From: an uncultured Methanobrevibacter sp.
GTDB lineage: Archaea; Methanobacteriota; Methanobacteria; Methanobacteriales; Methanobacteriaceae
DNA: 58,012 nt
Assembly (NCBI RefSeq): GCF_902764455.1
Contig: NZ_CACWVY010000019.1
Coordinates: forward strand, 1-58,012
Direction: 5' to 3'
Shown one piece after another: positions 1 through 58,012 of this stretch; position 1 is the first letter of the stretch, and every line of letters begins with the position of its first letter. The translations under genes and the position numbers were made by a program. The notes beneath the pieces were generated by a model. It searched no databases. It was not told the origin of the DNA and saw only the letters and a list, made by a program, of their open reading frames with translations.

Positions 1-105
1 GTTAAATATGGTTTTACAAAAAGAACATTAGTATTTAAAGAAATTGGTAAAACTAATGTGAAGGTTCAGCGTTATATTTGCAAACGTTGTGATAAAACAC
101 ATTAA
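1..105 (+). pseudogene. Transposase N-terminal zinc-ribbon fragment (partial at window edge)
   Basis: Frame 1 is open from the first base to a TAA at 103-105. The 34 residues end in RYICKRCDKTH, a CxxC half of a zinc ribbon, with a KYGFTKR stretch before it. This resembles the start of transposases common in Methanobrevibacter, where the ribbon normally continues into a long catalytic domain. Here the frame stops right after the CxxC, so this looks like a truncated element remnant. The 5' part lies outside the window. The family assignment rests on motif memory only. Confidence 0.45.
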
Positions 106-196
106 TATTTAGTTGATTTCATTTTTTTAAATAGCTATTCAAATTAACTTTCGTGAAAATTTTTCCAAAACATTAAATAACCACATCCGATAAAGT

Positions 197-1153
197 CTAT
201 AACAAAGTTGATTGAAAAGTACGTGTAAGTGGTACTACTTTTTCATGAGTTTCAATATAACTAGACTCATTGACTTCTATTACAACATCACCATCACTAA
301 CTTCACCAATCAGCAATGGTGAATCCGGATTATGCAACTTTTGATTCCTTTTAACCAGCTTCATGTTGCTGTTGGCATAACAATACTTGCATCCATGCAT
401 ACATGTATTATATAATCCAATATCCCTTCCCATTAAACAGTTGCATTCACGATTATGGTATTTTCCTTTAGGGACATTTAAATTATTTCCAATAGCTTTC
501 TCAAGAACCTGGCGAGTCATGCACCCTGCTGAATCAAAACCAAACGGATCAAGCAGTGTGCCTTCAACACATGTTTTCATTTGCATATCATATTCACCGG
601 CAATTTTTGCAAAATTTTCACCAATCACCAAACGTTCCTCTGTTGTAACTTCACGGGCTTCGGGAAAATTCCTTAAAACCTTTTGATATAAATCAATAAA
701 ACTGATTGTACAGTCTGATGTGTATTCATGCAATTCAGAGGCCATCTGCTCAAACATATCTACATGAAAATCCAAGGAATACTTTTCAGTTATGAAAATC
801 GGGTCATATCTCCAGGATACAGCATTGATTCCAAGTGACTCAGACAGCTTCTTAAACGTTTCTATAACTTTTTTGTAATTAGGAACATTGACTTCAATAT
901 CTTTGCCGTAAGGAGTTATTGTTGTAAACCAGAACTGATTATAGTCAGACAGCCTGTCCAAATTCCTTACCAGTGGTTTTGGATTTTTGGAACAAAAACA
1001 TATGACATCAACAGTTTTGGGATTGAAATTATATTTATAAATCTGATTATTATATGGATTTTTGCTGAGTACAAAACCCTCTTCAATTCTGTTTAAAAAC
1101 CATTTATTAAAAAAAGCAGGGATATCTGTTCTTGTACCAGTATTTAGTATCAT
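197..1153 (-). CDS. DUF1848 family radical-SAM-like protein
   Basis: The 318-residue product begins MILNTGTRTDIPAFF, which matches the usual DUF1848 N-terminus. I therefore set the start at 1153 and not at the longer open frame reaching 1231, which would overlap the thiolase gene. Near the C-terminus it carries CMHGCKYCYAN, a CX3CX2C cluster of the radical SAM type, placed late in the chain as is typical for this family, plus CNC upstream of it. The substrate is unknown. There is no Shine-Dalgarno before 1153; a T-tract runs right up to the ATG, and a TATA-like TTTATAAA sits 24 nt upstream inside the thiolase terminator palindrome. It may therefore be translated from a leaderless transcript. 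Confidence 0.8.
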   Translation of the reverse strand: MILNTGTRTDIPAFFNKWFLNRIEEGFVLSKNPYNNQIYKYNFNPKTVDVICFCSKNPKPLVRNLDRLSDYNQFWFTTITPYGKDIEVNVPNYKKVIETFKKLSESLGINAVSWRYDPIFITEKYSLDFHVDMFEQMASELHEYTSDCTISFIDLYQKVLRNFPEAREVTTEERLVIGENFAKIAGEYDMQMKTCVEGTLLDPFGFDSAGCMTRQVLEKAIGNNLNVPKGKYHNRECNCLMGRDIGLYNTCMHGCKYCYANSNMKLVKRNQKLHNPDSPLLIGEVSDGDVVIEVNESSYIETHEKVVPLTRTFQSTLL

Positions 1154-1171
1154 AAAAAAAAGAAAAAATAA

Positions 1172-2348
<1,177 letters not shown>

Positions 2349-3386
2349 TTACATTTTAATTTTGCCTTTGAATTTAGCATAAACAGCATAATCAACATAT
2401 GTTTTATCATCAATGATTTCCTGTGTTTTTGGAGCTAATTCTCTTCTTTCGACAATTTCATCTTTTACTTTTATTGTAAATCCATCACTTCCAGCACCAG
2501 AACCGTATGAGATGACAAATATTTTATCTCCAGGTTCAGCAACATCCAAAATATTAGAAAGAGCAAGAGGCACTGCACCTGAGTAGGTGTTACCAATATT
2601 TGGGGTTAAAAGCCCTTGTTTAATTTGTTCGGATGTGAAACCTAATTTTTTACCTGCTCTGAGGTAGAATTTTCCGTTAGGCTGATGGAAACAAGCATAA
2701 TCATAATCTTCAGGTTTTGAGTCTGTTTCTTCAAATAACATTTTTGCTGTACTTAAAACATGCTTGAAATAAGCAGGTTCTCCTGTGAAACGACCACCAT
2801 GAGACGGATAGTCCTGACCTTCTCTTCTGTAAAAATCAGGAGTATCTGTTGTAAAACTGCAAGTATGTTCGATATCTGCAATCGTATTATCTTCACCGAT
2901 GATGTAAGCAGCTCCGCCTGCGGATGCAGTGTATTCGAGAGCATCTCCAGGAGCTCCTTGTGAAGTGTCTGCACCAATAGCCAATGCATATTCAACCATA
3001 CCGGATTGAACAAGACCCATGGACATTTGGATACCTGCGGTTCCTGCTTTACATGCGAATTCCAAATCAGCAGCAGTTAATTTTGGTGTTGCACAAACTG
3101 CTTCAGCAACAATGGAAGCAGTTGGTTTTACTGCATAAGGATGTGATTCAGAACCAACATAAACAGCACCAATTTTACTTGGATCAATTTGAGCTCTTGC
3201 TAGAGCACGTCTAGCAGCAGTTACTGCAATAGTTGCAGTGTCTTCATCAGCAGAAGGTACGGATTTTTCATTAACAACCAATCCATTAGATAAAGCTACA
3301 GGGTCATCCCCCCAAACTTTAGCTATTTCCTCTACTTTAATTCTATACGATGGTACATGTGCACCATATCCTACGATTCCTACCAT
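2349..3386 (-). CDS. Hydroxymethylglutaryl-CoA synthase
   Basis: The 345 residues are the standard archaeal length. The catalytic Cys lies in [11 protein letters not shown] (about residue 112), with a Glu in YVGSESHPY (about 80) as general base, and FHQPNGKF near residue 235 carries the family's His. It condenses acetyl-CoA with acetoacetyl-CoA to HMG-CoA for mevalonate and archaeal lipid synthesis. The start is supported by AAGGTGA 5 nt before the ATG. It is first in a two-gene unit with thiolase, and a TATA-like box lies about 73 nt upstream. Confidence 0.93.
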
Positions 3387-3458
3387 TAAATCACCTTAAA
3401 TAATAATCTTAAACGACATTAAAAATTAATTTAATTATTAATATTATATTTTTATTAT

Positions 3459-3466
3459 TATATAAA
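3459..3466 (-). promoter_or_regulatory. Probable TATA box for the HMG-CoA synthase/thiolase unit
   Basis: On the minus strand this reads TTTATATA within a very AT-rich spacer between the tRNA genes and the HMG-CoA synthase start. It would give a leader of roughly 50 nt. The surrounding AT richness makes chance matches easy. Confidence 0.4.
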
Positions 3467-3531
3467 ATTAACTAAAAAATAGCTATTTTTTAGACAAAAT
3501 AAGAATTTTAAAAAAAGTATTTATTACTTGA

Positions 3532-3605
3532 TGCAGTTGCCGGGATTCGAACCCGGGTTGTAGGCTTGGAAGGCCCAAGTAATAACCAGACTATACCACA
3601 ACTGC
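3532..3605 (-). tRNA. tRNA-Gly (anticodon TCC)
   Basis: The minus strand folds as a 74-nt cloverleaf. The acceptor arms are GCAGTTG and CAACTGC with discriminator A. The anticodon arm is TGGGC/GCCTA with loop CTTCCAA. The T arm contains GGTTCGAATCC. CCA is not encoded. It lies 9 nt from the second Gly tRNA, so both are likely processed from one transcript. Confidence 0.95.
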
Positions 3606-3614
3606 ATAAAAAAA

Positions 3615-3688
3615 TGCGGCGTCCGGGATTTGAACCCGGGTCTCTAACGTGGCAGGCTAGAGTCTTAACCAGGCTGGACTAACACCGC
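3615..3688 (-). tRNA. tRNA-Gly (anticodon GCC)
   Basis: The minus-strand 74-nt cloverleaf has acceptor arms GCGGTGT and ACGCCGC (one G-T pair), discriminator A, anticodon stem CTAGC/GTTAG with loop CTGCCAC, and T-loop GGTTCAAATCC. CCA is not encoded. It is upstream of tRNA-Gly(TCC); between them is a run of seven T on the transcribed sense. Together the two read all GGN codons except those needing a CCC anticodon. Confidence 0.95.
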
Positions 3689-3725
3689 ATGAAAACTAAC
3701 AACAAATAAACTTATGTTTTAATAA

Positions 3726-3737
3726 TATATAAAGGTT
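3726..3737 (-). promoter_or_regulatory. BRE/TATA promoter of the tRNA-Gly pair
   Basis: The minus strand reads AACCTTTATATA: a B-recognition-like AACC directly before TTTATATA. It lies 37 nt before the 5' end of tRNA-Gly(GCC), so transcription would begin about 10-15 nt before the mature tRNA. This is one of the best promoter matches in the window. Confidence 0.65.
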
Positions 3738-3805
3738 TGCATTATATGTCAAAAATTTGTTTAAAAATTAATTTGAGCATTTAATAGACAGTTAAAAATA
3801 CTCTA

Positions 3806-3838
3806 AAAAAGACAAAAAATTAAAACAATAAGAATTGT
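3806..3838 (-). terminator. Weak hairpin and T-tract after the methyltransferase gene
   Basis: Just after the stop of the methyltransferase (3841-3843) the minus strand has ACAAT, a 4-nt loop and ATTGT, followed by T-runs. The stem is only 5 bp, so the call rests mainly on the T-tract. Confidence 0.35.
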
Positions 3839-3840
3839 GT

Positions 3841-4509
3841 TTAAGCTTTATGAGCAATAACACAAATCCAATCGTTTTCATCATCGATATAAGATTTAAA
3901 ATCTTTAAATCCTGCAGATTCAAGAGATTCCTTCAAAACATCTTCAGAATATATTTTCATGTCCAACAATTCCACCAGGTCATCATATTTATCCATCTGT
4001 CCTTCCCTGTATACAGCCTCATTGCAGATAAATATGAATCCGTCTTTTTTAAGAACCCTGTTTACTTCTTTAAGGTCATTGATGAAATCCGGCCAGAAAT
4101 AAACTGTTTCAAAGCATGTTGCAATGTCGAATGTTTCATCATAAAACGGCATTTCAGAAACAGATCCCTGCAACACATTGACAATTCCATCATCAACAGC
4201 TTTCCGGTTAAGATCTATTGATTTTTCAACGCTTACATCAGAATAATCTATTCCTACAACCCTGCCGTTTTCGGATATCTGTGCTGCAAACCTTTCAATG
4301 TTTCTTCCGCCGCCACAACCGATATCCAGTATCTTGCTGTCCGGGCAAACTTTAAAATGGCTTACACCCCATTGGGCCATGCTTTCATGAGACTGGTTCA
4401 TTCTGTCCAGTATCTGATGACCCAGTTCGCCTTCAGGTTTTCTTGCATTTCTGATAAGTTCCTTATCTTCAATATTGTGGCCAGTATTTACTTTACCGTT
4501 GTCACTCAT
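3841..4509 (-). CDS. Class I SAM-dependent methyltransferase
   Basis: The 222-residue protein has the Rossmann motif I ILDIGCGGGRN (about 61-71), acidic GIDYSD after strand 2, and the UbiE-like FDIATCFETVYFWPD and EVNRVLKKDGFIF segments. This fits a small-molecule methyltransferase of the Methyltransf_11 type. The substrate cannot be told. It starts 4 bp after the tgtA stop, so it is probably co-transcribed with the archaeosine gene; that proximity makes an RNA link possible but does not prove one. Confidence 0.85.
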   Translation of the reverse strand: MSDNGKVNTGHNIEDKELIRNARKPEGELGHQILDRMNQSHESMAQWGVSHFKVCPDSKILDIGCGGGRNIERFAAQISENGRVVGIDYSDVSVEKSIDLNRKAVDDGIVNVLQGSVSEMPFYDETFDIATCFETVYFWPDFINDLKEVNRVLKKDGFIFICNEAVYREGQMDKYDDLVELLDMKIYSEDVLKESLESAGFKDFKSYIDDENDWICVIAHKA

Positions 4510-4513
4510 AATA

Positions 4514-6493
4514 TCACTTCTTCATTCCTTTACGTGTTTTAATAGCCTGTCCAGTTTCAAACTGTTCAATTTCACAGGCTCCTAAAAGAGATTTACCATA
4601 AGCAAGCAATTTATCATCTTCATTAACGATTAAAACTTCATCTTTTGTTCTTATATTTTCATCACATTCAGTAACGAATTTGCAGAATACACTTTTTCCA
4701 TCAAGTGCAAATGGTTCTGAGTCCTTATTGACAACAACTCTGTTTTGCGGATAAGGCATTGCTGAGTGAAGTCTTTTTGCACCTTCTTTTGATAAAATCA
4801 GATAGGAATCTGATGCCCTCATATTGACAATCAATGTTTTTCCATCGTAGATATGTCTGATTTTACCTGTCTTTTTACTCTTTTCTATGTTAATATTGCC
4901 TTTAAAAAGTGCCTCACCTGCTCCAATACCGAATTGATAATCTGCAATGGCCTTGACTTTTTTAACATCATCTTTTTCATACCTTATTTCATCAGTTGAG
5001 ATTTCATGTTCATCCAAATCCATATCCAAGTTTTTAACAACTCTTGAATGGATTAAAACCTGATCATAGTATTCAACAAATTCAGCTATGAAATCTTCCA
5101 TGAATTCAATGCTGTCAACATCACGGGTTTTTGGAGCATCACTTTGACTTAACGGATAAACTTCATCAATTTCAAGAGGAATCAATCCGAATGGAACATC
5201 AAGAACCATAAAGTCAGTATTATCCAAATCAATTTCCTGTTTTTTGCCGAATATATAAAAATCACCCAGTTTTCCAGAGACGAATTTGGAGTACGGTTTT
5301 CTTGATGGAGGTAAAATCACCAAATCTCTTTTTTTAGGCATCTGGCGCAGTTTCTGCATGTGTCTTAATACTTCTGACCTGCAAAGGGATTCAGGGCCGG
5401 TGTAGAAAAATGCTGACTTTTTGCTTCTAGGGTCGTATTTTTCCAAATCAGCAGAATAATTTCCCAACTGTCTTACAGCATCCAAAAGTGCAGGATGAGC
5501 TCTGCATCTCTCTTCTACAAGTTCCATTAAATTACCATCATAGATTGCCTGTCTGATTAATCTTAATTCTGCAAATGAAACATGTAAATTATGTTCTGCA
5601 ATCAAATCTCTTCTTTGCTTTTTAGGCATTGCCCTTAAATCATCAGGAGTGTATTTGGTACATACATCACATGAGCACGGCATTTCCTGGAGGTTTTCTA
5701 ACTTAAATGTTCCTCGAGTGGACAAAAGTCTGTCATCTTCTGCATATAAAATATAAGCCGCTGAGTCAAACAGGTCACATCCCATTGCAACACACAGGGC
5801 AAATATCATAGGATGGCCGGCGCCCATCAGGTGGCGGGGAACAGTATCTGACAGCTCTTTCATGGAATTCATTACAACATCTACAAGGTCCTTGTAGTGA
5901 TAGGATTCCATCAGCGGAACAACAGCACCTATAGGATACAAGTCAGCGTCAAGTTTTGAGAGTTCCTTTGCACATTCCTGTCTTAAATCCAAATATGTTG
6001 AACCCTGAACCACAGAATTCAACAGCATTTCAATATTATTTTCTTTTTTGAATGCAACAGCCTCTTTTGCACGTTCAATGGTAATTTCCAAATCACTTTC
6101 CGCTTTTTCACGGTCAACAAAAGGAGCTGTCGGAATATCCAAACTTGTTCCAATGTCTGATTTGATTAATTCCTGAAACTCGATGACTTCCTTGTTTGTA
6201 ATTTCCACATCACCGTAAACAGACAGCTGAAAAGACCCGGAATCAGTCATAATCGGTCCGTCGAAATTGATTAAATCATGCAATCCTTTTTCTATAGCTT
6301 CCTGTTTTAACTTTTCATCCTTGTAAATTAAGTATGCATTGGTAATTACTATATCCGCACCATATCTTCCAACATCAATTGTCTGTTTTCGCGGATGAAT
6401 AACCGGCATTAATGCAGGGGTTTTGACATCACCATGCTTTGTTTTCAAAACACCTACACGCCCCATATTATCTTTAGCTTTAATTTCAAACAT
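4514..6493 (-). CDS. tgtA: tRNA-guanine(15) transglycosylase (archaeosine TGT)
   Basis: The 659-residue length is that of full archaeal TgtA: catalytic TIM barrel, C1/C2 domains and a C-terminal PUA domain. MTDSGSFQ (Asp near 84) and GCDLFDSAAYIL contain the catalytic aspartates. CSCDVC near residue 275 begins the zinc site. The last about 75 residues (VVNKDSEPFALDGKSVF onward) look like PUA. It exchanges guanine-15 in archaeal tRNAs for preQ0, the first step to archaeosine. An upstream AAGGTTA fits a ribosome site. It is divergent from an MnmC-like methyltransferase and followed by another methyltransferase. Confidence 0.95.
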   Translation of the reverse strand: MFEIKAKDNMGRVGVLKTKHGDVKTPALMPVIHPRKQTIDVGRYGADIVITNAYLIYKDEKLKQEAIEKGLHDLINFDGPIMTDSGSFQLSVYGDVEITNKEVIEFQELIKSDIGTSLDIPTAPFVDREKAESDLEITIERAKEAVAFKKENNIEMLLNSVVQGSTYLDLRQECAKELSKLDADLYPIGAVVPLMESYHYKDLVDVVMNSMKELSDTVPRHLMGAGHPMIFALCVAMGCDLFDSAAYILYAEDDRLLSTRGTFKLENLQEMPCSCDVCTKYTPDDLRAMPKKQRRDLIAEHNLHVSFAELRLIRQAIYDGNLMELVEERCRAHPALLDAVRQLGNYSADLEKYDPRSKKSAFFYTGPESLCRSEVLRHMQKLRQMPKKRDLVILPPSRKPYSKFVSGKLGDFYIFGKKQEIDLDNTDFMVLDVPFGLIPLEIDEVYPLSQSDAPKTRDVDSIEFMEDFIAEFVEYYDQVLIHSRVVKNLDMDLDEHEISTDEIRYEKDDVKKVKAIADYQFGIGAGEALFKGNINIEKSKKTGKIRHIYDGKTLIVNMRASDSYLILSKEGAKRLHSAMPYPQNRVVVNKDSEPFALDGKSVFCKFVTECDENIRTKDEVLIVNEDDKLLAYGKSLLGACEIEQFETGQAIKTRKGMKK

Positions 6494-6701
6494 TATCTAA
6501 CCTTACCTAAATTGAAAATATAATATCTTTAAAAAAATCAATTCACTGCAAAAAAATTAATCGAAAATAAATTTGAGTGCAAATATCTAAATAAACATTA
6601 AACTAGAAATTATATAAATTTTGCCCATATACAATTTAGAATCAAATTTTTCAATTTAAAAAATTTATAATTAATAAAAATCTAAAATAATCCTAGATAC
6701 A

Positions 6702-7916
6702 ATGAGTTATGAAAATAATGCAAGAGTAATCAACGACGATATTTTTGATTTAGTCAATGAATGTTTTAGTCAGGAAAAAAGTAGTCGAAATATTGAAGGA
6801 AGGGTTAATTTTTTTGATACTTACAACAATTATTTTGTTTTAACAGATGATGGATCTTATTCTATTAATTCAAAAGAAATAAATCATAAAGTTGAGACAT
6901 TACATACATCTACCGGTGCAATAAGTGAGTCATTTGAGAAATTTATCAAACCGATGAAGTTCAACTATGATGAAGATATTGCGATTTTAGACATCTGTGC
7001 AGGAATAGGATACAACACATCTGCTGCAATCGCTGATTTCATTAAAAATTCTTCAAAATCAACATTGACCATTGATATGGTCGAAATTTCAAAGGCCACA
7101 CTTGCATGCGGACTTTTTGTGCCTTCACCTATTGAAGAGCATGACATTACAAAAAAGGCCATTGAAGATGAACTTATAGCCGAAGATTACGCAACTTTAA
7201 GTTTGGAAACTGCCGAAATTCCAGAAAACATCCACATCAATGTTTACATTGAGGATGCAAGACAAACAGTTCAAAAGCTAAAAGATGACACCTATGATGC
7301 AATATTTTTAGATCCCTTCAGTCAGAACATGGCTCCCGAATTATTTTCACTTGAATTTTTCAAAGAGTTCAGAAGAGTAATCAAGGATGACGGAATCGTT
7401 GCAACCTATACCTCAGCTGCACCAATAAGAGATGCATTCATTGAAGCTGACTTCTATATCGGCCAAGGCCCGATATTTGGAAGAAAGCAGGGAGGCACAC
7501 TGGCCAGCCCAAATCCTTTGATGCTTGATACTGCACTTCCAAAAAACGACGAAATAAGAATTGCACTGTCTGATGTGGGAATTCCATTTAGAGACCCTGG
7601 CTTAAACAACGACAGTGACAGCATCCTCGAAGCACGAACCGAAGAAAGACACAATGCACGCCACACCACCAAAATATCATCAGCCGTCAAAACTCCAATC
7701 TTTTTGGCCACAGAAATGGATGATGAAAAACTGAAAAGACGTGTCGAGAGAAACCTTGCCAAGATGAACATTCCATCAACAACATCAAAAGAAGCATATT
7801 ACATTGTTGAATGTGAAAACAGCTATTCAAAAAAGCAGGACGAAAAAAATAATTCAAGAAACAGAATTTTAGAAATGAAAAAAAGATTAAAAAATGTTAA
7901 AATGGGAAAATTATGA
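6702..7916 (+). CDS. MnmC-like SAM methyltransferase (Methyltransf_30 type)
   Basis: The 404-residue protein has motif I ILDICAGIGYNT (about 105-116). Downstream, AIFLDPFSQNMAPELFSLEFF and GIVATYTSAAPIRDAF match the methyltransferase half of MnmC, which finishes mnm5U at the tRNA wobble position in bacteria. No FAD oxidase half is present. The C-terminus (about 350-404) is basic and Lys/Arg/Asn-rich, compatible with RNA binding. It sits divergently next to tgtA, which favours a tRNA job. The exact modified base in methanogens is not known to me. Its last 6 bp overlap the convergent adhesin gene. Confidence 0.75.
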   Translation: MSYENNARVINDDIFDLVNECFSQEKSSRNIEGRVNFFDTYNNYFVLTDDGSYSINSKEINHKVETLHTSTGAISESFEKFIKPMKFNYDEDIAILDICAGIGYNTSAAIADFIKNSSKSTLTIDMVEISKATLACGLFVPSPIEEHDITKKAIEDELIAEDYATLSLETAEIPENIHINVYIEDARQTVQKLKDDTYDAIFLDPFSQNMAPELFSLEFFKEFRRVIKDDGIVATYTSAAPIRDAFIEADFYIGQGPIFGRKQGGTLASPNPLMLDTALPKNDEIRIALSDVGIPFRDPGLNNDSDSILEARTEERHNARHTTKISSAVKTPIFLATEMDDEKLKRRVERNLAKMNIPSTTSKEAYYIVECENSYSKKQDEKNNSRNRILEMKKRLKNVKMGKL

Positions 7917-9773
7917 TTTTACAAATTTTCCGCTTTTTAAAGTATATGCATCCTGTTTGGTACAGGAAGTTGTAGGTGATGTAGGAGTCAAGTCTCCTCC
8001 TGAACCACCATGATTGTGTCCGAATACAGACCAGTCACTGTCACAGTTTGCACAGACAATGATACCTTCAGCGCTACTGCCCTCAACATTTCCTGTAGCC
8101 GGGAACTTACCCCAATTAGCTATTTCTGAGCCTGCAAAGAAAATACTCCAGTACAACTCATGACTATGACAATACGGACATGTTCTGTCAAATTCAGTCA
8201 TGTAAAATGTATAACCGTATTTACTGTATTCACCTGCTGAGGAAGCCCTACCAATAGCCAAAATGGAATATCCGTCTTCTGAAACTCCATATTGATTGTA
8301 AGAAGTTCCAATATTGGATTCATAGACAGTAATTGTTCGGGTTAAGGTATAATTATTGCTCAAATCCTTACAGTTTATTTTATATGTACCTTCAGTCAGA
8401 TTGAAAGAAATGGTAGCTGCACCATTTGCATTTGTTTTATAAACTTTAGTCTGACCATTGAATGTAATTTGAACATCAGAATTACCTGCAACATTACCGT
8501 TCTGTTTTAAGAGAGTTACTGTGTATACTGAAAGCTTATTTGAAGGTGCAACAATGTTATTTGCTTTAATAGTAGGTGAAATAACAGTGATTTTAGTATT
8601 TATGCTTGATTGGGTGTATGGATCATATGATTTGAATGTATATGTTCCTTTAGCCAATTTGAAATTTACACTAGCAACACCTTTAGCATCAGTTTTTAAA
8701 GTTTTTTTGGAATTTTTAATATAAACGTAAACTTTAGCGTTTTTAACCAGCTTTTCATTTTTATATAATGTTACTTTGAATGTTGAAGTCCTGTCTGAAA
8801 ATACTGTCATCTTACTTGCAGTCATTGTAGGTGAAATCTTTACAGTGTTAGTTTTTTGCTCGCCTGTTTCAGGATTTATTGAATAAATCTTAAATGTGGC
8901 AGGTTTTGAAATAACACTTAACTTTGCAACACCCTTTGAATTTGTTCTGACCTTGAAAGCACTTCCATGAGCTTTGAATGTGACGTATTTATTTGCCAAC
9001 AGTTTTCCATTCTTACCATAGAAAGTTGCGGAAAATACTTTTGAACTTAAATAACGTTTGGAAAGGTCACTAGCAATAACTGAAGTCTTTACAACAATCT
9101 TATTTGAAGTTGTGTATCCGTCCGGATGAACTGCATAAATAGTATATGTTCCTACACCCAAACCTATTCCAATGCTTGCCACACCTTTTGAATTTGTCTT
9201 TTTAGTATAGGTTTTACCGTTCAAAATAAATTTGACATTTGTATTTTTCAGAACTTTACCATTATTTTTTAAGAAAGTGGCTGTGTATGGAGCAGTACTC
9301 TTGTAGATTTTAGTTAAATCTTTACCAGATACCAAAGGCAATACTTTAACATTATCCATAGAAGACACATCTTTGTAAGATGCTGAAACCTTATAAGTGC
9401 CCGCACTCAAATTCAGCAGAGCAGATACCTTTCCAGATGCATCAGTATTTAGAGTATATTCAACTCCATTAACATTTAATGTAACGGAAGCATTTTCTAC
9501 AGGAGCATTGTTATTAAATAAAATAAAATCATAACTTCCCCCACTGTAGTAAGTTCCATTACTGTTGCTGCTAAACTTATAATTATTATTAGAATCAGCA
9601 GCTAATATGTCCTCACTTTCGGATATGTCTGAAACACCAACCGAAGGAGGCTCTTCATCAACTTCCCCAGCAATTACATCATCAGTTCCATTGGAATCCA
9701 CAGCGGAAACCACAGACAGTGATAACATAAACACCAAGGTAATTAAAACTAAACTAATTTTCTTATTAAACAT
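7911..9773 (-). CDS. Adhesin-like Ig-repeat surface protein with C-terminal CxxC zinc-ribbon-like domain
   Basis: The start at 9773 is chosen because it gives a clean signal peptide (MFNKK, hydrophobic core, SVVSA) and has GGAG 9 nt upstream; the open frame extends 21 bp further. After an acidic linker come about five to six Big_1/Ig-like repeats of 75-85 residues, each with a KTNSKGVASI-type core and a GTYTI-type strand (roughly residues 60-480). The last about 125 residues carry CPYC and, 45-50 residues later, CANC, which looks like a four-Cys metal site, then a GHNHGGSGG stretch. Methanobrevibacter genomes carry many such adhesins, which bind host, protozoal or bacterial surfaces. No membrane anchor is evident, so retention must come from cell-wall binding or another partner. 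Confidence 0.8.
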   Translation of the reverse strand: MFNKKISLVLITLVFMLSLSVVSAVDSNGTDDVIAGEVDEEPPSVGVSDISESEDILAADSNNNYKFSSNSNGTYYSGGSYDFILFNNNAPVENASVTLNVNGVEYTLNTDASGKVSALLNLSAGTYKVSASYKDVSSMDNVKVLPLVSGKDLTKIYKSTAPYTATFLKNNGKVLKNTNVKFILNGKTYTKKTNSKGVASIGIGLGVGTYTIYAVHPDGYTTSNKIVVKTSVIASDLSKRYLSSKVFSATFYGKNGKLLANKYVTFKAHGSAFKVRTNSKGVAKLSVISKPATFKIYSINPETGEQKTNTVKISPTMTASKMTVFSDRTSTFKVTLYKNEKLVKNAKVYVYIKNSKKTLKTDAKGVASVNFKLAKGTYTFKSYDPYTQSSINTKITVISPTIKANNIVAPSNKLSVYTVTLLKQNGNVAGNSDVQITFNGQTKVYKTNANGAATISFNLTEGTYKINCKDLSNNYTLTRTITVYESNIGTSYNQYGVSEDGYSILAIGRASSAGEYSKYGYTFYMTEFDRTCPYCHSHELYWSIFFAGSEIANWGKFPATGNVEGSSAEGIIVCANCDSDWSVFGHNHGGSGGDLTPTSPTTSCTKQDAYTLKSGKFVKS

Positions 9774-10140
9774 TATGTTAACTCCATCTAACATTTTTTG
9801 TTTTATTAATCTTATTATGTTTTATGTATAAAAAGCTTTTGTTTTTCTAAAAAAGCATAAATATCATTAATTTAGCTAAAATAAAGTTTAATAAGGTTAA
9901 AAATAGAATAAATACATTAAATCAATTGAAATTATAATCAAAAGACAAAATTTAATTGAAAATCGAATTTTTATAGTTACTAATAGTTATCAAAAGCTTT
10001 ACATATCTGAAATATGTAAAATTACATATTACCCCTTAAAATAAAGTTAAAACGAAATTATAAAATTTATAAATCAATTGATTTAAAAAATAAGTTTTTA
10101 AAATTGTCTGAATTTAATTTAAAGACCAAATATGAAAAAA
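9774..10140. other. Long AT-rich spacer upstream of the adhesin gene
   Basis: No gene of credible length is seen. The adhesin promoter probably lies at its left end, where the minus strand has a TTTATACA-like box near 9825. The only structured part is the TTACATAT half-site cluster listed separately. Confidence 0.6.
9999..10029. promoter_or_regulatory. Three alternating TTACATAT half-sites (operator-like)
   Basis: TTACATAT, then 5 nt, then ATATGTAA, then 2 nt, then TTACATAT again. Each neighbouring pair forms an inverted repeat with perfect 8-nt arms. The cluster lies about 225 bp upstream of the adhesin start, in otherwise featureless AT-rich sequence. It could be a binding site for a dimeric regulator or an RNA hairpin. 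No regulator gene is adjacent. Confidence 0.35.
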
Positions 10141-10175
10141 ATTAAAAAAAAATAAATAAGGTAAAAAACCTTATT
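10141..10175 (-). terminator. glmS terminator overlapping the stop codon
   Basis: The minus strand has AATAAGGT, a 5-nt loop and ACCTTATT (8-bp stem, 10155-10175) followed by ATTTATTTTTTTTTAATTTTTTT. The glmS stop codon lies within one arm. Confidence 0.6.
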
Positions 10176-11955
10176 CAACAGTTACACATTTTGCCAGATT
10201 TTTAGGCTTGTCAGGGTCATGGCCCTTTTCAAGAGTAATATAATATGCAATCAACTGCAACGGCACAATATATACCAATGGTGCAATAATCTCTTTTACT
10301 TCAGAGTTTATTGGAATAACCGCATCAGCTTTGGATTTAAGAGACTGATCATCTTCAGCACCAATCGCCAAAACATTAGCGCCACGAGATTTGACTTCTT
10401 CCATATTACTCATGGTTTTTCTGTAGTTGTCTCCAGGAGGAATAACAACGACAACAGGAATGCCCTCATCTATCAAAGCCAAAGGACCGTGTTTCAGTTC
10501 ACCGGCAGCATATCCTTCACCATGAATATAAGTAATTTCCTTAAGTTTTAAAGCACCTTCAAGAGCTGTAGGGTATGAATATCCCCTTCCCAAATAGAAG
10601 AAATCACGTGCATAGTTGTATCTTTTTGAAAGTTCCATAACCAGATTTTCATGTTCCAGTGCCTCTTCGATAAATTCCGGTACTTTAGCCAGCTCTTCTA
10701 GCAATTCATTATTGCCTGACAATAATGCTGCAAATAAATATATTGAAGTCAGCTGAGCAACATATGTTTTTGTTGCAGCAACACCTATTTCAGGACCTGC
10801 CTGAGTCTGGATTACATAATCTGCCCTTCTGGTAATTGCAGAACCTGCAACATTAACGATACCCAATGTTTTTGAAGTCTGATTGGCAACATCCAATGCC
10901 TTAAGTGAATCAGCAGTTTCACCGGACTGTGATATGAAAATAACCAGAGTTTTGTCATTCAATGTATTGGCAGAATATTTGAATTCAGAAGCCAGAATAA
11001 CATCTGTTGGAATTCCTGCAAGAGATTCAATAAGGTATTTTCCGGTCAGAGATGCATGATAAGATGTACCGCAAGCAACAAAACAGATTCTTTGGATGTC
11101 ATCAAAATCATCTATGATTTGCTGAATATTTTCCTGTTGGGTTAAAGTATTTTTAACGGCTGTTGCCTGTTCGTTAATTTCTTTAATCATGAAATGATCA
11201 TAGCCTTCCTTTTCAGCCATTTCAGGTGTCCAATTGATGGTTTCTATTTCCTTGTTGACCACATTGTCAAATTCATCATGTACAACGACACCTTCCTTAT
11301 CAACAATGACTATTTCTCCCTTTTCCGGATAGATTATGTCTTTTGCATATTTCAAAATGGCCGGAGAATCGGATGCCAAGTAATATCCGTTATCTCCCAA
11401 ACCGACAATCAATGGAGAATCTTTACGTGTTGCAACAATTTTTTCAGGTTCTTTAGAAGAGATTGCCGCAATTGCATAAGCTCCCTGAATAATTTCGATT
11501 GTTTTTCTAACAGCATGTTCAAGGTCAAATTTTTCATCCATAAATTTCTGAATAAGATGCGGAATAACTTCAGTGTCAGTGTCTGATTTGAATACATGAC
11601 CTTCAAGAGTTAATTTTTCTTTAATCTCCAAGTAATTTTCTATAATACCATTGTGAACAACAGCAACAGTGCCGTCCCCATCTATATGAGGGTGGGCATT
11701 TAATTTGGATGGATCCCCGTGGGTTGCCCAGCGTACATGAGCAATACCGAAATGACCAGGCATATCTGTTAAATCCAGACTTCTGTTAACTTCCTCAATT
11801 TTACCTTTATCTTTTTTAATGTGTATCTTATTATCGTCAAATGTAGCAAGACCTATTGAATCATATCCCCTGTATTCCAGTTTTGAAATACAATCAAAAA
11901 GAATAGGAGCTACATCCTCATCTTCTTTTAATATACAACCTACAATTCCACACAT
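10171..11955 (-). CDS. glmS: Glutamine--fructose-6-phosphate aminotransferase (isomerizing)
   Basis: The 594-residue protein begins MCGIVGC, so Cys2 is the class II glutaminase nucleophile. The N-terminal amidotransferase half includes [16 protein letters not shown]. Two SIS domains follow, with ACGTSYHA and the [10 protein letters not shown] signature near 345-355. The C-terminus NLAKCVTVE is the typical end. It makes glucosamine-6-phosphate, the entry to UDP-GlcNAc for pseudomurein and for the WecB and PseB enzymes encoded in this window. It is the last gene of the purC-purS-purQ-cobA-glmS run, 4 bp after cobA. Confidence 0.96.
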
Positions 11956-11959
11956 TTAA

Positions 11960-12676
11960 TCACCTTTGATAATCGTAAATATCCTGATAAAGATTTACAA
12001 CATCCCCAATTATTAAAATGGCAGGAGTATTGATTTTTTTATCTGCAATATCGCCTAAAGTTCCAAACACAACATTTTCGTTTGGAAGTGTTCCGCTTTC
12101 AACTGCACAAACCGGAGTTTCAGCAGGACGGTATTTCATTATCTCAGCAGTATTTTCTTTAATGTTACCTATTCCCATTAAAATAACCAATGTATCGGCT
12201 GTGTAATCCCAATGCACCTGACTTTCAGCTTTTGTAGGATCTTCATGGCCGGTAACAATTGTAAGTGATGTTGCAACCGCTCTGTGAGTAACGGGTAGTC
12301 CCAAGGAAGTTGGTGCTCCAATAGCTGAGGTTACACCAGGAATAACTTCAAATTTGATATCATGTTCCATTAAAGCCAATATTTCTTCTCCGCCACGTCC
12401 AAAGACAAAAGGGTCTCCGCCTTTAAGCCTTACAACATTTTCATGCTTTTGAGCCTGACCAATAATCAATTCATTGATTTCATCCTGTGTCTTGTAATGC
12501 TCACCCGCTTTTTTACCGACATATATCCTTTCGGCATCTTCAGGAGCATGGGCCAATATCTCTTCATTGGCCAAATAATCATATAAGACAACATCTGCTT
12601 TGTTAAGAGCTTTAACTGCTTTAAGAGTTATTAAATCAGCATCACCAGGACCCGCACCAATCAAGTAAACTACCAT
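11960..12676 (-). CDS. cobA: Uroporphyrinogen-III C-methyltransferase
   Basis: The 238-residue protein has the tetrapyrrole methylase signature [15 protein letters not shown] at the N-terminus, [18 protein letters not shown] (about 81-98) and GVTSAIGAP. It methylates uroporphyrinogen III at C2 and C7 to precorrin-2, the shared precursor of siroheme, F430 and cobamides. The absence of extra domains indicates CobA/SUMT, not a CysG fusion. It sits between purQ and glmS with 4-10 bp gaps; its substrate-forming partner hemD is 34 kb away in this window. Confidence 0.93.
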
Positions 12677-12686
12677 CTAAATCACT

Positions 12687-13331
12687 CTATAAGAATCCTT
12701 TAAAAAAGTTCAAACCATCATCAGAGCCAAATAATTCTTCACAAGCTCTTTCGGGATGAGGCATCATCGCACAGACAAGACCTGATTCATCACAAACACT
12801 TGTAATTGCTTCCATAGAACCGTTAGGATTTTTGCCTTCAAACTGCAATACTATCTGATCCTGGTCTTTTAACAAGTCAATATCCTCAGTATAGAATCTT
12901 CCTTCAGCATGTGCGATAGGAAGCTTGATTATTTGGTCTTTTTTAAATGCCTTGGTAAATGGAGTCCTGTTTGTTCCCACTTTAAGTTCAACCCATTCAC
13001 AGTTGAACTTAGGATATTCGTTTGTAATAAAAATTCCCGGAACAAGACCTATTTCACCTAAAATCTGTGCACCGTTACAAATTCCTAAAACGGGTTTTTC
13101 TTCTTTTACCAATGCTTTGATTCCATCAATTACCGGAGTAATTGAAGCCATAGCACCTGCTCTAAGGTAATCTCCATATGAAAATCCTCCAGGAATGACA
13201 ATCCCGTCATAGTCAGTCAGATTTTCTTCACTCCACCAAATGTATTCAGGAGTAAGGCCGGCCAATTCAATAGCCTGAGCGACATCCCTGTCACAGTTGG
13301 TTCCTGGAAATCTAATTACACCAATTTTCAT
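12687..13331 (-). CDS. purQ: Phosphoribosylformylglycinamidine synthase, glutaminase subunit
   Basis: The 214-residue class I amidotransferase begins [16 protein letters not shown]. The catalytic Cys is in ICNGAQ (about residue 85), and the His/Glu pair is in [10 protein letters not shown] near the C-terminus. It feeds ammonia from glutamine to PurL in the fourth step of purine synthesis. It follows purS by 9 bp. The large subunit purL is not in the window. Confidence 0.96.
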
Positions 13332-13340
13332 TTTCTCACC

Positions 13341-13607
13341 TTATTTGCCGCAAGCCATATTCTGTGGAATGACATTGATTTTATAATCATGAATTACAGG
13401 ATTACAAAGTAATCTTTCACACATGTCAACTACATTTGCTCTGATTGCTTCCCTGTCCTCACCTTCCATTTGGAATTTAATGGTTTCAACAGTTTTAACG
13501 TTTTTAACTTCGTAACCTAATAAATCAAGAGACCTTTCAACCTGTGTAGCTTCAGGGTTTAACATACCGCTTTTAAGAGAAATTTTAACTTCAATATCAA
13601 ATAACAT
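13341..13607 (-). CDS. purS: Phosphoribosylformylglycinamidine synthase subunit PurS
   Basis: The 88-residue protein has the PurS pattern: VKISLKSGMLNPEATQVERS, then NVKTVETIKF and CERLLCNPVIHDYKI. PurS bridges PurQ and small-type PurL in archaea and Gram-positive bacteria. Its presence implies that the organism uses the three-subunit enzyme. The gene is packed between purC and purQ with 9-bp gaps. Confidence 0.94.
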   Translation of the reverse strand: MLFDIEVKISLKSGMLNPEATQVERSLDLLGYEVKNVKTVETIKFQMEGEDREAIRANVVDMCERLLCNPVIHDYKINVIPQNMACGK

Positions 13608-13616
13608 TTAACTCAC

Positions 13617-14348
13617 CTAAAAATCAAATTTTTCATCATCAGGAATGACTCTGTTATACACTTCTATGTAAGCTTCCATAACTTCGTCGTCTTTACCTTT
13701 TCTAAATAATTCCTTGTCCAACATTTCCAGTGTTTCACTGTCCCATAATCTGCATCCGTCAGGAGATATCTCATCACCCAAAAGAATATTTCCATCTTTA
13801 TCCTTACCGAATTCGACTTTGTAATCAACCAATATGATTCCGGCATCTGCAAAGAATTCTGTCAGGATTTCATTGATTTTCAATGCCTTTTCAACCAGAA
13901 TATCAATTTCTTCGTCGCTGGCTATTCCTAATGCCTTTATAAGGGAACGATTAAGCATAGGGTCATGATATTCATCATCCTTATAATCCATTTGAACTAT
14001 TGGGGGATCCAATTTGGTTCCTTCTGAAATTGGGTATTTGCGAACCAAACTTCCTGTTGCTATATTTCTTACAATAACTTCGATTGGAATCATTTCAAGT
14101 TTTTTTGCAAGCATTACGTTAGGTTCGGGAAGGTCAATAAATTGAGTTTCAATGCCGTTTTCTTCTAAAACTTTAAAGATTTTAGCAGATATAATTGCAT
14201 TGTATGCTCCTTTTTTGTTCATAACCTCTTTTCTCTCACCGTCACCAGCAGTGATGTCATCTCTAAACTCGATAATGACCTGATCTTCGTTATCGGTAGT
14301 GAATACACTTTTTACTTTTCCACCGTTAATTAACTCTTTTTTGTCCAT
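13617..14348 (-). CDS. purC: Phosphoribosylaminoimidazole-succinocarboxamide synthase (SAICAR synthetase)
   Basis: The 243-residue protein shows SAICAR synthetase motifs: GGKVKSVF, RDDITAGDGER, GIETQF, PIEVIVRNIATGSLVRKYPI, DYKVEFGKD and DEISPDGCRLWD. It couples CAIR to aspartate in purine synthesis. It is the first gene of the five-gene minus-strand run ending in glmS. A TATA-like TTTATATA is centred about 55 nt upstream of the ATG. Confidence 0.96.
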   Translation of the reverse strand: MDKKELINGGKVKSVFTTDNEDQVIIEFRDDITAGDGERKEVMNKKGAYNAIISAKIFKVLEENGIETQFIDLPEPNVMLAKKLEMIPIEVIVRNIATGSLVRKYPISEGTKLDPPIVQMDYKDDEYHDPMLNRSLIKALGIASDEEIDILVEKALKINEILTEFFADAGIILVDYKVEFGKDKDGNILLGDEISPDGCRLWDSETLEMLDKELFRKGKDDEVMEAYIEVYNRVIPDDEKFDF

Positions 14349-14399
14349 GATATCAACAAAATTATTAAATTATTATAATATAATTTTTAATTAATATAT

Positions 14400-14407
14400 T
14401 ATATAAA
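14400..14407 (-). promoter_or_regulatory. Probable TATA box of the purC operon
   Basis: The minus strand reads TTTATATA, 51 nt before the purC ATG, in an AT-rich spacer. It is the only good match between purC and the next gene upstream. Confidence 0.4.
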
Positions 14408-14466
14408 ATTAGTTAAAATGAATGCAGTTTTAGATAAATTTGAAAAAAATAAAAAAAGAAAAGTGA

Positions 14467-14751
14467 TTATAATTTATTGACATATGCCACATCATCAGCA
14501 GTCCTGCCGAATTTCATCCCATTAAGCGAGCCGTTTGGAAGCTCTGACATTATTGTAATAGGATAATCATCATCAGGTTTTATAAACATCTGATGAGTAA
14601 CGTTTTGTCTTGTTGTAACCACTATTTTATAATTGTTATCCAATTTGGAAAAATCTCCATCAAGAAATATTGGGTTGAAGGTTTGTTCCAAAAGATAATC
14701 AGGAAAGTCACCTTGTATATCAAAATGATCTATCAAATCCTTAAATAACAT
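14467..14751 (-). CDS. Hypothetical protein, 94 aa
   Basis: Begins MLFKDLIDHFDIQGDFPDYL and ends TADDVAYVNKL. It is soluble and acidic with no signal or membrane segment, and I do not recognise a family. The stretch VVTTRQNVTHQMFIKPDDD is predicted strand-like. It begins 4 bp after the membrane-anchored protein gene at 14756-15127, with GGAATG overlapping that gene's stop, so the two are likely translated from one transcript. Confidence 0.6.
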   Translation of the reverse strand: MLFKDLIDHFDIQGDFPDYLLEQTFNPIFLDGDFSKLDNNYKIVVTTRQNVTHQMFIKPDDDYPITIMSELPNGSLNGMKFGRTADDVAYVNKL

Positions 14752-14755
14752 TTAA

Positions 14756-15127
14756 TCATTCCAGATTAGGCAGACTTCCTTGGTCTGATTGGTATGAAGA
14801 GCCTATAAGTTTACCTGATTCGGTGTCATATTGTCTAAATCCACCGTCCTTGTAGGTCACTTCACGATATTGTCCTTCACCATTTTGGCCATTGGACTTG
14901 ATTATTTCACTTACAATGTCGCTACCGCCTGATTGTGAGTCGGATGAAGAACTAGAGCTGTCAGAAGATGCAACATCAATTACTTTATCTTTTATATTGT
15001 TTATTGTATTTGAATCCATATTTTCCATATTAACACCTAATTCACTCATAAAAGAGTAGGCTACAGCACCGCCAACGATTAGCAATGCTCCAATAATACA
15101 TAATATGACTAGAATAAAGCCTTTCAT
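14756..15127 (-). CDS. Small membrane-anchored protein with Ser-rich linker
   Basis: The 123-residue protein has one N-terminal hydrophobic segment (about residues 4-27, ILVILCIIGALLIVGGAVAY). A low-complexity SSDSSSSSSDSQSGGSD linker follows (about 54-70), then a short polar tail. The likely topology is a membrane anchor with the Ser-rich part outside, but no domain is recognisable. AGAGGTGATA precedes the start. It shares an approximately 95-bp divergent promoter region with the small ORF at 15224. Confidence 0.65.
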   Translation of the reverse strand: MKGFILVILCIIGALLIVGGAVAYSFMSELGVNMENMDSNTINNIKDKVIDVASSDSSSSSSDSQSGGSDIVSEIIKSNGQNGEGQYREVTYKDGGFRQYDTESGKLIGSSYQSDQGSLPNLE

Positions 15128-15192
15128 ATTATCACCTCTTTTAAGCTTTCATTAATCTTATGACCCTAGCTATTAAAATACTTTTCTATTAC

Positions 15193-15200
15193 TTTATATA
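15193..15200 (+). promoter_or_regulatory. TATA box of a probably leaderless small gene
   Basis: TTTATATA ends 23 nt before the ATG at 15224. With archaeal spacing this puts the transcription start at or next to the A of ATG. The box is nearly symmetrical (TTATATATAA), so it may also serve the divergent gene at 15127. Confidence 0.5.
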
Positions 15201-15223
15201 TAACAAAAAATAAAATAAAAATC

Positions 15224-15433
15224 ATGGATTTGAAAAATACCGCAATACTTCTCATGCTATTATTATGCATCATGGGTTTGATGATTGGCATTTACTACAC
15301 TGAAGCTAGCGAGAGCACTCAAAATCCAAATAATTTTGAAGAATCAATTACTGAAGATTCAAACGGAACAATCACCATAGATTTAGTTTTAAAAGAAAAT
15401 AATACATCCGATTTAAGTAAATTTTTTACATAA
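15224..15433 (+). CDS. Small single-pass membrane/secreted protein, 69 aa
   Basis: Residues 6-26 form a hydrophobic segment (TAILLMLLLCIMGLMIGIYY). The rest is a polar Asn/Glu/Ser-rich tail. There is no Shine-Dalgarno, but a TATA box is spaced for a leaderless mRNA, which supports the start and suggests that the ORF is real. The family is unknown; it could be an uncleaved anchor or a signal peptide with a short exported tail. Confidence 0.5.
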   Translation: MDLKNTAILLMLLLCIMGLMIGIYYTEASESTQNPNNFEESITEDSNGTITIDLVLKENNTSDLSKFFT

Positions 15434-15463
15434 AAAAAATAAGAAATGGTTAAAGATAACCAT
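15434..15463 (-). terminator. Hairpin plus T-tract after the NSS transporter
   Basis: The minus strand has ATGGTTA, a 4-nt loop and TAACCAT (15446-15463), followed by TTCTTATTTTTTTT. The hairpin begins at the last base of the transporter stop codon. The A-tract on the plus strand follows the stop of the small ORF. Confidence 0.5.
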
Positions 15464-16959
15464 TAAAGTCTTTCTTCGACATCATCCCAGTCAGGGCTTT
15501 TAGCAGGCAATACTGTAAATATAACAGTTGAAATAAGTAAAATTGCCGCTACAATGACAGTAAATATCAGCTGGTCAGATGTTGAATTATTTATTACATC
15601 AATCATTCCTCCAATCCAAACGACTGCAATGAAAATCGGAAGAATAAATTTGACAATTACAAGCCACCATTTACCCAGTTTGATTGTTTTGGATCTTGCA
15701 TTTAAAAAGCCTATCAGTTTTTCAGCGTTGAATATCCATGCAAATATTATACACTCAAGAATAATGCCTAAAAGCAGTGCAATCTGGTTGATGAATGTAT
15801 CAACATATCCAAGAACAGAACCTCCATATGAGGTTGCATAAATCATTGATACAACTGCACCGAAAATAATCAGAATAGTCATTGTTTTAGACCTTGAATG
15901 TCCGAATTTATTTTGAATTGAAAAGGACAACGGCTCAATTGTTGATAGAATGCTTGTAAGACCTGCAAGATAAACTGTAAGGAAAAACAGAGGTCCTAAA
16001 ACGTAAGCCCACTGACCCAATACGTTAAATACTGTAGGATATACTACAAATACAAGACCTGTTCCCTGAGTTACAAGGTCAGCCACCGCAGTTCCGGACT
16101 GCAAAGACATGTATCCTAAAATTGAAAATACACCTAAAGCTGCAAAGTTTTCAAAAAGTGAATTTGCAAGAGCAATAGAGATTGTATTTGTAATCAAATC
16201 AGCATCTTCTCCAGTATAACTTGCATATGTAAATGCGATTGACATTCCAAGGCTCAATGAAAATACAATCTGGCCAAATGCAGCCATCCATATTTCAAAG
16301 TGGCCAAGCAAAGACCAATCCGGGTTAAACAGCTCTGCAAGCCCAATTGAAGCACCAGGCAAAGTCAAAGAAATACCTACAATAACAACCATGATTACGA
16401 ATAATGCAGGCACTAAAACTTTAGATACTTTTCCAAGACCCTCTTCAAGGTCACGATGTGAAATAAACCAAATGATTACCCAACCTGCAAGCATTGCAAC
16501 AGCAATAAGAGGAATGAAATGGAACAAACCGGAAATTGACTCAGAGGACTGAAGAAGAGTGGTTGCAAAGAATGCATCAGGATTTGCACCCCATCCCTTG
16601 GTGAAACTCAAAATCATGTAAATTCCATCCCAGCCCAGAATAGCTGAGTAATAAATCATAATCATAAATACAGCAACCGGCAAAAGCCAGCCTAAAAATT
16701 CCCAATTGGAGTGAATCTTCCTAATCGCCTTTGGAAAAGAAGATTTAAAATCATATCCTACACCATACTCCAGAATTAAAAACGGAATTCCCATCAGTAT
16801 AATCGCTACGATATAAGGAATGTAGAATGCTCCTCCTCCGTTAGAGTAGAGCACGTAAGGATATCTCCAAATGTTTCCAAGTCCAACTGCAGAACCAATC
16901 ATTGCAAGGATGAATGAAAGGTTGCTGCCCCATTCGTTTTTATCTGCCATAATTTTCAT
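15463..16959 (-). CDS. Sodium-dependent transporter, NSS/SNF family
   Basis: The 498-residue polytopic protein (about 11-12 TM segments) begins with the family hallmark: WGSNLSFILAMIGSAVGLGNIWRYPYVLYSNGGGAF, split here across TM1, contains the GSAVGLGNIWRYPY sodium/substrate site. Prokaryotic NSS members such as LeuT import amino acids or related amines with Na+. The specificity here is unknown. The start is ambiguous: ATG at 16959 (MKIMADKNEW) or 16950 (MADKNEW). A decayed copy of this 5' end lies at 18311-18420. Confidence 0.9.
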   Translation of the reverse strand: MKIMADKNEWGSNLSFILAMIGSAVGLGNIWRYPYVLYSNGGGAFYIPYIVAIILMGIPFLILEYGVGYDFKSSFPKAIRKIHSNWEFLGWLLPVAVFMIMIYYSAILGWDGIYMILSFTKGWGANPDAFFATTLLQSSESISGLFHFIPLIAVAMLAGWVIIWFISHRDLEEGLGKVSKVLVPALFVIMVVIVGISLTLPGASIGLAELFNPDWSLLGHFEIWMAAFGQIVFSLSLGMSIAFTYASYTGEDADLITNTISIALANSLFENFAALGVFSILGYMSLQSGTAVADLVTQGTGLVFVVYPTVFNVLGQWAYVLGPLFFLTVYLAGLTSILSTIEPLSFSIQNKFGHSRSKTMTILIIFGAVVSMIYATSYGGSVLGYVDTFINQIALLLGIILECIIFAWIFNAEKLIGFLNARSKTIKLGKWWLVIVKFILPIFIAVVWIGGMIDVINNSTSDQLIFTVIVAAILLISTVIFTVLPAKSPDWDDVEERL

Positions 16960-17024
16960 TTTCCTATCTAAATTATGTAGTATATTTTTATAGTTAGCAT
17001 AATAAATAGGTTTAGTTTAAAAAA

Positions 17025-18080
17025 TCAGTTTTCATCACTGATGGATTTATCCAGTTCTTCAACAGAAGAACCAATAGATCTTTTTTCCAAGACAGATGAA
17101 CCGTAGTGAGGTAAAATCACAAGTCCAATAATTGTAGCCATCCAGAATGAAATCAACCTTTCAATCATAGTTACAGGGGCTACCAGTGATGTTGAAGCTC
17201 CTGCCTTTGAATAAAGTCCAATCATCAAACCGTCAGTTGCACCAAGACCTCCAGGAAGTAAAGGAATCATACCGACAAGAGATGCAAGAATGAATACTTC
17301 ACCAATGACAATAACATTCAAAGAAGCTCCGAATGCCAAAAATACAATATATACCCTTAAAATCTCAAAAATCCAAATCAAAAAGGACAAAGGAACAGTA
17401 TAATACAAAAGCTTCTTGTTTAAAATCAGCATAGACATGGTTTTCTGAAAACCGAAGATGTTTTCATGAATGCTTTTTTCCAGGTCTTCGGAACTTTTTT
17501 TATAGAACCTGTTAACGATTCTGAAAATGAATTTTTCAAGGCGGATTCCAAAACTCTGATTTATACATAAATAGACAAGAATTCCCAAAACCACAAGAAT
17601 TCCGATTACAGCCAAAAGCAAAACAACAACCAGCCAGGTGGGAATCTCAAAGTACAAAAGCATAGCCACAAGGGTTATCGCTGCAAGAACAATAAAAGGG
17701 AATGTATCCAAAACCCTATCTGCCACAACACCTGCAAAAGTATCTTTCAAATCATAACCCTCTTCCCTGGATAAAATATAAGCCCTGACAGGTTCTCCCC
17801 CTCCACGGCCTGAAGGAGTGATGTTGTTAACCGCAAGCCCCACCATCATCATAGGAAAAAGACTTCTGAAGCTGACCTTGATATTTACCGCATCATTGAC
17901 CAGTTTCCAACGCAGAGTGTATAAAAAATAAGTGAATACCTGTATAAAAATAGCTAGAGCTATTAAACCTAAGTTAGCGGTTTTTAAAGCATCTATAATA
18001 TTTTCAATTCCAATGAAATGGAACATTACTATCAAAATTAGAAAACTAACTATGATGAAAATAGCAGATTTTTTATCCAT
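17025..18080 (-). CDS. UPF0104/AglD-type flippase-like membrane protein
   Basis: The 351-residue protein has about 8 TM segments. The conserved motifs of the LPG_synthase_TM/AglD C-terminal family are present: NNITPSGRGGGEPVRAYIL near residues 85-105 and LPGGLGATDGLMIGLY near 278-293. Members include bacterial lysylphosphatidylglycerol synthetase TM domains and the integral part of haloarchaeal AglD. The role may be lipid-linked sugar translocation. There is no Shine-Dalgarno; a TATA-like TTTATAGA lies exactly 22 nt upstream, suggesting a leaderless mRNA. Confidence 0.8.
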   Translation of the reverse strand: MDKKSAIFIIVSFLILIVMFHFIGIENIIDALKTANLGLIALAIFIQVFTYFLYTLRWKLVNDAVNIKVSFRSLFPMMMVGLAVNNITPSGRGGGEPVRAYILSREEGYDLKDTFAGVVADRVLDTFPFIVLAAITLVAMLLYFEIPTWLVVVLLLAVIGILVVLGILVYLCINQSFGIRLEKFIFRIVNRFYKKSSEDLEKSIHENIFGFQKTMSMLILNKKLLYYTVPLSFLIWIFEILRVYIVFLAFGASLNVIVIGEVFILASLVGMIPLLPGGLGATDGLMIGLYSKAGASTSLVAPVTMIERLISFWMATIIGLVILPHYGSSVLEKRSIGSSVEELDKSISDEN

Positions 18081-18102
18081 ATTAATAAGTTTATAGGATA
18101 TT

Positions 18103-18110
18103 TCTATAAA
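18103..18110 (-). promoter_or_regulatory. TATA box of the AglD-type gene (leaderless spacing)
   Basis: The minus strand reads TTTATAGA with 22 nt between the box and the ATG at 18080. The gene lacks a ribosome-binding sequence, so the spacing is informative. Confidence 0.45.
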
Positions 18111-18310
18111 TAATTTCCTATAATATTAATCTTTTAAAAACCCCTCCCTAAATAGATATTTTATTTAATTATTTCACCAAATAATCTCATTTGTTATTAT
18201 TATCATGAAAAAATTAGAATTTTAAAAGATTATTGTGAAATAACCATATTTTAAAATTTACAAATTTTAAATGGTAATTCTAAAAAATAAATCGCATAAT
18301 GACATTTCGA

Positions 18311-18420
18311 TATTCCAAGTCAAACTGCAGAACCAATCATTACAAGGACGAATGACATATGTTGTCCCATTCATTTTTATCTGCCCTAATTTTCCATTTT
18401 TATATAGTTATGTAAATTAT
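18311..18420 (-). pseudogene. Decayed duplicate of the NSS transporter 5' end
   Basis: This noncoding stretch aligns with about 16872-16975. Shared blocks include CTGCAGAACCAATCATT, TTTTATCTGCC and TAATTTTC, interrupted by substitutions and small indels. It covers the first about 25-30 codons of the transporter (WGSNLSFILAMIGSAVGLG region) and its leader. No open frame remains. It explains part of the 18081-18530 gap; the rest of the gap is AT-rich without other recognisable content. Confidence 0.75.
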
Positions 18421-18530
18421 TTTTGTCGCTAAGATAATGAATATTTTGGCAATATACAAATTAACAACTAAAAAAAATGGAAAAAATATTAATTTAATAC
18501 AAAATTATGTCCAACTTTAAAAGTCAGATA

Positions 18531-20234
18531 TTATTTTCCTAAATGATATAACGATACTTCACCATTTTGATACAGCTTAGTATAAGGCTGTCCAACAGTA
18601 TTATTATAATTTGCAATATAATAAGTAATATTATTATCCTTTAATTTATCTGTAAAATTACTTTGTTTTGAAATATCTTCAACCGAAGTAACATCTTTTT
18701 TTAATAAAAAGGACATGTCTCCACCACGGTCGGCCCAAATTGTTTTATTCATATACTGAGAGTCGTATTTCATAAGCCAATTGCACACATCTTTTTCTTC
18801 AAAAGATGCTGTCATGAAATTGTCATGCATTTGATTATCATAGGTATGTGGAGAATTTGAAAGTGCATAAACACATGAACACAATAAAATTAAGCATATC
18901 AATCCTATAGGTACAATTACCTTAATTTTATCCATGTATTTTATATTTTTGAACTTTTCAAATATTAAATCAAGAGACAGGATTATTGAATATGCAAAGA
19001 ACGGCAGCATTTGAATAAAGTACCTGTCCACTTTGATACTGTAATAGGTAAAAAAGAGGAAATTAACCATGAACCAGTAAAACATTACAAAATCCAAAGT
19101 AAAATACTCCATTTTTGTCTTGTTTAATATATAATATAAAGCCAGCAAAGCGATTGAAGCAATAATTTCAGAGTAAATAATTGATATCTTTGTATATGTT
19201 GCTAAAAATACTATTAAACATATTAAAATCACCAAAAATTTTAATTTTTTATTTTCATGTTTTAAAATCCCTCTATTTTCCTTGCCGAACAGTTTTATCA
19301 TGTACAACACAAATCCAATAGCCATAATTACTAAAAATAGGTAAGATATTCTAGAAGGCTTACCCCCAATCCACTCCATTTCAGATATTAAGAATACACC
19401 TGGTTTCAATGAATAAGGAATGAATTTAGCACTGCCCAAATAAATCGGAATATTATTGACATAGTATGTGAAGTAATGTAGCATATTTGAGGTGTTTTGA
19501 GCTTGTGTAATCCCCTGTCCTTGAGATACGAAAAACAGACTGATATCAAGATAATAGTAAATCCCTATAAAAATTGCAAAAACAAGTGCTCCTGAACAAA
19601 GTGCTATGACAATATGCTTTAAATTTTCTTTAATGTATTCTATAGGATTATCAACGAGAAGATATTGAATCAACAAAACAGGAATCATTAAAACACCAGT
19701 ATATCTTGTAAAAAAGCCAAGAATAACCAATGCAAAGGCAAGGTATGAGAATTTTGGATCTTTTTTGAATGATAATCTCATGAAATAAACAGCCCAAATC
19801 GAGATACACATCCCAGGAATATCAATCATTCCTTTAGTAACCCAAACTAAAACCAATGGAAAAGTTGCCAGAATCATGGCTCCTGTGAAACTTAAAACTT
19901 CACTAAACCTTAATCTGAATAAAAAATATATTCCTATTCCAGATAATATGTAAAATACACTGCTTACAACAATTATTGTAAAATCATATATGAATCCCAT
20001 TCGGAAAAATAATGAGGTCAGCATTGGAATAAATGGAGACAAACCTTTAGTGGCATTAAATCCAGTATCATAGCCTGCATAAAATAGAGCATTATTTAAA
20101 TAGAAAAAAACATCCCTTACATAATAAACTCCTGCTTTTCCATCGATATTGAGCAATAATAATGTGATAGTGACTAAAATTACTGTTAAAGCTGAAATCG
20201 TAATTATGTCATTTTTATGCTGTTTAAAATCCAT
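18531..20234 (-). CDS. Membrane glycosyltransferase, GT39/ArnT-like (GT-C fold)
   Basis: The 567-residue protein has about 11-13 TM segments and a soluble C-terminal region, as in dolichol-phosphate-dependent GT-C enzymes. An acidic pair occurs in the first extracytoplasmic loop (YYVRDVFFYLNNA, about 37-49), where PMT/ArnT-type enzymes place a catalytic Asp. RVDRYFIQMLPFFAYS near 410 resembles the family segment. It would transfer a lipid-phosphate-linked sugar outside the membrane. GGAGATATT precedes the start. It stands at the right-hand end of the minus-strand sugar genes. Confidence 0.75.
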   Translation of the reverse strand: MDFKQHKNDIITISALTVILVTITLLLLNIDGKAGVYYVRDVFFYLNNALFYAGYDTGFNATKGLSPFIPMLTSLFFRMGFIYDFTIIVVSSVFYILSGIGIYFLFRLRFSEVLSFTGAMILATFPLVLVWVTKGMIDIPGMCISIWAVYFMRLSFKKDPKFSYLAFALVILGFFTRYTGVLMIPVLLIQYLLVDNPIEYIKENLKHIVIALCSGALVFAIFIGIYYYLDISLFFVSQGQGITQAQNTSNMLHYFTYYVNNIPIYLGSAKFIPYSLKPGVFLISEMEWIGGKPSRISYLFLVIMAIGFVLYMIKLFGKENRGILKHENKKLKFLVILICLIVFLATYTKISIIYSEIIASIALLALYYILNKTKMEYFTLDFVMFYWFMVNFLFFTYYSIKVDRYFIQMLPFFAYSIILSLDLIFEKFKNIKYMDKIKVIVPIGLICLILLCSCVYALSNSPHTYDNQMHDNFMTASFEEKDVCNWLMKYDSQYMNKTIWADRGGDMSFLLKKDVTSVEDISKQSNFTDKLKDNNITYYIANYNNTVGQPYTKLYQNGEVSLYHLGK

Positions 20235-20542
20235 AATATCTCCATAAAAATCTTAAACTGGATGAACTCCCATAATATGAAACTTAATTTTGAATTTTTT
20301 AAAGTAAAAATTGAAAAAAAACTTAAATATTCCATATCCAACAATTTTTATCAGAAGAGTTAAAGATAATTTTAAAATATCTACTTTAAAAGTTCCATAA
20401 AAATATTTTGAAGTCAAAACAATTTAAAGTTATCTATAAAAACAATTATAAAACTATCTTTAACCTCTCAAGATAATTTTTTTAATATAATTGAGCTATA
20501 AAAAGAAATAAATTATCCTAATAACTAGATTTAATTAGTTTT
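20235..20542. other. AT-rich spacer without recognisable content
   Basis: About 300 bp with no credible ORF. It holds the ribosome site and presumably the promoter of the GT39-like gene at its left end and T-rich sequence after the DUF4422 gene at its right end. I see no repeat or RNA gene. Confidence 0.6.
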
Positions 20543-21397
20543 CTATTTTTTATTCTTTTTCAAAAATTCATATTTGACTTGAGTAAAAAACTTAAATAAT
20601 GGAATAACAATTGAAAATCTAAAACCAATTACATAAATCAATGGAATTTTACGGTCACTAATTAAAATAGGTTTTTCTTTAACTTTTAACTGATTTTTTT
20701 TAATGTAAACATTAATTAATCTTTCAGACAAAAATCCTAAAATCCTTCTTTGATTTTCAGGATATTTTTCAAAATCAATTTCAGACTCCATCTTTTTTAA
20801 AATATCAAAAACCCATTCGAAATAATCATCTGCCAATTCTTTTTTACAAATAAACATGTTAAACCAGTAACATTCCTTTTCATTTAGCATTTCATCATAA
20901 AATGGAAGATATTCCGGATAATCCTTTTCTAAAACATTTCTTAATTTGCAATAATCTTCAATATAAGGACCATAATCAAGATATTTTCTTGTCTTTTTAA
21001 TGTCATCAACATTTGTCATACCCATACGAACTTTATTTGGCATGATAATATCATAATCAGTTAATATTTCTTCAATATCTTCCTTTTTAAGTATATTTAA
21101 TGTAATATTTTTGGCAAAATATCTTCTATAATGGCAAAATCCAATTATATCTGCATCTGAATTTTTCCAAGCCCAATATTCACCAGTCATTTCAGCATAG
21201 TAATTGTTTAAATCTGAAATGTTATCACCGGAATCATCTCTCAAATAGCCAAAATCATCATTGTAATTTACACTACCATTTAATAAAGGAATATAAATTT
21301 CCTCATTAGGACAATCAAATTTTTTATGTGTTAAAACAAAAACAGACATTGAATTTTTAAATCCTTTTGAATTAATTGAGCTACTCTCTTTTATCAT
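20543..21397 (-). CDS. DUF4422 capsular polysaccharide glycosyltransferase-like protein
   Basis: The 284-residue protein has the DUF4422 pattern: [64 protein letters not shown] and [10 protein letters not shown]. Family members lie in capsule and O-antigen loci and are believed to be retaining GT-A type transferases. The start at 21397 overlaps wecB by 17 bp and has GATGG 6 nt upstream. A second Met at 21349 lacks a well-spaced ribosome site. It is probably translationally coupled to wecB. Confidence 0.8.
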
Positions 21398-22703
21398 AAA
21401 TAACCATCATTCCATTTAAATTTAGTTCATCACTAGGAAATACCATTTTTTCACCATCAAATACCATATAAACTAATGCATTTTCACCATCTTCAAAATC
21501 ATTGACAGAAATATCCTCAGAAATATTTTCTATTTTTCTAGTAAATGAACTCATAATATCTTCAGGAGCAGTGATTTTTAATAATCCTTCATCATAATAT
21601 TTTTCAATAGCATCAACAGTATTTTTTGCGGCATCTCCTTGACCATACGGATTTGGTGCATTTCGCATTTTTTCTGCAAATTCAGAATCATTTAAAATTT
21701 TACGAGAATTATCCAAAATAGCTTTTTTATCTGAGCCAACTAAAATATTTCCACCCGCAGTTACTGTTTCTGGTCTTTCAGTATTATATCTCAATGTCAA
21801 TGCAGGTACATCAAGAGTTATTGCTTCTTCTTGAAGACCTCCAGAATCTGTTAAAATTAATGTAGATTTTGAAGTTAAAAGTAAGAAATCCAAATATCCA
21901 ATTGGTTTAATAATATGAACATGTTCCAAATTATTTAATTCATCAAATAATCCGAAATTTTCAAGAGTATTTTTAGTACGAGGATGTATTGGGAAAATAA
22001 TATTCATTTCATCCAATTCTTTTAAAGCACCGATAATATTTTCCACCCTGTTTTTTACATCAACATTTTCTGCTCTATGCATTGTTAATGTTAAAATATT
22101 TTCCATATTATCAATATTTAAATCTTTTAAAGAATTTTCCCCGAATCCCCTTTTTTCAGCTATTTTTAAATGCCTAAAACATGCATCAACAACAGTATTT
22201 CCAGTTATGATTAAATTTTTTCTAGAAAACCCTTCGGCTAAAAGATTAATTGCAGATTCTTCAGTTGGGATAAAATACATAACAGAGCAGATATCTGCAA
22301 CCTTCCTATTAATCTCCTCAGGCATTGTTAAATCAAATGATCTAAGACCCGCTTCAACATGACCTACAGCAATATGTAATTTTGCCGCAACAAGAGCACC
22401 TGCAAGTACTGCATTAGTATCTCCTTGAACAAGCACAATATCCGGCTTTTCTTCAACCATGATTTCTTCAATACCTGCCATCATATTTCCAGTTTGTTTT
22501 CCATGACTATCAGAACCAACATGAATATTATAATCAGGGGTGGGAATTTCTAAATCTCTAAAAAAGTTATCAGACATCTCTTTATCATAATGTTGTCCAG
22601 TATGTAAAACAACTTGATTGATTCCTCTTTGATTGATTTCAGCAATGATGGGCGCCATCTTAATAATTTCTGGTCTTGTACCTATAATACTCATTATTTT
22701 CAT
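21381..22703 (-). CDS. wecB: UDP-N-acetylglucosamine 2-epimerase (non-hydrolysing)
   Basis: The 440-residue protein starts [18 protein letters not shown] and contains [40 protein letters not shown] and DSGGLQEEA, all hallmarks of WecB. It interconverts UDP-GlcNAc and UDP-ManNAc. The open frame runs to 22733, but the family N-terminus favours ATG 22703 (or 22694, better spaced from AGG). After the normal end at about residue 365 there is an extra about 70-residue tail ([21 protein letters not shown]-like) that the family usually lacks. Confidence 0.92.
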
Positions 22704-22827
22704 CCTATCCACAACCATTATTTTAATAAACAATTATTCATAAACAATACACTTATTAAAAATTTCAATGAATTCTAGTGTTTTAAATTGTTAATTTGAA
22801 ACTTATACTCTAACAAAGTTAATCATT

Positions 22828-23883
22828 TTAATATTGAGTTGAAATTAAAAATGAAACTTTACGCATCATTTTACGTAAAACAGGACTATCATAAACACGA
22901 CCTAATATTTCAGAAATAAAAGCTGCAATAGAATAGTGTTCATGTGCAATAAAATAATTTAAAATTTTAAAATGAATTACATCAAAATCTTTAATATTTA
23001 ACTCCTTTTCCAGTTCATAGATTTCTTTAAAGAAAATCTTTCTCTTTTTCCATGAAATTCCCGGCATTAAAGTATAAGCTTGATAAATTAAAACTCTCAT
23101 TTCATCATAAACAACAAATAAATTATTTTCAGCATGGTATTTTTTTAATAAATTATACATTAAATAAACCGCATTTATTCTGGATTTAAATTTTTCTTCA
23201 TCACGAATATTTGTAATTGAAGTTTTTTCATCAGTATCCCTTAATTTATTATAATACCCATAATATTCAATGAATACAATTTTTTTAGCATTAAATATTG
23301 TTTCTAAAGTAAAATATCCATCTTCCCCTAATTCATTAGGACATTCAAGATGATGGTCCAATACAAATTGTTTATCATATATTCCAGCACACATTCCTGG
23401 ACGGTAATATTTATGATAATTAATTATATTATCTTTATTATCATCAAAAACATATTCTTTTTCTTCTTTTAAAAAATTATGAGATGTTTTAGATAATTTA
23501 TCTCCAGCAACAAATGTCCAATGTGAATAAACTAAATCAGCACCTGTTTCGACAATTTTATTATAATATACTTCACAAGCATCTTTTTCCCATTCATCAT
23601 CTGGATCAATGAACATTAAATATTTAGATGAAGCTTGTTTGATTCCTACATTTCTAGGAATTCCCGCACCACCATTATTTTTCTCTAAAAAGATTCCTTT
23701 ACAATTATCATATTTATTAACATATTCATTAATTATTTGCCTAGTATTATCTGTAGAACAATCATCAACTATGATTACTTCAATGTTTTCAAAACCAATT
23801 GTTTGATTAATTATGGAATCCATTGCAGTATCCAAGCAGTCATCAACATTAAAAGCAGGTATTATCATTGTTAAATAATACAT
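22828..23883 (-). CDS. Glycosyltransferase family 2
   Basis: The 351-residue protein has the GT-A opening TMIIPAFNVDDCLDTAMDSI, IVDDCSTDNT (about 38-47), NNGGAGIPRNVGI and the metal site MFIDPDDEWE (about 91-100). GEDGYFTLE is a typical acceptor-side acidic motif. It transfers a sugar from a nucleotide-sugar donor in the cytoplasm. GGAGATAATAT precedes the ATG. It is related in layout to the GT2 gene at 47602-48705. Donor and acceptor are unknown. Confidence 0.88.
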   Translation of the reverse strand: MYYLTMIIPAFNVDDCLDTAMDSIINQTIGFENIEVIIVDDCSTDNTRQIINEYVNKYDNCKGIFLEKNNGGAGIPRNVGIKQASSKYLMFIDPDDEWEKDACEVYYNKIVETGADLVYSHWTFVAGDKLSKTSHNFLKEEKEYVFDDNKDNIINYHKYYRPGMCAGIYDKQFVLDHHLECPNELGEDGYFTLETIFNAKKIVFIEYYGYYNKLRDTDEKTSITNIRDEEKFKSRINAVYLMYNLLKKYHAENNLFVVYDEMRVLIYQAYTLMPGISWKKRKIFFKEIYELEKELNIKDFDVIHFKILNYFIAHEHYSIAAFISEILGRVYDSPVLRKMMRKVSFLISTQY

Positions 23884-24011
23884 ATATTATCTCCAATACG
23901 ATATCTAATAATAATTTGATATATACTCATATAAATATTTATATTTTTATAAAAAGATAATTTGAACTGTTTATGCCTACAAAATTAATTAAAATATTCC
24001 TAAAATTTTAA

Positions 24012-25040
24012 TCAATTTTGTTTAGCTTTTTCAAATTCCATCTCCATTTCTTTAACCGCATTTTTATTAATCACATTTTTAACTAAAAAATATGGTGTCA
24101 AACCTAAAATAAAATCACCAATTTTATTTTCAGATAATTTTTGGAATAATCTTTGTTTACCATTAAAATTTGCAGTATAATCAATAACAGATTCAAAATT
24201 TGCTAATTTGGCATAATGTTTGTATACTTCTGCATAAGGATGTTTTTCATTTTGCCATGGCCTAAAGAAGTCCGCTGCACAAAAATGTAAAAATATCGGA
24301 TTTTTCCTAGCATCATCCATGATTTCTTTAGAGTAATATTCCTTATCAATACAAGAAAACTTTTTAGACACCTTATAAGACATGTACTGGAAATATCCTT
24401 GAAGATTATATCTAGGTGAAATAATTTTAATTTTATTTTTAAAAGTATTATTGATTATTCCTTGATCGTGTTGATAAAATCTATTCTGATTATTCATAAT
24501 AAATTCTATGAATTTATCTTCAACATTATCTTCACGCCATTTTTTTAAATTAATACATAGCATGCCTGCATTGATATAGTTATCCTCTTCAGAAATGCCC
24601 AACATTTCTTGAATTGTAGTATTGCAACAGTCTAGTACCGCAGCACAATAATAATCTGAAATATCTTCTTCCCATAACTGTTTTAATGAATCCACATTAA
24701 GAATATCACAATCAATATATATTATTTTATCAATATTATCTGGAATTAAACTTGAAATAAACAATCTTGAATAAGTAGTAAAAGAAGCTATATTATCCCT
24801 TTCAAGAGACACTATCTTAGAATTTAAATTTTCAATATTCTTTGTTTTTATAAAATATAGGTTACAATTATATTTGTTTAAATTATTCTTTATTTTTTCA
24901 ATATTTTGATTTGTAATGCCATCATTTAAAATAAATACATTTATTTCGTCAAAATCATTGATATTATTTTCTAAAATAGACACTATTGATATGGTTAATA
25001 AAGGGACATAATTGTCATCAGAAGCTAATACTATATTCAT
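24012..25040 (-). CDS. Glycosyltransferase family 8
   Basis: The 342-residue protein begins MNIVLASDDNYVPLLTISI, has the DxD motif in IIYIDCDILNVDSL (about 101-114), and FINAGMLCINLKKW-like and HDQGIINNTF motifs. The GT8 type includes LPS galactosyl and glucosyl transferases and glycogenins; it is retaining and uses UDP-sugars. The C-terminal HFCAADFFRPW segment is typical. AGGTGATATCAA precedes the start. It is divergent from the flippase gene, with about 220 bp between. Confidence 0.9.
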   Translation of the reverse strand: MNIVLASDDNYVPLLTISIVSILENNINDFDEINVFILNDGITNQNIEKIKNNLNKYNCNLYFIKTKNIENLNSKIVSLERDNIASFTTYSRLFISSLIPDNIDKIIYIDCDILNVDSLKQLWEEDISDYYCAAVLDCCNTTIQEMLGISEEDNYINAGMLCINLKKWREDNVEDKFIEFIMNNQNRFYQHDQGIINNTFKNKIKIISPRYNLQGYFQYMSYKVSKKFSCIDKEYYSKEIMDDARKNPIFLHFCAADFFRPWQNEKHPYAEVYKHYAKLANFESVIDYTANFNGKQRLFQKLSENKIGDFILGLTPYFLVKNVINKNAVKEMEMEFEKAKQN

Positions 25041-25263
25041 TTGATATCACCTAACACAGATAATATTTATTAATCATAATTTTTAAAAGTTTTTAATCAA
25101 AAAACTCAATATCTTAAGAATTAATTTTTTCATAGGGTTAAACAATTCTAATTTCAGAGACATATTGAATTGTTATTTTTGAGATTGTAGAAAATCATGA
25201 TAAAAATTATATATTGGTTAATTTATAATTAATTAATAAATTATATTGATTAAAGAAGATACC

Positions 25264-26694
25264 ATGAGTCAAATTCGTACAATATTCAACAATATGGGTT
25301 GGTTAATGATTTCACAGATTGTCGCTTCTGTTTGTGGATTTATTTGGACCATCTTAATGGCTAGGTATCTTGGAGTTGAAAAATACGGCCTTTTTGGTTT
25401 TGCAACATCTTTAACCGGTATTTTAGCAATTACTGTGGATTTAGGCATTAGTACTCATATTGTAAGGCATATTGCAACAGATTATGATTCTGCGCCCACT
25501 TATTTGGGTAATGCCATACCCTTGAAAAGTATTTTTGCAATTGGAACCATTATTTTAACATTAATTGTATTAATACTTATGAAATCAGATGAACTTACTA
25601 TAATTATCACCTTACTTTTTACAATTGAGATGATTATTAGATCATTTATTGGATTATTTAATGGTACTTTCCAAGCATTTGAAGAAGGAAAATATCAGGG
25701 AATTGCAAACACCGCATTACATCTAATTTTATTAATATTTATTTTAATTTCAATATTTGCAAATTTTGGAATTATTGGAATTGCTATTTCTTATATTTTA
25801 GCTAATGCCCTTGTATTAGGTTATATGTATTATTCTCTTAAGAAAAATGTCACTAAACCAAAATTTGATTTGGATATAGAGTTTTGTAAAAAAATTACAA
25901 GATATTCATTACCTTTTGCAGTAACTAGTTTGTTATATATTATTTATTATTCAATTGATGTGGTTATGCTTCAAAATATGGTTGGAAGTTATGCTACTGG
26001 AATTTATAATGCAACATATAAATTAATTTCAGTTTTAACATTATTTTATTCCGTTTATACCGCAGTCATATTTCCGGTTATGAGCAGATTTTTCAAAGAT
26101 GATGAATCAATGCTTTTAATAAGTTTTGAAAAATCAATCAAATATTTAATGATGATAATAATTCCTATAGCTATTGCAACAATGTTTTACTCATTAGATA
26201 TAATACAACTAATTTATGGAAATAAATATGATCCCGCATCATCAGTTTTATCCATTTTAATTTGGACCGTCTGTTTATTATTTGTTAGTGGGGCATGCAA
26301 TACCTTGTTAAATGCATCACACAAAGAGGTTGCCGTAACCAAAATCTATACAATAGCTGCAATATTCAATGTCATTTTAAATATATTTATGATACCATAT
26401 TTATCATATGATGGTGCAGCAATAACAACTGTTTTAAGTGATATTTTAATTGTAATAATACAGATTTATATAATATACAGATTAGGGCATAGACCAAATA
26501 AAAAATTATATTTGGATTTGGGAAAAATAATTATGGGGTCTACAGTTTTAGGAATTGCACTATACTACTTAAACTTAAACATGTGGGTTGCAATACCTGT
26601 TGGAATAATAATTTATTTCATGACTCTTGTTCTTATAAAATTATTTGATGATGATGATAAATATATTATTAAAGAAATTTTAGGTAAAAACTAA
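25264..26694 (+). CDS. Wzx-type polysaccharide flippase (MOP superfamily)
   Basis: The 476-residue protein starts MSQIRTIFNNMGWLMISQIV and has about 12-14 TM segments. GVEKYGLFGFATSL near the second helix and KYDPASSVLSIL are typical of Wzx/RfbX transporters, which flip undecaprenol- or dolichol-linked oligosaccharides. The open frame reaches a TTG at 25246, but ATG at 25264 fits the family. It heads the plus-strand group with LicD, methyltransferase and nucleotidyltransferase, so its cargo may carry a phospho-substituent. Confidence 0.9.
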   Translation: MSQIRTIFNNMGWLMISQIVASVCGFIWTILMARYLGVEKYGLFGFATSLTGILAITVDLGISTHIVRHIATDYDSAPTYLGNAIPLKSIFAIGTIILTLIVLILMKSDELTIIITLLFTIEMIIRSFIGLFNGTFQAFEEGKYQGIANTALHLILLIFILISIFANFGIIGIAISYILANALVLGYMYYSLKKNVTKPKFDLDIEFCKKITRYSLPFAVTSLLYIIYYSIDVVMLQNMVGSYATGIYNATYKLISVLTLFYSVYTAVIFPVMSRFFKDDESMLLISFEKSIKYLMMIIIPIAIATMFYSLDIIQLIYGNKYDPASSVLSILIWTVCLLFVSGACNTLLNASHKEVAVTKIYTIAAIFNVILNIFMIPYLSYDGAAITTVLSDILIVIIQIYIIYRLGHRPNKKLYLDLGKIIMGSTVLGIALYYLNLNMWVAIPVGIIIYFMTLVLIKLFDDDDKYIIKEILGKN

Positions 26695-26754
26695 TTAACT
26701 AATAAACTTGAAACATTATTTTTTCTTAATTATTTATTAAAAAATGGTGTAAAC

Positions 26755-27594
26755 ATGGCAGAATATGATAAAAATACTTTAAAACATGTGCAAGATGTCC
26801 AATTAATGATTTTAAAAGACTTTATAAAAATTTGTGAAAAAAATAATTTAGAATATTATGCTTATGGAGGAACTGTAATCGGCACTATACGCCATGGGGG
26901 GTTCATTCCATGGGACGATGATATTGATGTATTGATGTTAAGAGAAGATTACGAAAAATTTTTAAAAATTATGGATGAAATGCAATCCGAAAAATATGAA
27001 TTATTGAGCATAGATAAATACGAAGATTACCATTATATGTTTTCCAAATTGTCTTTAAAAGGAACAAAGTTTAAAAATTATTGGTGTTTGAAAAAATCGT
27101 TTAATGTCGGAATTAACATTGACATATTCATATTTGATTATATTCCATCAGATAACTTCAAATTTAAGATTTTTAAAAAAAGAGTTAAAATATTAAAAAA
27201 AATAGCATATATACTAGAAATTATCCAAAATGAGTATTACAATTCAACATATAAAAAAATAATTATTTATTGCATAAAATTTATTTTCCGTTTATTAAAC
27301 ATCAATAATAAAACATATAAAAAATTATACAAAAAATTACTGAATAAATTACATGACAAATCTGACAAATCACATTCATTAGTTTACGACTTAGCTGCAA
27401 TATCATATGATGAACCTCTTAGAATAGATACAATAAAACCTCCAAGAAAAGTTAAATTTGAATCAATTGAAATCAATATTCCTAATAACTATGACAATTA
27501 TTTAAAAATTAATTTTGGCAATTATATGGAAATTCCACCAAAAGACAAACAAACAAATCATTGCCCACTCGAAATTGATTTTGGAAAATATTAA
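26755..27594 (+). CDS. LicD family phosphotransferase
   Basis: The 279-residue protein carries the LicD core YAYGGTVIGTIRHGGFIPWD followed by DDIDVLM (about 36-60) and a downstream INIDIFIFDYIP segment. LicD proteins transfer phosphocholine, or other phospho-alcohols, from a CDP-activated donor to glycans or teichoic acid. GGTG lies 7 nt before the ATG. A LicC-like nucleotidyltransferase is two genes downstream, which strengthens the assignment. The gene is very AT-rich and Lys/Ile-rich compared with housekeeping genes nearby. Confidence 0.88.
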   Translation: MAEYDKNTLKHVQDVQLMILKDFIKICEKNNLEYYAYGGTVIGTIRHGGFIPWDDDIDVLMLREDYEKFLKIMDEMQSEKYELLSIDKYEDYHYMFSKLSLKGTKFKNYWCLKKSFNVGINIDIFIFDYIPSDNFKFKIFKKRVKILKKIAYILEIIQNEYYNSTYKKIIIYCIKFIFRLLNINNKTYKKLYKKLLNKLHDKSDKSHSLVYDLAAISYDEPLRIDTIKPPRKVKFESIEINIPNNYDNYLKINFGNYMEIPPKDKQTNHCPLEIDFGKY

Positions 27595-27733
27595 TCATGA
27601 CATATCAAATTATATGATTAATAAGAAATTTTATTGAAAGTCTCATCTATATGTAAAAAAAATAAATACAAATAATACATAATATGATATTAATTTAACT
27701 ATAAATAATTTGTTAATTTGACATGATTATACA

Positions 27734-28427
27734 ATGAAAAAAAAGATATTGATAAAGATTATGTAAAATACTTTTATGATAAACATGCCAAAAAACGTGA
27801 TAAATTTAATGAAATCCCCTCTTTCCAAGATAAAGAAAACTTAGACAAAAGACAAGAAGAATCAAAGATTGTCTTTGAAAATATCAATCTAACTGGAAAA
27901 AATTTTAGAAATCATCTGTGGAATAGGAAGATTTGCAAAAATATTTCACGACAAATGTGATTGTTATCTAGAATCAGATTTTGCTAAAAATTTAATTGAC
28001 ATCACAAAGTAAATTACAAATATAAAAACTGTTTTTCCAAGTAATGTCGCAGTAGATATTAAAATAGATGAATTATTAGTAGAACCTCCTTGATGTTATT
28101 TTATTGCAGGAGTATTAGTATTTTTAAATAATTATGATATCCCTAAAATGATTAATGAACTCAATGAAATAATTTCTGATGAAAAAACAATTTATATCAG
28201 AGAAACGAATTCAGTAATGGACCCTCCTTTAACACTTAAAGATTTTTACTCTAAAAATCTAGAAACTAATTACAGTACAATTTATAGAACTAAAGACGAA
28301 TTAATGGACTTTTTCAGAGGATTTAAAAATAATCCCAAGTGATGTAATTTATAAAAATTTAAAGAAATATGATGAAACCTGTTATAGATACTTTATTATA
28401 GAGCAAAATATAAATATTAATATTTAA
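27734..28427 (+). pseudogene. Inactivated tandem copy of the downstream methyltransferase
   Basis: Conceptual translation across frames matches the protein at 28448-29158 nearly end to end: SFQDKENLDKRQ, ICGIGRFAKIFHDKC, FIAGVLVFLNN, TIYIRETNSVMD, IYRTKDELMDFFRGF and YDETCYRYFI. It is broken by two frameshifts (near 27900 and 28333) and at least two in-frame stops (after DITK and after VEPP). It is a tandem duplication in which the first copy decayed. Confidence 0.9.
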
Positions 28428-28447
28428 ATGTACCAAGTTGTGATAAA

Positions 28448-29158
28448 ATGGCAAGATTATATGGAAAAAACGAAGAGATAAACAAAGAAAATGTAAAAGA
28501 ATTCTTCGATAAACGGGCAAATAAGGAAGTAGATAGCCTTATGACAATTACATCATTTCAAGATAAAGAAAATTTAGATCAGAGACAAAATGAAGAATCA
28601 AAAATATTATTAGAAAATATTGACCTGACTGATAAAAAGATTATTGAAATTGGCTGTGGACTTGGAAGATGGGCAGAAGTATTTCATGACAAATGTGAAA
28701 GTTATCTTGGCTTAGATTATGCTGAAAATCTCATAAAACTAGCCAATGAATATTATAACTATGAAAACTGCGAATTCCAGGTAATGTCCGCATTAGAGAT
28801 CAATACCGACGAATTACTCATAAAACCACCATTCGACATTATTTTCATAGCTGGCGTTTTAATTTATCTTAATGACGAAGACATTTCACAGATGATTAAA
28901 GAAATCAATAAAATAGCTTCAAAAGATAAAATAATATACATTCGTGAAACAATTTCAGTAATGGACACCAGATTAACACTAAAAGACTTTTATTCAGAAG
29001 ATTTAGATGCCGATTATAATGCTATTTACAGAACCAAAGACGAATTATTAGAATTTTTTAAAGGATTTGAAAATATAACCGATATCAAAAGCGATAAAAT
29101 TCATGAAACCTTAAACAAACATGACGAAACAGGTTATAGATATTTTATTTTAAAATAG
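28448..29158 (+). CDS. Class I SAM methyltransferase of the Lic-like cluster
   Basis: The 236-residue protein has motif I IIEIGCGLGRWAEVF (about 62-76), GLDYAENLI and FDIIFIAGVLIYLND. This is a small-molecule methyltransferase fold. It lies between licD and the LicC-like gene, whose SD overlaps this gene's stop, so it is expected to act on the same pathway. It may methylate a phospho-amine head group or a sugar hydroxyl; this is inference. TGTGATAAA precedes the ATG. Confidence 0.85.
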   Translation: MARLYGKNEEINKENVKEFFDKRANKEVDSLMTITSFQDKENLDQRQNEESKILLENIDLTDKKIIEIGCGLGRWAEVFHDKCESYLGLDYAENLIKLANEYYNYENCEFQVMSALEINTDELLIKPPFDIIFIAGVLIYLNDEDISQMIKEINKIASKDKIIYIRETISVMDTRLTLKDFYSEDLDADYNAIYRTKDELLEFFKGFENITDIKSDKIHETLNKHDETGYRYFILK

Positions 29159-29169
29159 GAGGAATTATA

Positions 29170-29817
29170 TTGAAAATCAAACATGCAGTTATTTGTGCAG
29201 CAGGACTTGGATCAAGATTAGGCAAAAATATGCCTAAGACATTAGTTAATATCACCAAAGATAAACGAATTATAGACCACCAATTAGAATTGGTTAAAGA
29301 TTTTGAACTTGTTTCCCTTGTTGTTGGTTATAAATGTGAAGATGTGGTGGATTATGTTAAGGACAAAAGAGAAGACCTGAGAATCATACATAACCCAGGT
29401 TTTAAAAATAACTCCACTGCCTTTTCAATAGATTTAGCGACAAAAGATTTCGATGAACCATACGTTTCAATAGATGGGGACTTGTTAATTAATAAAAAAG
29501 AATTTGACAATTTTGTTAACTCTTATGATGGTGAAACCCTTCTTGGAATAACTCCAGCTAAAACAGAAGATGGTGTTTATGTCAACTTAAACGAAAATCA
29601 AGAGGTCATTTCCTTTCAAAGACAACCAAAAACTGATTTTGAATGGGCAAATATTGCTTGCATAAATAAACCGGTCATTATGGATAAAAATGAAGACTAT
29701 GTTTACCCGCAATTCATAAAACATTTGCCTTTAAAAGCATTCATAATCAAACATCTATACGAAGTGGATACTCCTGGAGATTATGAAGTGGCATTAGCTA
29801 ATTTAGATAAATTATAA
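29170..29817 (+). CDS. LicC-like nucleotidyltransferase (MobA-like NTP transferase)
   Basis: The 215-residue protein has the nucleotidyltransferase signature ICAAGLGSRLGKNMPKTL (about 9-26) and YVSIDGDLLIN (about 98-108) with the metal Asp. The length and single-domain structure fit CTP:phosphocholine cytidylyltransferases and related sugar or alcohol-phosphate cytidylyltransferases. It starts with TTG at 29170, backed by a perfect AGGAGG 7 nt upstream. It ends the methyltransferase/LicD group. The activated substrate is not determinable from sequence. Confidence 0.8.
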   Translation: MKIKHAVICAAGLGSRLGKNMPKTLVNITKDKRIIDHQLELVKDFELVSLVVGYKCEDVVDYVKDKREDLRIIHNPGFKNNSTAFSIDLATKDFDEPYVSIDGDLLINKKEFDNFVNSYDGETLLGITPAKTEDGVYVNLNENQEVISFQRQPKTDFEWANIACINKPVIMDKNEDYVYPQFIKHLPLKAFIIKHLYEVDTPGDYEVALANLDKL

Positions 29818-29893
29818 CAAAATTAATTGAAACTTTTTTCATGACTGAAGATTAAAGTTTCATTATATTAATTTTATATGAGAATGTGACACA

Positions 29894-29957
29894 AATTTTT
29901 AATTGATTTTTTGTGCAGATTTTTTTATATTTTTTCTTATTTTTAGTTGTTTTTTCT
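29894..29957 (+). terminator. Oligo-T termination region
   Basis: Several T-runs (5-7 T each) lie 75-140 nt after the nucleotidyltransferase stop on the coding strand. This is the kind of U-rich region used by archaeal factor-dependent termination. No clear hairpin precedes it. Confidence 0.4.
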
Positions 29958-30319
29958 ATTTATCTCGTTATAACTTCTTTTTAAATTGAACTATATTGCT
30001 ATATGAAAATATAAAAAAATAACTAAAATCTCTAAAAAAGTAACAAATGAAATTTCAAATATAAAATAACTCCCGAAACTACTCAAATTCAATATTCATA
30101 GGTTAAATATTTAAATAAAAATCCAACAAAAAATTAAATTATTGGAGGAACACTTTAAGTACTTTTTCTTTGTGATTTCTAACATTATCAAGTTATAATC
30201 CCCATTGCTATAGAATTAGATTCATTTCAAAAGCATTTATTCATAATTCTAAAATTTTCGTAATAATACATATAGTAGACACAAAACAATAATAATTTAA
30301 TAAAACAAATATAATCTAT
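29958..30319. other. AT-rich spacer before the acyltransferase
   Basis: No supported gene. A good GGAGGAA ribosome-type sequence near 30144 is not followed by a usable start and frame, so it may be a remnant. The acyltransferase promoter probably lies near the right end. Confidence 0.5.
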
Positions 30320-31318
30320 ATGAAAACCAAAGAAAGAATATTCTACTATGACTTTTTAAGAACTTTTGCGATTATAGCAGTGATAATGTGTCATATAACT
30401 TTCTATTTTGGACCATTAAATACCACATCAGGAATCATATTCAAACAAACATACTACAATATTGGAAGACTTGGAGTTCCTATTTTTTTAATGATTAGCG
30501 GAGCTTTACTTTTAAATAGAACTTATTCTAATTTGGGTGATTTTCTAAAAAGAAGATTCTCTAGAATCATTTATCCATTTATCTTTTGGATGATTTTAAT
30601 CACTTTAACCAATTTCTATTTCCACAAACCCTATTCATACATGTGGAACGTATTTATTGGAAATCCTTCCATCGCATGGTATTTTTGGACATTGATAGGC
30701 ATTTATTTAGCGATTCCAATAATCAACATTTTCATTAAGGAATATGGTGAAAAAGGCTGCGAGTATTTCTTGGCAATTTGGTTTATTTTCATAATTTTAA
30801 ATACATTCAGATTATATCCAATTTTACCCCACCTTAAATTAGACTGGTTCGCCGGTTTTATTGGATATCCAGTTCTAGGATATTATCTATCCACTAAAAA
30901 GTTTAACATTTCTGATTCAAAAATGTGGAAATTAGGATTAACTGTCCTTTTAATCCTTTTTATTGTTTTAATATATTATCCAATAGGAGATAATTTTAAT
31001 ACCGTTGAATTAATGTATCAAAACCTACCTGTTGTCCTAATGGGAATTGGAACGTATCTATTTATAGAATATCTAGATAATGAAAATAAATTCTATTCAA
31101 TCAAAAACAGCTTCGTAGGAAAAGCAATCAGTTCAATTAGTCTTTGCAGCTACGGAATGTACTTTTCACATGTTATTGTAATCATGTTTATGTCAAAAAT
31201 CAATCCTCATTCAACATTACTGTTCCCAGTGATGTTTATTGCAACCATTTTCCTATCTTGGCTTTTACCATATGTTTTCTCTAAAATTCCCTATGTTAAA
31301 AAGGTTTCTGGAGTATAA
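30320..31318 (+). CDS. Membrane acyltransferase family 3 (O-acetyltransferase-like)
   Basis: The 332-residue protein has about 10 TM segments. FYDFLRTFAIIAVIMCHITF contains the conserved Arg and His of Acyl_transf_3. RLGVPIFLMISGALLLNR and RRFSRIIYPFIFW are further family motifs. These proteins O-acetylate (or succinylate) exopolysaccharide, O-antigen or peptidoglycan sugars. It probably decorates the glycan made by this locus. It converges on the pse operon, 10 bp from pseI. Confidence 0.88.
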   Translation: MKTKERIFYYDFLRTFAIIAVIMCHITFYFGPLNTTSGIIFKQTYYNIGRLGVPIFLMISGALLLNRTYSNLGDFLKRRFSRIIYPFIFWMILITLTNFYFHKPYSYMWNVFIGNPSIAWYFWTLIGIYLAIPIINIFIKEYGEKGCEYFLAIWFIFIILNTFRLYPILPHLKLDWFAGFIGYPVLGYYLSTKKFNISDSKMWKLGLTVLLILFIVLIYYPIGDNFNTVELMYQNLPVVLMGIGTYLFIEYLDNENKFYSIKNSFVGKAISSISLCSYGMYFSHVIVIMFMSKINPHSTLLFPVMFIATIFLSWLLPYVFSKIPYVKKVSGV

Positions 31319-31328
31319 GCTTACACTT

Positions 31329-32375
31329 TTAATCAATGAACTCCAATTCAAATGGAGTTCCTTTTTTTAAATCTTTTTTAACAGGTTTTCCTAAAATATT
31401 TTTCAAATATTTTGGAGCCAATCCAAAAGATGGCCTGATTGAGCGAACATTATCTTCTGTGATAATTTCTCCATTTTTAATGTCTTCAACGACAAATAAC
31501 GAACGTGAAAATTCTCTGTTTGCTTTTATTTTATCGGACAGTTCATAGCTGATTTTACCTAATGCCATTTCAACATTTCTAATAGAATCAACCATGTGCT
31601 TAAATTCATGAGGCTCCATTGAAAATTCACTGTCAGGACCTCCCATATTCCTATCCAAAATGAAATGTTTTTCAATTATCTTTGCTCCAAGTGCAACGGC
31701 TGCCACAGCTACTTCACTGCCTAATGTATGATCAGACAAACCTACAACAACATCAAATTTTTCAGCCAAATCCGGAATTGTATTTAGATTAATTTCATCA
31801 TAGGGGGCAGGATATGATGAAGTACATTTCAATAAAGATATTCTGTCATTTCCAGCATTCAAGCATGTTTTAACTGCAAGTTTGATATCTTCCAGACTGG
31901 CAATACCCGTTGAGATTATAACAGGTTTTCCTTTTCCTGCAACATATTCAATTAAAGGAATATCTGTAATTTCAAAAGATGCAATCTTATATGCTGGCAC
32001 ATCCATCTTTTCTAGAAAATCTGCTGAAGTCTTATCAAATGGTGAAGAAAACACAATTAATCCCAATTCTTCTGCTATCTTTTTAAGTTCAGGCTGCCAA
32101 TCCCATGGCATGTATGCATCCTCATACAACCCATAGAGAACCTGACCGTCCCATACAGTTCCCTGTTTAATCTGGAAATACTCATTATCACAATCTAAAG
32201 TAATGGTATCTGGAGTGAATGTCTGAAATTTTACTGCATTAGCTCCTGATTTTGCAATAGATTCAATTGTTTTAACTGCAATATCAAAATCATTCATATG
32301 GTTTGCAGACAACTCTGCTATTATGAATGTTGGATTATCTGCTCCAATTTTAAATTCACCAATATTGAATTCCAT
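31329..32375 (-). CDS. pseI: Pseudaminic acid synthase (NeuB family)
   Basis: The 348-residue protein has the NeuB TIM-barrel start FIIAELSANHMNDFDIAV, GANAVKFQTF, FSSPFDKTSADFLE, VIISTGIAS, LLKCTSSYP and EKHFILDRNMGGPDSEFS, then a C-terminal SAF (antifreeze-like) domain from about residue 285. The WDGQVLYGLYEDA segment is typical of PseI and not of NeuB proper. It condenses the 6-deoxy-diacetamido-altrose product of PseG with PEP. It is the last gene of the pse operon; AGGTGATAATGT precedes the ATG and overlaps the upstream stop. Confidence 0.92.
   Translation of the reverse strand: MEFNIGEFKIGADNPTFIIAELSANHMNDFDIAVKTIESIAKSGANAVKFQTFTPDTITLDCDNEYFQIKQGTVWDGQVLYGLYEDAYMPWDWQPELKKIAEELGLIVFSSPFDKTSADFLEKMDVPAYKIASFEITDIPLIEYVAGKGKPVIISTGIASLEDIKLAVKTCLNAGNDRISLLKCTSSYPAPYDEINLNTIPDLAEKFDVVVGLSDHTLGSEVAVAAVALGAKIIEKHFILDRNMGGPDSEFSMEPHEFKHMVDSIRNVEMALGKISYELSDKIKANREFSRSLFVVEDIKNGEIITEDNVRSIRPSFGLAPKYLKNILGKPVKKDLKKGTPFELEFID
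31338..31368 (+). terminator. Hairpin plus T-tract for the acyltransferase, inside the pseI 3' end
   Basis: GAACTCCA, a 7-nt loop and TGGAGTTC are followed by CTTTTTTT on the plus strand. It sits 20 nt after the acyltransferase stop but within the last codons of convergent pseI. Confidence 0.5.
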
Positions 32376-32381
32376 ACATTA

Positions 32382-33809
32382 TCACCTAATAAATTTAAAT
32401 GCTTCACAATCTTTTATTATAACTTCATCCACTTTTTTAAATCCCATTGATTTAAATAATGAAATTGACCTATGATTATCCTTTTTAATATATGCAACAA
32501 TTTCATCATATTCGCTATCATATTCAATTCCCTTAGATAATAAATATTTAGACAATCCAAGACCCCGATACTTCTTATTTAAACTGATACTGATTACAGG
32601 ATATTCCTCATCATTATCAAAACGAATTTGACCAATTAAATCGTTTTCATACTCCAATACAAAAAATTTAAGAGAATCATCCTTTAAAATGTTTTTAAAC
32701 CATTTTTTATGGTCTTCCAGCTTGATTTTATCTGAATTGAATGAACTTTGCCTTACTTCATCATCGTTAGCAATTTCAAAAATTTTCAAGCAATCTGATT
32801 CATTAATTTGCCTGAAATTAGAATTTTCAATATAATATTGCTTTAAAATTTCTTTAACTATTCTTAAAGATCCTTTTCCATCAATAGCATTAATGCCTAC
32901 TGAGTGTTTGTAAAATCTGATATTTTTATCCTGCAAATAATCAATTTTATCAGTTATATTGTTTAATAAGTTTTCATCACACCAGCATCCCGCATATTCA
33001 ATAAAACCTATATTAGACCAGTTTTTAATATTGTCTTTCTGATTTTCAATGATTCCAATGGCTATTGTTGGAACACCAATACAAGCCAGCTCATATAATG
33101 TTTGCCCGCTTGCAGAAATGGCCAAATCAACATCAGACATTGCATTTAACATTTCATTTGAATTCGGAGAATAAATCAATTCAGAAAAATCACTTTTCAA
33201 AGCTTCAATTTCAGAAATGTTTTCAAAACTATCTGCTATAATTACTTTCTTTTCAATCTTTGGAAATTTGTCATTCAGTAATCCTAATATTTTTGGAGTT
33301 AGATTTCTTAAATCATTGCCTCCCATTGTTATTAGAATGTTTTTTACATTATCGTTTATTTCTAATTTGGACACATTCCAAAATTCAGCCCTTAATGGAG
33401 CATATTTTGATCCCAATAAGTTTTTTATTTCATTATTTTGAGGATAATTTAAACTGGATGCATTAATCAGACCATTAACGACAATTCCATTAGGATAATC
33501 CAAGCGCTTATTATCATCCAAATAAACTGCCAGAGATACTTTTTTTGAAATTTCCACATAAATTTCATAATCAGCCAAATAAGAATCAATTACAACAATA
33601 TCTGATGATTTTAAAAATGAAATATCTTCCGGCCAATTATCAATTTTAAAATCGATATTATCTAAAATAGATTTGACTGATTCATCACCATTAATAATGA
33701 ATTTGGGCAGAATATCTCTTTTTTTGAAAGCCTGATAAATTGAACTGCAGCGGGCTACATGGCCAAAACCGAAATCTTTTCCACCTTCAGTTAAAATAAC
33801 AACATCCAT
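32382..33809 (-). CDS. PseG-PseH fusion: UDP-sugar hydrolase and N-acetyltransferase
   Basis: In the 475-residue protein, residues 1 to about 325 are PseG-like (VVILTEGGKDFGFGHVARC, VVIDSYLADYEIY, ILITMGGNDLRNL, DLAISASGQTLYEL), a GT-B-type UDP-sugar hydrolase. From about 333 to 475 a GNAT domain follows (FRQINESDCLKIFEIANDD, KYRGLGLSKYLLSKGIEYD, NHRSISLFKSMGFKKVDE), matching PseH. The fusion supplies the 4-N-acetylation and UDP-release steps in one chain. Start 33809 is supported by GGAG 6 nt upstream and follows the pseF stop by one base. Confidence 0.9.
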   Translation of the reverse strand: MDVVILTEGGKDFGFGHVARCSSIYQAFKKRDILPKFIINGDESVKSILDNIDFKIDNWPEDISFLKSSDIVVIDSYLADYEIYVEISKKVSLAVYLDDNKRLDYPNGIVVNGLINASSLNYPQNNEIKNLLGSKYAPLRAEFWNVSKLEINDNVKNILITMGGNDLRNLTPKILGLLNDKFPKIEKKVIIADSFENISEIEALKSDFSELIYSPNSNEMLNAMSDVDLAISASGQTLYELACIGVPTIAIGIIENQKDNIKNWSNIGFIEYAGCWCDENLLNNITDKIDYLQDKNIRFYKHSVGINAIDGKGSLRIVKEILKQYYIENSNFRQINESDCLKIFEIANDDEVRQSSFNSDKIKLEDHKKWFKNILKDDSLKFFVLEYENDLIGQIRFDNDEEYPVISISLNKKYRGLGLSKYLLSKGIEYDSEYDEIVAYIKKDNHRSISLFKSMGFKKVDEVIIKDCEAFKFIR

Positions 33810-33810
33810 A

Positions 33811-34647
33811 TTATGCTCCAAAGTGATTTTCAATAAATTCTTTAGCTTTGTTTAAATCCTGAACTTCGCATAAATGAATTGCTTCTTCAATCTCTTCTGA
33901 TAATGTTGAACAGACCTTTTTTTGAATAATTTCTTTATTTATGGATTTCATCCAGGGTTTTTTATCAAATAGCTCAAGGACATCATTTAATGAAAAATAA
34001 TTGTCATCATCATATAAATTATCATAAACACAACATAATAATGTATAATCCTGCGGAGTGTCCAATGTAATTCTAATGTCTGAATTATCATCATCCTGAA
34101 CATATAAATTGATTTTAAACTCATCAGGATGTGATTTGTATATAAATGGAGTTACATGCTCTTTTTCATAATTTTCAGATGCTTCCAGATATGCCCTTTT
34201 TAAAACATTGAAATTAATTACTTCAACGTCAATTCCTCTTGGAAAAGACTCTTTAAGAGAATTTGAAGTGTAATCCGCATTTAAATCCAAATGATTTTGA
34301 ATTATTTTATCAATTACATTACTGTCCATGCATGGACAGTCACTTGTTATTCTAACAATTACATCCAAATCATTTAAAACAGCAGCATTATAATATCTCT
34401 CCAAAACATTATCCAAACTACCGCAGTAATAAGGTACATTTTCCTTTTTTGCAACATCGACAATATCCAAGTCTTCTTCGTTTGTGCTTGTTGCAACAAT
34501 AACTTCATCAAGTAATTCTGATTTTAAAACACGTCTGATAACCTGCTGCAATACACAAATATCACTACCAAAAGGCAAAGGTTTCAATACTTTTTTCGCA
34601 AGTCTTGAAGAAGAACTTCTAGCCTGAATGATTGCGCCTATTTTCAT
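33811..34647 (-). CDS. pseF: Pseudaminic acid cytidylyltransferase-like (PseF/SpsF)
   Basis: The 278-residue protein has the cytidylyltransferase opening IGAIIQARSSSSRLAKKVLK, VIVATSTNEEDLDI, GSLDNVLERYY and VRITSDCPCMD. It activates the nonulosonate with CTP for transfer. The AR-S-SRL pattern is of the SpsF/PseF branch. Its ATG directly follows the pseC stop with GGTGAG upstream. The about 50-residue C-terminal tail (IIQKKVCSTLSEEIEEAIHL) is helical and of unknown use. Confidence 0.85.
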   Translation of the reverse strand: MKIGAIIQARSSSSRLAKKVLKPLPFGSDICVLQQVIRRVLKSELLDEVIVATSTNEEDLDIVDVAKKENVPYYCGSLDNVLERYYNAAVLNDLDVIVRITSDCPCMDSNVIDKIIQNHLDLNADYTSNSLKESFPRGIDVEVINFNVLKRAYLEASENYEKEHVTPFIYKSHPDEFKINLYVQDDDNSDIRITLDTPQDYTLLCCVYDNLYDDDNYFSLNDVLELFDKKPWMKSINKEIIQKKVCSTLSEEIEEAIHLCEVQDLNKAKEFIENHFGA

Positions 34648-35790
34648 TTAAAACTCACCAAGTACTTTATTAAGGGTTTCATTAACGAATTCAATATCCT
34701 CATCAGTTAATGTAGGATACATTGGAATACTGAATACCTTTCTGTAAAATTCTTCACAAACAGGACATAAATCATTTTTAAATCCTAATTTCTGATAATA
34801 AGGCTGTTTGTAAACTGGAATATAATGAACCTGTACTCCAAGACCATTAGCTCTGAGCTTTGCAAAAATTTCCTTTTTATCTTTTATTAAGTGGTCTTTA
34901 AGTAAAATCGGATATAAATGATATGAAGACTTTCTGTTTTCCTTTTCAGAAGTGACATCAAAATAAGGATTATCTTCAAAGATTTCATTGTATGTTTTAG
35001 CAATTTTTCTTCTTGATTTAACGAATGAATCTAATTTTTTAAGCTGTGAAATGCCTAATGCACATTGAATATCAGTTATACGATAATTGAATCCCAGTTC
35101 CTGCATTTCATAGTACCAGTCGCCTGGAAATTCATTAACCAAATTGTTTTTAGTTATTCCATGTGATTTGAATAACTGTAATCTTTCATAATAGTTCTCA
35201 TCATTTGTGACAATTATTCCACCTTCTCCTGTGGTAATATGCTTTACAGGATGGAAACTGAACATTGCCATTTCAGAATATGTAAGACAACCTATTTTCT
35301 TGCCGTTGTACATAGCACCCAATGCATGTGCACCATCTTCAATGATTTTGACATTATCAATTTCTGAGATCTCTTTCAGGTCAGCAGGATTTCCGGAGTA
35401 ATGAACCGGAGTTATTAATTTAGTTTTTTCTGTTGTTTTGATTTTAGAAACATCAATATTTCCAGTTTCTTTTTTTATATCTGCAAATTTTACATTTGCA
35501 CCTAAATAAAGACCTGCATTGGCTGTTGCGACAAAAGTATTTGGAGAAGTAATCATTTCATCTCCTTTTTTAAGACCTAATGCAAAATAAGCACCATGGA
35601 GAGCCGAAGTACCGGAGTTAAATGCAACTGCATACTTTGCTCCGCAATATTTAGCAATACCTCTTTCAAACTCTTCGATTTTAGGTCCCTGGGTAATAAA
35701 TGGAGATTTTAAGGTCTTAACCACTTCTTCAATATCCTCATCATCAATCATCTGTTTTCCATAAGGAAGAAATTTAGAAATAATAATCAC
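34648..35790 (-). CDS. pseC: UDP-4-amino-4,6-dideoxy-N-acetyl-altrosamine transaminase
   Basis: The 380-residue protein is a DegT/DnrJ/EryC1 PLP aminotransferase: YGKQMIDDEDIEEVVKTLKS, AFNSGTSALHGAYFALG, IIEDGAHALGA and FSFHPVKHITTGEGG with the PLP Lys near 183. It aminates the PseB product using glutamate. The start is GTG at 35790, immediately after the pseB TAG; the family needs the FLPYGKQ segment, which the next ATG would lose. Strong translational coupling to pseB is likely. Confidence 0.92.
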   Translation of the reverse strand: MIIISKFLPYGKQMIDDEDIEEVVKTLKSPFITQGPKIEEFERGIAKYCGAKYAVAFNSGTSALHGAYFALGLKKGDEMITSPNTFVATANAGLYLGANVKFADIKKETGNIDVSKIKTTEKTKLITPVHYSGNPADLKEISEIDNVKIIEDGAHALGAMYNGKKIGCLTYSEMAMFSFHPVKHITTGEGGIIVTNDENYYERLQLFKSHGITKNNLVNEFPGDWYYEMQELGFNYRITDIQCALGISQLKKLDSFVKSRRKIAKTYNEIFEDNPYFDVTSEKENRKSSYHLYPILLKDHLIKDKKEIFAKLRANGLGVQVHYIPVYKQPYYQKLGFKNDLCPVCEEFYRKVFSIPMYPTLTDEDIEFVNETLNKVLGEF

Positions 35791-36783
35791 CTAATATATA
35801 ATGTCCATGTCTTTTAAAGCTTCTCTAAGATCTTCAACAGTTAACCAATCTTCATTATTATCTGATGCATAGAAAAATCTGTCTTCAACCTTTTTTCCGC
35901 CTTCGACTTCATGATTAGACCACCATTCAAGTTCCGGATAAATTATATAATAGTCATCATATTCATAAGCAGATCTTGAATCTTCATCAGTAATCATAAC
36001 TTCATGTAGCTTTTCACCTGCGCGGATTCCCACATCTTCAAGTTCACATCCCGGAAGCATAGCTTCAGCCAAATCAATAACCCTAAATGATGGACATTTA
36101 TGAATAAATAATTCTCCACCTCTAGCTTCATCAATAGCTTTGATAACAAGATCAACTGCTTCATCAAGAGTAATCCAAAAACGAGTCATTCTCATATCTG
36201 TGATAGGCAATTTAGTAGCGCCCTCATCAATCAATGTTTTAAAGAAAGGTATTACAGAACCTCTGCTTCCGCTTACATTACCATAACGAACTACAGAAAA
36301 TTTAGTATTTTTTGCACCAACATAAGCATTGGCGGCGATGAATAGCTTATCTGAAACCATTTTTGTTGCACCATAAAGATTTGAAGGATTTACCGCCTTA
36401 TCTGTTGACAGTGCAACTACTTTTTCAACTTCCTTGTCAATTGCAACATCAACAATAGTTCTTGCACCGTCAATGTTGGTTTTAATGGCTTCCAAAGGAT
36501 TATATTCACAGGCAGGCACCTGTTTTAGGGCAGCCGCATGAACAATGATATCCACACCATCACAAGCTCTAGCAAAACGTTGCTTATCCCTTACATCTCC
36601 AATAAAATAACGTAATATCTTTTTATGTTCGGCAAATTGTCTTTGCATCAGATATTGTTTGTATTCATCTCTAGAATAAATAATAACTTTTTTGGGATTG
36701 AACTGTTTTAAAACTCTTTCAGTGAACTTTTTTCCAAAAGAACCAGTTCCTCCAGTAATTAAAATTACTTTATCATCTAACAT
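35791..36783 (-). CDS. pseB: UDP-N-acetylglucosamine 4,6-dehydratase (inverting)
   Basis: The 330-residue short-chain dehydrogenase starts LDDKVILITGGTGSFGKKF. It has HAAALKQVPACEYNP, ALSTDKAVNPSNLYGATK (catalytic Asp-Lys with Tyr-Lys) and KLHEVMITDEDS. These are hallmarks of PseB/FlaA1, which makes UDP-2-acetamido-2,6-dideoxy-arabino-hexos-4-ulose, the first step to pseudaminic acid. It heads the five-gene pse operon. GGTG lies 7 nt before the ATG, and an ACTATATAA-like TATA lies about 40 nt upstream. Confidence 0.94.
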   Translation of the reverse strand: MLDDKVILITGGTGSFGKKFTERVLKQFNPKKVIIYSRDEYKQYLMQRQFAEHKKILRYFIGDVRDKQRFARACDGVDIIVHAAALKQVPACEYNPLEAIKTNIDGARTIVDVAIDKEVEKVVALSTDKAVNPSNLYGATKMVSDKLFIAANAYVGAKNTKFSVVRYGNVSGSRGSVIPFFKTLIDEGATKLPITDMRMTRFWITLDEAVDLVIKAIDEARGGELFIHKCPSFRVIDLAEAMLPGCELEDVGIRAGEKLHEVMITDEDSRSAYEYDDYYIIYPELEWWSNHEVEGGKKVEDRFFYASDNNEDWLTVEDLREALKDMDIIY

Positions 36784-36817
36784 GTGTTAACACCATTATA
36801 TTAATTCCTAATTGTAA

Positions 36818-36827
36818 TATTATATAG
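36818..36827 (-). promoter_or_regulatory. Probable TATA box of the pse operon
   Basis: The minus strand reads ACTATATAAT, about 35-44 nt before the pseB ATG, at the only intergenic gap upstream of the five tightly packed pse genes. Confidence 0.45.
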
Positions 36828-37032
36828 TTTTTAAAATACTTAAATATTTAATTTAAAATGAAATTTCAAGAAAAACTAAATCAAATATCAAATTTAAATC
36901 AAACGAATATTTATATTTAAAATATTCTTAAATACATTGATATTTAATTATTATACAGACATGTAATTATTTTGAATATATTGTCAATTAAAGATTTAAT
37001 TAATATCCGCAAAATATAACAAATGTGTTAAT

Positions 37033-37800
37033 ATGAACTGCTGGAAAAAGAATTTCAATAAAACAACATTAAAACAGGGACTTAAATACAAAAACAATAT
37101 TGGAAATATCAGTTACGATGGCTACACTTTCAAAGCAATCATCACATCAAAAAATGAGTTCAATGTTGAACTTGTTTTGCAGGACAACTTATTATTTGAC
37201 ATGTCCTGCAGCTGCTCTAAAAAATCATCCTGTGCTCATGAAGCGGGAGTGCTGTATTTTCTGGAGGAGTTTCCTGAGATACTGGAAGATTTCACAGATG
37301 ACAGCGAACATGAAAAAATTTCAGACATTGACATCAGTGCTGATTTGAAAGTCATATCCGAATCAAAACTTAAGAAATTCCTCAAAAAAGAATTTAAAAA
37401 AGACCCGAAACTCAAATACAGTTTCATCAAGCAATTCAGCACAGAGTCTTTGATTGATTCTAAAGCCTATGAAAGAAAGCTTAAAAGGATATTAAGAAAT
37501 GGCGGGAAAGAATTCGGTTACTATAAACTCCACAATATGAGAACTCCCCTCAAGAATTTCGTGAAAAAAGACATCTGCACTTTAATCGAGCAAAAGGAAT
37601 ATAAATTAGCCTACAGGCTACTGAATGAGATAATGGACCTGTTTATCGACCAGGTCTACTGGGATGATGATGCGTGGTATGAAATAGCTTACTATTACAG
37701 GGAATATATTTATTTTTTACTTGAAAACGGCGAATTCAGCAATTCTGAAAGATTATATGTTAAAAGAAATTTGAGCATAATTAATGATATTGTACTCTAA
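37033..37800 (+). CDS. SWIM zinc-finger protein, 255 aa
   Basis: A compact SWIM motif CSCSKKSSCAH (CxCx5CxH) lies at about residues 59-69, after a beta-rich N-terminus (GNISYDGYTFKAIITSK). The C-terminal half is helical and charged, with no other domain that I recognise. SWIM motifs bind DNA or proteins. It lies about 275 bp upstream of a large SWIM-SNF2 helicase on the same strand, so the two may work together, although the gap suggests separate promoters. Confidence 0.75.
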   Translation: MNCWKKNFNKTTLKQGLKYKNNIGNISYDGYTFKAIITSKNEFNVELVLQDNLLFDMSCSCSKKSSCAHEAGVLYFLEEFPEILEDFTDDSEHEKISDIDISADLKVISESKLKKFLKKEFKKDPKLKYSFIKQFSTESLIDSKAYERKLKRILRNGGKEFGYYKLHNMRTPLKNFVKKDICTLIEQKEYKLAYRLLNEIMDLFIDQVYWDDDAWYEIAYYYREYIYFLLENGEFSNSERLYVKRNLSIINDIVL

Positions 37801-38076
37801 TGAAACAAAGGCAAATAATAAATGCAAATATTGCTTCAACTTAGTAAAATTGTTCTTACTTCATAATATTACCTTTAAATCAAAAGATAAACTATTTATA
37901 TTTTTAAAAATAGAATATAACTAAATTAATGGAAAAAATAGGAATTAATCTTACTTTCAAACAAAGACAAAACATATTACACAGGTAATGAAAATTAAAA
38001 ATTTTGTATACCTACAGATTTACCGTATTGATTGGATGAGAGATGAATAATAATTTTGCATTAATAACACATATTG

Positions 38077-41000
38077 ATGATTGAAATGGCTTCAAAATCA
38101 ATCACTAAAACATGGTGGGGAGAAAAATGGCTGGATGCCCTTAAAGGAGTAGATTATACCAACCGGATTGGCCGTGGTAAAACTTACGCCAACACAGGAA
38201 GGGTTTATGACATTCTAATCAGTGACAATCTTGCCCTAGCCAAAGTCAAAGGAAATTATCAAAGCTTTTATAATGTCAGCGTTGAGTTTAAGCAGTTCAG
38301 TCAAAGTGAAAAAAACACCATCATCAGAACAATCTATGAAAATCCAACAATAATGTCTGCCCTTTTAAACCGTAAGCTTCCCCGTGAAGTCCATGACCTT
38401 TTAAAACACCAGAAAGTCAACGTTTTTCCGACTTCACACAGGGATTTGAACACAAGATGCAACTGTCCGGATTACGCTACAATCTGCAAGCACATTGCAG
38501 GACTGGTCTATATGATTGCCTTGGAAATTGACAAAGATCCGTTTCTGATTTTTAAACTTAGAGGCCTTGATTTGCTTGATTCTTTAAACCTTGAAATTGA
38601 AGATACAAGCATTAAAGATATTTCAGAGCTGTTTGAAAACTCAGACACCCCTCAAAATGCAGACATTGACTTTTCCAAAATCCCCGACCTGCACTCACAG
38701 ATTTTTCAGCTTTTGGATGAAAATCCGGTCTTTTACTCAAAGGATTTTAAAGGCATTTTAGACAATATCTACAAATCCATGGCCCGATTCAGTAAAAAAC
38801 GCTGCGAAAATTACACTCGCCAAGGCCCTGGAACCTATGAATGGTATGTTAAAGTTGATTTTAACCATGATAACTTTAAAGGCAGTGAAGATGAATATGT
38901 CGATTGGCTGGAGGAAATATTTCTTAAACGCTGGGGTATGCCTAATCAATGGGAGGAGTTCAAGCTAAACATTAACAATAACTATGAGATTTCAAAAATT
39001 AAAGCAAATAAAACCTGCCCCATTACAAATGACATTTTGTTGTTTGGATTTTTCACTGAATTAAGCGAAAGCAGCATCTCCAAATTCAACACAGACATCA
39101 GATTCCTGAATCTAATCTATCAATTCAGTCTGGAGCTGATTAAAAAGCATGCACTTATTCCGGAGCTATTCAAATCCGGCAATACATATCACATCAGATG
39201 GATTCCTGCAATTTTCGATAAGGAAATCTCCAAAATCATTGATGCACTAACAGCACAATGTCCGGAGGGCTTAATTACCTTTAAAAACTCTGAAATTTCC
39301 AGAAAAGATCAGATTATCACAGCAGTCAGCCTGTTTGTCAAAGGATTTTTCGAAAAATACCTGAATCATGGCACGTCACAGACAATCAGGAAAAATTACG
39401 GAGAAGAGGTTTTTAAATTATTCTTCATAAAGCCGCAAAAGTTCAAGAAATCCCCAACAACACCTGAAGCAATCAGTCAATGGTTAAGCAGGTTTCAAAT
39501 CAATTCAAGAGATTACGATTTGTATCTGCTTGTTGAAGAGACATCCAGCGGATTAAATGTGGACATCTGCGTCAATGATGAGATGGAAAGCATTTATGAT
39601 GCCATCGAAAAAACCAATGATCCACTGTTAAAGACAAATTTGCTTAAGGATACCTACATCATCAATGAAATTTATCCGAAATTCAACGACACCCTAAGTT
39701 TAAATGAAAATCTCGAGTTAAATTTAGATGACTTCACCAATTTCTTTTTGAATACTTTGCCGTTGTTTGAAGTAATGGGGCTTAAAATTATTTTGCCCAA
39801 AAGTCTTCAGAAAATATTCAGACCAAAACTCAAACTTGACATCACTTCACAAAATGAGCAGACATACATTACATTCAATGACCTAACCAGTTTCAACTGG
39901 AAAGTCTCAATCGGAAATACAAACTGCTCACCTGAAGAATTCAGACAACTGGCTGAAAAATCAAAAGGCCTTGTTAAAATTGCCAATGAATTCGTAATGC
40001 TTGATGAAAGAGACGTCAAATCATTAATAAAACAGATTGACAGTCTGCCTGAAAAACTGAACCGCCATGACCTTACAAAAGCAGTGCTTAGCGGTGAGAT
40101 TCTGGAAGGCGATGTTGAAGTGGAGGGAAACTTTGACGAGCTTATAGAAAGCATCACCCACTTCGATGACATTAACGTTCCGGGCAATGTCACTGCAAAA
40201 CTGAGGGACTATCAGAAAAGAGGATTTTCCTGGCTTGTGCAAAACATCAAAACAGGCTTTGGAAGCATACTGGCCGATGACATGGGACTTGGGAAAACTC
40301 TGCAGGTGTTAACCGCAATCCAATACTTCAAAGAGGAAGGATACCTTGAAAATGAACATGTATTGGTTATTGCTCCAACAAGTCTTCTTACAAACTGGCA
40401 GGAAGAAATCAAAAAATTCACGCCTGATTTGACTTCATACATTTTCCACGGAACACACAGAAGATTCACAAAGAAAAAATATGACGTTTATCTGACATCC
40501 TATGGTGTCCTGAGAAGCGACCTTGCAAAGTTTAAAAAGCAAAAATGGTTCCTATGCATTATTGATGAAGCGCAAAACATCAAAAATCCCGGAACAAAAC
40601 AGACAAAAGCAGTCAAGTCAATCAAGGCAAAACATAAAATTGCAATGTCCGGTACGCCTGTTGAAAACAGATTATCCGAATACTGGAGCATATTTGACTT
40701 TACAAACAAGGGATATCTAACAAGCCTCAAGAAGTTCAGGCAAAATTACATTATCCCTATTGAAAAGGAGAAAAATCAGGATACTCTAAATAACTTCAGG
40801 CAAATCACACAGCCATTTATCCTAAGGCGTCTTAAAAGCGATAAGAACATCATTAAGGATTTACCTGATAAAATCGTCAATGACATATACTGCAATTTAA
40901 CCAAAGAGCAGGTTGCACTTTACAAGGAAACCCTTGACTCATCAATGGCAGAAGTTGAGGCAAATGAAGGAATAAAAAGAAGAGGTTTAGTTTTGAAGTT

Positions 41001-41598
41001 GATTAATTCATTAAAGCAAATATGCAATCATCCTTCACAGTTTACCAAAAGCGGCTCACAGGACATCGCTGAATCAGGAAAAACTGAAGTCTTGATGTAC
41101 ACCTTGGAAAATATCCTTCAGGCAGAGGAAAAAGTTCTTATATTTACCCAATATGTTAAAATGGGAGAAATAATAAAAAAACTGGCTGAAGAGAAGTTCA
41201 GCGAGGAAGTATTGTTCCTGCACGGATCTTTAAGCCGTTCCAAAAGAGATGAACTTATTAAAAAATTCCAAAATAACTCTCAAAACAGGATTTTCATCAT
41301 TTCACTGAAAGCTGGTGGAACCGGACTGAACCTAACCTCCGCTCAAAATGTAATCCATTATGATTTATGGTGGAATCCGGCAGTGGAGAATCAGGCAACA
41401 GACAGAGCATACAGAATCGGTCAAAAGGAAAACGTAATGGTTTACAGATTCATCACAAAAGGAACATTTGAAGAGAAAATCAATGAAATGATACATTCAA
41501 AAGAGGAACTGGCCAAATTAACCGTTGGAAATGGTGAGACATTCCTCACTGAAATGGACAGCAAAGAGTTGAAAAAGATGTTAAAATTAAGAAAATAA
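38077..41598 (+). CDS. SWIM-SNF2 helicase fusion (COG4279-like plus HepA/SNF2)
   Basis: The 1173-residue protein starts with a COG4279-like region (TWWGEKWLDALKGVDY, GRGKTYANTGRVYD) and a SWIM motif CNCPDYATICKH near 128-140. The middle (about 200-690) is a divergent helical region. The SNF2 motor begins about 700: SILADDMGLGKTLQ (motif I), IIDEAQNIKNP (motif II, DEAQ), MSGTPVENRLSEYWSIFDF, then the helicase C lobe with DRAYRIGQKENV (motif VI). It is a DNA translocase acting on chromatin, repair or defence. The start is ambiguous among TTG 38074, ATG 38077 and ATG 38086; none has a clear ribosome site. Confidence 0.88.
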   Translation: MIEMASKSITKTWWGEKWLDALKGVDYTNRIGRGKTYANTGRVYDILISDNLALAKVKGNYQSFYNVSVEFKQFSQSEKNTIIRTIYENPTIMSALLNRKLPREVHDLLKHQKVNVFPTSHRDLNTRCNCPDYATICKHIAGLVYMIALEIDKDPFLIFKLRGLDLLDSLNLEIEDTSIKDISELFENSDTPQNADIDFSKIPDLHSQIFQLLDENPVFYSKDFKGILDNIYKSMARFSKKRCENYTRQGPGTYEWYVKVDFNHDNFKGSEDEYVDWLEEIFLKRWGMPNQWEEFKLNINNNYEISKIKANKTCPITNDILLFGFFTELSESSISKFNTDIRFLNLIYQFSLELIKKHALIPELFKSGNTYHIRWIPAIFDKEISKIIDALTAQCPEGLITFKNSEISRKDQIITAVSLFVKGFFEKYLNHGTSQTIRKNYGEEVFKLFFIKPQKFKKSPTTPEAISQWLSRFQINSRDYDLYLLVEETSSGLNVDICVNDEMESIYDAIEKTNDPLLKTNLLKDTYIINEIYPKFNDTLSLNENLELNLDDFTNFFLNTLPLFEVMGLKIILPKSLQKIFRPKLKLDITSQNEQTYITFNDLTSFNWKVSIGNTNCSPEEFRQLAEKSKGLVKIANEFVMLDERDVKSLIKQIDSLPEKLNRHDLTKAVLSGEILEGDVEVEGNFDELIESITHFDDINVPGNVTAKLRDYQKRGFSWLVQNIKTGFGSILADDMGLGKTLQVLTAIQYFKEEGYLENEHVLVIAPTSLLTNWQEEIKKFTPDLTSYIFHGTHRRFTKKKYDVYLTSYGVLRSDLAKFKKQKWFLCIIDEAQNIKNPGTKQTKAVKSIKAKHKIAMSGTPVENRLSEYWSIFDFTNKGYLTSLKKFRQNYIIPIEKEKNQDTLNNFRQITQPFILRRLKSDKNIIKDLPDKIVNDIYCNLTKEQVALYKETLDSSMAEVEANEGIKRRGLVLKLINSLKQICNHPSQFTKSGSQDIAESGKTEVLMYTLENILQAEEKVLIFTQYVKMGEIIKKLAEEKFSEEVLFLHGSLSRSKRDELIKKFQNNSQNRIFIISLKAGGTGLNLTSAQNVIHYDLWWNPAVENQATDRAYRIGQKENVMVYRFITKGTFEEKINEMIHSKEELAKLTVGNGETFLTEMDSKELKKMLKLRK

Positions 41599-41616
41599 TT
41601 GATTCAAAGGTTAATT

Positions 41617-41857
41617 GAATTTAACTAATTTTTCAACATTTTAATTTTATTTTTAAGTCTGAGAATTTCAGCTTCAGCATTATCGGCCCTAATAATAACC
41701 TCATTCAATTCTTTTTCAAGCTCAATAATTTTATTTTGTGAAATTATTTCAGTCTCAAACCTACCAATAACCTCATCAGCAGCTCCATCATTTATCATGC
41801 ATATTAACCCCAAAAATTCTTTTACATGAAAATTCAAAGTTACTCAAAAATCATTTA
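41617..41857 (-). repeat. Rpn 3'-end repeat, copy A (241 bp)
   Basis: This copy shares long identical blocks with copy B at 41858-42105 and with the 3' end of the Rpn gene at 42106 onward. It differs in the segment coding the C-terminal tail. It encodes a possible 57-residue peptide from ATG 41798: MINDGAADEVIGRFETEI..., then a coiled-coil-like IIELEKELNEVIIRADNAEAE tail. Confidence 0.9.
41625..41798 (-). CDS. Orphan Rpn C-terminal module A (57 aa)
   Basis: An open frame from ATG 41798 gives MINDGAADEVIGRF, homologous to the Rpn C-terminus, then heptad-like residues ending LRLKNKIKMLKN. Upstream residues in frame (VKEFLGLIC) are also Rpn-like but only reach a TTG. GGGG lies 9 nt before the ATG. 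It could be an expressed small protein, or a cassette or remnant that is not translated. Confidence 0.4.
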   Translation of the reverse strand: MINDGAADEVIGRFETEIISQNKIIELEKELNEVIIRADNAEAEILRLKNKIKMLKN

Positions 41858-42046
41858 GAATTTAACTGATTTTTCAACATTTTCACTATCAGCCCTAGAA
41901 GCCTCACTATCCGCCCTAATAGCCTCACTATCCGCCCTAATAATAACCTCATTCAATTCTTTTTCAAGCTCAATAATTTTATTTTGTGAAATTATTTCAG
42001 TCTCAAACCTACCAATAACCTCATCAGCAGTACCATCATTTATCAT
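41855..42046 (-). CDS. Orphan Rpn C-terminal module B (63 aa)
   Basis: It has the same N-terminal part as module A (MINDGTADEVIGRFETEIISQ). Its tail consists of 7-residue repeats RADSEAI/RADSEAS and it ends ENVEKSVKF, the same end as the full-length Rpn protein. The start ATG 42046 has GGGG 9 nt upstream. The expression status is unknown. Confidence 0.4.
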   Translation of the reverse strand: MINDGTADEVIGRFETEIISQNKIIELEKELNEVIIRADSEAIRADSEASRADSENVEKSVKF

Positions 42047-42105
42047 GCATATTAACCCCAAAAATTCTTTTACATGAAAATTCAAAGTTACTCAAAAATC
42101 ATTTA
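41858..42105 (-). repeat. Rpn 3'-end repeat, copy B (248 bp)
   Basis: Direct repeat of copy A and of the Rpn gene end. The block coding ELEKELNEVIIRAD through the MINDG region and the spacer (TTACTCAAAAATCATTTA) is nearly identical to copy A. The difference in length comes from the number of 21-bp heptad units. Confidence 0.9.
41882..41944 (-). repeat. 21-bp minisatellite encoding SEAIRAD heptads
   Basis: There are three tandem 21-bp units: two nearly identical (CTCACTATCCGCCCTAATA core) and one diverged. Each codes for seven residues of a probable coiled coil. Copy A has one such unit, and the full-length gene's own end has none. The unit number therefore varies between the three copies. 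Confidence 0.85.
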
Positions 42106-42885
42106 GAATTTAACTGATTTTTCAACATTTTTTTTATTTTGTGAAATTATTTCAGTCTCAAACCTACCAATAACCTCATCAGCAGTTTCATTATTTATCA
42201 TGTTTATTAACTCCTCATATTCTTTTTCATCCGCAAAATATGCATCAATCATCGCATATAATACAGAATATAATGTATATTCTAATTTTTTTGGAATTAC
42301 CTCAATTTTCAAATATAATTCAATAACTTGTCTGGTTACTTCACGAGCTGTTTCTCTTTGAGCAAATATCGCAACAATTCCCAAATTCAAAGCTTCATTT
42401 ATGGTTAAATGCTCTTCGTTAAAATTGATTTTATTTTTTAGCATATTTAATCTTTTTTGATTGTCTTCGGCTCCAAGATCCAGGAATAACAGTTTAGTTA
42501 TTGATGTTGGTGTCCTCTCAAATTCCTGAACAGATTTTTCTGGACTTAAATGTGATGCAATGACATTTAATGAAGGCAATCTCTCATCAGCTATTTTCTG
42601 AGTTTCATAATATCCTATTGTTTGAATTTTAGGTATGTCTACCTCTTTAGATTGATGTTCCAAAATTACAACAGCAGGCCAGAATAATCTCACATAATCC
42701 GGATCGACAACATATGAAGCATCCATCTCCAGTTTGGTTCCATCCTTAAGACGAACTTTTACATTGGATTTTCTTCTAAATATACCCGGAATATCCAAAT
42801 TCTCATGCAACTCCTTTGGAAATTCATTATACAATACACCAAATGCAAAATCAAAAGGATGGTGAATTTTTTTCTTTCTTGCCAT
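42103..42885 (-). CDS. Rpn family PD-(D/E)XK nuclease (PDDEXK_2 / putative transposase-like)
   Basis: The 260-residue protein has the Rpn pattern: HHPFDFAFGVLYNEFP, MDASYVVDPD (first acidic site), VVILEHQSKEV (E-x-Q/K catalytic strand, about 72-82), GYYETQKI and SLNVIASH. Rpn proteins are DNA nucleases that promote recA-independent recombination, and in E. coli they are toxic defence proteins restrained by an intragenic C-terminal antitoxin. GGAG precedes the start. Inside the gene a GAGGAG lies 9 nt before the in-frame ATG at 42201 (MINNETADEVIG), a possible internal start. The last about 18 residues look grafted compared with copies A and B. Confidence 0.85.
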   Translation of the reverse strand: MARKKKIHHPFDFAFGVLYNEFPKELHENLDIPGIFRRKSNVKVRLKDGTKLEMDASYVVDPDYVRLFWPAVVILEHQSKEVDIPKIQTIGYYETQKIADERLPSLNVIASHLSPEKSVQEFERTPTSITKLLFLDLGAEDNQKRLNMLKNKINFNEEHLTINEALNLGIVAIFAQRETAREVTRQVIELYLKIEVIPKKLEYTLYSVLYAMIDAYFADEKEYEELINMINNETADEVIGRFETEIISQNKKNVEKSVKF

Positions 42886-43080
42886 ATCTATTCTCCAATA
42901 ACTAATTTAATAGATTTTTTAAAACAATGATAAAAAGTCGACTAATGGTGTTTCATTAAATCTATGTTAATCAATTGTAATTTTAAAGAAAAATAAGTTT
43001 TTAAACTGCGAAAAAGCACAAAATCACACATGCAAAAAACTTATTAACAATGAAAATAGAATGCCAAAAATATACCAATA

Positions 43081-43088
43081 TTTAAATA
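43081..43088 (+). promoter_or_regulatory. TATA box of the leaderless beta-helix gene
   Basis: TTTAAATA with 22 nt to the ATG at 43111, which has no ribosome-binding sequence. The spacing predicts transcription starting at the start codon. Confidence 0.5.
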
Positions 43089-43110
43089 CAACATACGAGT
43101 TATTACTTTT

Positions 43111-44673
43111 ATGAACAGAAAGTATCTGATTGCAGCAATTGCAGTCGTAGTTATTATTGGTGTAGGAGCATTTGCACTTTCAAACAATACATCATCACAA
43201 ATGACAAATTCTGTTAATATCGATGCAAATGCACTTGAAAACATGGGAAATATTGTAGTAAACGCTAGCGATGAATCCAAAGAAAAAGGATTGATTTCAG
43301 CTAGTTCAAGTGATTTGAATTCTATTTTAGTAACAAATAATGGTAAACTGACTTTAAAAAATTCACTGGTTAATAAAACCGGCGATACACAGACTTCAGG
43401 AGATGATGCTGACTTTTACGGCGTCAACTCAGCAGTTCTGGTTAACACAAATGGAACATTGGACATTTCAAATGTTGAAATAAATACCAACTCCAAAGGA
43501 TCCAATGGAATTTTTGTAACTAATTCTGAAGCTTCAAGCAGGGGTTCTTCACAAGGGGGAGCTTCTGAAGGTTCACAACCTCCTGAAGCAACCGGCGGAA
43601 ATTCATCCCAAGGAGGAGCAGGAGGACAACCTCCCGAAATGCCATCCGGAAACGGTTCAGGTGAACAGGGAGGAGCAGGCGGACAACCTCCTGAAATGCC
43701 ATCCGGCGAAGGGTCTGGTGGAAATGGCGGCGGACAACCTGGCCAAAGCAGTGTTTCAGGAACAACCGAAGCAACCATTAAAAATGTGAAAATCACAACT
43801 CACTCCGACAAGTCAAGAGGTCTTGATGCAACATACAGCGGTAAGATTAATGCTGAAAATGTAATTATCAACACTGACGGTCAAAGCTGTGCTGCTCTTG
43901 CAACTGACCGTGGTGAAGGCCATGTACATGTTAAAAACTCTGAAATCAACACAGGCGTCAGTAAAACCAGCGGCAGAGGATCACCTTTAATATACTCAAC
44001 AGGAAACATTACAGTGGACAATACCAAAGGAACCTCTTACGTATCTCAGATAGCTTGTATTGAAGGTAAAAACTCAATTGATGTGAAAAACTCTGACTTG
44101 AGCGGTTATGGTGAAGGTAACAGAAAAGATGGTGATGATTACGTTGATTTGGGAGGAATTTTTATCTACCAGTCAATGAGTGGAGACGCTGATGTTGGAA
44201 CATCCCACTTTACTGCTGAAAACTCAAAACTCTCAATTCCTAAAGAATCATCTGTTTTCTCCGAGGCTCCAATGTTTCACGTAACCAACACAGCATGCGT
44301 CATTGATTTGAAAAATACTGAACTTAGCTTTGGAAGCGGAACCTTTTTAGAAATTGCCGGTCAAAACCAATGGGGAACCACAGGTTCCAACGGAGGAGTG
44401 GCTGAGCTGAATACAGATAATGAAAAAATAGACGGAAACGTTATTGTCGATTCAATAAGTTCCCTTAACTGGACCATGAAACATACCGAGTTTAAAGGAG
44501 CAATCAATTCTACCGGTAATACTACAGTTAAAGTTGTCGACGGTTCAAAATGGACATTGGCTGGTGACAGTACAGTATCCGGCCTGGAAGTCAACGGTGA
44601 AATTGACTACGGTAATTTTACATTAACTGTTGACGGTAAAACATACAACAGTTCAAATCCTTTTAAAGGATAG
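43111..44673 (+). CDS. Secreted/anchored beta-helix surface protein with Gly/Pro repeat linker
   Basis: The 520-residue protein has an N-terminal membrane segment (LIAAIAVVVIIGVGAFAL, about 5-22). Then come parallel beta-helix-like rungs (LKNSLVNKTG, LDISNVEINTN, IKNVKITTHS, INAENVIINTD, VHVKNSEINTG, IDVKNSDLSG). Residues about 147-213 are a Gly-rich linker with GGQPPEMPSG repeats. The C-terminal WTLAGDSTVSGLEVNGEIDYG part is like that of many gut Firmicutes surface proteins. The function is unknown, perhaps carbohydrate or host binding. The style of the linker suggests exchange with gut bacteria. Confidence 0.75.
   Translation: MNRKYLIAAIAVVVIIGVGAFALSNNTSSQMTNSVNIDANALENMGNIVVNASDESKEKGLISASSSDLNSILVTNNGKLTLKNSLVNKTGDTQTSGDDADFYGVNSAVLVNTNGTLDISNVEINTNSKGSNGIFVTNSEASSRGSSQGGASEGSQPPEATGGNSSQGGAGGQPPEMPSGNGSGEQGGAGGQPPEMPSGEGSGGNGGGQPGQSSVSGTTEATIKNVKITTHSDKSRGLDATYSGKINAENVIINTDGQSCAALATDRGEGHVHVKNSEINTGVSKTSGRGSPLIYSTGNITVDNTKGTSYVSQIACIEGKNSIDVKNSDLSGYGEGNRKDGDDYVDLGGIFIYQSMSGDADVGTSHFTAENSKLSIPKESSVFSEAPMFHVTNTACVIDLKNTELSFGSGTFLEIAGQNQWGTTGSNGGVAELNTDNEKIDGNVIVDSISSLNWTMKHTEFKGAINSTGNTTVKVVDGSKWTLAGDSTVSGLEVNGEIDYGNFTLTVDGKTYNSSNPFKG
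43612..43706 (+). repeat. 57-bp imperfect direct repeat coding GGAGGQPPEMPSG
   Basis: Two copies begin at 43612 and 43669. Each contains GGAGGAGCAGG, then GGACAACCTCC and GAAATGCCATCCGG with few synonymous changes. It lies within the linker of the beta-helix protein and could expand or contract by recombination. Confidence 0.8.
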
Positions 44674-44709
44674 GAAAGAATTATTTCTTTCCCTATTTTA
44701 TTTTTTTAG
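44671..44709 (+). terminator. Terminator at the stop codon of the beta-helix gene
   Basis: The stop TAG at 44671-44673 runs into GGAAAGAA, a 4-nt loop and TTCTTTCC (8-bp stem), then CTATTTTATTTTTTTAG. The next gene converges from the other side at 44706. Confidence 0.55.
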
Positions 44710-45221
44710 CAGTGAAAACCAGCATTATATACTTCTTTTAGCAGTTCAGGTTGAGATTTGACATCTCCGAATGCAGAAAATACAGCTTTTTCTGTTGGAT
44801 TTTTGGAAAATCCTATGAAATCTCTGATTCCAGTAAGGACATCCCCGTTAGTTGAACCTGCTGCGGTTATTATATAGTAATCCTTGTTTTCAAGATGCCT
44901 GAATATCGGATAGCATCTGTCAAAGAATCTTTTCAGGCTGCCACACATTGAATAATAGTATACTGGTGTTGCATATACAATAACGTCGGCTTCCATCATC
45001 TTGTCGAGCACTTCTTCAAGACCGTCTTCCTGGAAACACTTCATTTCAGGAGTTTTACATTTATAGCATGCCTTGCAGGAGTGAAACCTTATTTCTTCAA
45101 GGTTGTATTTAACAGCAGCGTTATCTGCATCTAAAGCGCCTTTTACAAATTCATCACATAATGTGTCTGAATTTCCACCGATTCTTGGTGATGAACTGAT
45201 TACGACTACTTTTTTACTCAT
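44706..45221 (-). CDS. Iron-sulfur flavoprotein / NADPH-dependent FMN reductase family
   Basis: The 171-residue protein starts KKVVVISSSPRIGGNSDTL (FMN phosphate loop). It has the compact cysteine cluster CKACYKCKTPEMKC (CX2CX2CX6C, about 50-63), which in Isf-type archaeal flavoproteins binds a 4Fe-4S cluster, and YATPVYYYSMCGSLKRFFDR. It probably transfers electrons or detoxifies O2 or H2O2. Start 45221 has AAGGAGTGG upstream; a longer frame to 45254 is less likely. It overlaps the flavodoxin gene by 8 bp, so the pair is coupled. Confidence 0.88.
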   Translation of the reverse strand: MSKKVVVISSSPRIGGNSDTLCDEFVKGALDADNAAVKYNLEEIRFHSCKACYKCKTPEMKCFQEDGLEEVLDKMMEADVIVYATPVYYYSMCGSLKRFFDRCYPIFRHLENKDYYIITAAGSTNGDVLTGIRDFIGFSKNPTEKAVFSAFGDVKSQPELLKEVYNAGFHC

Positions 45222-45678
45222 TTTCAATCCACTCCTTAGCTTTTGAGACATCACCCATAAACCTCATTCCTTTTGCAAAATTAAGTTCAGGATAGGTGTT
45301 TTGAAGGTCACTTACGCATTTGTCCACACCGGAGCCTCCGGATGTGCAGAACACTTTAATAGTTTTGCCGGAAAGATCAACACTTTCAATGAATGTGTTG
45401 ATGATTGTAGGTGCTGTATACCACCATACCGGAAAACCTATAGCTACTGTGTCATATTTACTTACATCACATGTTTCTTTAATTGGAGGTCTGAATGATT
45501 TGTCATTCATTTCAATTGTTGACCTTGAATTTTTGTCCATATAATCCAAATCTGCTGGAGTGTAGATTTCTTCTGGAACAATTTCAAAAATGTCATAGCC
45601 GTTTTCATCAGCTATTTTTTCTGCTACACTTTTGGTTACTCCGCTTGCTGAAAAATATGTAATTAATATATTACTCAT
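45214..45678 (-). CDS. Flavodoxin
   Basis: The 154-residue protein begins MSNILITYFSASGVTKSVAEKI, with the T/S-rich FMN phosphate loop, and has YDTVAIGFPVWWYTAPTIINTF and FCTSGGSGVDKCVSDL. This is the short-chain flavodoxin_4 type often annotated as an NADPH-quinone or nitroreductase-like electron carrier. It is the first gene of a two-gene flavoprotein unit with the Isf-like protein; they may exchange electrons. Confidence 0.88.
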   Translation of the reverse strand: MSNILITYFSASGVTKSVAEKIADENGYDIFEIVPEEIYTPADLDYMDKNSRSTIEMNDKSFRPPIKETCDVSKYDTVAIGFPVWWYTAPTIINTFIESVDLSGKTIKVFCTSGGSGVDKCVSDLQNTYPELNFAKGMRFMGDVSKAKEWIENE

Positions 45679-45952
45679 TTTATCACCTATTTAAAAATAG
45701 ATTTTAATTATATTTAATTGTTAATAGGAAAAAACCAGCAGCATTTATCATGTATTTAAATTGAAAGTTCAATTTATTAAACTGATTTAAAAATATTTTC
45801 ATTTAAAATCATTTAATGAATTTTACATTAACGACAATGGTTTAGAAAATATTGTATGAAAAAAATCTATGATATATATGCTCATCATTAAAATTAGATA
45901 CAAAACTGCAAACAATATCGTTAATGTTATCCAAGTGCAATAATCTAAAAAA
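45679..45952. other. Spacer after the DUF2283 gene
   Basis: AT-rich with no supported gene. An open minus frame within 45823-46047 is hydrophobic but overlaps the DUF2283 gene in another frame and has no ribosome site. The flavodoxin promoter is expected near 45700-45740. Confidence 0.5.
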
Positions 45953-46315
45953 TCATGCGGTAGAAAATATAGTCTCCATTGCAGGAATTCCATAATTATT
46001 TGCAAAATTTTGCTTAAAACAGACATCTTTTTCATATTTAAAAACAAAATATGTGAATTTCAATTCAATACAAATTAATTCATCGCCAATCATAATAGAC
46101 AAGCCAATGTTAGAAGACCTGAGATTTTGCTTATCAATACCCAAAATTCTTGAAGCACTGATTATTTCCAATACGGCAGGAAATCCGTTTTTATCTAAAT
46201 CAAATACAATTCCATCAGTTATATCTATTAATTTGCCATATTTACTAGATTCATCAATAGTAATATCCATAACATCATATTCACCATCATACACATAATC
46301 CAACTTAGATTTCAT
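45953..46315 (-). CDS. DUF2283 protein, probable antitoxin partner
   Basis: The 120-residue protein starts MKSKLDYVYDGEYDVMDITI and has DITDGIVFDLDKNGFPAVLEI with ISASRILGI, the DUF2283 pattern. An additional C-terminal half ends FANNYGIPAMETIFSTA. AGGAGG lies 8 nt before ATG 46315. Its A is shared with the TGA of the upstream toxin-like gene, the tight coupling seen in toxin-antitoxin pairs. The antitoxin role is inferred from this layout. Confidence 0.65.
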   Translation of the reverse strand: MKSKLDYVYDGEYDVMDITIDESSKYGKLIDITDGIVFDLDKNGFPAVLEIISASRILGIDKQNLRSSNIGLSIMIGDELICIELKFTYFVFKYEKDVCFKQNFANNYGIPAMETIFSTA

Positions 46316-46564
46316 CAATGTTTCCTCCTGTGCTTGTCTTTAGGTATTACAGCAATAATAGCCACTTCTTTAGAATTAATTATATCTACAACAACATATA
46401 AATCCCCTATTGAGTAATTCAAAAATTAATTCAAATCTATTATCATATCCTAAAGTCTTTTGAATGCCAACTGGGACTTCAGACAATAATTTTTTAGATA
46501 CTAAATTCAAATCAGCACCACGATATCTAATCCTTTTAAACAATGCTTTGTAGTAGCATACCAT
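46315..46564 (-). pseudogene. Frameshifted small toxin-like protein (DUF4258/RelE-like)
   Basis: The open frame from 46564 reads MVCYYKALFKRIRYRGADLN and continues to FELLNRG, then changes sense at a GGGG run (46404-46407). Removing one G restores DLYVVVDIINSKEVAII, then AVIPKDKHRRKH, ending at a TGA that overlaps the DUF2283 start. The restored about 80-residue protein has the size and basic ending of small RNase toxins. The family name is tentative. As written, the gene is broken, or the run holds a sequencing error. Confidence 0.6.
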
Positions 46565-46838
46565 ATGGATTATTCCTGATTTTATTTAAAGCTATTATCA
46601 ATATTATAATCCATAAATTCACTTTTAAATTTCAATAAATGCATATAACATTTTATATTTTTAAAAATAAATATTTTTCTATTTTTATAACTTGAATAAA
46701 ATAATATAAAGTCAATTTAATAAAATCAAAGCAATTTAACAAAGTTAAAACAATTTTAAAATTAAATCAAATTAACAAATATTATAAACCAATTAAAACA
46801 AAATATAAAACATTATAAATTAATGAAGGTAATATAAA

Positions 46839-47609
46839 ATGTCAAAACCTGTTGTTGCTATAACAAGGCCAAAGGATAGGGCTAAAAAGGCCTGTGAGAT
46901 TGTAGAAAATCTGGGAGGAAGTGCAGTTCTTGCACCAACCCTTGATTTGGAACCAGTCAATACAGAATCCCTGAAATATCTAGTATCCAAAAAAGATGAA
47001 CTTGACTGGATTATATTCACATCACCTACAACTATCGTTTCACTAAATAAATTCTATCCTGATTTCATAAAGACTTTAAACTGCAAGTTAGCAGTCATTG
47101 GAAATAAAACCGGAAAATTAGCTGAAAAAAATGGGTTAACTGTTGATTTGATGCCGCAGGATTTTACTGCAGAAGGCCTGATTGAAGAGTTTAAAAAACG
47201 TGAAATTACCGGTAAAATCATCGGAATTCCAAGAACTGCATCTGCAAGGCCAATACTTCCAGAAGAGCTTGAAAAACTTGGAAATAAAATTATTTTAGCT
47301 GAAGCATACAAATCATTATTCCCAATGGACGAACAGGCAATAACTGAACTTTTTTCAAAAATTGAAAACAAGGAAATTGATGCAATAACTTTTACCAGTC
47401 CCCTGACTGTTGAAAACTTCTTCCAGATAGCTGAAGATAAGGAAAAGTTAAGCAAAATGTTAAACGATAATCTTTTAACAGTCTGTATCGGCCCAATTAC
47501 AGCAAAAGTCCTTGACAAATATGGTGTTACCTACATTTACCCAGACACTTATACTGTTCCTGATATGATGGAACTATTATTCAAGACATGGAGAGAGGAA
47601 AATGAATGA
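46839..47609 (+). CDS. hemD: Uroporphyrinogen-III synthase
   Basis: The 256-residue protein begins SKPVVAITRPKDRAKKACEI and shows HemD pattern segments: WIIFTSPTTIVSL, LAVIGNKTGKLAEKNG, LMPQDFTAEGLIEEF, GIPRTASARPILPEEL, ITFTSPLTVENF and VCIGPITAKVLDKYGV. It cyclises and inverts hydroxymethylbilane to uroporphyrinogen III, the substrate of CobA. AAGGTAATATAAA precedes the ATG. It overlaps the next gene (GT2) by 8 bp, heading a six-gene plus-strand run. Confidence 0.93.
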   Translation: MSKPVVAITRPKDRAKKACEIVENLGGSAVLAPTLDLEPVNTESLKYLVSKKDELDWIIFTSPTTIVSLNKFYPDFIKTLNCKLAVIGNKTGKLAEKNGLTVDLMPQDFTAEGLIEEFKKREITGKIIGIPRTASARPILPEELEKLGNKIILAEAYKSLFPMDEQAITELFSKIENKEIDAITFTSPLTVENFFQIAEDKEKLSKMLNDNLLTVCIGPITAKVLDKYGVTYIYPDTYTVPDMMELLFKTWREENE

Positions 47610-48705
47610 GAAAATAAGCATTATCTTACCTATATTCAATGTTGGACCTCACTTAAAAGGAGGTATTGACTCTCTTATTAATCAGACAATTGGAAATGAA
47701 AATTTGGAAATAATCATGGTTAATGACTGTTCAACTGACGGATCAGACAAAATCATCGATGAATATGCAGAAAAATACGACTGCTGTGTTGCAATACACC
47801 ATGAAACCAACAGCGGAGGAGCTCATACTCCCCGCAATACAGGCATTGAAGCATCAACCGGCGATTACATAATGTTTTTAGATCCTGATGACAGATACGT
47901 TCCTGATGCCTGTGAAAAATTATATAATACCCTTAAAGAGTATGACGTTGATTTGGCATTTGCACGTTTCAGAAGAATATTCGAATATGGAGGATACGTT
48001 CAGGAATCATACTCCCCTTACAAGGCAGACCTTGAAAGCGCATATCCTGATGAAACATTCAAGTCCGCAAACTTTTTAGATATTCCTGATGTAGTCTGGG
48101 ACAATGTTGTTGAACGTGCATTATATGGTAAAACATTGGAAGTGACATATCCGAGAGACAAGCCTATAGATATCATCCATGTTGACAATATCGAACAAGA
48201 ACCTGACCTGCTGAAAATACAGCCTTCAGTATGGTGTAAAATTTACAAAAGAGAACTTATCATGGATAATAACTTGCGTTTTAAAAAGTATGTTACAGGA
48301 GATGACATGGCATTTACCCTTGAAGCTCTCCTGCATGCCAAAGGTATTGTATATCTGAACAATTACTTCAGTTACGATTACTATATCAGGGATTTGCCGG
48401 ACGACAAGTCCATTACCAACAATGTTAATGTCAGACTTTTGGATGAGCTGATGGAAGCTTACATTTACTGCAGAAAGCAGACTGAAGGATTTTCGACTGA
48501 CGTTCAGAATGTATCAATAAATCCTCATCTGCTTCATTGGATGCATACCTGGAAAACATCCCCATTTACTAAAAGTGAAAACAAATTATTGCTCAGCAAA
48601 GTAAAAAGACTTAAAAAAATTCACAATGGTGATATTAAAACTAGAATGCTGATGTCTTCTATGACAACTGCATTAGAATCAAAAATATTTATTTCAAAGG
48701 AGTGA
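47602..48705 (+). CDS. Glycosyltransferase family 2
   Basis: The 367-residue protein starts ISIILPIFNVGPHLKGGIDS, with IIMVNDCSTDGSDKI (about 38-52), NSGGAHTPRNTGI and the metal site IMFLDPDDRYVP (about 90-101). GDDMAFTLEALLHA is the acceptor-side acidic motif. It is followed 4 bp later by UDP-galactopyranose mutase, so it may use UDP-Galf, although its sequence does not show that directly. The overlap with hemD implies shared transcription and not shared pathway. Confidence 0.88.
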   Translation: MNEKISIILPIFNVGPHLKGGIDSLINQTIGNENLEIIMVNDCSTDGSDKIIDEYAEKYDCCVAIHHETNSGGAHTPRNTGIEASTGDYIMFLDPDDRYVPDACEKLYNTLKEYDVDLAFARFRRIFEYGGYVQESYSPYKADLESAYPDETFKSANFLDIPDVVWDNVVERALYGKTLEVTYPRDKPIDIIHVDNIEQEPDLLKIQPSVWCKIYKRELIMDNNLRFKKYVTGDDMAFTLEALLHAKGIVYLNNYFSYDYYIRDLPDDKSITNNVNVRLLDELMEAYIYCRKQTEGFSTDVQNVSINPHLLHWMHTWKTSPFTKSENKLLLSKVKRLKKIHNGDIKTRMLMSSMTTALESKIFISKE

Positions 48706-48709
48706 AACT

Positions 48710-49804
48710 ATGGCCGATTATAAATACGTTATTGTAGGAGCAGGATTATCAGGCCTTACATTAGCTGAAAGAATTGCAAATGAATTGGATGAAGAAGTAT
48801 TGATTATTGAAAAGCGTGACCACATCGGAGGTAACGTGTATGATTTCTATGATGACGGACTGCTGATTCAAAAATACGGACCGCATATTTATCATACAAA
48901 TGAAAAGAAAGTCCATGATTACCTGTCACAATTTACAGAATGGAATGATTACGTACACAGAGTATTAAGTTACGTTGATGGAAAACTCGTACCGATGCCA
49001 ATCTGTATTGATACTTTAAATAAACTTTATGATCTTGATTTGGATGAGGAATCCATGAAGGAATGGATTGATGAGCACAAGGAAGATATTGATGAAGTCA
49101 AATCCTCCGAAGATGTTGTTTTGAAAAACGCAGGACGTGACATTTACAATAAGCTATTTAAAAACTACACTGAAAAGCAGTGGGGAACATCAGCCGCTAA
49201 TTTAAGTTCAAGCGTTATTTCAAGAATTCCCTTCAGATTCAATCATGACGACAGATACTTTGCAGACACATATCAGGGAATGCCTAAGGAAGGATTTACA
49301 AAAATGTGTGAAAACATGATTAAATCCGATAAAATCCATGTCGGACTTAAATCAGACTACAAAGACTACATCGACAGGATTGACTACGAAACCTTAATCT
49401 ACACAGGCCCTATCGATTATTTCTATGACTACAAATATGGAGAACTGTTATACAGATGCCTGAACTTCGTATATGAAATTGTAGATGAAGATTCCTATCA
49501 GGACGTAGCCGTTGTCAATTATCCGAATGACTCTTACTTTACAAGAATTACCGAATTTAAAAAATTAACCTGGCAGGAAGTTGAAGGAAAAACCGCCATC
49601 ATGAGAGAATATCCCGGATTCAATGGCGAAAAATGTTACCCTTATCCGACACAGGAATATCTGGACAAATTTAAATTGTACGAAGCGGAAATGGAAAAAG
49701 AAGAAAATGTCATCTTTGCTGGAAGACTGGCCAAATACAAATATTACAATATGGATCTGGTTGTTAAAGATGCATTGGAAATCTTTGAAACTCAAATTAA
49801 ATAG
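48710..49804 (+). CDS. glf: UDP-galactopyranose mutase
   Basis: The 364-residue flavoprotein begins YKYVIVGAGLSGLTLAERI (FAD-binding), with EKRDHIGGNVYDFYDDGLLIQKYGPHIYHT (split by the substrate His region, about 34-63), NYTEKQWG, RIPFRFNHDDRYF, LIYTGPIDYFYDY and GRLAKYKYYNMD. It converts UDP-Galp to UDP-Galf. The length and motifs are those of bacterial-type Glf. It implies galactofuranose in a surface glycan of this archaeon. Confidence 0.94.
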   Translation: MADYKYVIVGAGLSGLTLAERIANELDEEVLIIEKRDHIGGNVYDFYDDGLLIQKYGPHIYHTNEKKVHDYLSQFTEWNDYVHRVLSYVDGKLVPMPICIDTLNKLYDLDLDEESMKEWIDEHKEDIDEVKSSEDVVLKNAGRDIYNKLFKNYTEKQWGTSAANLSSSVISRIPFRFNHDDRYFADTYQGMPKEGFTKMCENMIKSDKIHVGLKSDYKDYIDRIDYETLIYTGPIDYFYDYKYGELLYRCLNFVYEIVDEDSYQDVAVVNYPNDSYFTRITEFKKLTWQEVEGKTAIMREYPGFNGEKCYPYPTQEYLDKFKLYEAEMEKEENVIFAGRLAKYKYYNMDLVVKDALEIFETQIK

Positions 49805-49812
49805 GTGATAAA

Positions 49813-50082
49813 ATGATTACCATTTGGCCACAATATTTAGATAAAGACTTGACTCTTAAGCAAGGTCGTAAAGTCTCAAAAGACTTAGCTGTAAAGGAAC
49901 CTGCTTTAAACGACATTGAAAGAGCTTTAAAAAGACTTGGTTTAAAATACACCATAGATAAGGAAAGAGCATATCCCGGAAAATGGTATGAAAAATCCGG
50001 CAGAATCCTTGTCGAATGGGAAGGTACAAAACTTGAATTATTAAAAGAAGTTAGCTTAAAAATTAAAGAAATAAGAAACTGA
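49813..50082 (+). CDS. srp19: Signal recognition particle 19 kDa protein
   Basis: The 89-residue protein begins [23 protein letters not shown]-like (IWP and GRKVSK hallmarks) and has [16 protein letters not shown] near 58-73. It binds archaeal 7S RNA and prepares it for SRP54. AGGTGATAAA, overlapping the glf stop, precedes the ATG. It is a marker of archaeal origin. Confidence 0.95.
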
Positions 50083-50087
50083 TTACC

Positions 50088-51494
50088 ATGAAAATACCAC
50101 AATTAATGCAGGAACAGTACCTCCAGGCACGTGAGATTATTGAAAACTCCGAAGATATCAAGATATACTCTCACATTGACTGTGACGGTATTTGTTCAGG
50201 CGCAATTTTATCAACCATACTAGATAGACAAAACAAAGAACATGAAATTGAATTTGTAAATTTAGATGTCTTAGATGATATTGAACTTACACACGAACTT
50301 ACAATCTTTTCAGATTTAGGTTCAGGCCAGCGAATTGATACAAACGCAAAAGAAGGCCAAAAGATTATCATCCTGGACCACCATCCGCCTTTAAGAGACC
50401 TTGACTACAAAGACGACAAGGACTACACATATCTCGAAATCAATCCGATACATCATGGCATTGACGGATCATATTATGTTTGTGGAGGAGGACTATGCTA
50501 TTTTTTAGCCAAAGAATTCGGATACACTGACTTGAGTTGGATTGGAGTTCTTTCAGCTATTGGAGATATGCAAAATACAAAAACAGGTCATTTTGAAGGA
50601 TTAAATAAAATTATACAACAGGATGCAATAGATGAAGGTTATCTTGAACTGATAGAAAATGACATTAACATTTACGGAAGAAATACAAGACCTTTATTTG
50701 TAGCACTGTCTTATTTTAGTGATGTCAACCTGCCGATAACAAACAACACCACAGAAACCATGGCCATCCTTGAAGAGCTCGGAATTGATGAAAAACATAA
50801 TCGTAAAACTTTAAACGAACTGACACAGGATGAAAAAGGTAAATTATTCCAGTGCTTACTTGGAATGATTTCAAAAGCAGTTCCTGGAAGATATGTCAGA
50901 TACATTCCTCAAATGATTATTGGAGATTCATATACTTTCTTAAAAGAAGATGAAAACAGTTTTTTAAGAGACGGTTCTGAATTTTCAACCGCCATGAATG
51001 CATGCGGAAGAAACCACGAAGAAAAGGTAGCTATGGAAGTTTTAAAAGGAGACCGATTCGTTGCACTTGATGAACTTGAATCCATCAGCAAAACCCACAG
51101 GTACAATCTGGCAACATCCATAGAAAAAATCGCTGAAGGCGATAATACAAACATTATTGAGATGGAAAACCTGCAGTATTTCGACGGAGATGGCATTAAA
51201 CCAGAAATCGTAGGAACAGTAACAGGAATGATTTTAGGATACTGCAACTGGAAAAAACCAATTATAGGATTCACACAAACTGATGACAATGAACTTAAAG
51301 TTTCACTCAGATGTTCAAGACTACTTTCCTATGACGGAATTCACTTTGGAAGCATTATCCGAGACATATCTGCAAAAGTAGGGGGCAGTGGTGGTGGACA
51401 CGCCATGGCATGCGGTGCATACATTCCAATAGATAAAAAAGATGAATTTCTCCAAGAATTTAATGATGCCTTAAATGGAAAATTATCAAACTAA
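50088..51494 (+). CDS. DHH family RecJ-like phosphoesterase
   Basis: The 468-residue protein has the DHH motifs: [15 protein letters not shown] (about 25-39), IFSDLGSGQ (about 74-82), [10 protein letters not shown] (DHH, about 96-105) and a C-terminal DHHA1 motif [16 protein letters not shown]. Archaeal RecJ/GAN homologues bind GINS at the replication fork or act as exonucleases on DNA or RNA. This one lies directly after srp19 with 5 bp between, as part of the hemD run. Confidence 0.88.
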
Positions 51495-51550
51495 TTTATA
51501 TATGATAAATTAAAGAATATATATTAATCAAGTTTAATTGAGGAATGAAC

Positions 51551-52357
51551 ATGATGAAGGCATTTAAAAAAAGAGGTGCACTTACCCATTTTCAAATTTT
51601 AAGCGAAATATCAAAGCAAGATCCGCATCTCAAACAGAAAGATTTGGCAAATACACTAGGAATCACAATTCAAGCAGTTTCTGAGAACATCAAGACATTA
51701 ATCGAGCTTGGATACATAACCTCCAAAGATGGAAGGTCCCCTTACAAAATAACCCAAGCAGGTATCGATAAAGTAAAAAAAGACGCCATAAGTCTAAGAA
51801 AATATTCCGATTCCGTTTTAGAAACCATGAATCATTACAAAACCATCTGGCCAGCCATTGCTACAGAAGACCTCGAAAAAGATGATATTGTTGGTCTTTA
51901 CATGAAAGATGGAGTATTGTATGCTCATAAAAAAGAAGAAAATGCAACTGGAGTCGTATTAGAAGATGCTGAAAAGGACATGGATGTATCCCTAACCAAT
52001 TTAACCGGCCTTATCGATATGTCAGTTGGTGAAGTAACTGTCGTAATTGTTCCAACCATAAAAGACGGAGGATCAAAATCCTGTGATTTAGAACTCATCA
52101 AAAACGTTTATGATAAAGGAACAAATACTGGAAAACCTATTGATAAAGTCGCTATTGCTGGAACTGTTTCACGTGCAGTAGTTAAAAAATTAGACTTACC
52201 AATAGATATTGAGTATGCCGCATCACATGCAACAGCAAATGCCGCACGTAAAGGCTTAAATGTTTTAGCAATTTGTGTCGGCGATATGAGCAAAGCATTT
52301 ACACGCGAGCTAGAAAACGAAAAAATAAAATACAACATTATTGATGGTGGAAAATAA
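51551..52357 (+). CDS. Winged-helix transcriptional regulator with C-terminal conserved archaeal domain
   Basis: The 268-residue protein has a MarR/ArsR-like winged helix at the N-terminus (LTHFQILSEISKQDPHLKQK, DLANTLGITIQAVSENIKTL, about 10-75). A C-terminal domain of about 170 residues follows, with AIAGTVSRAVVKKLDLPIDI, YAASHATANAARKGLNVL and CVGDMSKAFTRELE. This architecture is shared by methanogen DUF7839-type regulators; the ligand is unknown. GAGGA spaced 6 nt from ATG 51551 favours it over 51545. Confidence 0.75.
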   Translation: MMKAFKKRGALTHFQILSEISKQDPHLKQKDLANTLGITIQAVSENIKTLIELGYITSKDGRSPYKITQAGIDKVKKDAISLRKYSDSVLETMNHYKTIWPAIATEDLEKDDIVGLYMKDGVLYAHKKEENATGVVLEDAEKDMDVSLTNLTGLIDMSVGEVTVVIVPTIKDGGSKSCDLELIKNVYDKGTNTGKPIDKVAIAGTVSRAVVKKLDLPIDIEYAASHATANAARKGLNVLAICVGDMSKAFTRELENEKIKYNIIDGGK

Positions 52358-53641
52358 TTAATTTTCCCTTATTTTCTTTAATAAAGCTGCAGCTATTTCT
52401 TCAGTTGTAATATCTGCAGACGAATTCTTTTTTATTATTTTAATATACTCTTGAAGATTATCAATTTTAATTGATTTTTTTGCATCATTTAAAATTCGTG
52501 TAATCTTAATATTTTCAAGTTCTTCATCTCCAGGCATTTTCTTTTCTATAATTTTACCCTTGCTTTCTTTTTTAATAGTACTGAAGTTAGAATAATCCTC
52601 TTTTGATACTAATGTTAAAGCATGTCCAGTATTTCCTGCCCTTGCAGTTCTGCCTATGCGGTGAATGTGAGAATCATAATTGTGAGCAACATCATAGTTA
52701 ATGATAAAATCCAGATTTGAAATGTCCAGACCCCGAGCGGCTACATCAGTTGCAACCAGGAAACGAACATTACCGTTTCTAAATTTGTTCATGACACGGT
52801 CTCTGGTTTTTTGACTCATATCCCCATGCAGGGCTTCAGCAGCATAATTCTGTTTTTTTAGATGCTTAAATACAAAGTCCACACCTTTTTTAGTATTGCA
52901 AAAAATCAGCGATGATTTAATATCATAAATCTCAAATAATTTTATCAAATCATTGAATTTGTGTTTATGGTCTGTTTTAAAGGCATACTGCGTGATTTTT
53001 GGAATATTTTTCCTATTATTTGCAACTTTTATGAATTTTGGATTTTTTTGGTAATTTTTAGCAATTTTTCTAATTTCGGTAGGCATTGTAGCAGAAAAAA
53101 GAAGAGTCTGTCTTTGATGTGGAGTATTCTTAAGGATTGTTACAATGTCCTCCCTAAAGCCCATGTCAAGCATTTCATCCGCCTCATCTAAAACCACACT
53201 TTCAATTCCTATCAAATCAAGATTTCCACGTTCAATATGATCAATTACACGGCCAGGAGTTCCAACAACAATATGAACTCCCTTTTTCAAAACTCTAGTT
53301 TGTTTTCCGATTGGCTGGCCACCATAAACTGCCAGCGTCTTGAGTTTCTTGATATTTGCTCCAACCTTGGAAATTTCACCTGCAACCTGAAGGCAGAGCT
53401 CCCTTGTAGGACATAATATTATCGCCTGCGGTGACCTGTCCGCTATAAAAATCTTTTCAAGTATCGGAACTGCAAAAGCGATGGTTTTACCAGAACCTGT
53501 TTGTGCCTGAGCAGTAATGTCTCGAGATTTTAAAGCTAGAGGAATTGCCATTTCCTGAATTGGAGTTGTCTTATCAAATCCCATATCCCCAATAGCTTTC
53601 TTTATCTCATCTGAAATGTTTAAATCATCAAAATTCATCAT
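52358..53641 (-). CDS. DEAD-box ATP-dependent RNA helicase
   Basis: The 427-residue protein has Q motif KTTPIQEMAIP, motif I AQTGSGKT (about 61-68), PTRELCLQV, TPGRVIDH, VLDEADEMLD (DEAD, about 151-160), SAT, ARGLDIS and HRIGRTARAG. It unwinds structured RNA, as in cold-shock and ribosome-related DEAD helicases, without the long basic tail of CsdA. There is no ribosome site; a TTTTAAAT box 22 nt upstream of the ATG fits a leaderless transcript. It converges on the regulator gene with abutting stops. Confidence 0.94.
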   Translation of the reverse strand: MMNFDDLNISDEIKKAIGDMGFDKTTPIQEMAIPLALKSRDITAQAQTGSGKTIAFAVPILEKIFIADRSPQAIILCPTRELCLQVAGEISKVGANIKKLKTLAVYGGQPIGKQTRVLKKGVHIVVGTPGRVIDHIERGNLDLIGIESVVLDEADEMLDMGFREDIVTILKNTPHQRQTLLFSATMPTEIRKIAKNYQKNPKFIKVANNRKNIPKITQYAFKTDHKHKFNDLIKLFEIYDIKSSLIFCNTKKGVDFVFKHLKKQNYAAEALHGDMSQKTRDRVMNKFRNGNVRFLVATDVAARGLDISNLDFIINYDVAHNYDSHIHRIGRTARAGNTGHALTLVSKEDYSNFSTIKKESKGKIIEKKMPGDEELENIKITRILNDAKKSIKIDNLQEYIKIIKKNSSADITTEEIAAALLKKIREN

Positions 53642-53661
53642 ATAAATATTTAAAAAAATAG

Positions 53662-54528
53662 CTATTTAAAATTTAATGTGGACTGATAGGATTTTTGTGG
53701 AAACTTATGGAGATACTCAAATATTTCATTGAAATTATTTAAGATTCCTGCATCATATGTTCTTCTTTTAAATAGCTTCATTAACATTTTATCATTGGGG
53801 CTTGGAATAGAATAGCTGTTTGCATATTCTTCAATATATTTCTCTTTCAAACCGGGAAAATGTTCATCCAATTTTGAATAGAAATACTCCCTGTTTCCTT
53901 CCCTTAAAGTCAAACCCATACCATGACATAAAATGCCTTTTACATTGTTTTCAATACAATAATCCAAAATGGAATTGATGTTTTCATAAGTATCGTTAAT
54001 GTAGGGCAGAATCGGACACAGCCATACAACAGTCGGAATTCCTGCCTCATCCAATATTTTTAAGACCTCCACCCGTCTTGAAGTTGTACATACATGAGGT
54101 TCCAGAATGCTGCATAGATCATCATCGGCAGTCGTTAATGTCATTTGTACAACTACCCTTGTTTTTTCGTTGATTTTTTTAAGCAATTCCAAATCCCTTA
54201 AAATCAAATCTGATTTTGTAATGCAGGTAAATCCGAAACCGTAATCATAAATTAACTCTAAAGCATTCCTCACATATTTAAGACGCTTTTCAAGTGGAAT
54301 ATAGGGGTCAGTCATTGCACCGGTTCCAATCATTGAAGGCTGCCTTTTTCTAAGCTCTCTTTTAAGCAGCTGAAGCGAATTTTCTTTAACCTCAATATCC
54401 TCAAATTTATGATTCATTCCATATATCTTGCTTCGTGAATCACAGTATATGCATCCGTGGGTACATCCCCTATAGAGATTCATCCCATTATTTTTCGACA
54501 GAATGCTTTTTGATGTTACATAGTGCAT
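53662..54528 (-). CDS. SplB/Rv2578c-type radical SAM protein
   Basis: The 288-residue protein starts MHYVTSKSILSKNNGMNLYR and has the radical SAM cluster CTHGCIYCDSR (CX3CX2C, about 26-36). TGAMTDPYIPLEKRLKYVRN and VVQMTLTTADDDLCSILEPH are hallmarks of the COG1533 group related to spore photoproduct lyase. The reaction is unknown. The start is set at 54528, not 54576, because the shorter form has the family N-terminus and a TATA box exactly 22 nt upstream with no SD. Confidence 0.85.
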   Translation of the reverse strand: MHYVTSKSILSKNNGMNLYRGCTHGCIYCDSRSKIYGMNHKFEDIEVKENSLQLLKRELRKRQPSMIGTGAMTDPYIPLEKRLKYVRNALELIYDYGFGFTCITKSDLILRDLELLKKINEKTRVVVQMTLTTADDDLCSILEPHVCTTSRRVEVLKILDEAGIPTVVWLCPILPYINDTYENINSILDYCIENNVKGILCHGMGLTLREGNREYFYSKLDEHFPGLKEKYIEEYANSYSIPSPNDKMLMKLFKRRTYDAGILNNFNEIFEYLHKFPQKSYQSTLNFK

Positions 54529-54550
54529 AGGTTTACTTTGGAAATAGTAG

Positions 54551-54558
54551 TATTTAAA
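54551..54558 (-). promoter_or_regulatory. TATA box of the SplB-type gene (leaderless spacing)
   Basis: The minus strand reads TTTAAATA with 22 nt to ATG 54528. It lies in the 80-bp divergent gap shared with the Cas4-like gene. Confidence 0.5.
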
Positions 54559-54608
54559 AAAATAGCAAGAGAGCAAATGCTAAGTAATATCAGATACATA
54601 ATAATATT

Positions 54609-55301
54609 ATGGAACAAAAAAACATTACAGGATACGATAAAAAGTATGACATTAAAGAGCATCCTGACATAAAAGGTCTTCAAATAATTGAAGGTAAAAA
54701 CAATTTCCCCATTAGTTGGCTCAACCAGCAAGGATATTGTGAATACCAGATATATCTCGAGCACATGAAAGGCATAAAAACACCAGCAACACCTGAAATG
54801 ACACATGGAAGTGACATTCACCAGCAGCTCGAAGACATCTTCAAACAGGACGCAATCCCTGCAACATTTGAAGATGCCGTAGAAGCATCTAAAGAGAAAG
54901 CTTCAATGTCTAGAGAATGTTTTGTCATTGCTCCAGAGTACGGAATACGAGGATACATTGATGAGATATGGATGAAACCTGATGAAATTGTAATAATCGA
55001 CGATAAACCAGGGCGCACCCCATACCCTTCAACAATGAATCAGGTAAGAGCATACTGCCTTGCTTTTAAAAGCATGACCGAAGATAAAAGGAAAATTAAA
55101 GCTGCTTTAAGAGAGCGGGGAACAGGAAATCTCTTTTGGATTGAGATATTTACTCCGGAAGTTGAAAAGGAAATTAAATTCACAATCGATAGAATGCAAG
55201 GATTATTTGAAGGGACAAAACCATTCATTCCAACTAAAAACAAAAACAAATGCAGATCCTGCAGATACAAACGTTACTGTGAACACTACAAAAGGGATTG
55301 A
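54609..55301 (+). CDS. Cas4-like PD-(D/E)XK nuclease with Fe-S cysteines
   Basis: The 230-residue protein has a first Cys in QQGYCEYQIYL (about 44), the RecB-type His in MTHGSDIHQQLE, then RGYIDEIW and IVIIDDKPGR (catalytic D...DxK), QVRAYCLAF (QxxxY) and a C-terminal CRSCRYKRYC (CX2CX5C). The complete motif set is that of Cas4/AddB-like 5'-3' nucleases with a 4Fe-4S cluster. No CRISPR array or cas gene is in the window, so a repair or housekeeping role is more likely. Confidence 0.85.
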   Translation: MEQKNITGYDKKYDIKEHPDIKGLQIIEGKNNFPISWLNQQGYCEYQIYLEHMKGIKTPATPEMTHGSDIHQQLEDIFKQDAIPATFEDAVEASKEKASMSRECFVIAPEYGIRGYIDEIWMKPDEIVIIDDKPGRTPYPSTMNQVRAYCLAFKSMTEDKRKIKAALRERGTGNLFWIEIFTPEVEKEIKFTIDRMQGLFEGTKPFIPTKNKNKCRSCRYKRYCEHYKRD

Positions 55302-55303
55302 AA

Positions 55304-55771
55304 ATGGACAAACGGAAAATTTCAATTATATTATTAGCAATATTTCTAATTACAATCGGCATTACAATAGCCAATACATTTTTAAATGATTCAAATTCCA
55401 TTGAAAATAAAAACGGGACATTAACAATTGGCAATAAAACAATACATTACAACAATGCAGGCAAATGTGTTGATGTAATCGACGGCAATACCATACAGGT
55501 TTATGGTGTCGGCAAAGTTCAGCTGACACAGGTAAAAACCCCACAAAATACAGAAGCAGGATACAGCGATGCCAAAAAATTTGTTGAAGAAAAATGTCTT
55601 GGAAAAACAGTATATCTGGATATAGATGATAAACAAAGTCAGGACAAATACGGAAGAATATTGGCTATAGTATACACTAATACAACAGATGTCAACAAAG
55701 AACTAATCGATAATGGTCTGGCTGAGCTGTCCTATTTTGAACCAAGTGAGTTTAAGAAGGGTGAAATCTAA
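55304..55771 (+). CDS. Secreted staphylococcal-nuclease-like protein with degenerate active site
   Basis: The 155-residue protein has an N-terminal signal/anchor (ISIILLAIFLITIGITIANTF) and an SNase fold: CVDVIDGNTIQVYG, VQLTQVKTPQ, AKKFVEEKCLGKTVYLDID, DKYGRILAIVY, NKELIDNGLAELSYFEP. Compared with staphylococcal nuclease, Asp21 is Asn, Arg35 is Gln, Asp40 is Lys and Glu43 is Gln; Arg87 (KYGR) is kept. The Ca site and general base are therefore missing. Start 55304 has AAAGGG upstream. It is coupled to the Cas4-like gene, 2 bp away. Confidence 0.82.
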   Translation: MDKRKISIILLAIFLITIGITIANTFLNDSNSIENKNGTLTIGNKTIHYNNAGKCVDVIDGNTIQVYGVGKVQLTQVKTPQNTEAGYSDAKKFVEEKCLGKTVYLDIDDKQSQDKYGRILAIVYTNTTDVNKELIDNGLAELSYFEPSEFKKGEI

Positions 55772-56406
55772 ATTACCCTATTTAAACCTAAATAAATCTT
55801 ATTTTTCTTATAAACTTTTTCTAAAATTTCATTCCATTCTTCTACAGTAATTCTGCCTTTATTCGGAATCAGATTATCGAGTGATGATTCATTCAAGTTC
55901 AAAATATCCGCAAGAACATATGACAAGGTCCTACCGGTCAATGACAAATCATAAGGATCATAACCTGTAACGGCTAAAATCCATACATTGTCCTTAGATG
56001 AACTGTTATACTCCTTTCGTAAAGATTCAAACCAGCTGGCCACTTTTGTATCGCTGCTGCCCAAACTTGAACCTATTGCAATATAATAGTCTTCACCGGT
56101 GAATTCAATATTGCTGCACGCAGTATTGATTTTTTCCTTAAGCTCCGGAGAATCCAAATCTAGGTCGAACTCATTATTTGTAATTGTGTCGGACAGATAA
56201 TTCTCAATTTCCTTAGCGTTTTTAAAATAACCAATCGGTTCAAGTCTATCAGGATCCCTATCGCATAAATCATAGATTAAATCCTCATCAACATCACAGA
56301 TTTCATAGCCTTCAAGCTTATGGGATTTATATTCCTTGAAATCTATGCAATAATTTTCTAAATCTTCTTTGTTTAAATACCAAAGAACCTGAACCTTCTT
56401 AATCAT
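55768..56406 (-). CDS. Hypothetical protein, 212 aa
   Basis: A soluble, acidic protein starting MIKKVQVLWYLNKEDLENYC, with no signal, membrane segment or family that I recognise. FTGEDYYIAIGSSLGSSDTK (about 100-119), ILAVTGYDPYDLSLTGRTLS and a helical C-terminus with ITVEEWNEILEKVYKKN stand out. It lies 6 bp after the RDD gene, so it probably shares the hypE transcript. Its end overlaps the SNase-like gene by 4 bp on the opposite strand. Confidence 0.7.
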   Translation of the reverse strand: MIKKVQVLWYLNKEDLENYCIDFKEYKSHKLEGYEICDVDEDLIYDLCDRDPDRLEPIGYFKNAKEIENYLSDTITNNEFDLDLDSPELKEKINTACSNIEFTGEDYYIAIGSSLGSSDTKVASWFESLRKEYNSSSKDNVWILAVTGYDPYDLSLTGRTLSYVLADILNLNESSLDNLIPNKGRITVEEWNEILEKVYKKNKIYLGLNRVI

Positions 56407-56412
56407 AACAAT

Positions 56413-56814
56413 CTAATTTACAGAATTTACAACTACAGTACGTGTAATACTTCCAAATAATCTATCAGTATTCATTATTCTGCCAATTAACCAGTCAAAA
56501 ATAATTGGAATCCAGTAGATTTTAGTTAAGTTACGTACAATTGACTGAGGCCAATTCATATAAGAACCGTTTCTAGACCTTACTTCCAAGAAAAGTAATG
56601 CCTTACCAACGGTAGCCCCTTTAACCTTTTCACAAAATACAAAGTAAACATAACCTAAAATTGGAGCAAGATATGGGAAATATCTGTAAACTGAACCAAC
56701 ATCTGCAGGATTAATTATAAGAGAAAATAAATATGACAAAATCCACATGAATGCAGATACCACAAAGAAATCAATTATATATGCACCTATTCTTCTAGAA
56801 AATACACTTGCCAT
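56413..56814 (-). CDS. RDD family membrane protein
   Basis: The 133-residue protein starts MASVFSRRIGAYIIDFFVVS with the family's R..D pattern in TM1 and has about three TM segments. KGATVGKALLFLEVRS is the conserved RDD C-terminal motif. The function of RDD proteins is mostly unknown; some act in ion or solute transport. Start 56814 is supported by AGGTGATAAA, which overlaps the hypE stop, so it is translationally linked to hypE. Confidence 0.85.
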   Translation of the reverse strand: MASVFSRRIGAYIIDFFVVSAFMWILSYLFSLIINPADVGSVYRYFPYLAPILGYVYFVFCEKVKGATVGKALLFLEVRSRNGSYMNWPQSIVRNLTKIYWIPIIFDWLIGRIMNTDRLFGSITRTVVVNSVN

Positions 56815-56822
56815 TTTATCAC

Positions 56823-57842
56823 CTAACAAACTCTAGGAACCGGGTCTGCAATTGGTGCTTCAAGAATTCTTTCACCACCAATAGGAGTATTTACAACAAC
56901 ATAATCTCCTTCGACGACTTCTCCTATGATTGCAGCATTTTCACCATACTTTTCGCCTTTAATAGCTTCAAGTATTTCTTCAGCCTTATCAGCTTTAACA
57001 CCCATCACTACTTTACCTTCATTGGCTACTTCAAACGGATCAATGCCTAACATTTCTGATACAGCATGAACTTCATCTCTGATTGGAATTGCATCCTGCT
57101 CTAAAACTACACCGACTCCTGCTTTTGAAGCCATTTCGTTAATAGCATTTGCAAATCCTCCACGGGTAGGGTCTTTCATAGCTGTAACTCCCCCAATTTC
57201 TAATGCTTTATTGATAATATTCCACATTGGAGCTACATCAGATTTCAAATCAGTTTCAAAACCAAAACCTTCCCTGAAAGACATCAAACTCATTCCATGA
57301 TCACCCAAACTTCCTGTGACAATGATTTTATCACCGACTTCTAAAGTTGAGTCACGAATTACTTCTCCTTTTTTTGCAATTCCAATACCTGTAGTTACCA
57401 TGACAATTCCATCTAGTTTGTCCTGAGGCATTACTTTGGTATCGCCAGTAATTACAGCAACATCAACTTCTTCACAAGTTTCATTAAGTGATTTCATGAT
57501 TTTGTCCAAATCATCAATCGGAAAGCCTTCCTGCATGATAATAGCATTAGAAATGGCAAGTGGACGTGCACCCATTACAGAAACATCATTAATAGTTCCT
57601 GCAGCGGAGATTCTACCAATATCCCCTCCTGGGAAAAATAACGGATCGATAGTGTGACCATCAGTTGTCATGACAATTTCCCAATCTCCTAAAGGGATAG
57701 AAGCTCCATCATCTAATGCATCTAAACTAATACCACCATTAACGCTTTTTTTAGTGATATTATCCAAAACAGTGCTAGCTATTAAATTTGCCATAACTTC
57801 TCCGCCAGCACCATGATTCATACTAATTTTATCTTCTGACAT
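56823..57842 (-). CDS. hypE: Hydrogenase maturation protein (carbamoyl dehydratase HypE)
   Basis: The 339-residue protein starts ISMNHGAGGEVMANLIAST, with TTDGHTIDPLFFPGGDIGR (about 60-78) and GDTKVMPQ. It ends IADPVPRVC, where the C-terminal Cys receives the carbamoyl group from HypF and is dehydrated to thiocyanate for the NiFe-hydrogenase CN ligands. The intact Pro-Arg-Val-Cys end shows an active protein. AGGAG lies 4-5 nt before the ATG, and a TATA-like ATTATATAC lies about 45 nt upstream. Confidence 0.96.
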   Translation of the reverse strand: MSEDKISMNHGAGGEVMANLIASTVLDNITKKSVNGGISLDALDDGASIPLGDWEIVMTTDGHTIDPLFFPGGDIGRISAAGTINDVSVMGARPLAISNAIIMQEGFPIDDLDKIMKSLNETCEEVDVAVITGDTKVMPQDKLDGIVMVTTGIGIAKKGEVIRDSTLEVGDKIIVTGSLGDHGMSLMSFREGFGFETDLKSDVAPMWNIINKALEIGGVTAMKDPTRGGFANAINEMASKAGVGVVLEQDAIPIRDEVHAVSEMLGIDPFEVANEGKVVMGVKADKAEEILEAIKGEKYGENAAIIGEVVEGDYVVVNTPIGGERILEAPIADPVPRVC

Positions 57843-58012
57843 TATATACTCCTAAATAAATTATCATTATAATAATATATTAAAACAAGTATATAATTTT
57901 TAGTAAAAAATATTCAATGCCGTCAATTTAAGAATTTCATAATTTTTTTATCTTTTTGATTTTTTATATATCTCTTTTTTCATGTTAATCTGTAGTTCAT
58001 ATTGAATTTTCT

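Follow-up and report, generated by a model that had tools for sequence, protein, structure and literature searches.

Organization of the locus

The window analysed here, a stretch of 58,012 nucleotides from an uncultured Methanobrevibacter sp. (contig NZ_CACWVY010000019.1), belongs to a 2.75-Mb draft assembly of 85 contigs. In an alignment query of genome contigs, the named relatives of this genome were Methanobrevibacter, several of them from the ruminant digestive tract. On the minus strand, a gene for a 260-aa protein precedes two stand-alone copies of its own 3' end, cassette B and then cassette A (Table 1). These copies had been noticed in a preliminary description of the sequence, and their direct-repeat spacings of 241 and 248 bp were confirmed. 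The cassettes are 98% identical to each other across 206 nucleotides, far above chance. As first described, they differ in the number of 21-bp units encoding SEAIRAD: about three are present in B, about one in A and none in the main gene.

Table 1. Features of the Rpn-like locus, in coordinates of the window
Feature	Position	Strand	Remarks
Rpn-like PD-(D/E)XK-type nuclease gene (RpnL-like)	42103-42885	-	260 aa; EMD and EHQS catalytic-type motifs intact; C-terminal coiled coil truncated
Internal Shine-Dalgarno, GAGGAG	42211-42216	-	9 nt upstream of ATG 42201
Internal ORF (RpnS-like)	42103-42201	-	conserved ATG 42201; 32 aa here, 57-127 aa in most relatives
Eight-A run at deletion junction of main gene	42128-42135	-	ancestral frame lost downstream; NVEKSVKF replaces MLKNQLNSK
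GGGG, weakened Shine-Dalgarno of cassette B	42056-42059	-	duplex energy -5.9
Cassette B, stand-alone C-terminal ORF	41855-42046	-	ATG 42046; 63 aa; about three 21-bp heptad units; frameshifted end
SEAIRAD-encoding 21-bp units of cassette B	41883-41945	-	2.9 copies at 41883-41942
GGGG, weakened Shine-Dalgarno of cassette A	41808-41811	-	
Cassette A, stand-alone C-terminal ORF	41625-41798	-	ATG 41798; 57 aa; ancestral frame kept through the coiled coil; CAG to TAG removes the final five residues

The GAGGAG situated 9 nt before an in-frame ATG of the main gene was likewise found as described. The ATGs of both cassettes keep this register, but the GGGG that precedes them is a weakened Shine-Dalgarno sequence rather than an absent one, with a duplex energy of -5.9 compared with -6.7 in the gene. 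The neighbouring gene at 43111-44673 encodes a predicted secreted, repeat-rich protein without a confident Pfam match, and its homolog is kept next to the Rpn-like gene in three relatives.

The main gene had been read as intact, with an exact ENVEKSVKF ending shared with copy B. The part common to both is NVEKSVKF, preceded by a lysine in the main gene and by a glutamate in copy B, and the main gene is truncated. Its orthologs are about 305-311 residues long, of which about 60-80 form a coiled-coil tail; the closest of them, in genome G021, is 84% identical and 310 residues long, with a heptad coiled-coil end (...SRLRDEIEMLKSQLNSK). NVEKSVKF is an out-of-frame reading of the ancestral end MLKxQLNSK. 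In the frame of the ortholog, AAAATGTTGAAAAATCAGTTAAATTCTAAATGA is read as KMLKNQLNSK followed by a stop, and the ortholog itself ends with EMLKSQLNSK and a stop. Because the DNA encoding NVEKSVKF is the ancestral MLKNQLNSK end in another frame, the ending is a scar and not a motif. In the main gene, SQNK leads through the run of eight A into NVEKSVKF. Copy B ends with SENVEKSVKF, its frame shifted like that of the main gene, and copy A remains in the ancestral frame up to its early stop.

The predicted internal product of the main gene does have the length of about 32 residues first proposed, and it is this short because the tail of the main gene is broken. In the predicted structure of the window protein (pLDDT 89) the C-terminal helix ends at residue 257, and the full-length ortholog from genome G035 is predicted to form a single long helix from residue 236 to 303. 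In another member of the family (L047, G035:C33) the tail of the main gene is frameshifted, and the downstream cassette has a normal end.

Relation to the Rpn nucleases

The Rpn-family identity proposed for the protein is supported by profile comparison and weakly by a fold search, but Pfam and NCBIfam do not recognize it. Comparison with a profile of nine canonical Rpn proteins, including E. coli RpnE, gave a match of 97.8% (E = 1e-12, 224 columns), which stops at the internal start of both families. Scans of Pfam, NCBIfam and PHROGs returned no useful family for the window protein; there was no NCBIfam match at E<=1, and thus none to TIGR01784. When solved structures were searched by sequence, the matches were mainly coiled coils, and no Rpn relative was among them. 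A query of the genome contigs with the single protein gave no match, whereas a query with the alignment did. In the fold search against solved structures, several PD-(D/E)XK restriction, repair and defence nucleases were near the top; all matches were weak (best E 0.034, none with E<0.001), so the placement in the PD-(D/E)XK superfamily relies mainly on the Rpn profile comparison. The likeness to this superfamily consists of the predicted core and the conserved EMD and EHQS motifs. Judged by these comparisons the family is treated here as Rpn-like. No work on archaeal Rpn proteins was found in the open-licence literature.

In E. coli, both internal (gene-within-gene) and stand-alone RpnS proteins have been published (Zhong et al. 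2023, PMC10327210), and in RpnA the border of the same C-terminal part carries an internal Shine-Dalgarno sequence and start (PMC10327210). The nearest E. coli cases are rpnE with the downstream ypaA (rpnES), and rpnC with rpnCS. The window locus resembles them in having a nuclease with a putative internal start at the C-terminal domain boundary, a Shine-Dalgarno sequence that overlaps the coding sequence, and additional stand-alone C-terminal copies downstream, with a repeat number that differs among copies. It differs in being archaeal, in having two cassettes and a broken main-gene tail, and in the missing match to TIGR01784, which together with COG5464 describes RpnL/RpnS. The C-terminus of the window family is one long heptad coiled coil, whereas E. 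coli RpnS is a three-helix domain with four-residue repeats. That domain is absent from the full-length ortholog, whose single helix has seven-residue repeats.

Canonical Rpn genes are also present in the genus. A search with TIGR01784 (T_den_put_tspse) was performed on 67 genomes, and among the 150 matches listed, 51 were small frames containing the C-terminal part only, in 36 genomes. In the genome of the window, the TIGR01784 matches are on contig C12 and not in the window. The region at G000:C12:3000-7000 (L106) contains a canonical Rpn gene and two stand-alone RpnS genes, both with strong Shine-Dalgarno sequences (-8.6 and -9.3); the numbers of four-residue repeats differ, and the sizes are 67, 63 and 79 aa. 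The two loci of this genome thus share an internal Shine-Dalgarno sequence and start and two downstream stand-alone copies, and the canonical genes are set apart by four-residue EGRE-type repeats, intact ends and the TIGR01784 match itself. Across the genus, canonical Rpn cassettes are mostly intact, many with strong Shine-Dalgarno sequences, and the layout of gene and cassette also occurs in the single-contig genomes G007, G002 and G004.

Internal start signal and cassettes among relatives

An alignment was made of 70 genes of the family from the genus, in which a Shine-Dalgarno sequence was scored when the duplex energy was -6 or lower at the right distance. The C-terminal part usually starts at a methionine (or leucine) codon inside a K-E-L-L-x-M-like motif. 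A Shine-Dalgarno sequence precedes this conserved position in 49 of the 70 genes, against a rate of 5.5% at 13,827 control positions taken from these genes. The two signals occur together: the Shine-Dalgarno sequence is found in 47 of 60 genes with the start codon and in 2 of 10 without it (p=6e-4), although related sequences are not independent, so that p values are indicative and the evidence for the internal start is statistical. Where a glutamate codon lies within the Shine-Dalgarno sequence, it is GAG and not GAA in 43 of 45 genes, and in 13 of 13 among representatives with less than 50% identity; elsewhere GAG makes up 17% of glutamate codons. This synonymous bias is hard to explain by constraint on the protein. 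An internal translation start that would yield the C-terminal protein, first noticed as a candidate in the window, is strongly supported across the family at the level of the sequence, by the Shine-Dalgarno signal and by synonymous codon choice.

Homologs of the window gene were found in 38 of 67 congeneric genomes. A downstream copy of the gene's own C-terminus is present for 26 of the 68 genes with downstream sequence; for none of the 68 is there a downstream copy of the N-terminus, and one copy reaches into the middle of the gene. No upstream copy was found at the 26 loci. The cassettes derive from the adjacent genes; at 21 of 25 loci the sequence most similar to the cassette is that of its own gene. 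The codon at the start position is retained in 25 of 26 aligned cassettes. Some of the cassettes of relatives are intact, and several are broken by frameshifts or stops. The dN/dS ratio between cassette and parent is 0.48-0.63, values that constraint on the main gene alone could explain and that are no proof of the cassettes being under selection. The same analysis gave no support for strong purifying selection acting on every cassette.

The surroundings are partly conserved. Genome G035 has the same gene order of SNF2 helicase, Rpn-like gene and homolog of the 43111 gene, with one cassette. In G021 the Rpn-like gene adjoins the 43111 homolog in the same orientation, and its one cassette lies at the contig end. 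Contigs stop within a cassette at L007/L038 (G021:C130) and L019 (G020:C23); since assemblies break at the cassette repeats, cassette counts are lower bounds. A relative of the window gene (L009/L037, G057:C33) lacks a cassette and flanks the 43111 homolog from the opposite side, so gene position varies between species. In two genomes a near-identical arrangement was observed (L055, G051:C14; L056, G037:C31), in which the main gene ends with KVVEDD and its stop overlaps the start of the cassette (..GAAGATGATTGA..), an overlap that looks like translational coupling.

Role of the stand-alone copies

The best explanation, to which we assign a probability of about 0.6, is that the window contains a partly decayed archaeal toxin-antitoxin locus of the RpnLS type with duplicated stand-alone antitoxin genes. 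The long protein would be a nuclease of the Rpn kind, and the conserved internal start is predicted to produce its C-terminal part alone. This small protein would pair with the long one through the coiled coil and so restrain the nuclease. A partial tandem duplication from around the internal ribosome-binding site would have given rise to the stand-alone antitoxin-type genes A and B, which probably share a transcript with the toxin gene. In their presence, a deletion would have removed the coiled-coil tail of the main gene and put its end out of frame; the end of copy B is shifted in the same way, and copy A would be the best-preserved antitoxin. The sequences show the architecture, the conserved internal start signal shared by gene and cassettes, the derivation of the cassettes from the adjacent gene and the truncation. 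That the small proteins are translated and bind the nuclease, that the nuclease is toxic, and that the locus has any antiviral role are predictions. If RpnS binds the tail of RpnL as in E. coli, an RpnL without its tail may be left unbound.

That the cassettes are stand-alone small inhibitors, as was suggested at the outset, is in keeping with the published E. coli cases (PMC10327210) and with the many relatives that have them, but cassettes are decaying in several of these relatives. A point against an antitoxin role is the repeat number, which seldom equals that of the neighbour; in E. coli, inhibition is reported to be lost when a single repeat is added (Zhong et al., PMC10327210). In the window family, none of the 15 archaeal pairs examined has a cassette product and a main small protein of equal length; for 7 pairs the difference is exactly 7, 14 or 21 residues. 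Among 22 canonical pairs (21 archaeal and one from E. coli), only two have repeat regions of the same length, as read by eye from alignments that are approximate across repeats. Loci of rpnE and ypaA in E. coli (L105, L126-L137) were sampled from the 5,391 genomes in which a match was present; at those with two copies, the repeat numbers of rpnE and ypaA match in 0 of 10.

These length differences would suit a second explanation, already raised in the preliminary description, in which the cassettes would serve as a reserve of alternative tails. By recombination or deletion between gene and cassette, the full gene would acquire another end with a different count of heptads, which would change the RpnS that can restrain its product. 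In its broader form, stand-alone RpnS copies in archaea and E. coli would be a local tail library with varied repeat numbers, not redundant antitoxins, and recombination would rewire the pairing of toxin and antitoxin. The indirect support for it comes from two observations. First, the cassettes of the window and G021 look orthologous, as both have INDG in place of INNE, yet the residues that follow match each genome's own main gene (VIGRFE in the window, IVGKFE in G021), which suggests concerted evolution of cassette and main gene. Second, fusions of the end of the stand-alone copy to the full gene have been described in E. coli (Zhong et al., PMC10327210), and in three sampled one-copy strains the full rpnE gene carries that end (LAANNH), with no repeats in one, main-type repeats in another and cassette-type repeats in the third. 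Exchange of a tail from cassette to gene thus occurs in nature, at least through deletion. However, a hand count puts the matches expected from random pairing in this E. coli set at about 6%, so 0 of 10 is no sign of matching, and it is no sign of avoidance either; active avoidance of matched repeats was accordingly rejected. The exchange may also be a by-product of tandem repeats. Both forms of this explanation are possible, and although we consider each of them rather unlikely, the tail library is a serious competitor.

As serious a competitor, and equally unlikely, is the explanation that the cassettes are non-functional debris that decays neutrally, left by partial tandem duplications that would be frequent where 3' ends are of low complexity. 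The broken cassettes in G035 and elsewhere, the modest dN/dS, and the shifted end of B and early stop of A would agree with it. Against it, copies are exclusively C-terminal and downstream, the start of the cassette coincides with the ribosome-binding site, and the canonical Rpn cassettes of the genus are mostly intact. For aligned codons, dS is also much higher than dN in G035 (0.64 and 0.03) and at L065 (0.49 and 0.02).

An assembly artefact, in which short reads collapsed or misjoined copies to give a truncated gene or duplicate cassettes, is very improbable: the assembly is fragmented and the G021 and G020 contigs terminate within a cassette, but the architecture recurs in other assemblies, its presence with canonical Rpn genes in single-contig genomes means that misassembly cannot explain the general pattern, and A and B, having different ends, are not a simple duplicate.

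The reading of the locus as an RpnLS-type toxin-antitoxin system would add methanogenic archaea to the hosts of gene-within-gene antitoxins, on DNA-level evidence of an internal start and in a family that is unnamed in Pfam and NCBIfam and has a different antitoxin architecture, a coiled coil. Stand-alone antitoxin copies are a frequent outcome, and their purpose as spare antitoxin, tail library or debris is now testable. If the tail library were true, recombination of the RpnS copies with the full gene would be a switching system for a defence nuclease.
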